Notes under the pieces: generated by a model | Told to the model about the DNA's origin: nothing | Seen by the model: only the letters and a program-made list of their open reading frames with translations | The model's database searches: none | In this document: positions 1-38,883 of the stretch, in pieces | Numbering within the stretch: the stretch's first letter is position 1 | How the letters are laid out: each line of letters starts with the position of its first letter | Translations under genes and position numbers: made by a program | From: Clostridia bacterium | Lineage (GTDB): Bacteria > Bacillota > Clostridia > Christensenellales > CAG-1252 | Assembly (NCBI GenBank): GCA_017961365.1 | Contig: JAGCXI010000005.1 | Span: 1 to 38,883 of the forward strand | DNA length: 38,883 nucleotides | Direction: 5' to 3'

Positions 1-1
1 A

Positions 2-1999
2 AAAGTCGTCGTCAAGGACGCGGACGGAAACGATATCGTTATTACAAACTACGTCTTCTTTGAAGACGGCGATAATATCATTCTCGATCTTGTTTTCACA
101 AAGACAGGAAAGCCTACGATCGTTCGCTTTGCGGATGTGAGCGTTGCAGTTCCGCATTCCGGAACACAAGAAGATATCCTTCAAGCGCTTCCCCCCGAAG
201 TATTTGCGTATCTCTCAGACGGGCGTATGGTATCTGTGCCGGTAATCTGGAACAACGTTGACGACCTTGATCCTGAAACGTTGGAAGTGCAGAACGTTAC
301 CGCACACGGAAACTACGCAGGCGAAGATTACGTACTTGCCGACGGCGTGAGTTTGACGGCCGACGCGACGGTGCTTGCCGTCGAAAGAACCGTAAGCCCC
401 GCAGCCTTGCCGGGTAACGGCGAATACACAGGCGTTCAGCGTATTTATTTGGAGGCAGAAGACGGCGCGACGATTTATTATGCGCTGACCGAGCCGAATG
501 AGCAGGGGCAAGATCCCGACTCCGCGGCGCTTGAATACACCGAGTATACCGAACCGATTATTCTGAACGAGTTTGAGAAGACGATTATCATATATGCATA
601 TGCCAAAAAGGATGGGCTACGCGACAGCACCGTCGCCATCTTCCGCTATGAGATCAAAAAGCTGGATATAAAGTACGAGGCAAAGAGCGCCACTTGTACC
701 GAAGATGGAAATATCGAATATTGGCAATGCAGCGAAAGCGGCAAGTATTTCTCTGATGAAAACGGCGAGACCGAGATCCGTTTGAAAGACACCGTGATCC
801 CGGCGATCGGACACGACTATCAGTTCGTTGAGTTTGTTTGGACCGAATTTGCAGCGCAAGCAAAGTACGTTTGCTCGCACGATGAAAACCATATTGCACT
901 GTACGATGCAACCGTTACGAATGAAGTAACCAAGGCAGCAACTTGTACCGAAACGGGCGTAAGAACTTACACGGCTACCTACGGCGATTATAGCGATACA
1001 AAGTCAGAAACGCTCGCTTTGATCGCGCACGACTTCGGTGATTGGATCACGACCAAGGAACCCACTTGTATCGAGAAGGGTAGCAAGCACAAAGTTTGCA
1101 CCGTTTGTAACGAAGAACTCGAAAAAGCTGATATCGACGCACTCGGTCACGATTATCAAGCCTTTGTTACCGCGCCTACTTGTACGGAGCAAGGATACAC
1201 TGCGCATATCTGCTCGCGTTGTGACGACAGCTACGTCGATACCTACGTGGACGCGCTCGGACACGATTGGAGCGAATGTACGGTGACCAAAGCGGCGCAA
1301 ATCGGAGTGAAAGGCGAAGAAACGCGCACTTGCTCGGTTTGCGGCGAGATTGAAACGAGAGAGATCGCGGCTCGGCCTTACGTGCCGACCACCAACGAGG
1401 ACGGCGAGAAGATTTACTCCGAGACCGTGACCGAAGAACCCAAAGACGTGACCGAACTCTTTGCGCAAGCCAAAGAGGAAGAAGGCTCCGTTGAAATTAA
1501 GGCGACGACGGACGACAACAAAGAATTTGCAATCGTTTTTGACAGCAATGCGGTCAAAGCCATCGGCAACGCTAACGTCAGCTTGTCGGCAAAAGTCGTT
1601 ACCGAGAACGTGCAAGTTGAAAATGCCGAACTCGTACTCGAAGTCAAACTCGATGGCGCGACGTTTGAGGGCGGCGAAGCCACGGTCAGCATTCCGTTTG
1701 AGAAAGAAGTGCCTACGGGCAAAGTAGCCAAAGTCTATTACATCGCCGACGACGGCACGAGAACGGACATGAACGCTACCTTGGTGGACGGCAAGATCGT
1801 ATTTACTACCAACCACTTCTCGACCTATGCGGTACTGTTTGAAGACGCGGCTGTTGTTGCTCCGGATAAGAATGAACTCTCCGGCGGCGCTATCGCAGGC
1901 ATCGTCATCGGTTCCGTATTCGGCGCATTGCTGATTGCTTGTGCAGTTCTCTTCTTGCTCAACAAGAAAGGAGTCATCAAGCTTGGCAAAAAGGATTAA
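2..1999 (+). CDS. Cell-surface protein with Cys-rich repeats, C-terminal membrane anchor (5' end missing)
   Basis: The reading frame is open from the first bases of the window, so the true start lies upstream; 665 residues are visible. The visible N-terminal part is beta-rich. It includes a chitobiase/hexosaminidase C-terminal-like segment (IYYALTEP, then KTIIIYAYAKKDG). About five degenerate repeats of the type TCTExG...CSxC...ALGHD follow, carrying paired cysteines (CTVCNEE, CSRCDD, CSVCGE). The protein ends with a Ser/Thr-poor beta domain, a transmembrane helix (AGIVIGSVFGALLIACAVLF) and a short basic tail. There is no LPXTG motif, so anchoring is by the helix. Repeats of this kind are common in large surface proteins of gut Clostridia, and an adhesive or glycan-binding role is inference. 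A strong terminator follows at once. The gene may be cargo of the decayed element to its right. Confidence 0.8.
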   Translation, partial: KVVVKDADGNDIVITNYVFFEDGDNIILDLVFTKTGKPTIVRFADVSVAVPHSGTQEDILQALPPEVFAYLSDGRMVSVPVIWNNVDDLDPETLEVQNVTAHGNYAGEDYVLADGVSLTADATVLAVERTVSPAALPGNGEYTGVQRIYLEAEDGATIYYALTEPNEQGQDPDSAALEYTEYTEPIILNEFEKTIIIYAYAKKDGLRDSTVAIFRYEIKKLDIKYEAKSATCTEDGNIEYWQCSESGKYFSDENGETEIRLKDTVIPAIGHDYQFVEFVWTEFAAQAKYVCSHDENHIALYDATVTNEVTKAATCTETGVRTYTATYGDYSDTKSETLALIAHDFGDWITTKEPTCIEKGSKHKVCTVCNEELEKADIDALGHDYQAFVTAPTCTEQGYTAHICSRCDDSYVDTYVDALGHDWSECTVTKAAQIGVKGEETRTCSVCGEIETREIAARPYVPTTNEDGEKIYSETVTEEPKDVTELFAQAKEEEGSVEIKATTDDNKEFAIVFDSNAVKAIGNANVSLSAKVVTENVQVENAELVLEVKLDGATFEGGEATVSIPFEKEVPTGKVAKVYYIADDGTRTDMNATLVDGKIVFTTNHFSTYAVLFEDAAVVAPDKNELSGGAIAGIVIGSVFGALLIACAVLFLLNKKGVIKLGKKD

Positions 2000-2041
2000 C
2001 AATCAAGGCGGATAAACCGCAAAAACAGCAAAAAAACAGTT

Positions 2042-2075
2042 AGGGTGTTGAAGTTTTTCAACACCCTGATTTTTA
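2042..2075 (+). terminator. Rho-independent terminator of the surface protein gene
   Basis: A perfect 11-bp stem (AGGGTGTTGAA at 2042-2052 with TTCAACACCCT at 2057-2067) closes a 4-nt loop. A T-rich tract follows, 43 bp after the stop codon. Confidence 0.9.
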
Positions 2076-2130
2076 CAAAGAATTTTCTATGATATACTGG
2101 GAACGCACCGAAAAATGCTTCCCTTGTATT

Positions 2131-2215
2131 GGTGTACAGTTTCCCCTAGATGAGAAATTTGAAGCACTTTTATCAAAATGCTTCTCACCTAGGACAAACT
2201 ATTCAACTGTACACC
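2131..2215. repeat. Imperfect long inverted repeat
   Basis: The 11-bp arms GGTGTACAGTT (2131-2141) and AACTGTACACC (2205-2215) are perfect. Inside them CCTAGATGAGAA pairs with TTCTCACCTAGG with one mismatch, and GAAGCA pairs with TGCTTC. The structure sits directly beyond the stop codon of the truncated minus-strand stub at 2223-2345, so it may mark the deletion or insertion end that truncated it. Confidence 0.5.
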
Positions 2216-2222
2216 GCCGTTA

Positions 2223-2345
2223 TTATGGCATATACGCGCACATCCGCTTTGTCATTCGTCCCGCTTCTTCGTCCGTTAAGCCGCGCAGTATCTCGGCGTA
2301 AAAGTCGTAGAAAGGGAAGTGTTTGTTTTGTCTTGTTTGTTCCAT
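2223..2345 (-). pseudogene. 40-codon gene stub, probable remnant of a mobile-element gene
   Basis: On the minus strand a perfect ribosome binding site (AGGAGG at 2351-2356) stands 5 nt from an ATG. The ATG opens a 40-codon frame beginning MEQTRQNKHFPFYDFYAEIL and containing GLTDEEAGRM. Its opening (FPFYDFYAEILRGLTDEEAG) resembles the N-terminus of small phage or conjugative-element proteins that start with an aromatic FY-x-FYE motif and then a [LP]xDEE motif; I recall this only loosely. The frame stops where the inverted repeat 2131-2215 begins, which suggests 3' truncation. It could instead be a functional micro-protein. Confidence 0.5.
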
Positions 2346-2725
2346 TCGTACCTCCTATAGTTTTTTCTTCACCGGCGTTTAACGACCGTCGGCAGGTCAA
2401 TTATTGACGCATAGGCATCACCTCCTTTTTTATATCCCTCCACCTTATTAGGCGGTTTTTGAGAGGTCAGTACATGGTCTGCGGCAAAAAAGATTGCCGA
2501 TCAGCCATGTTTTTTCTTGCCCCCTCACTATAAAGGGCGAAAAAAGGGCGTTTGTGGGGTCACTTATGCCAAAAATTATTCAATTTTTAATATTGGGCAA
2601 AAAAGAGGTGATGAACAGCAACGTTCCTTCATGATTGAACCGATTCTTCTCAATCAAGTAAAAACCATATAAAATGCGGTGCGCGCGCGAAGGCGGTTAA
2701 GGGTAAAAAGTCCGGCGCGTTTTTT
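2346..2725. other. Degraded non-coding stretch, probable element remnant
   Basis: No convincing gene is visible. The stretch has a second strong minus-strand ribosome binding site (AAAGGAGGTGATG near 2422) that opens only a few codons before a stop. It also has a plus-strand hairpin with a T-tract (2472-2515) and two AAGGGCG direct repeats near 2535-2552. A short plus-strand frame ending near 2672 (SFMIEPILLNQVKTI then stop) looks like the tail of a broken protein. Remnants of regulatory signals without intact genes fit a decayed integrative element. Confidence 0.4.
2472..2515 (+). terminator. Hairpin with T-tract
   Basis: ACATGG-n-CTGCGGCAA pairs with TTGCCG-n-CAG-n-CCATGT around a short A-rich loop. 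It is followed by six Ts on the plus strand. No intact gene precedes it. Confidence 0.5.
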
Positions 2726-2756
2726 GTTTGCTACGTGTTTGCTACGCGTTTGCTAC
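2726..2756 (+). repeat. Three direct repeats of GTTTGCTAC at 11-bp period
   Basis: GTTTGCTAC occurs at 2726-2734, 2737-2745 and 2748-2756, spaced one helical turn apart. Inverted copies lie at 2871-2879, 2882-2890 and 3059-3067. Short direct repeats beside a tRNA gene resemble arm-type binding sites of lambda/Tn916-class tyrosine recombinases; that reading is inference. Confidence 0.7.
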
Positions 2757-2847
2757 CGCCTCCGAAAATGGCAGTTTTTTACAGTCAGTTTCAGTAAGAA
2801 ACGGACGTACTCTTTCCGTCCCTGTTTTTGATAAAAAGAGATAAAAA

Positions 2848-2868
2848 AAGGGGCGAAAATCGCCCTTT
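2848..2868 (-). terminator. Minus-strand hairpin with T-tract
   Basis: A GGGCGA/TCGCCC stem (2851-2856 with 2860-2865), extended by A-T pairs, is followed on the minus strand by an uninterrupted run of Ts. It lies downstream of the tRNA terminator, so it is a second barrier or a relic. Confidence 0.5.
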
Positions 2869-2870
2869 CC

Positions 2871-2890
2871 GTAGCAAACGCGTAGCAAAC
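2871..2890 (-). repeat. Two inverted copies of the GTTTGCTAC repeat
   Basis: GTAGCAAAC occurs at 2871-2879 and 2882-2890, again at exactly 11-bp period. The orientation is opposite to the 2726-2756 set, and the pair lies between that set and the tRNA gene. Confidence 0.7.
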
Positions 2891-2930
2891 AGAATGATTA
2901 TTCACATTTTTCAATCGCTCTAAAACAAGA

Positions 2931-2958
2931 AAAAACTGCCGAAATATAGGCAGTTTTT
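2931..2958 (-). terminator. Terminator of the tRNA-Thr transcript
   Basis: The stem AAAAACTGCC (2931-2940) with GGCAGTTTTT (2949-2958) has a T-tract on the minus strand. It begins only four bases past the encoded CCA end of the tRNA. Confidence 0.85.
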
Positions 2959-2961
2959 CTT

Positions 2962-3037
2962 TGGAGCTGCTAACCAGACTTGAACTGGTGACCTCGTCCT
3001 TACCAAGGACGTGCTCTACCGACTGAGCCATAGCAGC
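2962..3037 (-). tRNA. tRNA-Thr (anticodon GGT)
   Basis: The minus strand folds into a full cloverleaf. The acceptor stem is GCTGCTA/TAGCAGC, the D arm GCTC-AGTCGGTA-GAGC, the anticodon stem CGTCC/GGACG with loop TTGGTAA, and the T arm ACCAG-TTCAAGT-CTGGT, with CCA encoded. The anticodon GGT reads ACC/ACT codons, giving threonine. A terminator follows directly. Transcription must come from the promoter at 3142-3170, running through a duplicated half-tRNA first, unless a promoter is hidden in the 53-bp spacer. Confidence 0.97.
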
Positions 3038-3058
3038 ATATTCACTTTTTCGCGCTCC

Positions 3059-3067
3059 GTAGCAAAC
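3059..3067 (-). repeat. Single GTTTGCTAC copy between the tRNA and its duplicated half
   Basis: GTAGCAAAC on the plus strand is the sixth copy of the 9-mer. It falls inside the 53-bp gap separating the intact tRNA from the duplicated 5' half. Confidence 0.6.
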
Positions 3068-3090
3068 ACACGAAATCTCGATAATTCGCT

Positions 3091-3128
3091 TTACCAAGGA
3101 CGTGCTCTACCGACTGAGCCATAGCAGC
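3091..3128 (-). pseudogene. Duplicated 5' half of tRNA-Thr (attachment-site scar)
   Basis: These 38 bp are identical to 3000-3037 of the intact tRNA gene. They run from its 5' end through the last base of the anticodon loop, in the same orientation and 53 bp upstream. The identity ends exactly at the anticodon loop, a common crossover point for tyrosine recombinases. The copy has no 3' half and cannot fold into a tRNA. It is most simply the native 5' half left beside the promoter when an element bringing its own 5' half integrated. Confidence 0.75.
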
Positions 3129-3141
3129 GCGATCGAATATT

Positions 3142-3170
3142 ATTATATAAGGAAAAAAAGGGGATGTCAA
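3142..3170 (-). promoter_or_regulatory. Consensus promoter for tRNA-Thr
   Basis: On the minus strand a perfect TTGACA (3165-3170) and a perfect TATAAT (3142-3147) are separated by 17 bp. The -10 box ends 13 bp before the duplicated tRNA half. This is a housekeeping-sigma promoter of the strength expected for a stable RNA. Confidence 0.9.
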
Positions 3171-3188
3171 TAGAAAAATGGAATGTTT

Positions 3189-3617
3189 TTAATTCTTGGA
3201 ATACAGGGTGATTTTTGCTTGCAATGCTTCGTAAAGCTCCGCTGTTTTCGGCTCTGTTTTGAGGTTAAATACGGTGGTGCTGCCGTCCTTTTTTCGGACG
3301 ATGACATAGTTATGCTTATTCTCCTCATAAGAGATGCGATAATGGATGCCGTAGTCATCATTTTTATAAGTGCCGAGCGCTTTGCTGATCCCGCCGATGG
3401 AGAATATTCTGGTCGAGATATAATCGTAGGAGAGTTTGATCTCCGCTACATCTTCGTAGGAGATGGTCTCGGTGTGATATAGGCATTTTACCGTGAAACT
3501 GTCCTCCGCCACGTCCACCGTGATTGAGCTGAACAGAATGGCAAGAACGAATGCGAAAACGGCGATTGCGATGACTGATAAAATGGTCAGCGTGATGTTG
3601 GAATGATTGCGCCTCAT
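3189..3617 (-). CDS. Small membrane protein with PH-like beta domain
   Basis: This 142-residue protein starts at MRRNHSNITL; the frame runs further upstream, but this ATG has a GGTGGTGA ribosome binding site and sits 1 nt after the preceding stop. One transmembrane helix (about residues 9-31) is followed by a roughly 110-residue beta-rich domain (VDVAEDSFTVKCLYHTETIS, later YVIVRKKDGSTTVFNLKT). This layout resembles bacterial PH-like domains and YcxB-type membrane proteins, but I cannot assign a family firmly. It is translationally coupled to the 59-residue gene upstream. No function can be given; its closeness to the tRNA att scar leaves open whether it is native. Confidence 0.65.
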   Translation of the reverse strand: MRRNHSNITLTILSVIAIAVFAFVLAILFSSITVDVAEDSFTVKCLYHTETISYEDVAEIKLSYDYISTRIFSIGGISKALGTYKNDDYGIHYRISYEENKHNYVIVRKKDGSTTVFNLKTEPKTAELYEALQAKITLYSKN

Positions 3618-3618
3618 G

Positions 3619-3798
3619 TCACCACCAATCCTTTTCTTTAAATTTGATGTCGTCATAATACTCGCCGTATTTTTCCTTAAAGCGCTTTGCGTCCTCTCCG
3701 CCGTAGTCGCGCAAGAGGTCTGCGAGGTCATAGTCCTCGTAGTGGATGGCGTCTTCGTCCTGATATTCGGCGAGTTTGGCTAGTTCTCTCTCTGTCAT
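3619..3798 (-). CDS. Acidic 59-residue protein, unknown function
   Basis: A small minus-strand gene starts at ATG 3796-3798 behind an AAGGAG ribosome binding site. It encodes MTERELAKLAEYQDEDAIHY and so on, ending KFKEKDWW. It is strongly acidic and rich in Tyr and Asp, with no signal peptide or membrane segment. Its TGA lies one base before the ATG of the PH-like membrane protein, so the two are probably translated together. Coding is supported by the ribosome binding site, the coupling and a protein-like composition. It begins 10 bp from the edge of an intergenic repeat copy, which may have displaced or supplied its promoter. I recognise no family. Confidence 0.65.
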   Translation of the reverse strand: MTERELAKLAEYQDEDAIHYEDYDLADLLRDYGGEDAKRFKEKYGEYYDDIKFKEKDWW

Positions 3799-3807
3799 AA
3801 TACTCCT

Positions 3808-3932
3808 TGCGAGCTCGTATAAGCGTGCATTGACTTTGTTTCTGTCTGCGGCGGCGTGCGGTTACGTACAGGGAGTACGCGCCCTTCGCCGCCTTGCCGA
3901 GCCTCGTCACTGCACGTTTCTCCGAGCTCGCA
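3808..3932 (-). repeat. Intergenic repeat, copy 1 (minus orientation)
   Basis: Read on the minus strand, this 125-bp unit shares ordered blocks with the copies at 4046-4175 and 27410-27537. These are a GGAGAA start, GTGCAGTGAC, GGCTCGGCAAGGCGGCGAAG, GCGTAC-n5-GTACGT in the centre, CAGACAGAAAC, and a CTTATA end. It is bounded by the inverted repeat TGCGAGCTCG/CGAGCTCGCA. The right-hand gene's ribosome binding site lies just outside it. The stretch 3933-4045 between copies 1 and 2 is AT-rich and holds no gene I can support. Confidence 0.75.
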
Positions 3933-4045
3933 GATTTTTTAACTGCGGTCGCAGTATTGTTGAGTTGTTACTTTGTTGCGAAATCATTCATAAGGATGTT
4001 TGACTTGGCAATTTATTTTTAGTTTTTACTTCCCACTCTTCCCCC

Positions 4046-4175
4046 CAAGTGACGTGGAGAAGGGTGGCAGATGCAAGGCTCGCCGAGGAGACGGATAGGC
4101 GCGTACTTCTTGTACGTAACTATTCGACGACGAAGGCAGAAACGCCGCAGATGCTCCCTTATCCGCCGTCACTTG
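4046..4175 (+). repeat. Intergenic repeat, copy 2 (plus orientation)
   Basis: This 130-bp unit runs GGAGAAGGGTGGCAGATGC, GGCTCGCCGAGGAGACGGA, GCGTACTTCTTGTACGTAA, CGACGACGAAGGCAGAAAC, GCAGATGCTCCCTTAT. The inverted repeat CAAGTGACG (4046-4054) / CGTCACTTG (4167-4175) closes it. The right arm is the last codons and stop of rlmH, so the left arm looks copied from the gene end, or vice versa. Inside the ends, AAGGG pairs with CCCTT. Confidence 0.75.
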
Positions 4176-4630
4176 TGATAAGGTGTCCCGTGTATAATAC
4201 ACAGCGCGCGGTAGATCTGCTCCAGAAGCACCACGCGGAAGAGCTGGTGCGGCAAAGTGACATCTCCAAAGGAGATCCTTTCATCCGCCGCATTGCGGAC
4301 GGCGTCTGAGACCCCGTTGCTTCCTCCGATTACAAAGGTGAGCTCGCTCTTCCCCGAGAGCACGGCGGCGTCTATCTTCTCTGCGAAGGACTCGCTGGAG
4401 ACCTTCTTTCCGCGGATATCCAAAAGGAAGGTGTATCCTTTGATCTTCTTCAAGATAGATTCGCCTTCGACGGCGCGTTTCGCCTCCACATCCGTGAGGT
4501 GAGCCGCTTCCGCTGCTTCTTCGATCTCCACTTTACACCATTTCCCGAGCCGCTTTACGTACTCTGCGACGGCTTCTCGATAAAATCCTTCTTTGATGCC
4601 GCCCACGGCGACCACTCTGATCTTCAGCAT
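4169..4630 (-). CDS. rlmH: 23S rRNA (pseudouridine1915-N3)-methyltransferase RlmH
   Basis: RlmH is an SPOUT-class enzyme that uses SAM to methylate N3 of pseudouridine 1915 in helix 69 of 23S rRNA. The 153 residues match the family's usual length. Visible family features are the N-terminal strand MLKIRVVAVGGIKEGFYREA, the SAM-binding knot segment LTFVIGGSNGVSDAV, and the conserved tail LPHQLFRVVLLEQIYRA...GTPYHK. Although the frame is open upstream, MLKI is the family N-terminus and is chosen as the start. No ribosome binding site precedes it; a promoter -10 box ends six bases before the ATG, so the message is probably leaderless. The 3' end forms one arm of the adjacent intergenic repeat. 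Confidence 0.95.
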   Translation of the reverse strand: MLKIRVVAVGGIKEGFYREAVAEYVKRLGKWCKVEIEEAAEAAHLTDVEAKRAVEGESILKKIKGYTFLLDIRGKKVSSESFAEKIDAAVLSGKSELTFVIGGSNGVSDAVRNAADERISFGDVTLPHQLFRVVLLEQIYRALCIIHGTPYHK

Positions 4631-4636
4631 AAAGAT

Positions 4637-4665
4637 ATTATATATGAAGCGGCGAAATATTGCAA
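4637..4665 (-). promoter_or_regulatory. Promoter giving a leaderless rlmH message
   Basis: On the minus strand TTGCAA (4660-4665), a 17-bp spacer and a perfect TATAAT (4637-4642) are present. The rlmH ATG begins seven bases past the -10 box, where transcription is expected to start. Confidence 0.75.
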
Positions 4666-4743
4666 ATATTTCCGAGGGAGAAGAGGGCGCGGGGCATTTC
4701 GAAAAACCTTTTGAAAACTTAATAAGCAATCTTTCTTAAATAT

Positions 4744-4772
4744 TTTACAAATGCACGTGCGCGAGGTATAAT
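4744..4772 (+). promoter_or_regulatory. Promoter of the aryl-acid operon
   Basis: TTTACA (4744-4749), a 17-bp spacer and TATAAT (4767-4772) lie 36 bp upstream of the symporter gene. It appears to be the only clear promoter for the run of genes to 14528. Confidence 0.85.
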
Positions 4773-4807
4773 AAAAAAGTATTTTTTTCGCAAAGAGGAA
4801 TTTTCAT

Positions 4808-6364
4808 ATGATAGGAATCGACATAGCAGTCATCGCCATATACCTTGTCGGAATGATCGCCATCGCGATCTATACGCGCAATAAAGCCAAGACGGTGAAG
4901 GACTATCTTCTCGCGGGAAGCAAGGGGCTGAATGGCTGGATGAGCGCTTTTGCTTACGGCACCACTTATTTCTCCGCGGTCATCTTCATCGGTTACGCGG
5001 GCAAGTTCGGCTTCTCGTTCGGCGTGGCTGCCGTCTGGATCGGCATCGGAAACGCCATCGTTGGCGCTCTTCTCGCTTGGATGGTGCTTGCTCGTCGCAC
5101 CAAGAATATGACGGTGCGCTTGGACGCCAAGACGATGCCGGATTTCTTCTCCAAGCGTTACGGCGACGAGAAGATGAAGCTCGTCTCCGCCGTTGTGATC
5201 TTCATTTTCCTCATTCCGTACGCCGCTTCGGTGTATAACGGACTCGGGAATCTTTTCAGCATCGTATTCGACGTGCCGGGCTGGGTGGTGATGCTCGTGC
5301 TCGCCGCGGTCACGGCGTTTTATCTCTTCCTCGGCGGATATATCGCCACGTCGCTCACGGACTTCATCCAAGGCATCATTATGTTTGTGGGCGTCATCAT
5401 TATGCTTTTCTTCTTCCTCGCCGCACCGCAAGTGAATTGGGGCGAAGGGCTGAAGACTCTTGCGGATAACGAGATGGGGCTCTTTATGGGCGGCACATCT
5501 ACGGGGAATTTCCTTTACGGCAGAAATATGTCTCTCGTCTTCCTGATCCTCCTCACGTCTTTCGGCGTGTGGGCGCTCCCGCAGACCATCCATAAGTATT
5601 ACACCGTGCGCGATAAGAAAGCCATCAAGCAGGGCACCATCGTGAGCTCTGTCTTTGCGCTTGTCATCGGTTTCGGCGCGTATTTCATCGGCGGCTTGGC
5701 GACCCTTTTCTATAAGACGGCGCCCGGCGGAAATACCGATAACGTGATCCCCACGATGATCAAGGACGTTTTGCCGAACGGGCTCCTCGGGCTCATCGCG
5801 GTTTTGGTGCTCGCGGCGTCTATGTCCACCTTGGCGTCCGTCTCCCTCGCATCCTCTTCCGTGGTGACCATCGACATCTATAAAGGCAGCATCAAAAAGG
5901 AAGCGTCGGATAAGAACGTCACTTTGCTGATGCGTATCCTTGCGCTCGTCTTTGTGGTGATCGCCACCGGCATCGCTTATTTGAACAGCATCTTCAATAT
6001 CACCGCCATCGCTTATATGATGGGGCTCAGCTGGGGCACTCTCGCGGGTTGCTTCATCGGGCCGTACGTGCTCGGCGTCATTTGGAAAAAGACTACGCGC
6101 GCCGCGGCTTGGACCTCCATCATCGGCAGCTTGGTCTTAACGTTTGTCCTGATCATCGTTATCGGCTACGATAAAGCGGGCTGGGGCACGGCGACCTTCG
6201 GCGCGGCGATCAAGCAAGGCGTCGGAGCTTCTCCGATGATCGGCGTGATCTGTATGGCGTATTCCATGCTTTCCACCTTCTCGGTCAGCCTCTTTACGAA
6301 AAAGCTTCCCGAAGAACGCGTCAAAGAAGCTTTCGAGAAACCCATCGAAAACGAGATCCTTTGA
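4808..6364 (+). CDS. Sodium:solute symporter family transporter
   Basis: This 518-residue integral membrane protein has about 13 hydrophobic helices. The solute:sodium symporter (SSS) layout shows in the N-terminal ARGS-like segment KTVKDYLLAGSKGLNGWMSA, then FAYGTTYFSAVIFIGYAGKFG and YIATSLTDFIQGIIMFVGV. A later FGVWALPQTIHKYYTVRDKK matches the family's cytoplasmic loop. It uses the sodium gradient to import a small solute. As first gene of an operon with two phenylacetate-CoA ligases and IorAB, its substrate is probably an aryl acid or aromatic amino acid, but SSS substrate choice cannot be read from sequence. The start follows a GAGG ribosome binding site. Confidence 0.9.
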   Translation: MIGIDIAVIAIYLVGMIAIAIYTRNKAKTVKDYLLAGSKGLNGWMSAFAYGTTYFSAVIFIGYAGKFGFSFGVAAVWIGIGNAIVGALLAWMVLARRTKNMTVRLDAKTMPDFFSKRYGDEKMKLVSAVVIFIFLIPYAASVYNGLGNLFSIVFDVPGWVVMLVLAAVTAFYLFLGGYIATSLTDFIQGIIMFVGVIIMLFFFLAAPQVNWGEGLKTLADNEMGLFMGGTSTGNFLYGRNMSLVFLILLTSFGVWALPQTIHKYYTVRDKKAIKQGTIVSSVFALVIGFGAYFIGGLATLFYKTAPGGNTDNVIPTMIKDVLPNGLLGLIAVLVLAASMSTLASVSLASSSVVTIDIYKGSIKKEASDKNVTLLMRILALVFVVIATGIAYLNSIFNITAIAYMMGLSWGTLAGCFIGPYVLGVIWKKTTRAAAWTSIIGSLVLTFVLIIVIGYDKAGWGTATFGAAIKQGVGASPMIGVICMAYSMLSTFSVSLFTKKLPEERVKEAFEKPIENEIL

Positions 6365-6403
6365 TCTCTTCTATGATCGAATATTTTACCAAAGGAGAAT
6401 AAC

Positions 6404-7711
6404 ATGATTTGGTCTGAAAACGAAACGTTACCCAGAAGCGAGATAGAAGCCATTCAGCTTGAGCGTCTGCAAGAGACGGTTCATCGCGTTTATGAAAAGG
6501 TGCTTCCGTATCGCAAAAAGATGGATGAAGCCGGCGTGAAGCCCGACGACATCAAGACTTTGAAAGACCTCGCGAAGCTGCCTTTTACCACGAAGGCGGA
6601 TCTCCGCGACAATTATCCTTTCGGGCTCTTCGCCGTTCCGAAAAAGGAGCTCGTGCGCGTACACGCTTCCTCGGGCACGACGGGCAAGCCCACCGTCGTC
6701 GGCTATACGAAAAACGACCTTGACATGTGGACGGAATGCGTTTCGCGTATCGCGGCGATGGGCGGCGCGACGGCGGATGATATGGCGCAGATCTGTTTCG
6801 GCTACGGCATGTTTACGGGCGCGCTCGGTCTGCATTACGGTTTGGAGAAGATCGGCGCGACCATCGTGCCTTCTTCCACGGGAAACAGCGAGAAGCAGAT
6901 CATGTTTATGAAAGATTTCCAAACGACGCTTCTCGTGGCGACGCCGTCTTACGCGCTTCGCCTTGCGGAAGTGGCGACGCAGATGGGCGTGGACATCAAG
7001 AAGGATCTCAAAGTGCGTATCGCTTTGGTGGGCAGCGAACTCCTCACCGACGCGATGCGGAATGAGATGCATAAGGTTTGGGGCGAGAACTGTCTCGTGA
7101 CGAGCAATTACGGCATGAGCGAGTTGATGGGTCCCGGCGTGTCGGGCGAATGCGAATATCTTAACGGCATGCATATCAACGAGGATTTCTTTATCCCCGA
7201 GATCATCAATAGCGAAACGAGCGAAGTGCTTCCCGCGGGGGAGAAAGGCGAGCTCGTGGTCACTTGTATCAAGAAGGAGGCGCTCCCGCTCATTCGTTAT
7301 CGCACGAAGGACGTCACGCGCCTTATGTATGAGCCGTGCAAATGCGGCAGAACGACCTGCCGTATGGAAAATTTGGATGGCAGAACGGACGATATGCTTA
7401 AGATCCGCGGCGTGAACGTTTTCCCGAGTCAGATCGAGGAAGTGCTTCTCCATACAGACGGCATCGGACCGCATTACGAGATCATCGTGACCCGCGAAGG
7501 GCATGCCGATAAGCTTGAAATCCGCGTGGAGCTTCTCAAAGCTACGGACGATTATAAAGAACTCAAAGCGATCGAAAATGCGATCCGCTCGAAACTGCGC
7601 GTGGTGCTTGGCTTGGATGCGAAAATCTCGCTTGTCTCGCCCAATACGCTCCAACGTTTCGAGGGCAAGGCAAAGCGCGTGAAAGATCTGCGCGATAAGG
7701 AGGGAGTATGA
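6404..7711 (+). CDS. paaK: Phenylacetate-CoA ligase (first paralogue)
   Basis: This 435-residue adenylate-forming enzyme joins an aryl acid to CoA with ATP, or runs in reverse to make ATP. The phosphate-binding loop [16 protein letters not shown] is at about residues 87-102. The YGMSELMGPG motif, YRTKDVTRL, the Cys cluster CKCGRTTCR and the hinge [18 protein letters not shown] follow in family order. It begins 39 bp after the symporter with an AAAGGAG site. Its TGA overlaps the iorA start as ATGA. A second copy lies downstream of iorB; in archaea and Clostridia such ligases sit with IorAB and act on indoleacetyl- or phenylacetyl-CoA. Confidence 0.93.
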   Translation: MIWSENETLPRSEIEAIQLERLQETVHRVYEKVLPYRKKMDEAGVKPDDIKTLKDLAKLPFTTKADLRDNYPFGLFAVPKKELVRVHASSGTTGKPTVVGYTKNDLDMWTECVSRIAAMGGATADDMAQICFGYGMFTGALGLHYGLEKIGATIVPSSTGNSEKQIMFMKDFQTTLLVATPSYALRLAEVATQMGVDIKKDLKVRIALVGSELLTDAMRNEMHKVWGENCLVTSNYGMSELMGPGVSGECEYLNGMHINEDFFIPEIINSETSEVLPAGEKGELVVTCIKKEALPLIRYRTKDVTRLMYEPCKCGRTTCRMENLDGRTDDMLKIRGVNVFPSQIEEVLLHTDGIGPHYEIIVTREGHADKLEIRVELLKATDDYKELKAIENAIRSKLRVVLGLDAKISLVSPNTLQRFEGKAKRVKDLRDKEGV

Positions 7712-9447
7712 AAAAATTGATGTTAGGCAATGAAGCCATTGCCCGCGGCGCGTATGAAGCGGGGGTGAAAGTCTCCGCAGCGTACCCCGGCACGCCGAGC
7801 ACGGAGATCAGCGAGACCATCGCGAAATACGATGAGGTCTATGCGGAATGGGCTCCTAATGAGAAAGTGGCAGCGGAGGTGGCCATCGGCGCTTCCATCA
7901 GCGGCGTGCGCAGTATGTGCTGCATGAAGCACGTCGGACTGAATGTGGCGGCGGATCCTTTATTTACTTGTTCTTATACGGGCGTGGGCGGCGGACTTGT
8001 CGCAGTCGTGGCGGACGATCCCGGTCTTTACAGCTCGCAGAATGAGCAAGACACCCGCTTGATCGGTCGCGCGGCGATGATCCCAGTCATCGAGCCCTCG
8101 GACAGCCAAGAGGCGAAGGACTATATGAAGCGCGCCTTCGAGCTCAGCGAGAAATACGACACCCCCATCATCCTTCGCACGACGACGAGGCTCTCCCATT
8201 CGCAGGGCATCGTGGAGCTCGAGGAGAGAAAGGCGCCGGAGGACAAGCCCTATGAGAAGCGCATCGACAAATACGTGATGATGCCGGGCATGGCGAAGAA
8301 GAGACACCTTTACGTGGAGGATCGTCTGAACAGAATGGCGGCGGATCTCTCTGCGGATCCCTTAAACCGCATCGAATATGCGGATAAGAAGATCGGATTC
8401 ATCACGAGCGGCATCGCGTATCAATACGTCAAAGAGGCGATGCCGAACGCTTCTGTTTTGAAGCTCGGACTCGTGAATCCGCTTCCCGACGGGATCATTC
8501 GCGAATTCGCGGCAAACGTCGAGACGGTCTATGTCTTCGAAGAGCTCGAACCCGCGATCGAAGAGCACGTCAGAGCGATGGGCATCAAAGTCATCGGCAA
8601 AGAGATCTTTACGAGACAGGGCGAATACAGCGCGAACCTTCTCAGGAAGGCCGTGCTCGGAGAAGAGCCTTCGGAGGCGCCTATGGCGGGACTCCCCGCG
8701 CGTCCCCCCGTGCTCTGCCCGGGCTGTCCGCATAGGAGCGTCTTCTCCGTGATGAAGAAGCTGAAGCTCCATGTCATCGGTGACATCGGGTGCTATACCC
8801 TCGGCGCGGTGGCGCCCATTTCGGTCATCGAGACCACCATTTGCATGGGTAGCAGTATCTCCACCTTGCACGGCGTGGAAAAAGCGAAAGGAAAGGATTA
8901 TATCAAGAATTGGGTCTGCGTTATCGGCGACAGCACCTTCCTCCACACCGGCGTGAACAGCTTGATCAATTCGGCGTACAATATGAGCTCCGGCACCGTC
9001 GTGATCCTCGATAATTCCACGACTGGAATGACGGGGCATCAGCAGCACGCCGCGACGGGAAAGAATCTTAAAGGCGAGCCTGCGCCCGCCATCGATCTCG
9101 TCACCCTCTGCCACGCCATCGGCGTGAAGAACGTCAGAGTGGTCAGCGCTTTCGATCGCGCGGCATTGACGGACGCGCTCAAGGAGGAGACGGCGAGAGA
9201 AGAGCTCTCCGTCATTATTTGCAAGTCCCCCTGCGTCCTTTTGAAAGGCAATGTCTTTGAGACAAAGATCCGCGTAAACGGCGAGAAATGTATCGGGTGC
9301 GGCGCCTGCATCACTTGCGGCTGTCCCGCCCTTTCCAAGGACGAGAATAAGAAAGCGAAGATCAACCCCGAGATGTGTAACGGATGCGGGCTCTGCGCTT
9401 CGAACTGTCGTTTCGACGCGATGGAAGTCATGGAGGTAGTGAAATGA
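7708..9447 (+). CDS. iorA: Indolepyruvate:ferredoxin oxidoreductase, alpha subunit
   Basis: The 579-residue IorA converts arylpyruvates plus CoA to aryl-acetyl-CoA and CO2, passing electrons to ferredoxin. The N-terminal pyrimidine-binding domain (AAYPGTPSTEI) is followed by a central domain with PVLCPGCPHRSVF. The TPP-pyrophosphate domain has GDIGCYTLGA, then GDSTFLHTGVNSLINSAYN and DNSTTGMTGHQQ. A C-terminal ferredoxin domain (about residues 525-579) has CIGCGACITCGCP and CNGCGLCASNC for two [4Fe-4S] clusters. It overlaps paaK and iorB by 4 bases at each end, so expression is coupled. Confidence 0.96.
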   Translation: MKKLMLGNEAIARGAYEAGVKVSAAYPGTPSTEISETIAKYDEVYAEWAPNEKVAAEVAIGASISGVRSMCCMKHVGLNVAADPLFTCSYTGVGGGLVAVVADDPGLYSSQNEQDTRLIGRAAMIPVIEPSDSQEAKDYMKRAFELSEKYDTPIILRTTTRLSHSQGIVELEERKAPEDKPYEKRIDKYVMMPGMAKKRHLYVEDRLNRMAADLSADPLNRIEYADKKIGFITSGIAYQYVKEAMPNASVLKLGLVNPLPDGIIREFAANVETVYVFEELEPAIEEHVRAMGIKVIGKEIFTRQGEYSANLLRKAVLGEEPSEAPMAGLPARPPVLCPGCPHRSVFSVMKKLKLHVIGDIGCYTLGAVAPISVIETTICMGSSISTLHGVEKAKGKDYIKNWVCVIGDSTFLHTGVNSLINSAYNMSSGTVVILDNSTTGMTGHQQHAATGKNLKGEPAPAIDLVTLCHAIGVKNVRVVSAFDRAALTDALKEETAREELSVIICKSPCVLLKGNVFETKIRVNGEKCIGCGACITCGCPALSKDENKKAKINPEMCNGCGLCASNCRFDAMEVMEVVK

Positions 9448-10013
9448 GCGTGAATATAATGATCGTCGGCGTGGGCGGGCAGGGCACCCTCCTCACAAGC
9501 CGTATTCTCGGCGGTATCGCCATCGAAAAAGGTTATGACGTGAAGCTTTCCGAAGTGCACGGAATGGCGCAGCGCGGCGGAAGCGTCGTGACGTTCGTCC
9601 GCTATGGAGAGCAAGTCAGAGAGCCCATCGTGGAGGAAGGACAAGCGGACGTCCTCATCGCTTTCGAGCGTCTCGAGGCGGCGCGTTACCATCATTTCCT
9701 TAAGAAAGGCGGCGTGATGATCGTGAATGACGTCGTGATCCAGCCCATCACCGTCATCTCGGGCGCAACGCAATATCCCGTCGACGTCTTGGACAGCCTT
9801 GAAGGAAAATATAAGATCGTGAAAGTGGACGCGAATGAGATCGCGGAGAGGGTCGGAAATCAGCGTGTTTTCAATACCGTCGTGCTCGGCGTGGCGGCGC
9901 GTTTTATGGGCGTGGAAAAGGAAGTGTGGCTGAAAGTCATCGAGAATACCGTTCCGCCGAAGACGGTGGAGATCAATAAAAAGGCATTTTTGACAGGACT
10001 CGAGAATCGATAA
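9444..10013 (+). CDS. iorB: Indolepyruvate:ferredoxin oxidoreductase, beta subunit
   Basis: The 189-residue IorB is the gamma-type subunit of the 2-oxoacid oxidoreductase and completes the complex with IorA. It opens [20 protein letters not shown], the family nucleotide-binding-like motif, followed by [13 protein letters not shown]. The frame is open 60 bases further upstream, inside iorA, but the ATG in the ATGA overlap has a GGAGG site and gives the family N-terminus. It ends 13 bases before the second ligase. Confidence 0.96.
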
Positions 10014-10026
10014 AAAGGAGAAATCT

Positions 10027-11325
10027 ATGATCTGGAATGAGAAAATGGAGACGATGAGCCGTGAAGAGCTCACCAAGTTACAAAGCGAAAGACTCGTCGC
10101 CACGGTAAAAAGGGTGTATGAAAACGTGCCCGCGTATCGTGCGAAGATGGACGCTATCGGGCTGAAACCCGAGGATATCAGGGGAGTGGAGGATCTCTCG
10201 AAGCTTCCCTTTACGACTAAGGCGGATCTCAGGGAGAATTATCCCTTCGGGCTCTTCGCCGTGCCGCAGGACGAGATCGTCAGAGTCCATGCTTCGTCGG
10301 GCACGACGGGCAAGCCCACGGTCGTCGGATACACGGAGAACGATATCAAGATGTGGAGCGAATGCGTCGCGCGCTGTATGACGATGGCGGGCATCACAAA
10401 GAAGGACATCGTCCAGGTGGCGTATGGTTACGGGCTCTTCACCGGCGGGCTCGGCGCGCATTACGGCGCGGAATATATGGGCGCCACCACCGTTCCGATG
10501 GGCACGGGCAATACGCAGAAGCTCATCACGCTGATGAAGGATTTCGGCGCGACGGCGATCGCCTGCACCCCCTCTTATCTTTTGCATATCGCGGAGGTCT
10601 TGAAAGAGGGCGGCGATCTCGATAAGATCAAATTAAGAGCCGCTGTCTGCGGCGCGGAGCCTTGGACGGAGGAGATGCGTCATCAGATCGAGGCGACCCT
10701 CGGCATCGACGCGCACGACATCTACGGTCTGTCCGAAGTCATGGGCCCCGGCGTCGCTTGCGACTGTTCGTATCATAATGGTTTGCACGTCTGCGAGGAT
10801 CATTTCATTCCCGAGATCATCTCTCCGACCACGTTGGAGCCCGTGCCGGAAGGCGAGACGGGTGAGCTTGTCTTCACCACCATCACCAAAGAAGGGCTTC
10901 CGCTCATCCGCTATCGCACGCGCGACCTCACCTCTATCACCTATGAAAAGTGTAAATGCGGACGTACGACTTGCCGTATCAGCCGTTTTAAGGGACGTTC
11001 GGACGATATGCTCATCATCCGCGGCGTGAATGTCTTCCCGTCGCAGGTGGAAGAAGCGCTCTTGCAAGTGGACGGCGTCTCTCCGCATTATCTCATCGTC
11101 GTGGATCGCGTGAATAACCTTGACACGATGGAGATCATGGTGGAAGTGGATGAGAAATTCTTCAGCGACGAGATCAAGGGACTGGAGGCGCTTTCCAAGA
11201 AGATCGCGAAAGCGGTGCAACAGATGATCGGCTTGAATGCGAAGATCAAGCTCGTAGAGCCGAGGACCATCGAACGCAGCATGGGAAAAGCCGTGCGCGT
11301 AAGAGATAATCGTAAATTGGTATAA
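10027..11325 (+). CDS. paaK: Phenylacetate-CoA ligase (second paralogue)
   Basis: This 432-residue paralogue of the ligase at 6404 shares its architecture: [62 protein letters not shown]. The two proteins align along their full length with many substitutions, so this is not a recent duplication. Two ligases around one oxidoreductase suggest division of labour, for example one for phenylacetate/hydroxyphenylacetate and one for indoleacetate, or one for import-activation and one for ATP synthesis. It has an AAAAGGAG site and is followed 15 bases later by the ACT protein, an arrangement seen in many anaerobes. Confidence 0.93.
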
Positions 11326-11340
11326 AAGGAGGAGAAAATC

Positions 11341-11772
11341 ATGCAAGCGAAACAACTATCGGTCTTTATAGAGAATAGGGAAGGCAGGCTGGACGAAGTC
11401 CTCGCCGTGATCAAAAGCGCGGGCGTCAATATCCTTTCGCTCAGTCTGGCGGATACGAGCGAATACGGGCTTTTGCGTCTCATCGTGAATGATCCCGCGG
11501 CGGCGGACGCGGCGTTGAAGACGAATGGCTTCTCCTCGATGCTTACGGGGGTGCTCGTCGTGCGCCTCGACAATAAAGTGGGGAGCCTGCAGGATTTCCT
11601 CGGCATCCTCGCCAAGGAGAAAATAAACCTCGAATATATGTACGGACTCACCATCGAGAACGGCGGAAAAGCCTCTCTCGTCATCAAGGCGTCCGATCTC
11701 GACAAGGCGGCTTCCATCCTCTTGAAGGCGGGTGCGGAGCTCCTCTCGAACGAGGATATCGTCAAGCTGTAA
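11341..11772 (+). CDS. Tandem ACT-domain protein
   Basis: This 143-residue protein consists of two ACT domains. The first begins QLSVFIENREGRLDEVLAVI and the second VVRLDNKVGSLQDFLGILAK. ACT domains bind amino acids at their interface, here plausibly an aromatic one. Proteins of this type are habitually encoded just after phenylacetate-CoA ligases next to IorAB in anaerobes. It carries no catalytic or DNA-binding domain, so it is probably an allosteric partner of a ligase or the oxidoreductase. The start has a strong AAAGGAGGAG site. Confidence 0.9.
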   Translation: MQAKQLSVFIENREGRLDEVLAVIKSAGVNILSLSLADTSEYGLLRLIVNDPAAADAALKTNGFSSMLTGVLVVRLDNKVGSLQDFLGILAKEKINLEYMYGLTIENGGKASLVIKASDLDKAASILLKAGAELLSNEDIVKL

Positions 11773-11773
11773 T

Positions 11774-12586
11774 ATGGTCGTCGATTTTCATGCGCATGCT
11801 TTTCCGGACGCGCTCGCGGAGCGTTCCGTAGCCTTTCTCGCCGCGAAGGCGGGGATCGAGCATTATTCGGACGGGACGACGAAAGGGCTTGCGGAAAGCG
11901 CGAAGGGGATCGCGGACATATCGCTCGTGCTTCCCGTCGTGACCAAGCCGTCGCAGTTTCGGTCCGTGAATGCTTTCGCGAAGCGGATCGACAGCGGCGA
12001 ATTCGACAGGGACGGCGTCTCCCTGCGCTCTTTCGGAGGGATCCATCCCGATGCGGAGGATATCAAGGGAGAGCTTAAGGAGATCAAGGCGCTCGGGCTG
12101 AAAGGCGTGAAGATCCATCCCGATTATCAAGGGACGTTTATCGATGACGGGAAAAATCTCGCGATCATCGAAGGCGCGATGGAGTTGGGACTTCTCGTCT
12201 CCGTTCATGCGGGGCTCGATTTCGGATTTCCGGATTGCACGCATTGCACGCCCAAGCGGGCGCGGGCTATGCTGAAAAGCACGGGCGCGACCAACGTCAT
12301 TCTCGCGCATATGGGCGGATTCGCTCTCTGGGAAGAGGTCTTGGACGAGCTCGTCGGCGAAGCGGTGCGTTTCGATACGGGCGTCGTCGCGCGCTATATG
12401 GACCCCGCGCTTGCGGAGCGCATCATCGAGGCGCACGGAGCAGACAAAGTGCTTTTCGCCACGGACAGCCCGTGGGCAAGCTATCGCGACAGCTATGATT
12501 TTATCGATCATTTGAAGATCAATCGTAAGGAAAAAGAAATGATATTCGGCGAAAACGCCGCAAAATTATTGGGGATAAATATATGA
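11774..12586 (+). CDS. Amidohydrolase-2 family metal-dependent hydrolase
   Basis: This 270-residue TIM-barrel protein opens MVVDFHAHAFPD, with the HxH metal motif at residues 6-8. FGGIHPD, KGVKIHPDYQG, VHAGLDFGFPD, NVILAHMGGF and the C-terminal ATDSPWASY motif with its catalytic Asp follow. This is the layout of amidohydrolase family 2 (decarboxylases and lactone or amide hydrolases). The frame opens earlier, inside the ACT gene, but the HxH motif must be near the N-terminus, so ATG 11774, one base after the previous stop, is chosen. Its ribosome binding site is weak, which suggests coupling. The substrate is unknown; an aryl-acid-related decarboxylation or amide hydrolysis would fit the operon. 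Confidence 0.85.
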   Translation: MVVDFHAHAFPDALAERSVAFLAAKAGIEHYSDGTTKGLAESAKGIADISLVLPVVTKPSQFRSVNAFAKRIDSGEFDRDGVSLRSFGGIHPDAEDIKGELKEIKALGLKGVKIHPDYQGTFIDDGKNLAIIEGAMELGLLVSVHAGLDFGFPDCTHCTPKRARAMLKSTGATNVILAHMGGFALWEEVLDELVGEAVRFDTGVVARYMDPALAERIIEAHGADKVLFATDSPWASYRDSYDFIDHLKINRKEKEMIFGENAAKLLGINI

Positions 12587-13779
12587 TCTGTAATGAAAAA
12601 ATGTATGCGCTCGGAGCGAAGCGCTCCGTGATACGAGAGCTTTTCGAATACGGCAAGAAGCGGAAAGCCGAAGTGGGCGAGGACAAAGTCTATGATTTCA
12701 GCCTCGGGAATCCCAGCGTGCCGCCACCCAAGGAAGTGAAAGAGGCGCTCCTCCGTCTTTTGGACACGCCGAACGAGACCGCGCTGCATGGCTATACTTC
12801 CGCGCAGGGCGATAAAGGCGTGCGCGAGACCATCGCGAAAAATTACAAAGAAAAATACGGTTTCGCTTTCGATCCCGATCTTATGTATATGACCTGCGGC
12901 GCGGCGGCGTCTCTCGCCATCTCTCTCAATGCGGTCATAAAGGACGAGAAGGACGAAGTCCTGACATTCGCCCCCTTCTTTCCGGAGTATCGCGTCTTTA
13001 CGGAGAAAGCGGGCGCGAAGCTGGTGGCGGTGTCCCCTGCGGAAGGCTTGGACATCGACGTCGAAGCTTTTGCCGCGGCGATCAACGCGCACACGCGCGC
13101 GGTCATCTTAAATTCGCCCAATAATCCCAGCGGCGTGGTGTATTCCGAGGAAAAGATCAAAGCGGTGGCGGAGGTCCTGAAAGCGGCGTCCGCGAAATAC
13201 GGCGCGCCCATTTATCTCATCTCGGACGAGCCCTATCGCGAGCTCATATTCGACGGGAAGAAAGCGCCGAGCCTGCCGCTTTATTATAAGGATGTCATCG
13301 TCTGCTATTCTTATTCCAAGGCGCTCTCCCTCCCAGGGGAGAGGATCGGCTATATCGCGGTCTCACCGCAAGCGACGGACGCGGAGGCGCTTTATCTCGC
13401 AGTGTGCGGGGCGGGGCGCGCGCTCGGCTATGTCTGCGCGCCGAGCCTTTTCCAGCTCCTCGTGAAGGAATGCGACGCCTATACGGGCGATATCAATGCC
13501 TATAAAGAGAATCGGGACTTGCTTTACGGCGCTTTGACGGAGTACGGCTTCACTTGCGCCTATCCCTCCGGCGCGTTCTATCTTTTCGTCCAGTCGCCGA
13601 CGGGGGATGCTTCCGCGCTTTCCGAAGCCGCGAAAGAAGAAGACGTCCTCGTCGTGCCCTCCGACAGCTTCGGCTGCGCGGGATATGTCCGGATCGCGTA
13701 CTGCGTGAGTCGGGATCTCATCGAGAGAAGTTTGCCCGCCTTCCGCCGCATCGCGGAAAAATTCGGGCTGCGGAAATGA
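12583..13779 (+). CDS. Aspartate-family (fold-type I) aminotransferase, probably aromatic
   Basis: This 398-residue PLP enzyme of class I/II has SLGNPSVPPP near the N-terminus, NSPNNPSG at 177-184, SDEPY (PLP-ring Asp 215), and the Schiff-base lysine K246 in SYSKALSLPGERIGY. It would exchange amino groups between an amino acid and a 2-oxoacid. Beside IorAB the natural role is phenylalanine, tyrosine or tryptophan to arylpyruvate, or the reverse for biosynthesis from aryl acids. Substrate choice is inference from context. The start overlaps the amidohydrolase stop (ATGA) and its own stop overlaps the cyclophilin start. Confidence 0.92.
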   Translation: MICNEKMYALGAKRSVIRELFEYGKKRKAEVGEDKVYDFSLGNPSVPPPKEVKEALLRLLDTPNETALHGYTSAQGDKGVRETIAKNYKEKYGFAFDPDLMYMTCGAAASLAISLNAVIKDEKDEVLTFAPFFPEYRVFTEKAGAKLVAVSPAEGLDIDVEAFAAAINAHTRAVILNSPNNPSGVVYSEEKIKAVAEVLKAASAKYGAPIYLISDEPYRELIFDGKKAPSLPLYYKDVIVCYSYSKALSLPGERIGYIAVSPQATDAEALYLAVCGAGRALGYVCAPSLFQLLVKECDAYTGDINAYKENRDLLYGALTEYGFTCAYPSGAFYLFVQSPTGDASALSEAAKEEDVLVVPSDSFGCAGYVRIAYCVSRDLIERSLPAFRRIAEKFGLRK

Positions 13780-14528
13780 GGAAGCGAAGCTTGGCAAGAA
13801 GATTTCGACTTATTGCGATCGCATTCATCCTTGTCGTCGTGACGTCATTTGCTCTTTTTTCCTGCGATGATATGTCTTATACGAGCGGACAACCGACGAA
13901 AAACACGTCCTCCGATTCCGGATCGGAAGTTGATTTGACCGAGGACAGGGGAGAGGACGGAACGAGCGACGCAAAGGAAAATATAATATCGGAGGAGAAT
14001 ATGATCACATTTACGGAAACCGATCAGGTCACAGATTACGTGCGCATCACGATGGAGAACGGACACACCATCGTGATCCGCTTATTCTCGGAGTACGTGC
14101 CGGTCACGGTGGCGAATTTTCAGAAACTGGTGGCAAGGCACTTTTATGACGGCATTATCTTCCATCGCGTCATCTCCGGATTTATGATCCAAGGGGGAGA
14201 CCCCACGGGGACGGGATATGGCGGCAGCAAAGAGACCATCCCCGCCGAATTCGTCTTCGAAGTGAATGGGCAAAGGACGATCATCCCGCATAAGCGAGGC
14301 GTCGTGTCCATGGCGCGCAGCGGCGATCCGAATTCCGCTTCTTCGCAGTTCTTCATCTGCCACGCGGATGCCCCTCATCTCAATGGTTCTTATGCTGCGT
14401 TCGGTTACGTCGTGGAAGGGATGAATACCGTGGATGAGATCGCGGCGGTGGAGACGGATGAAAATGACAAGCCCCTCGTGGATCAAAAGATGAAGACGGT
14501 CACTTTCGTTATCCCCGAAAAGGCTTGA
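13776..14528 (+). CDS. Cyclophilin-type peptidyl-prolyl isomerase lipoprotein
   Basis: A 250-residue protein with a basic N-terminus, hydrophobic signal and Cys at about residue 30 (SFALFSCDD), an acceptable though imperfect lipobox. An acidic Ser-rich linker leads to a cyclophilin domain at about residues 80-248 (FHRVISGFMIQGGDPTGTGYG, SASSQFFICHADAPHLNGSY). It probably folds proteins outside the membrane. Its start overlaps the aminotransferase stop as ATGA. A second in-frame ATG at 14001 has a GGAGGAG site and would yield a cytosolic 175-residue form. The gene seems to be the last of the operon, although its function is unrelated to aryl metabolism. Confidence 0.92.
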   Translation: MRKRSLARRFRLIAIAFILVVVTSFALFSCDDMSYTSGQPTKNTSSDSGSEVDLTEDRGEDGTSDAKENIISEENMITFTETDQVTDYVRITMENGHTIVIRLFSEYVPVTVANFQKLVARHFYDGIIFHRVISGFMIQGGDPTGTGYGGSKETIPAEFVFEVNGQRTIIPHKRGVVSMARSGDPNSASSQFFICHADAPHLNGSYAAFGYVVEGMNTVDEIAAVETDENDKPLVDQKMKTVTFVIPEKA

Positions 14529-14550
14529 TCTTTTCCTTTCGAGCCCCACA

Positions 14551-14579
14551 TTGACGAAGGGCAGGTATCATGTTATAAT
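14551..14579 (+). promoter_or_regulatory. Promoter of the lipid kinase gene
   Basis: TTGACG (14551-14556), a 17-bp spacer and a perfect TATAAT (14574-14579) lie 31 bp upstream of the ATG. Confidence 0.88.
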
Positions 14580-14610
14580 GTACTTGCAATAATAATATCA
14601 AGGGAGCGCT

Positions 14611-15483
14611 ATGTTTCATATCATTTATAACCCGACATCCGGTCAGAAAAAGACCGTAAAAACCGCGGATTTTATCAAGAGCGAGCTTGAAAAGGCAGGC
14701 TTCGAAGCCGTCTTTCATCCCACGCTCGAGAAAGGACATTGTACGGATATCGTGCGCGAGCTCACGGGGGGAGAAGAGGAGGTCAAGATCGTCGTTATCG
14801 GCGGCGACGGCACCTTCAGCGAAGCGCTCAACGGCGTTGTCGATTTCGATAAAGTGACTTTCGGGCTGATTCCCTGCGGCACGGGCAATGATTTCGCGCG
14901 AAAGCTCGGCGTTTCCTCAAATCCGAAGAAAGCCATCCAAGCCTTGCTGAGAGGAAAGACGGATCGGCTCGATTATCTCGATCTCGGAGACGGGGATCGC
15001 TGCCTGAATGTCTGCGGCGTGGGCATGGACGTAGACGTGCTCGTGAAATACGCGAATATGAAGCATTTCGCGGGAAAAGTCAAATATTATCTCTCGCTTT
15101 TTTACGTTCTGACGCATTTTAAGGGACACACCGTGCGCTATAAGATCGGTGAGAAAGAAGGCGAGCAAGAGGTCTTTATGGCTGCGATCGCGAATGGATC
15201 GTATATCGGCGGCGGAATGGCGATCTCGGCGGAGAGCGACGTCCGAGACGGCGCGCTCGAGCTCGTCGTGATCGATAATATCAAGAAATCCCAGATCCCG
15301 TATCGGCTCGTGAAATTCCTCTCGGGGAAGATGCATCTTCAGCCTTGCACGCATATTTATCGCGGTGAGGAAGCGGAGATCGAGATCCTCGATCAAGAAG
15401 CGGCGCAGATCGACGGCGAGCTCTATAAGAAGTCCAAGCTGAAAGGAAAGATCGTGCGCGGGAAATTAAAAATGTATTTATAA
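14611..15483 (+). CDS. Diacylglycerol/lipid kinase, DagK/YegS family
   Basis: This 290-residue cytoplasmic or membrane-associated kinase phosphorylates diacylglycerol or a related lipid, recycling it into phospholipid synthesis. The DAGK catalytic domain is clear: NPTSGQKK at the N-terminus, VIGGDGTFSEALNGV, and IPCGTGNDFARKLG. The C-terminal beta domain carries ANGSYIGGGMAISAESDVRDG. Its length matches the usual 290-310. It is transcribed alone, with its own promoter upstream and a terminator 41 bp downstream. Confidence 0.93.
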   Translation: MFHIIYNPTSGQKKTVKTADFIKSELEKAGFEAVFHPTLEKGHCTDIVRELTGGEEEVKIVVIGGDGTFSEALNGVVDFDKVTFGLIPCGTGNDFARKLGVSSNPKKAIQALLRGKTDRLDYLDLGDGDRCLNVCGVGMDVDVLVKYANMKHFAGKVKYYLSLFYVLTHFKGHTVRYKIGEKEGEQEVFMAAIANGSYIGGGMAISAESDVRDGALELVVIDNIKKSQIPYRLVKFLSGKMHLQPCTHIYRGEEAEIEILDQEAAQIDGELYKKSKLKGKIVRGKLKMYL

Positions 15484-15524
15484 GGATAGGCGCGCCTTCG
15501 CAGAAAAGCGAGCCTTGCTGATTT

Positions 15525-15555
15525 GCGTCGCCGAAAGGCGGCGCTCTTTTTTTTT
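15525..15555 (+). terminator. Terminator of the lipid kinase gene
   Basis: An 8-bp stem (GCGTCGCC at 15525-15532 with GGCGGCGC at 15537-15544, one G-T pair) closed by a GAAA tetraloop is followed by nine Ts. Confidence 0.92.
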
Positions 15556-15586
15556 GAGAAAAGGAGATCGGAAATCTTTTTCCCTA

Positions 15587-15615
15587 TTTACAATGCTTGC
15601 GAAAAATTGTATAAT
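15587..15615 (+). promoter_or_regulatory. Promoter of the TerB-like gene
   Basis: TTTACA (15587-15592), a 17-bp spacer and TATAAT (15610-15615) lie 29 bp upstream of the ATG. Confidence 0.85.
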
Positions 15616-15644
15616 AATGTCATAACCCATTAGGAGGACTGATT

Positions 15645-16067
15645 ATGTCGTTAGACGATTTGATTAACAAAGTAGGCAATATGAGCAATGAAGACAGAGT
15701 GGATCTCGGAAATAATTGCGTGGCGCAGCTCCAGAGCGGCTTCAGAGAGATGGGCTTCGATCAGGAAAAGATCGGTTTCCTGATGCAGAATTTCATCAGG
15801 CTCTTTGTCAGCGCGGATCGCAAGTGTTCCGTCGCCGAATATGAGTTCATCAAGAGCATCTATAATTTCGGCTTGAGCTATGATGAGTTTTATGATTCCA
15901 CGAACGGCGGCGCCGATCCCGAATTCATCACGTTGATGGATCAGCTCGCGGATTCCATGAGCGAGGATATGAAGACCGCGCTTTGCATGTTCGGTCTCTG
16001 CATCTTGGTCAGCGATCATAAGATCACGGAAGAGGAGTTCAAGCTCTTTATCCGCATTGTGGAATAA
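15645..16067 (+). CDS. TerB-like helical protein, unknown function
   Basis: This 140-residue all-helical acidic protein contains two similar acidic-loop helices, VSADRKCSVAEYEFIKSI and VSDHKITEEEFKLF, the arrangement seen in TerB-type domains. No membrane segment or signal is visible. TerB domains occur in membrane-stress and metal-related proteins, but a stand-alone copy cannot be given a role. It is a single-gene unit with a consensus promoter, an excellent TAGGAGG site and a terminator. The family call rests on motif resemblance only. Confidence 0.65.
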   Translation: MSLDDLINKVGNMSNEDRVDLGNNCVAQLQSGFREMGFDQEKIGFLMQNFIRLFVSADRKCSVAEYEFIKSIYNFGLSYDEFYDSTNGGADPEFITLMDQLADSMSEDMKTALCMFGLCILVSDHKITEEEFKLFIRIVE

Positions 16068-16092
16068 AGTTTAAAACGCGAAATGAAAGCAA

Positions 16093-16131
16093 AGAGGGGG
16101 AGATGACAAAAGTCATCTTCTCTTTCTTTTT
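16093..16131 (+). terminator. Terminator between convergent genes
   Basis: The stem AGATGAC (16101-16107) with GTCATCT (16112-16118), extendable by AAGAGGG-type pairs outward, closes an AAAA loop. It is followed by a T-rich tract on the plus strand. The tract overlaps the stop of the minus-strand peptidase gene. Confidence 0.8.
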
Positions 16132-17572
16132 AACCGATCGGCAGCGGCGTATAGAGCCATCGCTCGAGGGTCTCTTTCGTCTCTTTGCCGAGCGCGTCTT
16201 CCATCGCGGCGAGGAAGTCCTCCGGCGACGCGATCTTGCCTGCATAGGCGTCGGCATAGCGTCGAAGCGCGGCGTTCACCTCGGCGAAAGAGCGCGTTTC
16301 CGCAAGGGAGATCATCATCAAAAGTCCCTTGGAATAAGCGGTCTCGACATATCCTTCTTCTCCTGCGGAAAGAGGACGATCCACTTGCGTGTGCCCCTTT
16401 ACTGCGGCGAAAAAGGAGTAATCGTCTTCCGCTGCGGCGATCTTTTTTCGATAAAGCAGGTCGGCGTTATGCGACTTGTAATAATAAGCGACGGCGTATT
16501 CCGCGAGCGCTTCGTCCTGCCAAGGATGGAGGATCTCGTCGCTCCCTGCCTTTCCATGCCACCATTCATGCGCCGCTTCATGTAAAACGGCGCTTTTACG
16601 CTCGGAGGCGGAAAGGTCTTTGTCGATCATCGCGAGCCCGGAGTACTCCATCCCCGCCTCGAAGAAGGGAGCTTGGACGACGGTGAAAGAAGGATAGGGA
16701 AAGGCGCCGAAAGCCGCTTCATAGGTGCGGATCGCTTCTTGGATGTAGGCGAGGGTGTCCGCGCTTTTCGCGTCCTTTTCATAGCAATAACGGATCTTGA
16801 TGCCGCCCGCCTCTCCCTCTGTGGCGAGGAGACGGGAGGAGATCACGCAGGCAAAGTCTCGCGCTTCTTTCAGCTCGTAGCGGCAGATATTCTCTTTGCC
16901 GCAGCTTTCCCGCTCGAGGGGCAGGGCGGATGCCGCCGTAAGCGTCCCGACGGGGCTGATCACGGTGACGGAAAAATTCGCCGTTTCAAGATAAAAGGGG
17001 TCTCCGTAAGGGGTGTAAGGATCGTAGCGATATTTCCCGTTTCGGAAGGGGCATAGCGCGGGATAAAAGGAAGAAAGCATATAATATCCGTCCGCATAGC
17101 CGAGTCTGTGCTTGACGTTTGCGAGGGTGACGAGGGTGCGCAGGGTGAGTGTGATCTCTTCGCCGCAGAGCAATTTTTGCGCAAAACGCACGGTCAAAAG
17201 GGTATTGTCTTCCGCGCCGATCTCATAATGAAGCAATTCTTTGCTCGCGCTTAGTTCCGTGATCTCGCATCCGCCGTAGCTCGCCCCGTTCGGATAGGCG
17301 GAGGCGACGCGGCTCGGGGAGACGACGAGATCTTGATACGCATTTGCGTATAGTCGCAGTTTTACGGCGGAGAGCCCCTCTTGCGGCACGATATAACGGA
17401 TCTCGGTCGTGACGTCCGCTTGATTCGTTTCGGAAAGGAGGGTCGCCGTGATCGAATAATTCGGGATGTGATCCCCCTTCTCTTCGGGATCTTCCTTTTG
17501 CGGGGTTTTTACGCAAGCAGCGAAGCTTGCAGCGAGAAAAATGAGGAAGAGGCAGATGCCGATCTTTTTCAT
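16130..17572 (-). CDS. M1-family metallopeptidase lipoprotein
   Basis: A 480-residue protein with a lipoprotein signal (residues 1-20, lipobox ASFAAC). An N-terminal beta domain precedes a gluzincin domain with GMEYSGLAMID (the GxMEN equivalent), zinc motif HEAAH at 331-335, third ligand E354 exactly 18 residues later, and a candidate catalytic Tyr 413 in AYSKG. It is shorter than aminopeptidase N (about 850) and lacks the C-terminal helical repeats. It should cleave peptides outside the membrane. The start ATG overlaps the stop of the PRC-barrel gene (ATGA); the frame opens further upstream, but only this start gives the signal peptide. Confidence 0.88.
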   Translation of the reverse strand: MKKIGICLFLIFLAASFAACVKTPQKEDPEEKGDHIPNYSITATLLSETNQADVTTEIRYIVPQEGLSAVKLRLYANAYQDLVVSPSRVASAYPNGASYGGCEITELSASKELLHYEIGAEDNTLLTVRFAQKLLCGEEITLTLRTLVTLANVKHRLGYADGYYMLSSFYPALCPFRNGKYRYDPYTPYGDPFYLETANFSVTVISPVGTLTAASALPLERESCGKENICRYELKEARDFACVISSRLLATEGEAGGIKIRYCYEKDAKSADTLAYIQEAIRTYEAAFGAFPYPSFTVVQAPFFEAGMEYSGLAMIDKDLSASERKSAVLHEAAHEWWHGKAGSDEILHPWQDEALAEYAVAYYYKSHNADLLYRKKIAAAEDDYSFFAAVKGHTQVDRPLSAGEEGYVETAYSKGLLMMISLAETRSFAEVNAALRRYADAYAGKIASPEDFLAAMEDALGKETKETLERWLYTPLPIG

Positions 17573-18372
17573 TCTTTCCCGCTGTTTACGGTGAGTTCCA
17601 CGAGTTTCCCTTTGCAACGGGCTTGCTCAAGGAGCGCTTCATCCACGTATCTGCCTTTTTCCGCGAGAAGCTCGCCTTGGGCGTAAAGGTCTTTATGTAC
17701 TTTTCGTCCGAGCAAAAAGGCATAATCTCCGTAAAGGGAGAAAACGGATTCTTTTGATTTGTAGAGTTTGCTCTCTTTCCTTTCGGAAGGAAGCGGAGCG
17801 TCCGCAAGGGAAGAGGGGGCTTGTTCTTCCGAGATCACCTCTTCGGGGATCGAACTCTCGGGGAGATCGGTCTCGGAGAGAGAAAAGGTCGGAAGATAGT
17901 CTTTCGCTTTCCGATTCTTCCCTTTTCGAGGGGCTTTATGGGTGCGGAGCGAGGCATGCGCCTCGGCGCGCAAGATCACGCCGTCCGCGCTTGCCGAGAG
18001 CACGAGCTCGGCGGGCAGGAGTGCTTCTTCCACGACGAGCGAGGTCGTGAAGCCGCTCTTTTCCTCAAAGAGAAGATCGCGGAAAATGCCGATGTATTTG
18101 CCGAGGCTGTCATAGACTTTCGCGCCGAACGGACAAGGCTCCCCCTTCGGTTGGCGTAAAACGGCGGGATGCATCACGGTCACGGCGTCCCCGTTTCCGA
18201 TGATGCGGTCGCGAGGAAGAAGAGGTTCTTCGTCGCTCTCATCTTGGACGACGAGCCAACCGCGCAAACGCTTGAGCTTTTCCGACATATAGGCATTTGC
18301 GATGACCCCCATCGCTTTTGCGTCCGAGATGGAAAGGACGCATTTTGAGAGAATATCCGTTACTTTCAACAT
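17569..18372 (-). CDS. PRC-barrel domain protein
   Basis: This 267-residue cytoplasmic protein has two PRC-barrel segments at the N-terminus. The first is MLKVTDILSKCVLSISDAKA with GVIANAYMSEKLKRLRGWLV, and the second is FGAKVYDSLGKYIGIFRDLL. A basic then acidic low-complexity linker (about 145-205) and a C-terminal region with LGRKVHKDLYAQGELLAEKG, itself barrel-like, follow. PRC barrels of this YlmC/YmxH type occur in sporulating Firmicutes and may bind RNA or protein partners. The GAGGT site supports the start. It is coupled to the secreted peptidase, but the reason for the pairing is unknown. Confidence 0.75.
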   Translation of the reverse strand: MLKVTDILSKCVLSISDAKAMGVIANAYMSEKLKRLRGWLVVQDESDEEPLLPRDRIIGNGDAVTVMHPAVLRQPKGEPCPFGAKVYDSLGKYIGIFRDLLFEEKSGFTTSLVVEEALLPAELVLSASADGVILRAEAHASLRTHKAPRKGKNRKAKDYLPTFSLSETDLPESSIPEEVISEEQAPSSLADAPLPSERKESKLYKSKESVFSLYGDYAFLLGRKVHKDLYAQGELLAEKGRYVDEALLEQARCKGKLVELTVNSGKE

Positions 18373-18488
18373 AGCTTACCTCACTTCTTGATTCTCGGTC
18401 CTCTTTCGCATACTCTAAAGTATATTGACCTCTTCTCTGCCGTATGATAAAAAGCAAAAGACTCCATTTATCGACAAAAGACGATCTC

Positions 18489-18506
18489 TTATATTTATAA
18501 ATATAA
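18489..18506. promoter_or_regulatory. 18-bp perfect palindrome in a divergent intergenic region
   Basis: TTATATTTATAAATATAA is its own reverse complement. It lies between the divergent PRC-barrel and DUF1858 genes, 15 bp upstream of the -35 box at 18522. Perfect dyads of this size upstream of promoters are typical operator sites, but the region is AT-rich, so chance is not excluded. Confidence 0.4.
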
Positions 18507-18521
18507 AATAGCTTAGTTATG

Positions 18522-18550
18522 TTGTATCTTTTTTTGTTTTGTGGTAAAAT
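18522..18550 (+). promoter_or_regulatory. Promoter of the DUF1858 operon
   Basis: TTGTAT (18522-18527), a 17-bp spacer and TAAAAT (18545-18550) lie upstream of the AAGGAGGG ribosome binding site. Confidence 0.65.
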
Positions 18551-18573
18551 AGAAAAATCAAGGAGGGATCGAT

Positions 18574-18780
18574 ATGGCGAATATTACCAAGGACATGCTC
18601 ATCAGTGAAGCTGTCAGACAGGGGAATTCCGAAGCGATCGCAATGGCTCTTATGGAAGCCGGGATGCATTGTCTGGGCTGCGCTTTCGCGCGCGGCGAGA
18701 CGGTGGAACAGGCGGCGGCGGTACACGGCTTGGACGTTGACGAGCTCGTGGAGAAGTTAAATGAGGCTGCGGAAAGCTGA
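18574..18780 (+). CDS. DUF1858 small disulfide/redox domain protein
   Basis: This 68-residue protein matches the DUF1858 family. It is a helical domain with ITKDMLISEAV at the N-terminus, the CLGC pair at residues 33-36 (MHCLGCAFARGETVEQAA), and a helical tail. The two cysteines are thought to form a redox disulfide or bind a metal; the family occurs in anaerobes, sometimes fused to hybrid-cluster proteins. Its last 20 bases overlap the next gene in another frame, so the two are translationally coupled despite unrelated apparent locations. Confidence 0.92.
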   Translation: MANITKDMLISEAVRQGNSEAIAMALMEAGMHCLGCAFARGETVEQAAAVHGLDVDELVEKLNEAAES

Positions 18781-21259
18781 GTTTTTTAGCTTTTTACTTC
18801 CCATCTTTCTTTTTGCGGTTTTTGCATTGGCGCTGAGTCAATGCATTCTTTGCGTGCAGGCGGAAGAGACGCTCGCATACGGCTCGCTGATCGATCCGTA
18901 TTACGCTTTCCTTTCTCCCTCTGCGGTCGCCGCGACGGAGGATGCCGTCGTGGTCTTTGACAGCGGGGAGCTCGTGATCTTCAAAGGAGAGGAAAAGACG
19001 AGTTTCTCCGTCGGCGCGCCGTATTGTTATACGCTTTGCGCGGGAGAGTCCGATATCGTGCTCTTCGTCGGGTCGAGCGCGGAACGTTCTTCTTCGGGCG
19101 TCGTGAAGTGTTTTTCTTACGCGGGCGCTATGCGCGAGCTCACGATCACGGAGAATAATGTCAAAGACATCGCGCTTGCGGGGGATAAGCTCCTCGTGCT
19201 TTTCGAGTATAAAGAAATCAGGACCATGTTGGGACAGGAAAAAGAATTCACCACCCCTTGCGTCGCTTATTACGATCTCCGCGATCTCGAGGCGGAAAAG
19301 ACCCACCTTATTCTCACCAATTCCAATGAATGGGCAAAATACATCGTGACGGACGGCGAGGATCTTTATCTGCGCACGGAAGACGGCAATATCGTGAAGA
19401 AAAACGGCGAGACATTCGATCTCGTGGCGAAAGCCCCCGCGCATCTGTCCAATACCGAAAAGAATTTCACCGTCCATGAGGGCGTGATCTATTATTATAC
19501 GTCGGCGGGCGTCTTCAAAGGCGGCTCCGACGCTTCCTTTATCGAGACGGGGGACGGGGACCGTAAGATTACTTCCGCTTCGTCCGTCGCGCTCTCGGGC
19601 GAGCTCGTCTACGTGGCGGACAGCGCGTATCGCGCGATCAAGGTCTTCCATGCGGAGTCGGGCGAATTCAGAAATTATATCGGCTCTTGCGGCAAAGAGA
19701 TCGGCAGGCTCACCGATCCCATTGCGCTCAGCGTGAAGGGCGGTCGCGTCGCCGTCGTGGACGCGAATATGCGCGCGTCGCTTTTTGCGGCGGGGAGAGT
19801 AAGCGCCCTCGAAGGACATCGCATTTCCGCGCCGACGGATCTCGTGCTCTCGAGCGAAGGCGCGTATCTTGTGGATCAGGGCGTTCTTTATGAATACGGC
19901 GCCTCTCAGACGCTCGAACGGGAATATACTTTCGAGGAGGCGGCGCGTTACGTTGCGGCAGGCTCGAATGACGCCGTTTACGTTGCGGCGGGCTCCAAGA
20001 TCTATGTCAAGCGTGCGGGCGAGACGGCTTTTTCTTTGCTTCGCGCGGCGGGCGGCGTGATCGACAGACTGAATATCGGCATCGGCGGGAAGGTCATTTA
20101 CGCCCTCGTCGGGAATAACGTCTATGCTTATACGCCGAACGGCGATCCTCTTGCCGGGTCTCCCGATCCCACGCAAACGGTTTTGGACTTCGCGGTGGAT
20201 TATCGCGGGAATCTTTATCTTTTGACTTCTTCGAGGGAGATCGTCCGATATCTCCGCACGGTGAATGGCTATTACAGCCCGACTTCTTTCTTTATCGGAA
20301 ATGATTTTTCCAAATACGCGGATATCTCCATCGACAGCGACGGAACGACCTATCTTCTCGCAGATCATAACGTGATCTCTTTTGAGAAAGACGTCTTCGG
20401 CGTGGTGACGGGCGCGGACAGCGATTTCGTTCGCAATGAGACGCCCTCGGCGGAGAGCCTTTTCGTCTGCGTCGTGGAGGCTTCTTCCACCATCGCGTAC
20501 GTCGCTCCGGATAATTTCGAGGACGTCTCCTATATCGCGCGCGGCACGAAGCTCCTCTGCTATGACGAAGTCACTTACGCCGATAATCTGTATTGTCGCG
20601 TCGAAACGGAGACGGGCGTGGCGTACGTGCCTGCGGCGGACGTCCGCGCATATGAGAGCGCGCCCGCGCCTTTCGAGAGGGCGCGTTGCCTGCATACGAA
20701 GCTCGGCGTCTCCGTCTATGCTTATCCCTCCAAGATCGATCTCGCGCGAGACGCGGAGCCCCTTTTCTCTTCTTTGAAGAAAGAGGAAGTTTTTGACGTC
20801 TTGTCTTACGTGGCGGTGGATGAAGAAGGGAAGGACGTTTGGGGATTTTATCGCGTGCGCTATCAAGATATCGTTGGTTACGTCCTGATCTCGGACGTCG
20901 TGACGGTGGATGAAGAGCCCGTGCCCATCGAGCGTTATAAAATGAAGATTAAGGCGGAGAAGCTCGGCAAAATGGTCGTGCTCTATGAGTCCGCGAGCGT
21001 CGAGAGCGAAGAAGTGACGCGTCTTGCGGACGGCACGGAGATCGACGCCTTAGAGCCTTTGGATGAAGAAAAAGAATTTATACAAGTCCTTTATGACGGG
21101 AAGGTATGCTATGTGCAGCCGCAATATCTCGGAGAGGGGGGACTTTCCGCGGGACAGACGCTTGCGATCGTGCTGTCCGTCGTCGCGGTGACGGCGAGTA
21201 TTATCGTCTTTTTGATCTTACGCGCCGGCAAGAAAAGAAAGATCGTGTATAAGGAGTAA
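18761..21259 (+). CDS. Membrane-anchored propeller and SH3-repeat surface protein
   Basis: An 832-residue protein with a signal peptide (about 1-35). A long beta-propeller-like region (about 40-560) has NHL/TolB-type blades, such as GELVYVADSAYRAIKVF, IALSVKGGRVAVVDANM and DYRGNLYLLTSSREIVRYL. Three SH3-like segments follow, each ending in a VAYV, VGYV or VCYVQP strand. A transmembrane helix (LAIVLSVVAVTASIIVFLIL) and the basic tail RAGKKRKIVYKE end the protein. The bulk therefore faces outward, probably binding peptidoglycan or polymer. The start has a GGAGAAG site inside the DUF1858 gene. I recognise no named family. Confidence 0.85.
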   Translation: MRLRKAEFFSFLLPIFLFAVFALALSQCILCVQAEETLAYGSLIDPYYAFLSPSAVAATEDAVVVFDSGELVIFKGEEKTSFSVGAPYCYTLCAGESDIVLFVGSSAERSSSGVVKCFSYAGAMRELTITENNVKDIALAGDKLLVLFEYKEIRTMLGQEKEFTTPCVAYYDLRDLEAEKTHLILTNSNEWAKYIVTDGEDLYLRTEDGNIVKKNGETFDLVAKAPAHLSNTEKNFTVHEGVIYYYTSAGVFKGGSDASFIETGDGDRKITSASSVALSGELVYVADSAYRAIKVFHAESGEFRNYIGSCGKEIGRLTDPIALSVKGGRVAVVDANMRASLFAAGRVSALEGHRISAPTDLVLSSEGAYLVDQGVLYEYGASQTLEREYTFEEAARYVAAGSNDAVYVAAGSKIYVKRAGETAFSLLRAAGGVIDRLNIGIGGKVIYALVGNNVYAYTPNGDPLAGSPDPTQTVLDFAVDYRGNLYLLTSSREIVRYLRTVNGYYSPTSFFIGNDFSKYADISIDSDGTTYLLADHNVISFEKDVFGVVTGADSDFVRNETPSAESLFVCVVEASSTIAYVAPDNFEDVSYIARGTKLLCYDEVTYADNLYCRVETETGVAYVPAADVRAYESAPAPFERARCLHTKLGVSVYAYPSKIDLARDAEPLFSSLKKEEVFDVLSYVAVDEEGKDVWGFYRVRYQDIVGYVLISDVVTVDEEPVPIERYKMKIKAEKLGKMVVLYESASVESEEVTRLADGTEIDALEPLDEEKEFIQVLYDGKVCYVQPQYLGEGGLSAGQTLAIVLSVVAVTASIIVFLILRAGKKRKIVYKE

Positions 21260-21261
21260 AT

Positions 21262-22221
21262 ATGGGTAGAAATAACAGGCGTTGGCACAAGAAGCCGCAA
21301 CAAGCCGCTTCCGATTATAAGCCGCCGTACAGCGAAGATCTTTTGCAGATGTCCGTGGATGGGCTGAATCTGTCCGTGGAGACGCTCGAGATCTTGAAAA
21401 AAGGCGGCATACATACCGTGGGCGATATCGTGAAACGTCGCAAAAACGATATGTACAAAGTCCAGAATTTCAATAAAAAGAAGCTTTTCGAAGTGACGAA
21501 TGCGATCGCGCCGCTCAGGGTGGATTTCCGCCCCGAAGAAGCGCCGAAAGATCGTCCGCCGCAGCCGCAAGAGAGAAAAGGCGAGAAGCCCATTCGCGCG
21601 CCGCAGCCGCAAGCGAAAGCGGAGAGGAAAGGACAAGAACAGAGACCGCAGACGGGGGAAAATCCTCCGCGCGAGCAACGCGAGCAAAGAGAGCCTCGCG
21701 AGGCGCAGCTTGATCGCAGAAACGCAGGCAAAGAGCAGGGAAAGAATAAAAAAGGAAACGGGAATGCTTCCGTGGATTTCTCGCGCATTTTCCCGCGGGA
21801 AAAACTCGTCCATTCTCCTCGCATCGAGCCGGAGAAGGATTGTTTTACGAAGTTCCAGCGCGCCGGTAAATGGGGCTTTAAGGACGAGAACGGAAAGGAA
21901 GTCATCCCCCCGATCTATACCGAAGCCTTGAATTTCAAAGAGGATATGGCGGCGGTGGAGATGAACGGACTTTTCGGATATATCAACCGCGAAAACGTAC
22001 TGGTGATCCCTTATAAGTACGATACGGCGGGCAGTTTCTCGGAGGGCTGGGCAAATGTCTCTCTCGGAGAGAAATGCGGCTATATCGATAAGACGGGGAA
22101 AGAGACCGTTCCTTTCATCTATGACGCGGCGACCGCTTTTACGGGCGAGGGCTACGGCAGAGTGAAGAAAGACGGCAGATGGGGAAATATCCGCAAGGAC
22201 GGAGAGGTCTCTTGGCAGTAA
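21262..22221 (+). CDS. RpoA-CTD-like helix-hairpin domain fused to WG repeats
   Basis: A 319-residue cytoplasmic protein in three parts. Residues 30-83 (LNLSVETLEILKKGGIHTVG, then MYKVQNFNKKKLFEV) match the C-terminal domain of RNA polymerase alpha, a DNA- and protein-contacting helix-hairpin-helix fold. Residues 84-190 are a charged Pro/Gln/Arg-rich linker. Residues 195-319 hold three to four WG (KWG) repeats (KWGFKDENGKEVIPPIY, FGYINRENVLVIPYKY, CGYIDKTGKETVPFIY). WG repeats are usually a beta-rich binding module of unknown ligand. It starts two bases after the surface protein's stop behind AAGGAG, so it is in the same operon. Confidence 0.85.
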   Translation: MGRNNRRWHKKPQQAASDYKPPYSEDLLQMSVDGLNLSVETLEILKKGGIHTVGDIVKRRKNDMYKVQNFNKKKLFEVTNAIAPLRVDFRPEEAPKDRPPQPQERKGEKPIRAPQPQAKAERKGQEQRPQTGENPPREQREQREPREAQLDRRNAGKEQGKNKKGNGNASVDFSRIFPREKLVHSPRIEPEKDCFTKFQRAGKWGFKDENGKEVIPPIYTEALNFKEDMAAVEMNGLFGYINRENVLVIPYKYDTAGSFSEGWANVSLGEKCGYIDKTGKETVPFIYDAATAFTGEGYGRVKKDGRWGNIRKDGEVSWQ

Positions 22222-22286
22222 GAGCGCCCCGAAAAAAAAAGATGCGAATGCGCGCGACGTTTCTACACCGCGGCAAAGGATAAAAT

Positions 22287-23012
22287 ATGCTTACGATCAG
22301 AAATTTGAAGAAAAAATATATCAATAGCAAACGTTACTCGATCAACGATCTCACGTTGGAATTGAAAGAAGGCGAGATCTTCGGCTTCCTTGGGCAAAAC
22401 GGCGCCGGCAAGTCCACGACCATCAAATGCATCACGGGGATCCATCCCTATGACAGCGGCGAGATCATCGTATGCGGATACGATATGAAAAAGGATCCGA
22501 TCAATGCGAAAAAGAATATCGGCTACGTCCCCGACAATCACTCGGTCTATGAAAAACTGACGGGCAGGGAGTACGTGAATTATATCGCGGATCTTTACGA
22601 CGTGCCTCTCGAAGCTCGCGAAGAGAGACTGAATAAATACCTCAAGATGTTTAAGATCTCTTTCGCGATCGATCGCCAGATCAAAGGATATTCCCACGGA
22701 ATGAAGCAGAAGATCTGCATCATCGCCGCGCTCATTCATGATCCCAAGCTTTGGGTGCTCGACGAGCCGATGGTGGGGCTCGATCCGCAGTCCATGTTCG
22801 ACATCATCGACGAGATGAAGGCGCATACGGCGGAAGGGAATACCGTTTTTTTCTCCTCGCACAATATCGACCTTGTTTCCAAGCTTTGCGACCGCGTGGC
22901 GATCATTCATGACGGTGAGCTTTGCGCCGTGATCGACCTGCATGAAGAAGGGAATCGGGAGTCGCTCGAGAGCGTCTTCCGCAGCTATACGATGGCGGAG
23001 AATCAGGCATGA
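22287..23012 (+). CDS. ABC transporter ATP-binding protein (ABC-2 type)
   Basis: This 241-residue ATPase has Walker A GQNGAGKSTT, Q-loop region YVPDNHSVYEKLTGREYVNY, signature YSHGMKQKICI (an SGG variant), Walker B LWVLDEPMVGLDP, and the switch His in FSSHNIDL. It belongs to the CcmA/NatA-like export class. Its stop overlaps the permease start (ATGA), so the pair forms one transporter. The start follows AAAGGA after a 65-bp gap. Confidence 0.95.
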   Translation: MLTIRNLKKKYINSKRYSINDLTLELKEGEIFGFLGQNGAGKSTTIKCITGIHPYDSGEIIVCGYDMKKDPINAKKNIGYVPDNHSVYEKLTGREYVNYIADLYDVPLEAREERLNKYLKMFKISFAIDRQIKGYSHGMKQKICIIAALIHDPKLWVLDEPMVGLDPQSMFDIIDEMKAHTAEGNTVFFSSHNIDLVSKLCDRVAIIHDGELCAVIDLHEEGNRESLESVFRSYTMAENQA

Positions 23013-24622
23013 AAGAATATAAAACGCTCTTTAAGCTCGAGCTCAAAGCTCGTTTTGGGACGCGCGGCGTGTCCAAGCCCGTGGCGACGGCTTTTAAGAT
23101 CTTGCTTTTCACCGCGCTCGCGCTCCTCGTCTACGCCCTCTATATCTTCGGCGTTAATCAGCTCGTTTTGATGTTCGATATGTACGAGATGAGCAAGGAA
23201 TTCCTCGTGCTCTTCATCGCGCTCTCCATGCTCATCTTGGTGGTGTTCGGCATAAGCTCCGTCATCAAGAATCTCTTTCGCAGCGGCGATAACGAATTGC
23301 TGATGCGGTTTCCCGTTTCGGCAGGCGCGGTTTTTGCCTCCAAGATCGCCGTTCTCGTGATGATGCAGGTCATCTTCACCGTCGTGGTGGAGCTGCCGGT
23401 CTTCATCATTTACGGCATCGTCACCAAGCAGAATTGGTCTTATTACGCCTTGCTCCCCGTCGTGATGGTTTTCATCAGCGCGCTTCCTTTGGCGGTGTCG
23501 AACCTGCTTGCGATCCCCGTCATGCAGATCAGCTCTCGCACCAAGAATATGTTCACGCTCTCTTTGCTCGTCTCCGTCATCATGGTGGCGGCGGGCTTCG
23601 CGATCTATATGCATATCATTCAAGGCGTCGTGGACTATATGAAAGAGGAAGCGATGAGCTTCTTCAGCAAGGAGACGATGGTCATCGTCAGTCAAGCCGC
23701 GAAATACATTTATCCCGCGAATTTCTTCGCGTATATGCTCATCGGCGAATGGCGCCTCGGCAGTAGCTTGATTTCGGTGGCGATCGTGCTGATTTTTGCG
23801 GGAGGGGCTGTTCTTCTGAATAAGAAGCATTATCTGAATACCATCCTTCGTGATATCGAAGGCGGCGGCGCCACTTTTACGAAAGTAACGAAAAATCAAG
23901 TGCGTAAGCCGACGCTTTCCGTCTTCCGCCGCGAATTCCTCGAGATCTTCCGCAGCAGCAATTATTCCTTCCAATATCTCTGCATGGCGGTCGCGGCGCC
24001 CGTCATGGTGTTTTATTGTAATCGACTCGCCGCATCCATGGGCGAGCGCTCCATCGGCGCCGCCATCGTGCCTGCGCTCGCTTTGATGGTCATGCTCACT
24101 TTCTGCACGATCATCCTCTCTTTCGCCGCATCTTCGGTGTCGCGCGAAGGGGATAATTTTTATCTGACTAAGATCGTCCCCGTGGCGTATAGGACGCAGG
24201 TCTTGATCAAGCTCGCTTTGTATATGGCGGTCTCCACGGCGTCCATCCTCGTGACGGCGATCCTCATTTGGGCGACGGGGCAGGTCTCGGCGAAATTCGC
24301 TTTCGGCGCTTTCGGCATCGCCTTTACGGTCTCGGTCGCGGTGACTTGTTTCGCTGTGCGTCTCGATACGGCGCGCCCGCAGTTTGCCGTGGGCGGGGAC
24401 GGAGAGCTCAGCGTGGGAAATATCTCCACGTTCGTTACGCTCTTCGTCGGATTCGCCATTTCCATTCTTTATGGGCTTTTCGGGATGGTGGGCATCTTTC
24501 TTTGGGGAGAAGTCACGACTTTCCTTGTCCTTGCCGGCGTTTCGCTTCTGCTTGCCGTGGGAGCCGCGCTTTGGCTGATGATCGGCCTTGACGCAAGATA
24601 CGAAAGGATCGCGCAAAGATGA
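23009..24622 (+). CDS. ABC-2 type transporter permease
   Basis: This 537-residue membrane protein has about 12 hydrophobic helices, such as ILLFTALALLVYALYIFGVN, FIALSMLILVVFGISSVIK and ALALMVMLTFCTIILSFAAS. Its conserved loop NLFRSGDNELLMRFPVSAGA is typical of the larger ABC-2 permeases in Firmicutes. It forms an exporter with the ATPase it overlaps. The cargo is unknown; the neighbouring secreted Ig-like/beta-helix protein suggests envelope work, but that is guilt by association. Confidence 0.9.
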   Translation: MKEYKTLFKLELKARFGTRGVSKPVATAFKILLFTALALLVYALYIFGVNQLVLMFDMYEMSKEFLVLFIALSMLILVVFGISSVIKNLFRSGDNELLMRFPVSAGAVFASKIAVLVMMQVIFTVVVELPVFIIYGIVTKQNWSYYALLPVVMVFISALPLAVSNLLAIPVMQISSRTKNMFTLSLLVSVIMVAAGFAIYMHIIQGVVDYMKEEAMSFFSKETMVIVSQAAKYIYPANFFAYMLIGEWRLGSSLISVAIVLIFAGGAVLLNKKHYLNTILRDIEGGGATFTKVTKNQVRKPTLSVFRREFLEIFRSSNYSFQYLCMAVAAPVMVFYCNRLAASMGERSIGAAIVPALALMVMLTFCTIILSFAASSVSREGDNFYLTKIVPVAYRTQVLIKLALYMAVSTASILVTAILIWATGQVSAKFAFGAFGIAFTVSVAVTCFAVRLDTARPQFAVGGDGELSVGNISTFVTLFVGFAISILYGLFGMVGIFLWGEVTTFLVLAGVSLLLAVGAALWLMIGLDARYERIAQR

Positions 24623-24718
24623 TCCGTCGGCGCAGGGCGAAATGATAAAATAAAGGAGAAAACGGCGTTGCTTTTCCTCGAAAGAGAAGAAAACAGCCGC
24701 AAGAATTGACAGAGCGAT

Positions 24719-27424
24719 ATGAAAAAAATAATGATAGCGATATTACTGCTCATCCCGATATTGATCATTCTCACGATCAGTGCGAGTGGTCTTCTCATCG
24801 CGTCCGCTTTCGTGGATATCCCGGCGGAGTCCATTCGGCTGAAGCATAGCGGCGAAGAGGTGACGGGAGAAGAGATCATTCTCGAAGAGCAGAACGCTTT
24901 GCGGAAGTATACCTTGATTTGCGACGTTTTCCCGGGGATCGCGACGGATGAATTCGTCTGGGAATCTTCCGATCCGAAGATCGCAAAGGTCACTCCCTCG
25001 AAGAGTAGGAAAGACGCCGCCGAAGTGGAATTTCTCGATTACGGCAGCGTGGATATCACTTGCACGTCCAAGAAGAATACTTCCGTCAATGCGCGCGCCA
25101 CGTTCTATGTGACGGGTAGGATCCCGGGATATCTTTTGATCGGGGATTATGAAGGCGAGACCTTCTCCGAGCTTTCTTTGCGACAATACGAGACAAAGAG
25201 TCTTCTCGCTTCCGTCAAGCCCGCGGTCAGCGTGCGCGCGGAAAAAGTGCAATGGTCGAGCTCGGATGAGAGCGTCGTGCGCGTGGATAATAACGGTGTG
25301 GTGCAGGCGCTTTCGGAAGGAAACGCCGTGATCTCCGCGACGGTGACGGCTTCCGGGAAGACGGTCTCGAACGAGGTCAATGTCCGCGTCTCGGGCACGG
25401 CACTTTTGAAAGAGTCTGTCCTTTATACGACGGCGTCCTCACTCTCGGTCTCCGAATGCGGCTGTCTTGCCGACGAGGATGCGACGGCGGAAGGCGGGGG
25501 TCTCCTTGATCTCTCGCATACGCCCGTTTTCGGCGCGATGCAGGTGAAGGTAAAGAAAGGGGATCGCGAGGAGACCTTGACGGTCGTAAAAGTGGCGTCT
25601 CTCAAGACTCTCGTCATCGAGAATATTTTCGCTTTGAAGAGCGGTGCGCTCTCGAATTTCCTTTCGCTCGGCACGTCTAACGTCGAGCTCCGCGCGGTGG
25701 CTTTGGACGGTTCTTCGCCCGCCATTCGCTGGATGAGCACGAATACGGACGTTGCGGACGTACTGCAGGGCAGGATCTATGCCAAGGGAAGCGGCGAGGC
25801 GGAGATTTATGCGGAGGCGGAGGGATATGCTTCTCAGCGTGTCACCGTCAACGTGACGAGCACCGTGGATGATTTCCGTCTCTCTGAGACGGAATATATG
25901 GACAAAGTTGGGCTTTTGCAAGAGCGTGTCTTCGGAAACGTCTCTTATATCAATGGGACTTACACCAAGCGTTATGCGCTCACCGTACGTTCCTATCCCG
26001 AAGACGTCGGCATCGAGTCTTACACCTTCGACAGCACGAATAAGGACGTCGCCACGGTGGATAGCGAGGGCGTCGTGACCTTTGCGGATGACGTGGACGG
26101 CGAGAGCTGCACCATCACCGCCACGGCGTATAATCAAGACGGACTGCCCGTGAGAAGGAGTTACACCTTTAATCTCGTAAACGGCGTGAATGTCGGCGTA
26201 GGCGTCCCGAAGGCGCATTTCGACGCCTCGAAAGGGGAGAAGCCCTCTTTCGCCCCGTATTGGGATCTGCGGACGGTCCTTTCGGATGCGAGCACCAAGG
26301 GCGTCGTCTTGCATACGGACGTTTATTATCCCGCGAAAGCAGATGGCGGCGCCGCCTTGAAAAACGTTACGGTGCCCATTTACGGCAATGGAAATAAGCT
26401 CGACGGACAGTTCTTCATGGAGTCTGTGGAGTTTGACGAGATGCTCCTCCTTTGGGACTTCTCTTCTTTCACCAAAGAGACGATGCCCGCCTCCCTTGAC
26501 GTGACCGTCTCGAATCTGAATATGCAGGCGACGCAGCCCACCACGGAGGATTCCAAAGAGACTTTTGAGGAGCTCAGCCATTCGGGTGGCGGCGCGATCA
26601 GCTTGATCGGGAATTATCCGGATCCTTCCTATCATATGAGCCTCACGGTGAAAGGCTGTCTCTTCCAATATGCGTACAGCCATATCAACGTCGCGATCGG
26701 CGATATCTTTGTGGACGGCTGTATCCTGCGCAATAACGCCGCTTCCGCCATCGTGTTGCAAGAGTCCGATTATTGCCGCGCAAGCGCGAAGATAAAGAAC
26801 TGCATTTTCAGCCATACCATCGCGCCCGTGGTGATCGCTTGCGGAAATTTCGATGAAGTCGTGGATAGCTTTTCCAAAAATAAGAATACAAATGCGGTCG
26901 ACTTCGGGTTTTTCGAATTTGAAGGCGAGAACTACGTTTATAATTGGAAGAAACTCGATGAAGTGCAGATGAATATCCTGCCGCAAAAGGATGACGAAAC
27001 CGTGCAACTTTTGGTGGCATCCTTCAGCGATTTTTTAGGTACGGTGATCCGCGAAGCCTTTAAGCTGTCCGACGAAGGGAATTTCTACGTGGATAAAGAC
27101 GGCGAAACGTGGCTGAATTTCTCCTTCTTGGTCATCGGTATTTGGCAGGATATGAACCCGCATTTCAATGAGAGCACTTATCAGGCGGATGGATTAAACG
27201 TGCGCTTCAATGAGAAGATGTATGCGGTGTACGAGGTCCATCCTGAAGAGGTGCAGAGTATCAGTAAGCTTGTCGGTAAGTTTAAAAAGATCATCGATAT
27301 CGAGAAGAATAAGACCTATCATATCGTCAGCAAGGACGCGAAGGGGCATTGGAATACGATGCCGGGGGAGAATTACGAGATAGATGATACGGTACGCGCG
27401 CGCTTAATGGGCGAGCGTGTATAA
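24719..27424 (+). CDS. Large exported protein with Ig-like (BIG2) and beta-helix regions
   Basis: A 901-residue protein with an N-terminal signal anchor (about 3-32). Roughly four bacterial Ig-like group 2 domains follow, seen as WESSDPKIAKVTPS, WSSSDESVVRVDNNGVVQAL, WMSTNTDVADVLQGRIYAKG and FDSTNKDVATVDSEGVVTF. Residues about 500-760 form a right-handed beta-helix-like region with repeated short strands and Asn turns (LKNVTVPIYGNGNKLDG, VKGCLFQYAYSHINVAIGDI, VDGCILRNNAASAIVL). There is no sortase motif. It may bind or modify a surface polysaccharide. The ribosome binding site is weak; a 14-codon TTG-led frame with an AAAGGAG site ends 9 bases upstream and could couple translation. The 3' end forms an arm of the next intergenic repeat. 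Confidence 0.82.
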   Translation: MKKIMIAILLLIPILIILTISASGLLIASAFVDIPAESIRLKHSGEEVTGEEIILEEQNALRKYTLICDVFPGIATDEFVWESSDPKIAKVTPSKSRKDAAEVEFLDYGSVDITCTSKKNTSVNARATFYVTGRIPGYLLIGDYEGETFSELSLRQYETKSLLASVKPAVSVRAEKVQWSSSDESVVRVDNNGVVQALSEGNAVISATVTASGKTVSNEVNVRVSGTALLKESVLYTTASSLSVSECGCLADEDATAEGGGLLDLSHTPVFGAMQVKVKKGDREETLTVVKVASLKTLVIENIFALKSGALSNFLSLGTSNVELRAVALDGSSPAIRWMSTNTDVADVLQGRIYAKGSGEAEIYAEAEGYASQRVTVNVTSTVDDFRLSETEYMDKVGLLQERVFGNVSYINGTYTKRYALTVRSYPEDVGIESYTFDSTNKDVATVDSEGVVTFADDVDGESCTITATAYNQDGLPVRRSYTFNLVNGVNVGVGVPKAHFDASKGEKPSFAPYWDLRTVLSDASTKGVVLHTDVYYPAKADGGAALKNVTVPIYGNGNKLDGQFFMESVEFDEMLLLWDFSSFTKETMPASLDVTVSNLNMQATQPTTEDSKETFEELSHSGGGAISLIGNYPDPSYHMSLTVKGCLFQYAYSHINVAIGDIFVDGCILRNNAASAIVLQESDYCRASAKIKNCIFSHTIAPVVIACGNFDEVVDSFSKNKNTNAVDFGFFEFEGENYVYNWKKLDEVQMNILPQKDDETVQLLVASFSDFLGTVIREAFKLSDEGNFYVDKDGETWLNFSFLVIGIWQDMNPHFNESTYQADGLNVRFNEKMYAVYEVHPEEVQSISKLVGKFKKIIDIEKNKTYHIVSKDAKGHWNTMPGENYEIDDTVRARLMGERV

Positions 27425-27537
27425 GGGCGCATCTACGTCGCTAACTTCCTCGCTCGTCGGGCATCACGTACGGAAAGTACGCTCAGGTCCGCCTCCTCGG
27501 AGAGCGCTCGTATCTGCAACCCTTCTCCACGCTCGCC
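27410..27537 (-). repeat. Intergenic repeat, copy 3 (minus orientation)
   Basis: On the minus strand this unit runs GTGGAGAAGGGTTGCAGATA, CTCTCCGAGGAGGCGGA, GCGTACTTTCCGTACGT, CGACGAGCGAGGAAG, TAGATGCGCCCTTAT, matching the copies at 3808 and 4046 in order. Its terminal inverted repeat is GGCGAGCGTG (27410-27419, the last codons of the 901-residue gene) with CACGCTCGCC (27528-27537). Confidence 0.75.
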
Positions 27538-27581
27538 GAGATAAAAGAAAGTTTCATTCTGCAATCTGAATTGAATTAGTG

Positions 27582-27676
27582 GCTCGTATTTGCAGCACTC
27601 TTCGCCGACACCTTATATTTTTTCTGTATAGAAAGGCCTCGCCGAGCCTTACATCTGCACGCTTCTCCGCGCTCAA
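27582..27676 (-). repeat. Two fragments of the intergenic repeat
   Basis: On the plus strand, 27582-27609 (GCTCGTATTTGCAGCACTCT and onward) matches the CTCGTATCTGCAACCCTTCT end of copy 3. 27636-27676 (CCTCGCCGAGCCTTACATCT, then GCACGCTTCTCC) matches the same end of copies 1 and 2. Both contain only the element's GGAGAA-side portion; the centre and far end are missing. The remaining DNA to 27711 holds no gene I can see. Confidence 0.6.
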
Positions 27677-27711
27677 TTAACTAAATAGAATTTCGTTTTT
27701 TTAGAGTAAAG

Positions 27712-27735
27712 AAGTCGGCATTCGTCGGCTTTTTT
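27712..27735 (+). terminator. Plus-strand terminator after the repeat cluster
   Basis: AAGTCGGC (27712-27719) pairs with GTCGGCTT (27724-27731) using two G-T pairs around ATTC. It is followed by a T run. Confidence 0.6.
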
Positions 27736-27811
27736 GATTTTGCAAATAAAAAAACTTGCATTTTGCCGTTAGAGTTTCTCAAAAATCGAATTTTGATTCA
27801 TACAATTCAAA

Positions 27812-27841
27812 TAAAAAATGCCCCGCAACTACGGGGCATTT
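27812..27841 (-). terminator. Terminator of the Cys-rich protein gene
   Basis: AAATGCCCCG (27816-27825) pairs perfectly with CGGGGCATTT (27832-27841). A T-tract follows on the minus strand, 11 bp past the stop codon. Confidence 0.92.
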
Positions 27842-27851
27842 CTTTCGCTTT

Positions 27852-28037
27852 TTACTTGCAGCCGAAGCCGTAGTTCGGAGCGTCCTTGCAGCCACAGCCG
27901 CAGCCGCCGCAGCAGAGGAGCAGGTAGAGGATGATGATGGTGTCGATATTGCATCCGCCGCACTTATTCCCGCATCCGCCGCAGCAGAAGAGCAGGAGCA
28001 AGAGCCATAAACAGTCGTTGTTACAGAAATTGTTCAT
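27852..28037 (-). CDS. Cys/Gly-rich 61-residue protein
   Basis: The protein has alternating hydrophobic runs and cysteine clusters: [50 protein letters not shown] and a [11 protein letters not shown] end. A GGAGGT ribosome binding site seven bases upstream and a textbook terminator just downstream show it is a real single-gene unit. Databases of Clostridia contain many such peptides, often labelled chorion-class high-cysteine (HCB) protein; no function is established. The two [11 protein letters not shown] modules look like an internal duplication. A structural role in the spore coat or a membrane-associated metal-rich aggregate are possibilities, not evidence. The opposite-strand frame over the same bases is a shadow. 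Confidence 0.8.
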
Positions 28038-28121
28038 ACTATGTACCTCCGTGTATTTCCAAAAGTATTTGGTTCTACTTCATCATACGCATTGAATTTT
28101 CGTTTTGCTACTTTCCTATGC

Positions 28122-28150
28122 TTGACATTTTATATAGGATTGATTATTAT
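28122..28150 (+). promoter_or_regulatory. Promoter of glyS
   Basis: A perfect TTGACA (28122-28127), a 17-bp spacer and TATTAT (28145-28150) are present. The leader to the ATG is only about 25 nt, so there is no room for a T-box riboswitch. Confidence 0.85.
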
Positions 28151-28181
28151 TTTTTTAGACGAAAACGGAGGTAGACTTCTT

Positions 28182-29573
28182 ATGGCTACGAAACTCACTA
28201 TGGATAAGCTTACGGCGTTGGCGAAAGGTCGCGGATTCGTATATCCGGGCAGCGAGATCTACGGCGGTCTGGCGAATACTTGGGATTACGGTCCTCTCGG
28301 CGTGGAGCTCAAGAATAATATCAAGAAAGCCTGGTGGCAGAAATTCATCACGGAGAATCCCTTGAACGTCGGCTTGGACTGCGCGATCTTGATGAATCCG
28401 AATGTATGGGTGGCGTCCGGTCACGTGGGCGGTTTTTCCGATCCTTTGATGGATTGTAAGAGCTGTAAGTCCCGCCATCGCGCGGATAACCTCATCGAGG
28501 AATACAATAAGAAGAACGGCATCGAGATGAATATCGCGGCTTGGTCGCATGCCGAGATGGAGAGCTATATCAAAGAAAAAGAGATCAAGTGTCCCATCTG
28601 CGGTAAGGCGGATTTCACAGGAATTCGTCAGTTCAATCTGATGTTCAAGACCTTCCAAGGCGTGACGGAGGATTCTGTCAGCACGCTCTATCTTCGTCCC
28701 GAGACCGCGCAGGGCATTTTTGTGAATTTCCTCAATGTCCAGCGCACGTCCCGCATGAAAGTGCCTTTCGGCATCGGACAGATCGGTAAGAGCTTCCGCA
28801 ATGAGATCACGCCGGGGAATTTCATCTTCCGCGTGCGTGAATTCGAACAAATGGAGCTCGAATTCTTCTGCGAACCGGGCACGGATCTCGAATGGTTCGC
28901 TTATTGGAAGGAATTCTGCAAAAATTGGCTTCTCGGCATCGGCATCAAGGAGGAGAATCTCAAGCTTCGTGATCATGACAAAGACGAGCTTTGCTTCTAT
29001 TCCAACGCCACGACGGACTTCGAATATAAGTTCCCCTTCGGCTGGGGCGAGCTTTGGGGCGTCGCGGATAGGACGGACTATGACCTCAAGGCGCATATGA
29101 AGGTCTCCGGCAAGGAGCTTTCCTATATGGATCCGAATACGAATGAAAAGTACGTGCCTTATGTCATCGAGCCTTCGCTCGGCGTGGAGAGAATGGTGCT
29201 CACCGTGCTTTGCGACGCGTATGACGAGGAGGAGCTCGAGGGCGGCGACACCCGCGTGGTGATGCATTTCCATCCCGCCATTGCGCCGTATAAAGTGGCT
29301 GTGCTTCCTTTGCAGAAGAAGGCGCTCGGCGATAAGGCGACGGAGATCTATCAGGATCTGATGAAGAAATTCTCCGCCACGTACGACGAGACGGGCTCCA
29401 TCGGCAAGCGCTATCGCCGTCAGGATGAGATCGGCACGCCGCTTTGTGTCACGGTGGATTTCGACACCTTGGAAGACGGCACCGTCACGGTCAGAGACCG
29501 CGATACGATGGCGCAGGACAGGGTCGCGCTTGCGGATCTCGAGGCGTATATCGCGGAAAAGGTCAAATACTGA
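28182..29573 (+). CDS. glyS: Glycyl-tRNA synthetase (single-chain class II)
   Basis: This 463-residue enzyme charges tRNA-Gly and has the usual length for the alpha2-type (eukaryote/archaea-like) GlyRS found in many Clostridia. Family features are [20 protein letters not shown] at the N-terminus, [16 protein letters not shown], motif 2 [20 protein letters not shown] with [13 protein letters not shown], and a C-terminal anticodon-binding domain ([26 protein letters not shown]). Paired cysteines CKSC and CPIC in the insertion may bind zinc. The frame extends 47 codons upstream, but the GGAGGT site 7 bases before MATKLTMDK fixes the start. A terminator follows. Confidence 0.97.
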
Positions 29574-29618
29574 TTCGCGGGGAATCGGCAAGATATCCCT
29601 TTCTTCTCTGAAATAAAC

Positions 29619-29655
29619 GGATACTCTTATCTCGATAAGCAGTATCCTTTTTTTT
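29619..29655 (+). terminator. Terminator of glyS, abutting the minD start codon
   Basis: GGATACT-CTTAT (29619-29630) pairs with ATAAG-n-AGTATCC (29635-29647) around CTCG, followed by eight Ts (29648-29655). The next base is the A of the minD ATG. Confidence 0.9.
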
Positions 29656-30438
29656 ATGGGAAGATGTATCGTGGTCACTTCGGGGAAGGGCGGAGTGGGG
29701 AAGAGCACTATTACCGCTACGCTCGGCGTGGCGATCGCGGAAGCGGGGGCGAAGACCGTGCTTGTGGATGCGGACGTCGGACTCAATAATCTTGACCTCG
29801 TCCTCGGCATCGAGAGCATCGTCGGTTATGACGTTTTAGACGTGGAAAAGGGGAGATGTCGCCTCTCCGAAGCGCTCGTGGCGCATCCTTTTTGCGAGGA
29901 TCTTTATCTTTTGAGTTCGCGCGCGCTTTCGGGCGGGCAGATCTCTCAGCGCTCTTTTGCGAATGTCGTGAATGCCCTTCGTCGCAGCTTTGATTATATC
30001 CTCATCGATTGTCCCGCGGGGATCGACGAGGGCTTCCATCGGGCGGTCAGCGTGGCGGATGAGGCGATCATCGTGACCACGCCCGTGCCCGCGAGCGTTC
30101 GTGACGCGGACAAAGTGTCGAATCTTTTGGCGTCTTATCGGCTCCGCCGCGTGAGCGTGGTGGTGAATCGGGTGCGCGGCGATCTCGTCCTCAAAGGCGA
30201 TCTTATGAGCGTCGAGGACGTGACTTCCGTCCTTCGTCTCCCCGTGATCGGGAGCGTTCCGGAGGATGACGAGGTGCTGCTTTCCGCCACGGTGGGGAAG
30301 ATCAGCGACGCAAGGAGCCGCCATTATCGCGCGGTCTGTATGATCGCGTCGAATATTATGCTCGGGACGGACGCGATATACGACTGCACGGCGAAATATC
30401 GCGGGATCATCGGATTTTTCCGCAAAATAGCGAGGTGA
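29656..30438 (+). CDS. minD: Septum site-determining ATPase MinD
   Basis: This 260-residue ParA/MinD ATPase positions the division septum by cycling on and off the membrane with MinE. The deviant Walker A is KGGVGKST at residues 11-18 after MGRCIVVTSG. Switch I VDADVGLNNLDLVLGIE and the Walker B-like DYILIDCPAGID follow, and the C-terminal amphipathic membrane-targeting helix (YRGIIGFFRKIAR) is present. The start is certain from the family N-terminus, yet there is no ribosome binding site: the eight Ts of the glyS terminator run straight into the ATG. Either an undetected promoter makes a leaderless message or translation starts unusually. No minC is seen nearby. minE follows. Confidence 0.95.
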   Translation: MGRCIVVTSGKGGVGKSTITATLGVAIAEAGAKTVLVDADVGLNNLDLVLGIESIVGYDVLDVEKGRCRLSEALVAHPFCEDLYLLSSRALSGGQISQRSFANVVNALRRSFDYILIDCPAGIDEGFHRAVSVADEAIIVTTPVPASVRDADKVSNLLASYRLRRVSVVVNRVRGDLVLKGDLMSVEDVTSVLRLPVIGSVPEDDEVLLSATVGKISDARSRHYRAVCMIASNIMLGTDAIYDCTAKYRGIIGFFRKIAR

Positions 30439-30440
30439 AG

Positions 30441-30686
30441 ATGAAAAATGCGAAGCGAGGCGTGGAGCGCATCAAGAAGGTGCTTTTGCAGGATCGGACG
30501 GGCACGCAGGAAAATGTTATCGCCGTTTTGAAGAGCGACGTCTATGAGGTCTTGGACGGTTTTTTCGAAGTGAATCCGCAGTCTGTCGCCGCGGAGATCC
30601 GCGTGGACGAGCAGGGGATGTATGAGATCTCGATCTCGGCGCGCGCGTTTCGCGTGAGGGGGCGGACGGAGATACCTTCTGCATAA
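30441..30686 (+). CDS. minE: Cell division topological specificity factor MinE
   Basis: This 81-residue protein has the MinE layout: a basic N-terminal helix that contacts MinD (VERIKKVLLQDR, compare the family's AKERLQLVLIHDR) and a C-terminal dimerisation domain (DVYEVLDGFFEVNPQSVAAE, then MYEISISAR). It stimulates MinD ATPase. The start is either GTG 30435, overlapping the minD stop, or ATG 30441; the ATG is chosen because GAGGTG precedes it closely. The pairing with minD strengthens the call. The protein is at the short end for the family (80-110). Confidence 0.88.
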   Translation: MKNAKRGVERIKKVLLQDRTGTQENVIAVLKSDVYEVLDGFFEVNPQSVAAEIRVDEQGMYEISISARAFRVRGRTEIPSA

Positions 30687-30716
30687 GCAGCTCCTTTCTC
30701 GCATACGATCTGTATT

Positions 30717-30911
30717 ATGAGAGACAGACGAACTTGCGGGAAAGGATATGAGAATAAAAACGTAGTGATTCGGCGAGGGAAGGACAGCCCTTTTGCCTTT
30801 TTGTATTTTTCCGTGATCTTCGGCGCGGTGATTTATCTTGTTGCGGCGGCGATCTCTAAAGCCCTCCTGACGGAGAGCATCGCGGTAAGTCTTTTTTCTT
30901 TCGTCCTTTGA
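30717..30911 (+). CDS. Short one-TM protein in the spoIVFA position
   Basis: A 64-residue frame has a basic N-terminus (MRDRRTCGKGYENKNVVIRR) and one membrane helix (FAFLYFSVIFGAVIYLVAAA). Its stop overlaps the TTG start of spoIVFB, implying coupling. In Bacillus the minD-linked operon carries spoIVFA (cytoplasmic N-term, one TM, LytM domain) just before spoIVFB. This peptide could be a reduced SpoIVFA lacking the LytM domain, or an unrelated coupling peptide. There is no good ribosome binding site at ATG 30717; GTG near 30762 is an alternative start. Confidence 0.45.
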   Translation: MRDRRTCGKGYENKNVVIRRGKDSPFAFLYFSVIFGAVIYLVAAAISKALLTESIAVSLFSFVL

Positions 30912-31708
30912 GACTTCGCATCCATCCTCTTTTTCTCGCTTTTCTTTTGGTCTCCACCCTTCTCGGAGGGGTCTTCTCTTATCTCGTAGCCTTTCTCGCC
31001 GTCTTTTTGCATGAGCTTTCTCATTATGCCATCGCTCGCATCGCGGGCGCGCGAGATATGACCGTGACCCTCTTGCCGTACGGCGCTTCTCTTTCTTTGC
31101 CGCACGACGTGTCGTATGTCGGGGCGATCCTGCTCGCGGGACCGACTTCGAATCTGCTTGCCGCGGCGTGTTGCCTCGCTTTTTCTTGGCTGGTACCCGA
31201 AATGTACGGATATCTGCACGGCTTCATCACGGCGAACGTACATATCGCTCTCGTAAATTTGCTTCCCGCTTATCCGCTCGACGGCGGAAGATTGCTTTGC
31301 CGCATCGCGAAGGGGAGGGCGGCGCGGATCTTTACGGAAGCAATGACCTTCGCGCTCGGCGTCGGCGCCGTTTTCCTCTTTTTCCGCTTCGGTCTTAAAA
31401 ACCTGACTTTGCTGACATTCGGGGTCTTTATGATGATGTCCTTCTTCGCTTTTTCTCTGCCTTTTCGCAGAGTTTGCAAGGGGGATTCTCCCTTGTACTC
31501 CCTTGTGTCCGCGGATAAAGAGGGGAGGCTCTGCGCCGTCCGCGTGAAAGAGAGAGGAAAAACGATCTGCATTTTGTCCCCCGAGGAAGTGGCGGATCTT
31601 GTCTTGAAATATCATCGCGAAACGCCGATCCTCGAAGCGATCACCTTAGAAGGAAAGATCGAAAAGAGAGCTCGAAAGAAAAGGAAAGGGGCTCGCACGC
31701 GGAAATAA
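30908..31708 (+). CDS. spoIVFB: Intramembrane metalloprotease SpoIVFB (M50B)
   Basis: This 266-residue site-2-type protease in the forespore-engulfing membrane cleaves pro-sigma-K in Bacillus. Visible are the zinc motif HELSH at 35-39, the third-ligand motif NLLPAYPLDGGRLL with D125, and about six hydrophobic helices. The soluble C-terminal tail (LYSLVSADKEGRLCAVRVKE) is CBS-like, ending in a basic ARKKRKGARTRK. The N-terminus MRLRIHPLF matches the family's KIHPLF start, which supports the TTG at 30908 overlapping the preceding stop. Pro-sigma-K processing is expected only if sigma-K is made as a pro-form here, which the window cannot show. Confidence 0.9.
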   Translation: MRLRIHPLFLAFLLVSTLLGGVFSYLVAFLAVFLHELSHYAIARIAGARDMTVTLLPYGASLSLPHDVSYVGAILLAGPTSNLLAAACCLAFSWLVPEMYGYLHGFITANVHIALVNLLPAYPLDGGRLLCRIAKGRAARIFTEAMTFALGVGAVFLFFRFGLKNLTLLTFGVFMMMSFFAFSLPFRRVCKGDSPLYSLVSADKEGRLCAVRVKERGKTICILSPEEVADLVLKYHRETPILEAITLEGKIEKRARKKRKGARTRK

Positions 31709-31710
31709 AC

Positions 31711-31739
31711 TTGTTATTTTACGCCGCCTATGGTATAAT
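31711..31739 (+). promoter_or_regulatory. Promoter of the radical-SAM operon
   Basis: TTGTTA (31711-31716), a 17-bp spacer and a perfect TATAAT (31734-31739) lie 20 bp before the ATG, which has a GAGGT site. Confidence 0.85.
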
Positions 31740-31759
31740 GTCAAAACAGAGGTTTACGA

Positions 31760-33526
31760 ATGACGCAGGACGAGATCTTACTGAAAGTCGAAAAACCCGC
31801 TCGTTACAGCGGCGGCGAATACAATACCCCCGATATGGAGAAGGAATGCGACGTCCGATTCTGTATCTGTATGCCCGATCTTTATGAAGTGGGGATGTCC
31901 AATCTCGGCTTGAAGCTACTCTATCACGTCCTGAATCGCGAGGAAGGCACAGTCTGCGAGCGTTGCTTCGCCCCCGCCCTCGATTTCAGAGCTCTCTTGA
32001 AAGAAAACGGGCTTCCTTTGATGAGCCTCGAGACCAAGCGTCCTTTGAAAGATTTCGATATCCTCGGTTTTTCCGTGCAATACGAGATGCTTTATACGGG
32101 GATCCTTTACGTCCTTGACAGCGCGGAGATCCCCTTTTATGCGAAAGATCGCGACGAGCGCTATCCTTTGATCGTCGGGGGCGGTCCCTCCGCTATCAAT
32201 CCGGAGCCCATCGCGGACTTTTTCGATCTCTTCATGGTGGGAGAGGGCGAAGATATGATCGTCGAACTCACCGCGCTTTTCCGTGTTTGCAAGAAGAAGG
32301 GTCTTTCCCGTCGCGAATTTTTGAAGAAAGCGGAGAAGATAGAAGGGATTTACGTGCCTTGTCTCAATACCCCCGCGCGCCGCAAAACGGTGAAGAAAGC
32401 GGTGGTCAGAGATTTCGAGCATTGTTTTTATCCGACGGCGCAGCTTATGCCTACGCTCGAAGTCGTGCATGACCGCGCGATGGTGGAGCTCTTCCGTGGC
32501 TGTCAGAATGGGTGTCGCTTTTGTCAAGCGGGATATTATTACCGTCCCATTCGTTATCGCAGCGAGGAGACTGTGGAAAAGCTTTGCAAGGATCTGATCC
32601 GCGAGACGGGCTTTGACGAGATCAGCCTCGGCTCTCTCTCGACGGGCGACTATCCTTATTTGGAGAAGTTACTCGCGCGTTTGACTCCCATTGCGAAAGA
32701 AGCGCATGTAAATCTCGCTTTGCCGTCTCTTCGCTTGAGTTCTTTTAAAAAAGAGTACGCGGAGAACAGCCGCAAAAGTTCGCTGACTTTCGCGCCCGAA
32801 GCGGGCACGCAAAGGCTTCGCAACGTCATCAATAAGAACGTGACGGAGGAGGAGATCCGCGAAGGGCTTTCCGCCGCTTTCGATCAAGGATATCGCAGCG
32901 TGAAGCTTTATTTTATGCTCGGTCTGCCCACCGAGACGGACGAGGATCTTATGGGTATCGTAGAGCTCGTCCGCAATATTCGCAGGCTTTATTTCGAGCA
33001 TCACAAAGGCGGGATCAATATCACGGTCAGCTGTTCGGTCTTTATCCCCAAGCCGGGGACGCCTTTCCAATGGGAAGAGCAGATCGATATCCCCGAGATG
33101 CGGCGCAGACAGTTTCTTTTGAAGGATGAGCTTCGCAAGGTGAAAGGCGTGTCTTTCCATTATCATGATCGCGAGACCAGCGAGTTGGAAGCTATCTTCG
33201 CTCGCGGCGACAGGGCGCTCTCCGCGCTCATCGAGCTGGCGTATCGGAAGGGCGCGATGTTCGATAGCTGGACGGAGCATTTCCATTATGAGATCTGGGA
33301 CGAGGCGATGAATGAGCTCGGCATCGACCGCCGCAAATATCTCGGCGCGCAGCCTCTCGACAAGCCTCTGCCTTGGGAGTTTATCGACATCGGTGTGACG
33401 CGGGATTATCTCCTTCGCGAGCGTGAGAAAGCGTATCGAGCGGAATGTACGACGGGCTGTGACAAAGGCTGCAAAGGGTGCGGCGCCGCGCTTTTCGCGC
33501 CCTGCGACGAGGTGAAAAAGAAATGA
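31760..33526 (+). CDS. B12-binding-type radical SAM protein (TIGR03960-like)
   Basis: This 588-residue protein belongs to the radical SAM family that accompanies DUF2344 proteins in Firmicutes. An N-terminal cobalamin-binding-like Rossmann part (FCICMPDLYEVGMSNLGLKL, LIVGGGPSAINPEPIADFFD) precedes the radical SAM core. The core has the cluster motif CxxxCxxC at C248, C252 and C255 (RGCQNGCRFCQAGYYYRP), then SLSTGDYPYLEKLL and a conserved FAPEAGTQRLRNVINK. The C-terminus adds the Cys-rich tail CTTGCDKGCKGCGA, which could hold a second metal centre. The substrate is unknown. Its stop overlaps the DUF2344 start. Confidence 0.9.
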   Translation: MTQDEILLKVEKPARYSGGEYNTPDMEKECDVRFCICMPDLYEVGMSNLGLKLLYHVLNREEGTVCERCFAPALDFRALLKENGLPLMSLETKRPLKDFDILGFSVQYEMLYTGILYVLDSAEIPFYAKDRDERYPLIVGGGPSAINPEPIADFFDLFMVGEGEDMIVELTALFRVCKKKGLSRREFLKKAEKIEGIYVPCLNTPARRKTVKKAVVRDFEHCFYPTAQLMPTLEVVHDRAMVELFRGCQNGCRFCQAGYYYRPIRYRSEETVEKLCKDLIRETGFDEISLGSLSTGDYPYLEKLLARLTPIAKEAHVNLALPSLRLSSFKKEYAENSRKSSLTFAPEAGTQRLRNVINKNVTEEEIREGLSAAFDQGYRSVKLYFMLGLPTETDEDLMGIVELVRNIRRLYFEHHKGGINITVSCSVFIPKPGTPFQWEEQIDIPEMRRRQFLLKDELRKVKGVSFHYHDRETSELEAIFARGDRALSALIELAYRKGAMFDSWTEHFHYEIWDEAMNELGIDRRKYLGAQPLDKPLPWEFIDIGVTRDYLLREREKAYRAECTTGCDKGCKGCGAALFAPCDEVKKK

Positions 33527-34215
33527 TCGTCGTCTTGAAATACAATAAATGCGGGAGCATGAAATACATCTCCCATATCGATCTTTTGCGGCATTTCACG
33601 AGAGCGTTCCGCCGTGCCGGACTTGCGATCGAGTATTCGGAAGGGTTTAATCCCCATATGCTCATCAATCTCGGCACGCCGCTCCCTCTCGGCATCTCCT
33701 CTTCCGCAGAGTACATCACGGTTCGAACGGTGGAGGCGGACGGGAAGACTTTTATGGAGAAATACAATGCCGTCGCGCCTGCGGGATTGGAGGCGACGAA
33801 GGCTTTTACCCTCGAGAGTAATCCCAATCTTGCGGGACGCACGGTGGCGGCGGATTACGCCGTAAAGCAGGTCGGCGCGGAGAAGGTCAGGCGAGAGGTG
33901 GAGAGCGTGGTGAATCTTCTTTCCCTCGAGATGCCCATCACCAAGAAAGGGGAGACCACCGTGAAGGACGTGGCGCCGATGGTGAACGGCGTGAAGGTCT
34001 ATCCGGACAGCCTGAACGTCTGCCTCGCGGCGGGGAATACGACGCTCCGTCCCGATAGGTTTACGGAGTTTCTCGCGGAGAAATACGGCTTTACCGTCAA
34101 AACGGCGGAGCTTTGGAAATATGAACAATACGTCAGAGAAGGCGGCGTCCTTTTGGAGACCGACCTTTATCTCGAGCGCCTTTCCGTAAAAGAAGAAAAG
34201 GGGAGTGAAATATGA
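33523..34215 (+). CDS. DUF2344 (TIGR03936) partner of the radical SAM protein
   Basis: This 230-residue protein carries the conserved DUF2344 N-terminus: KYNKCGSMKYISHIDLLRHF, RAFRRAGLAIEYSEGFNPHM, INLGTPLPLGISSSAEY. In many Firmicutes it is fused to or encoded beside the TIGR03960 radical SAM protein; here it is separate but overlaps it by four bases. No function is established; a role in RNA or protein modification is often suggested. The frame is open upstream, but the MIVVLKYNK start is the family N-terminus. Confidence 0.9.
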   Translation: MIVVLKYNKCGSMKYISHIDLLRHFTRAFRRAGLAIEYSEGFNPHMLINLGTPLPLGISSSAEYITVRTVEADGKTFMEKYNAVAPAGLEATKAFTLESNPNLAGRTVAADYAVKQVGAEKVRREVESVVNLLSLEMPITKKGETTVKDVAPMVNGVKVYPDSLNVCLAAGNTTLRPDRFTEFLAEKYGFTVKTAELWKYEQYVREGGVLLETDLYLERLSVKEEKGSEI

Positions 34216-36029
34216 AATTGAATTATAAAAGGACGATAAAAGTCGGGCTGGCTTTCGCGATCATCATGCTCTTTTGGACGGCGTATGACTTCGTGATCCC
34301 GCTCCTTCTCGAGCGTGCTTTCGGCTTGTCGAATAGCCTCCGCGGCGTAGTCATGGGCATCGATAACGTGCTCTCCCTCTTCCTCCTGCCCATCTTCGGC
34401 AAATGGTCGGATAAGGTGAATAGCAAGTACGGCAAACGCACGCCCTTCCTCTTCATCGGGACCATTCTCGCCGTCGTCATTATGATCTTCGTGCCCATCA
34501 CGGCGAGCGTGCAACTGAAGGAGGCGACTGCGCTGCGTAAGGATATCTATGCGGTGGAGACCACGGCGGACTTCACCTACGAGGCGTCGAACGGCACGGT
34601 CTATACGTCGTCGGAGCAGTTCTATACGATGATGTATGAGACCGAGGCGAAGTCGGGCGTCGGCTATGCTTATTCCGATCACGATTACCTGAAGCTGAAT
34701 GGAAAGAACTCTCTTGAAGATTATCTCGAGATCGCGAAATACGGCGTGACCGAGATCAAAAAGGACGGCATCAAGTTCTATCGCATCGAGACCACCGTCT
34801 CGGGCTTTACGAGGATCTCGCAAATGGTGGAGATCACCGAAGAAGAATATAACGAGATCAAACAGCATAACGCCGATTATCAAAAGTTCGTGGAGCCGGG
34901 CATTGCGGTCTTTGCGAGCGAGGAGGTGAATCACACCATCACCAAGATGCACCCCGAGCGCATCGGGATCTATCTCGCCGTGCTCTTCCTCGTCTTGGTG
35001 GCGATGGCGAGCTTCCGCTCTCCTGCGGTGGCATTGATGCCGGACGTCACTCCCAAGCCCCTGCGCAGTCAGGCGAATGCGATGATAAACCTGATGGGCG
35101 GCATCGGCGGTGCCATCGCATTCATCATCTATACCGTCGCCTTCATTCTCTCGGAGAATCCATTCACGCAGATCTTCGCTGTCTGCGCCGCGGTCATGGT
35201 GGCGATCCTCGTCGCCTTCCTCTTCCTTGTGAATGAGAATAAATTCGTCGAGGATTGCAAGAAAGAATGCGAGAAATACGGTATCAGCAATGACGACGAA
35301 GCGGAAGAGATCCTGCCCCATAAGCACGAAGAGAAAGGGGAGGACGGCGCTCCCGCCGAGTCTCTTACGCCGGAAGAGATCGCTCTCCGCAAGAAGAAGC
35401 ACGAGCGCGCTTATCGCAGGAGCTTTTTCTTCATCCTCGCTTCCACCTTTATGTGGTTTATGGGGTATAACGCCATCTCGTCCAATCTCTCGGTGTATTG
35501 CACGAAGGTCCTGAATCAGTCTGCGGCGGTGGCTTCCGTCATCTCGGGCGCCTCCATGGCGGTCTCGGCGATCGCATTTATCCCCGTGGGCATGCTCGCC
35601 GTGAAGATCGGCAGGCGCAAGAGCGTCCTCTTGGGCTTCCTCTTGTCCGTCGTCTCTTTTATCCTTGTCTTCCTCTTCGTGAAGCCGGACCAAATGGCGA
35701 AATACCTCTTCGCGATCTTCTATCTGATCTCTGGCTTCGGTCTCATCATCACGAACGTGAATACCTTCCCGATGGTTTTGGAGCTTTCTTCCTCTTCCAG
35801 CGTAGGAAAGTACACGGGTTATTATTATATCTCCACGATGAGCGCGCAGGCGATCACGCCCTTCATCTCGGGTCTCGTGATGGATTATTTCGAGGATCAA
35901 TATCTCTTCCTGTATTCCGCCATCTGCGTGGTCATCGCTTTTATCTTTATGTTCTTCACGCGTTACGGAGATTCCAAGCCCGTGCCTGCGGCGTCGGCGC
36001 TGGAATACCTCGGCGCGGGGGACGATTGA
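34212..36029 (+). CDS. MFS transporter, SLC45/GPH-like, with large external insertion
   Basis: This 605-residue transporter has 12 helices. The N-terminal half has FWTAYDFVIPLLLERAFGLS, then DNVLSLFLLPIFGKWSDKVN and KYGKRTPF, the MFS loop 2-3 motif. SFRSPAVALMPDVTPKPLRS after helix 4 is characteristic of SLC45-like sugar transporters. Between helices 3 and 4 lies an extra segment of about 150 residues (99-250), soluble and predicted outside the membrane, which ordinary members lack. The central cytoplasmic loop (about 340-400) is highly charged. The substrate is probably a sugar, by family only. Its start overlaps the DUF2344 stop. Confidence 0.85.
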   Translation: MKLNYKRTIKVGLAFAIIMLFWTAYDFVIPLLLERAFGLSNSLRGVVMGIDNVLSLFLLPIFGKWSDKVNSKYGKRTPFLFIGTILAVVIMIFVPITASVQLKEATALRKDIYAVETTADFTYEASNGTVYTSSEQFYTMMYETEAKSGVGYAYSDHDYLKLNGKNSLEDYLEIAKYGVTEIKKDGIKFYRIETTVSGFTRISQMVEITEEEYNEIKQHNADYQKFVEPGIAVFASEEVNHTITKMHPERIGIYLAVLFLVLVAMASFRSPAVALMPDVTPKPLRSQANAMINLMGGIGGAIAFIIYTVAFILSENPFTQIFAVCAAVMVAILVAFLFLVNENKFVEDCKKECEKYGISNDDEAEEILPHKHEEKGEDGAPAESLTPEEIALRKKKHERAYRRSFFFILASTFMWFMGYNAISSNLSVYCTKVLNQSAAVASVISGASMAVSAIAFIPVGMLAVKIGRRKSVLLGFLLSVVSFILVFLFVKPDQMAKYLFAIFYLISGFGLIITNVNTFPMVLELSSSSSVGKYTGYYYISTMSAQAITPFISGLVMDYFEDQYLFLYSAICVVIAFIFMFFTRYGDSKPVPAASALEYLGAGDD

Positions 36030-36156
36030 TCTCGGCAGATATCCGAGCGGATGATCGATATGAAAGGATATCGGAGCGGAAAAGAATAAACGTTACACAC
36101 ATCGCAGAAGCGGCGCGGCGAAAAGGTCGGCCGTTATCGGTCGAGAAGGAGAAAAT

Positions 36157-36981
36157 ATGAAATTTGATTTTGAATTGGTGGGAAAGGTCGGCTCGATGGC
36201 GCTCATCGACAAGAAGCGCAATGCATTGAGCTATGACACCGTCGCGCGGATCTCGCAGGATCTTTGCCCGGGCGACATTTGGGTGACGTCGGGCGCGGTG
36301 GAAGTCGGCAGGCTCGATTATATCAAAAGAAACGGCTTCGAGCTTTCGGGGGACGAGGAGGACGTCAAGACGGATTACAGCGCGCAAGGGCAGACCGTCC
36401 TCATGAATACCTATCGGCAGTTCATCGATCCGAAGTACAGCGTGCGTCAGATCCTCGTCGAGCACCAACATTTCAATGATCCCGAGAAGAGGGAGCACCT
36501 CCGCGCGATGCTTCTTCGTGCGCGTGAGCAGGGCGCTATCCCCATCATCAATTATAATGATGCCGTGAGCTGCGAGGAGACGCGGAATCTCGAGATACGT
36601 GACCTGCGGCTGAAGTCCGCCCACGTCGTGCAATGCGTGGATAATGACGAGACGGCGAGCCAGATCGCCTGCTTGATGAAGGCGAAGACCCTCCTCATCA
36701 TGAGCTCCACCGACGGCATCTATACGGACAGTAAGGATAAGAATACCCTCGTCTCGCAGATCGGTGGCAAAGATATCGAGGAGCTTATCAAGAATGTCGA
36801 ATATCATCAGACCCTCTGCGAAGGCGCCAGTCGCAAAGGCGCGGGCGGCGCGAAGGCGAAGCTCGAATATATCAAAGAGCCGCTCCGCAATGGCACCACC
36901 GTCATTATCGGCAGTTCGCAGTTCTCCATCCGCGAGCTTTTGGAAGGCTCCGTTCCGCGCACGATCATTAAGACGTATTGA
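36157..36981 (+). CDS. Amino-acid kinase family protein (glutamate 5-kinase-like)
   Basis: This 274-residue AAK-fold kinase has ELVGKVGSMALID at the N-terminus, VTSGAVEVGRLDYI (like the SSGAxxxGR of ProB), IPIINYNDAVSCEE, CVDNDETASQIACLM, and LLIMSSTDGIYT, near the ProB motif LTDxDGLYT. A glycine-rich KGAGGAKAK follows. It lacks the PUA domain of long glutamate 5-kinases, and no proA lies beside it, so proline synthesis is not assured. The canonical GS/GTS at the N-terminal nucleotide loop reads GSM, a modest departure. A GAAGGAG site supports the start. It seems to follow the transporter after a 127-bp gap and ends at a terminator. Confidence 0.75.
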   Translation: MKFDFELVGKVGSMALIDKKRNALSYDTVARISQDLCPGDIWVTSGAVEVGRLDYIKRNGFELSGDEEDVKTDYSAQGQTVLMNTYRQFIDPKYSVRQILVEHQHFNDPEKREHLRAMLLRAREQGAIPIINYNDAVSCEETRNLEIRDLRLKSAHVVQCVDNDETASQIACLMKAKTLLIMSSTDGIYTDSKDKNTLVSQIGGKDIEELIKNVEYHQTLCEGASRKGAGGAKAKLEYIKEPLRNGTTVIIGSSQFSIRELLEGSVPRTIIKTY

Positions 36982-37001
36982 GAGAAGAAGAAAAAATATC
37001 G

Positions 37002-37035
37002 CCGCTCCCTCGCTTCAAGACGGAGCGGTTTTTTT
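37002..37035 (+). terminator. Terminator of the amino-acid kinase gene
   Basis: CCGCTCC (37002-37008) pairs with GGAGCGG (37022-37028), followed by seven Ts. Confidence 0.9.
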
Positions 37036-37037
37036 AT

Positions 37038-37066
37038 GTGTAAATTCCTTCCTTTTCGCCATACTA
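37038..37066 (+). promoter_or_regulatory. Candidate sigma-G-type promoter of spoVT
   Basis: GTGTA (37038-37042), a 17-bp spacer and CATACTA (37060-37066) fit the forespore consensus GHATR-N17/18-CATHHTA with one mismatch. No TTGACA/TATAAT promoter is visible in this 100-bp gap. In Bacillus spoVT is read by sigma-G. The predicted start would leave a short leader with the GGAGG site near its 5' end. Confidence 0.45.
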
Positions 37067-37081
37067 CCCATCGGAGGCACT

Positions 37082-37600
37082 ATGAAAGCTACAGGCATTT
37101 TAAGAAGAATCGATGAGCTCGGTCGGGTGGTGATCCCGAAAGAAATCAGGAAAAGCATGAAGATGAGAGAGGGGGAGGAGCTCGAGATCTATACCACCGA
37201 GGAAGAGGTCGTTCTGCGCAAGTACAGCGAGATGTCTTCTTTGGAAAAATTCTCGCGCACACTTGCTGCTGCCATCTATAAAGTGACGGGCAAAGCGGCG
37301 ATCATCACGGACACGGATAAAGTCATCGCCGCCGCGGGGAAAGGCGTTCCCGAAGAGGGAAGCAGCATTTCGGATGCGCTGAGGCATCTCTTGGAGGAGA
37401 GGCGGCGCGTGACGCTCGGCGAGGGGCGCTGTCAGACGCTCGGCGTGGAGGGCGTTCGCTCCGAGATCGTGCAGCCCATTCTCTCCGCGGGAGACCTTTT
37501 CGGCGCGATCCTCATCCTTTCCAAAGAGCCCGTCACGAAGGCGGACGAACAATTGGCGGCGACCGGTGCAAGCTTCTTTGAAGAGCAGATCGGACGATAA
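37082..37600 (+). CDS. spoVT: Stage V sporulation regulator SpoVT
   Basis: This 172-residue transcription factor tunes late forespore (sigma-G) gene expression. The AbrB-like swapped-hairpin DNA-binding domain is residues 1-50 (MKATGILRRIDELGRVVIPK, then GEELEIYTTEEEVVLRKY). A GAF-like domain follows (about 55-172: LEKFSRTLAAAIYKVTGKAA, PILSAGDLFGAILILSK). Bacillus SpoVT is 178 residues. The frame opens 318 bases upstream, across the terminator and inside the kinase gene; the ATG at 37082 with its GGAGG site is the true start. The SpoVB-like gene overlaps its end, matching the spoVT-spoVB order known in Bacillus. Confidence 0.96.
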   Translation: MKATGILRRIDELGRVVIPKEIRKSMKMREGEELEIYTTEEEVVLRKYSEMSSLEKFSRTLAAAIYKVTGKAAIITDTDKVIAAAGKGVPEEGSSISDALRHLLEERRRVTLGEGRCQTLGVEGVRSEIVQPILSAGDLFGAILILSKEPVTKADEQLAATGASFFEEQIGR

Positions 37601-38883
37601 GGCGTACGCCAAAAGAGTGGGCGCTCTCACCGTCGTCACCGTCCTTGCAAAGCTGATCGGCGCCCTTTATCGCATTCCGCTCACGAATCTTATCGGTGCG
37701 GAAGGCGTGGGGGTGTATCAGCTCGTTTTCAGCATTTACGCCCTTGCCATCGCTTTGACTTCCTCTTTCCATACGACTTTGATCTCTCGTCAAGTGGCGG
37801 CGTATCGCGCGCTGGACGAAAAAGAGAAAGCGAGAGGATATTTTCTGACCGCACTTGTCGAGAGCGGCATTTCCGCCTTCCTTGCGGCGGGGATCCTCTT
37901 TCTTTTCGGGGAGGCGATCGCGGGAGCACAGGGCGCCGTCGGGGGAGGCATCGGTTATCGGGTCATCGCGCCCGCCGTGCTCTTCGTCTCTTTTCTTTCC
38001 GCGCTGAAAGGCTGGTTTAATGGGAATATGCGCCTCGCCCCCACCGCGGCTTCTCTTCTCATCGAACAGACGGTGAAGCTCGGCGTCGGGCTTTCTCTCG
38101 CATATCTTTTTCGAGAGAGGGGGGCGGCGCAAGCCGCCGCCGCGGCGCTTTTCGGCGTGACCGCGGCGGAAGCGGTGGCGGTCTTGGTCTTGGCGATCGT
38201 TTATCTGAAAAGCAGGGGCGCTTCGGGGCTTTCCCGCGTGCCCTTCCGCACGGTGCTTCGCGAGGGGCTTCCCTTACGCTTCGGCGGGGTGATCCTCCCG
38301 CTTGCCGCCTTCGCGGATAGCTTCCTCATCGTGCGTTTGCTTTTCCTTTTCGGCGTGGAGAGGTCGGCGGGCGTCGCCACTTACGGCATTTATGCCGGCG
38401 CGGTGAATTCCATCGTGAATTTCCCCGTCGTGCTTGTCCTTGCCGTCGCGGTCGCCATCATCCCCGTCATTTCGAGGAGCAAGGCGATGCGAGACGTCGT
38501 TTCCCTGAAAGAGAAAAGCACGCTCACGCTGAAGATCGCTCTTGTCATCAGCCTGCCTTGCGCTTTGGCGCTTCTCGTGCTCGCGCCGCAGGCGATTCGT
38601 CTTTTATATCCCGTTTTTTCGGCGGAGGAGACAGCGCTCGCAGCTCGGCTTCTCAGGATCTCGTCGGCGAGCGTGGTCTTCCTCTCGCTCACGCAGATCT
38701 ATGCCGCGCTCTTGCAGTCCATCGACAGAGCGGACGTGGCGGCGGAGGCATTGGCTGTCTCCGTGCTCCTGCGCGTGATCCTATTATGCGTGCTCGTGCC
38801 GCGCGTCGGGGCGATCGGGATCGCCGTTTCCGGTCTCGTCTCTTATGCGCTGACCACCGTGCTCGATCTCGTGAAGTGGCTCC
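37578..38883 (+). CDS. spoVB: SpoVB-like MATE/MOP-superfamily flippase (3' end missing)
   Basis: An open frame runs to the window edge without a stop; 435 codons are seen. It encodes a polytopic protein of the polysaccharide-biosynthesis/MurJ-like (MOP) family. The family N-terminus is plain (VLAKLIGALYRIPLTNLIGA, EGVGVYQLVFSIYALAIALT), followed by LKGWFNGNMRLAPTAASLLI, EQTVKLGVG and YGIYAGAVNSIVNFPVVL. SpoVB moves lipid-linked precursors for spore cortex. No ATG is available: the best start is TTG 37578, inside spoVT in another frame, giving MKSRSDDKAYAKRVGAL; GTG 37566 and GTG 37617 are alternatives. Placement after spoVT supports SpoVB over a general flippase. Confidence 0.85.
   Translation, partial: MKSRSDDKAYAKRVGALTVVTVLAKLIGALYRIPLTNLIGAEGVGVYQLVFSIYALAIALTSSFHTTLISRQVAAYRALDEKEKARGYFLTALVESGISAFLAAGILFLFGEAIAGAQGAVGGGIGYRVIAPAVLFVSFLSALKGWFNGNMRLAPTAASLLIEQTVKLGVGLSLAYLFRERGAAQAAAAALFGVTAAEAVAVLVLAIVYLKSRGASGLSRVPFRTVLREGLPLRFGGVILPLAAFADSFLIVRLLFLFGVERSAGVATYGIYAGAVNSIVNFPVVLVLAVAVAIIPVISRSKAMRDVVSLKEKSTLTLKIALVISLPCALALLVLAPQAIRLLYPVFSAEETALAARLLRISSASVVFLSLTQIYAALLQSIDRADVAAEALAVSVLLRVILLCVLVPRVGAIGIAVSGLVSYALTTVLDLVKWL

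Follow-up and report, generated by a model that had tools for sequence, protein, structure and literature searches.

ERIC repeats have been known since 1990-91, and to our knowledge their mode of movement has never been shown. They were described from Enterobacteriaceae and Vibrionaceae (PMC10969869); their terminal inverted repeat of 7 bp is conserved, and they have a TA motif that goes with a target-site duplication (PMC2229807). The Yersinia palindromic element YPAL (RU-2, 168 bp) makes direct target-site duplications of 3-26 bp, at targets that span or adjoin dyad symmetry (PMC2229807), and template-switch mutation writes a reverse-complement copy in one event, which gives a perfect stem and RNA hairpins (PMC8794818). 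The repeat analysed here is, like ERIC (IRU, RU-1), an imperfect hairpin of about 127 bp that is non-coding, occurs dispersed and lies near genes, and the tip GAGC-NNAC-loop-GTNN-GTGA is common to both. Unlike ERIC sensu stricto, it lacks a TA target-site duplication, and a locus-specific terminal stem stands in the place of the conserved terminal inverted repeat. It is palindromic and dispersed like YPAL, a likeness drawn from published descriptions. Whereas template-switch cases are sporadic and of variable length, the stem described below recurs at the same place in the element and measures 10 or 20 nt.

The window, that is the whole stretch of 38,883 nucleotides analysed, contains three full copies. 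We orient the element as P1 left-GGAGA-P2-...-GAGCGTAC(loop)GTACGTGA-...-P2'-TATAC-P1 right, where P1 is the outer stem, and copies were scored with a covariance model, R1, built from 36 copies. Copy 1 (3808..3932, minus strand, 103.6 bits) has the arms TGCGAGCTCG at 3808 and CGAGCTCGCA at 3923. It lies in sense orientation directly 5' of the Shine-Dalgarno sequence and ATG (3799, minus) of the gene that follows rlmH. Copy 2 (4046..4175, plus strand, 104.2 bits) has a far arm, CAAGTGACG, at 4046-4054 and a gene-side arm, CGTCACTTG, at 4167-4175. The latter is the last codon AAG, the stop TGA and CG of rlmH, read in reverse; this gene (4169..4729, minus strand) encodes a SPOUT methyltransferase (PF02590, E 1.6e-50) and carries the copy 2 target at its 3' end. 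Copy 3 (27410..27537, minus strand, 141.3 bits) is made of a gene-side arm, GGCGAGCGTG, at 27410-27419, a core at 27420-27527 and a far arm, CACGCTCGCC, at 27528-27537. Its gene-side arm consists of the codons GGC GAG CGT (G-E-R) at the end of the gene for a large Big_2-domain protein (24719..27424, plus strand). An earlier note on this DNA had claimed that the outer arms of the three copies pair perfectly, that they are unrelated in sequence and that one arm in copies 2 and 3 is the end of the neighbouring gene. We found all three arm pairs in place with perfect stems of 9-10 bp (n=3 copies), and the coding origin holds for both copies. The arms of copies 1 and 3 are related, both containing GCGAGC, and a weak consensus C-G-A-N-N-G-C runs through the genus. 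All three regions fold into structures far more stable than those of dinucleotide shuffles (z between -4.6 and -6.7, taking the stabler strand in every case).

Partial copies and other features lie around these elements. A solo left half (GAGCGCGGAGAAGCGTGCAGATGTAAGGCTCG..) at 27636..27674 on the minus strand is 79% identical to the corresponding part of copy 1 (family D14). It belongs to a tandem array of solo left half-elements at 27583-27674, and similar arrays occur 5' of a TrmL-like gene at four other loci (L007, L010, L011 and L013). Such halves, of about 35-60 nt, are composed of the left arm, P2 and a local hairpin of the GAGCGCTC type; they accumulate to the left of full elements and their arms resemble the local stem. 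Matching solo right halves were not noticed alongside these arrays. A short ORF rich in Cys, Gly and Leu stands beside copy 3 (27853-28038, minus) with its own terminator at 27820-27842. At 2965-3037 there is a tRNA gene (minus), followed at 3091-3128 by an exact 38-bp duplicate of one tRNA half. At the gathering score, Rfam returned only a tRNA in the window and no match in seven superfamily loci.

We then looked at the family in 13 species of one Christensenellales genus, taking one genome per species (labelled G000 onward; MAGs 71-97% complete). The members with names in public records carry Christensenella labels or are listed as rumen and gut MAGs of Clostridia (UBA1252, UBA3217, UBA3770, UBA3798, RGIG3658, RGIG3617). 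They contain more than 500 repeats in total: R1 found 23-85 copies in 12 of the 13 species, compared with 3 in G007, which is also the sole genome with a reverse transcriptase match. A family definition by BLAST alone was abandoned, as it gave 7-17 copies in most species and missed most of those reached with the structure model. Type B copies carry AAGGC at -24/-25 and AACGC at +21 to +24 from the tip; type A copies keep the tip and not these two boxes. The core of the element is clearly constrained in structure, and conserved U.G pairs in P2 favour the strand shown. From its dispersed copies and from orthologous sites with and without the element, we infer that it is a non-coding mobile hairpin.

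Pairing of the outer stem was measured in 153 copies from nine genomes. The paired fraction going outward from the core is 0.97 at each of the first seven positions, then 0.91, 0.87, 0.67 and 0.44, and beyond the stem it falls to a background of about 0.35. As R1 includes P1, the copy set is mildly biased toward paired copies. Controls that joined the left arm of one copy to the right arm of another paired at 0.52-0.87 over the inner seven positions, because of the weak left-arm consensus across the genus. All nine outer positions were paired in 108 of the 153 real copies compared with 103 of 3000 mismatched controls, so that the chance pairing which the earlier note had named as one possible refutation does not apply. 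The other, copies without an outer stem, does exist as a minority: the perfect run is shorter than 6 bp, the stem being absent or broken, in 36 of 214 copies. Covariation is present as well: in an alignment of 36 copies, each of the nine P1 pairs has changed on both sides, and the structure as a whole has a covariation score of 0.478, where shuffling gives 0.180 (0/500).

The length of the stems falls into two classes. Among the 214 copies, perfect runs of 8, 9 and 10 bp are frequent (41, 53 and 40 copies), 11 and 12 bp are rare (8 copies and 1), 13-18 bp do not occur, and runs of 19 bp (1 copy) and 20 bp (2 copies) form a separate group. Further long stems are near-perfect: 19 bp with 1 mismatch in G008 (L187), about 21 bp with 2 mismatches in G005 (L257) and, read by eye, about 20 nt with 1 mismatch at gpmI of G008. 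Stems of 19-21 bp cannot be reached by background extension. Mismatches in good stems are G.T in 42 cases, A.C in 25 and others in 65.

The stem and the core are decoupled. Stem identity rises only from about 0.42 for cores 40-50% identical to about 0.53-0.60 for cores 90-95% identical, while the stem is retained in orthologous pairs. We took 39 pairs of copies from different loci with middle parts identical to 93% or more: the identity of their stems is 0.548 (permuted 0.459 ± 0.035), and that of the adjoining P2 arms 0.841 (permuted 0.564 ± 0.039). For instance, one copy of G008 (L186) and one of G010 (L206) have a common core out to GGAGA and TATAC and differ in their stems, ATAAACAGC/GCTGTTTAT versus TGCGAACGT/ACGTTCGCC. 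Stem identity is nearly independent of core identity; the stem therefore belongs to the locus.

The element also has a marked strand and position bias. Of 149 copies, 104 (about 70%) have an antisense gene as right-hand neighbour, and most of these genes finish no more than about 16 nt from the element end, usually at or inside the right arm. The left neighbour is randomly oriented (70:69) and distant (median about 160 nt). A first reverse stop codon lies at outward positions 8-10 in 73 of the 153 copies, and some copies supply the stop themselves, as copy 3 does with GTATAA, which provides the TAA of the 24719-27424 gene. The long arms, too, are coding ends: WSSIQ-TGA in G005, where the G000 orthologue ends WSSIQ-TAA; FGGRR-TGA in G000, a gene end also present in G001, where a deletion between direct repeats has removed the left arm; and GHSLIER at gpmI.

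Relatives without the element show where the gene-side arm comes from. At gpmI, the unoccupied orthologues end GHSLIKR-stop (G011), GHSLIKH-stop (G004), GHSLIVH-stop (G007) and GHSLIEG-stop (G006), and in G012, G008, G000 and G009, where an element is present, the arms are made of these terminal codons. The G012 arm is GGCACAGCCTGATAGAGCGC (codons G-H-S-L-I-E-R), 19 nt of which stand inverted beyond the core; that of G000 is nine nt, ATCAAACAC (codons I-K-H). In G001, 98% identical to G000 beside the site, the gene end is present and the far arm absent. Near 16330 of locus L267, at the unoccupied gpmI site of G011, there is an intrinsic terminator, GCAGGAGCGTAC-TT-GTACGTTCCTGC, with a stem similar to the element tip, by chance or as a relic. 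At rlmH, the YHK-stop end occurs with no abutting element in G007, G002, G009, G006 and G004, and in G000, G001, G008, G012 and G010 the element is there and its arms hold AAG and TGA, wholly or partly. Where rlmH has no element, about 10 nt separate it from the next gene in G007 and G002; in the window, copies 1 and 2 fill this junction. Relatives of the 24719-27424 gene end RLRGED-stop, RLRGEAA-stop and, in G010, RLRGERTQESA-stop (GGC GAA CGC).

Neither direct target-site duplications nor an excess of TA..TA or direct repeats was found at the element ends, and no clean empty site was seen in the first contigs examined. G000 and G001 are the only close pair, with most copies common to both; G005 and G012 are close at one locus only (97%). 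Three candidate empty sites between G000 and G001 proved to be two decayed or truncated copies and one highly diverged site. Between these two genomes the stems are mostly unchanged and some are broken, rather than compensated. At a D-Tyr-tRNA deacylase-like gene end (G000:C47:8242, L046; G001:C43:5482, L244), where the left flank is about 99% identical, the two left arms have changed places, and in each case the right arm corresponds to the left arm that adjoins the core. Orthologous stems of G000 (GGCGAGCGT/ACGCTCGCC) and G008 (GGTGAACGT/ACGTTCACC) differ by synonymous codon changes that the far arm reproduces; re-copying or compensation once the element is inserted would also be consistent with this.

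We propose, with a probability of roughly 0.6, that the core is copied to gene ends and that 10 or about 20 nt of the target are written in inverted form onto its far end, giving the locus-specific stem. The transmissible unit would be the core, about 108 nt from GGAGA to TATAC, and it would be copied to new places mostly at the 3' end of a gene (stop codon), antisense to it. The 3' end of the gene strand would be joined to the core or extended through it, the joined core strand would fold as a hairpin, and its 3' end would then be elongated with the target segment, part of this same strand, as template (fold-back or snap-back synthesis). The 10 nt of gene strand preceding the junction would in this way be copied once, inverted, onto the far end of the core, and about 20 nt in a minority of cases, which would correspond to one or two helical turns. 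The closing stem would thus consist of the target and its inverted copy, with a sequence differing at each locus. Of the two explanations put forward in the earlier note, such inverted copying of the target is the one supported, because the stem is decoupled from the core, the gene-side arm is kept as coding sequence in element-free relatives, pairing stops sharply at 10 bp and the three perfect copies of 19-20 nt include coding sequence; selection on RNA pairing alone is not supported. We infer that the copying takes place during insertion, most simply by fold-back synthesis, and the build of the stem points to an insertion mode not yet described. Points against this proposal are that long perfect stems number only three, that the P2 arm is itself partly decoupled (0.84), as gene conversion between copies would yield, that the far arms of orthologous stems reproduce synonymous changes, and that the search model includes P1.

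The main rival is template switching after insertion, in ordinary replication, whereby the polymerase would copy one arm from the other and repeatedly rewrite the far arm to the gene end. We consider it unlikely. It accounts for stems that track synonymous changes, and leaves the length classes unexplained. As a process it is known to make and repair perfect stems (PMC8794818). It would also account for the near-identical DTD locus of G000 and G001 with its altered arms, and it needs no dedicated enzyme, no reverse transcriptase or Y1 mover being supported in the 13 genomes. However, it predicts tracts of variable length, where the observed lengths end at 10 and those of 19-20 form a class of their own, and in G001 the stem of copy 3 is broken (AAGCTCGCC) and stays unrepaired.

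That the stem belongs to the element, drifts, and is kept paired by compensatory substitutions under selection on an RNA or single-stranded DNA hairpin seems to us improbable. The strong covariation, the U.G pairs of P2 that favour one strand, the weak stem consensus and the excess of G.T over A.C mismatches (73 to 44 in all copies) would all fit such selection, but stem identity is barely linked to core identity, the perfect 19-20 nt copies include coding sequence and the mismatch spectrum is near that of random decay. The G.T to A.C asymmetry was dropped as proof of RNA selection, having first stood at 40:12 and then fallen to the above figures, with 42:25 in good stems. Making P1 does not require selection on RNA pairing, which is probably secondary there and may help to preserve stems that already exist. 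We give very little credence to the idea that perfect palindromes or terminator stems were there beforehand and received the core at their centre. Some copies do adjoin terminator U-tracts (L027, L031), and YPAL repeats target dyad symmetry (PMC2229807), but this reading is largely refuted at two loci, gpmI and rlmH, whose unoccupied orthologues show the coding end with no inverted partner.

Candidate movers were sought in the same 13 genomes, which are incomplete MAGs (71-97%). Reverse transcriptase (PF00078) was found in only one of them, the copy-poor G007, and mobilisation by such an enzyme (group II intron, retron) is not supported, none having been found in the 12 others. The Y1 transposase (PF01797) was found in only 4 of the 13 incomplete genomes and not in the other 9, including the copy-rich G000, G001, G005 and G010, and the repeat was accordingly not assigned to the REP/RAYT group. 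It is like REP/REPIN with RAYT (Y1 transposase) in forming dispersed hairpins with one functional strand; unlike them, it has no identified GTAG-type tagged REP unit.

We scanned 84,980 species genomes for the pattern TGAGCGTACN{4,6}GTACGTGAT. Matches outside the genus fell in Pseudomonas, Stutzerimonas, Azotobacter, Arcobacter, Aliarcobacter, Magnetococcales, Desulfobacterales, Cocleimonas, Clostridiaceae M8S5, Providencia and Citrobacter; this breadth is a lower bound and the tip is fixed there by construction, because the matches were selected by an exact pattern. They fold as long hairpins, and R1 lengthens most of them to full-length matches, with scores that reach 55 bits (Aliarcobacter) and 47 bits (Pseudomonas), compared with about 24 for the pattern alone. 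In most, AAGGC or a one-letter variant precedes the tip by about 24-26 nt, and AACGC or a variant follows it at about 20-24 nt; these boxes played no part in the scan pattern. AAGGC lies at -24 to -26 and AACGC at +19 to +24 in Proteobacteria, Campylobacterota and Clostridiaceae; in Providencia and Citrobacter they lie 26 nt 5' and 21 nt 3'. E. coli ERIC copies, located with the joined ERIC-PCR primer sequences, have the same plan, with AAGGC at -26 and the tip GAGCTTAC-ATAA-GTAAGTGA. The R1 search did not reach them, whereas a broader model, R2, built without enterobacterial sequences, matches both E. coli ERIC copies exactly in place (L204/L205, 1449-1598) with 34 bits and an E of 5e-7 (short calibration), as well as several Providencia copies outside the pattern-selected set. 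In six loci of other Clostridia and related MAGs (L082, L109, L111, L113, L117 and L132), superfamily elements stand in direct tandem at a spacing of about 130-250 nt.

From the two covariance models, the fixed geometry and the E. coli matches, we conclude that ERIC and the Christensenellales repeat form one superfamily. The Christensenellales repeat belongs to a cross-phylum extension of the ERIC family that was previously unnoticed; our search of openly accessible literature found no report of ERIC beyond Enterobacteriaceae and Vibrionaceae. The wider picture is put forward tentatively, at a little short of even odds: an ERIC-type superfamily spread across phyla, with one branch or more using fold-back transposition at gene ends, by which one or two helical turns of the target would be duplicated in inverted rather than direct orientation. 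If it is true, each insertion would make its terminal inverted repeat out of host gene sequence, and the inverted target copy of 10 or 20 nt would be a direct footprint of the mechanism and a route to the enzyme. Perfectly paired, covarying stems could then arise without RNA selection, which would be a warning for RNA discovery based on covariation.
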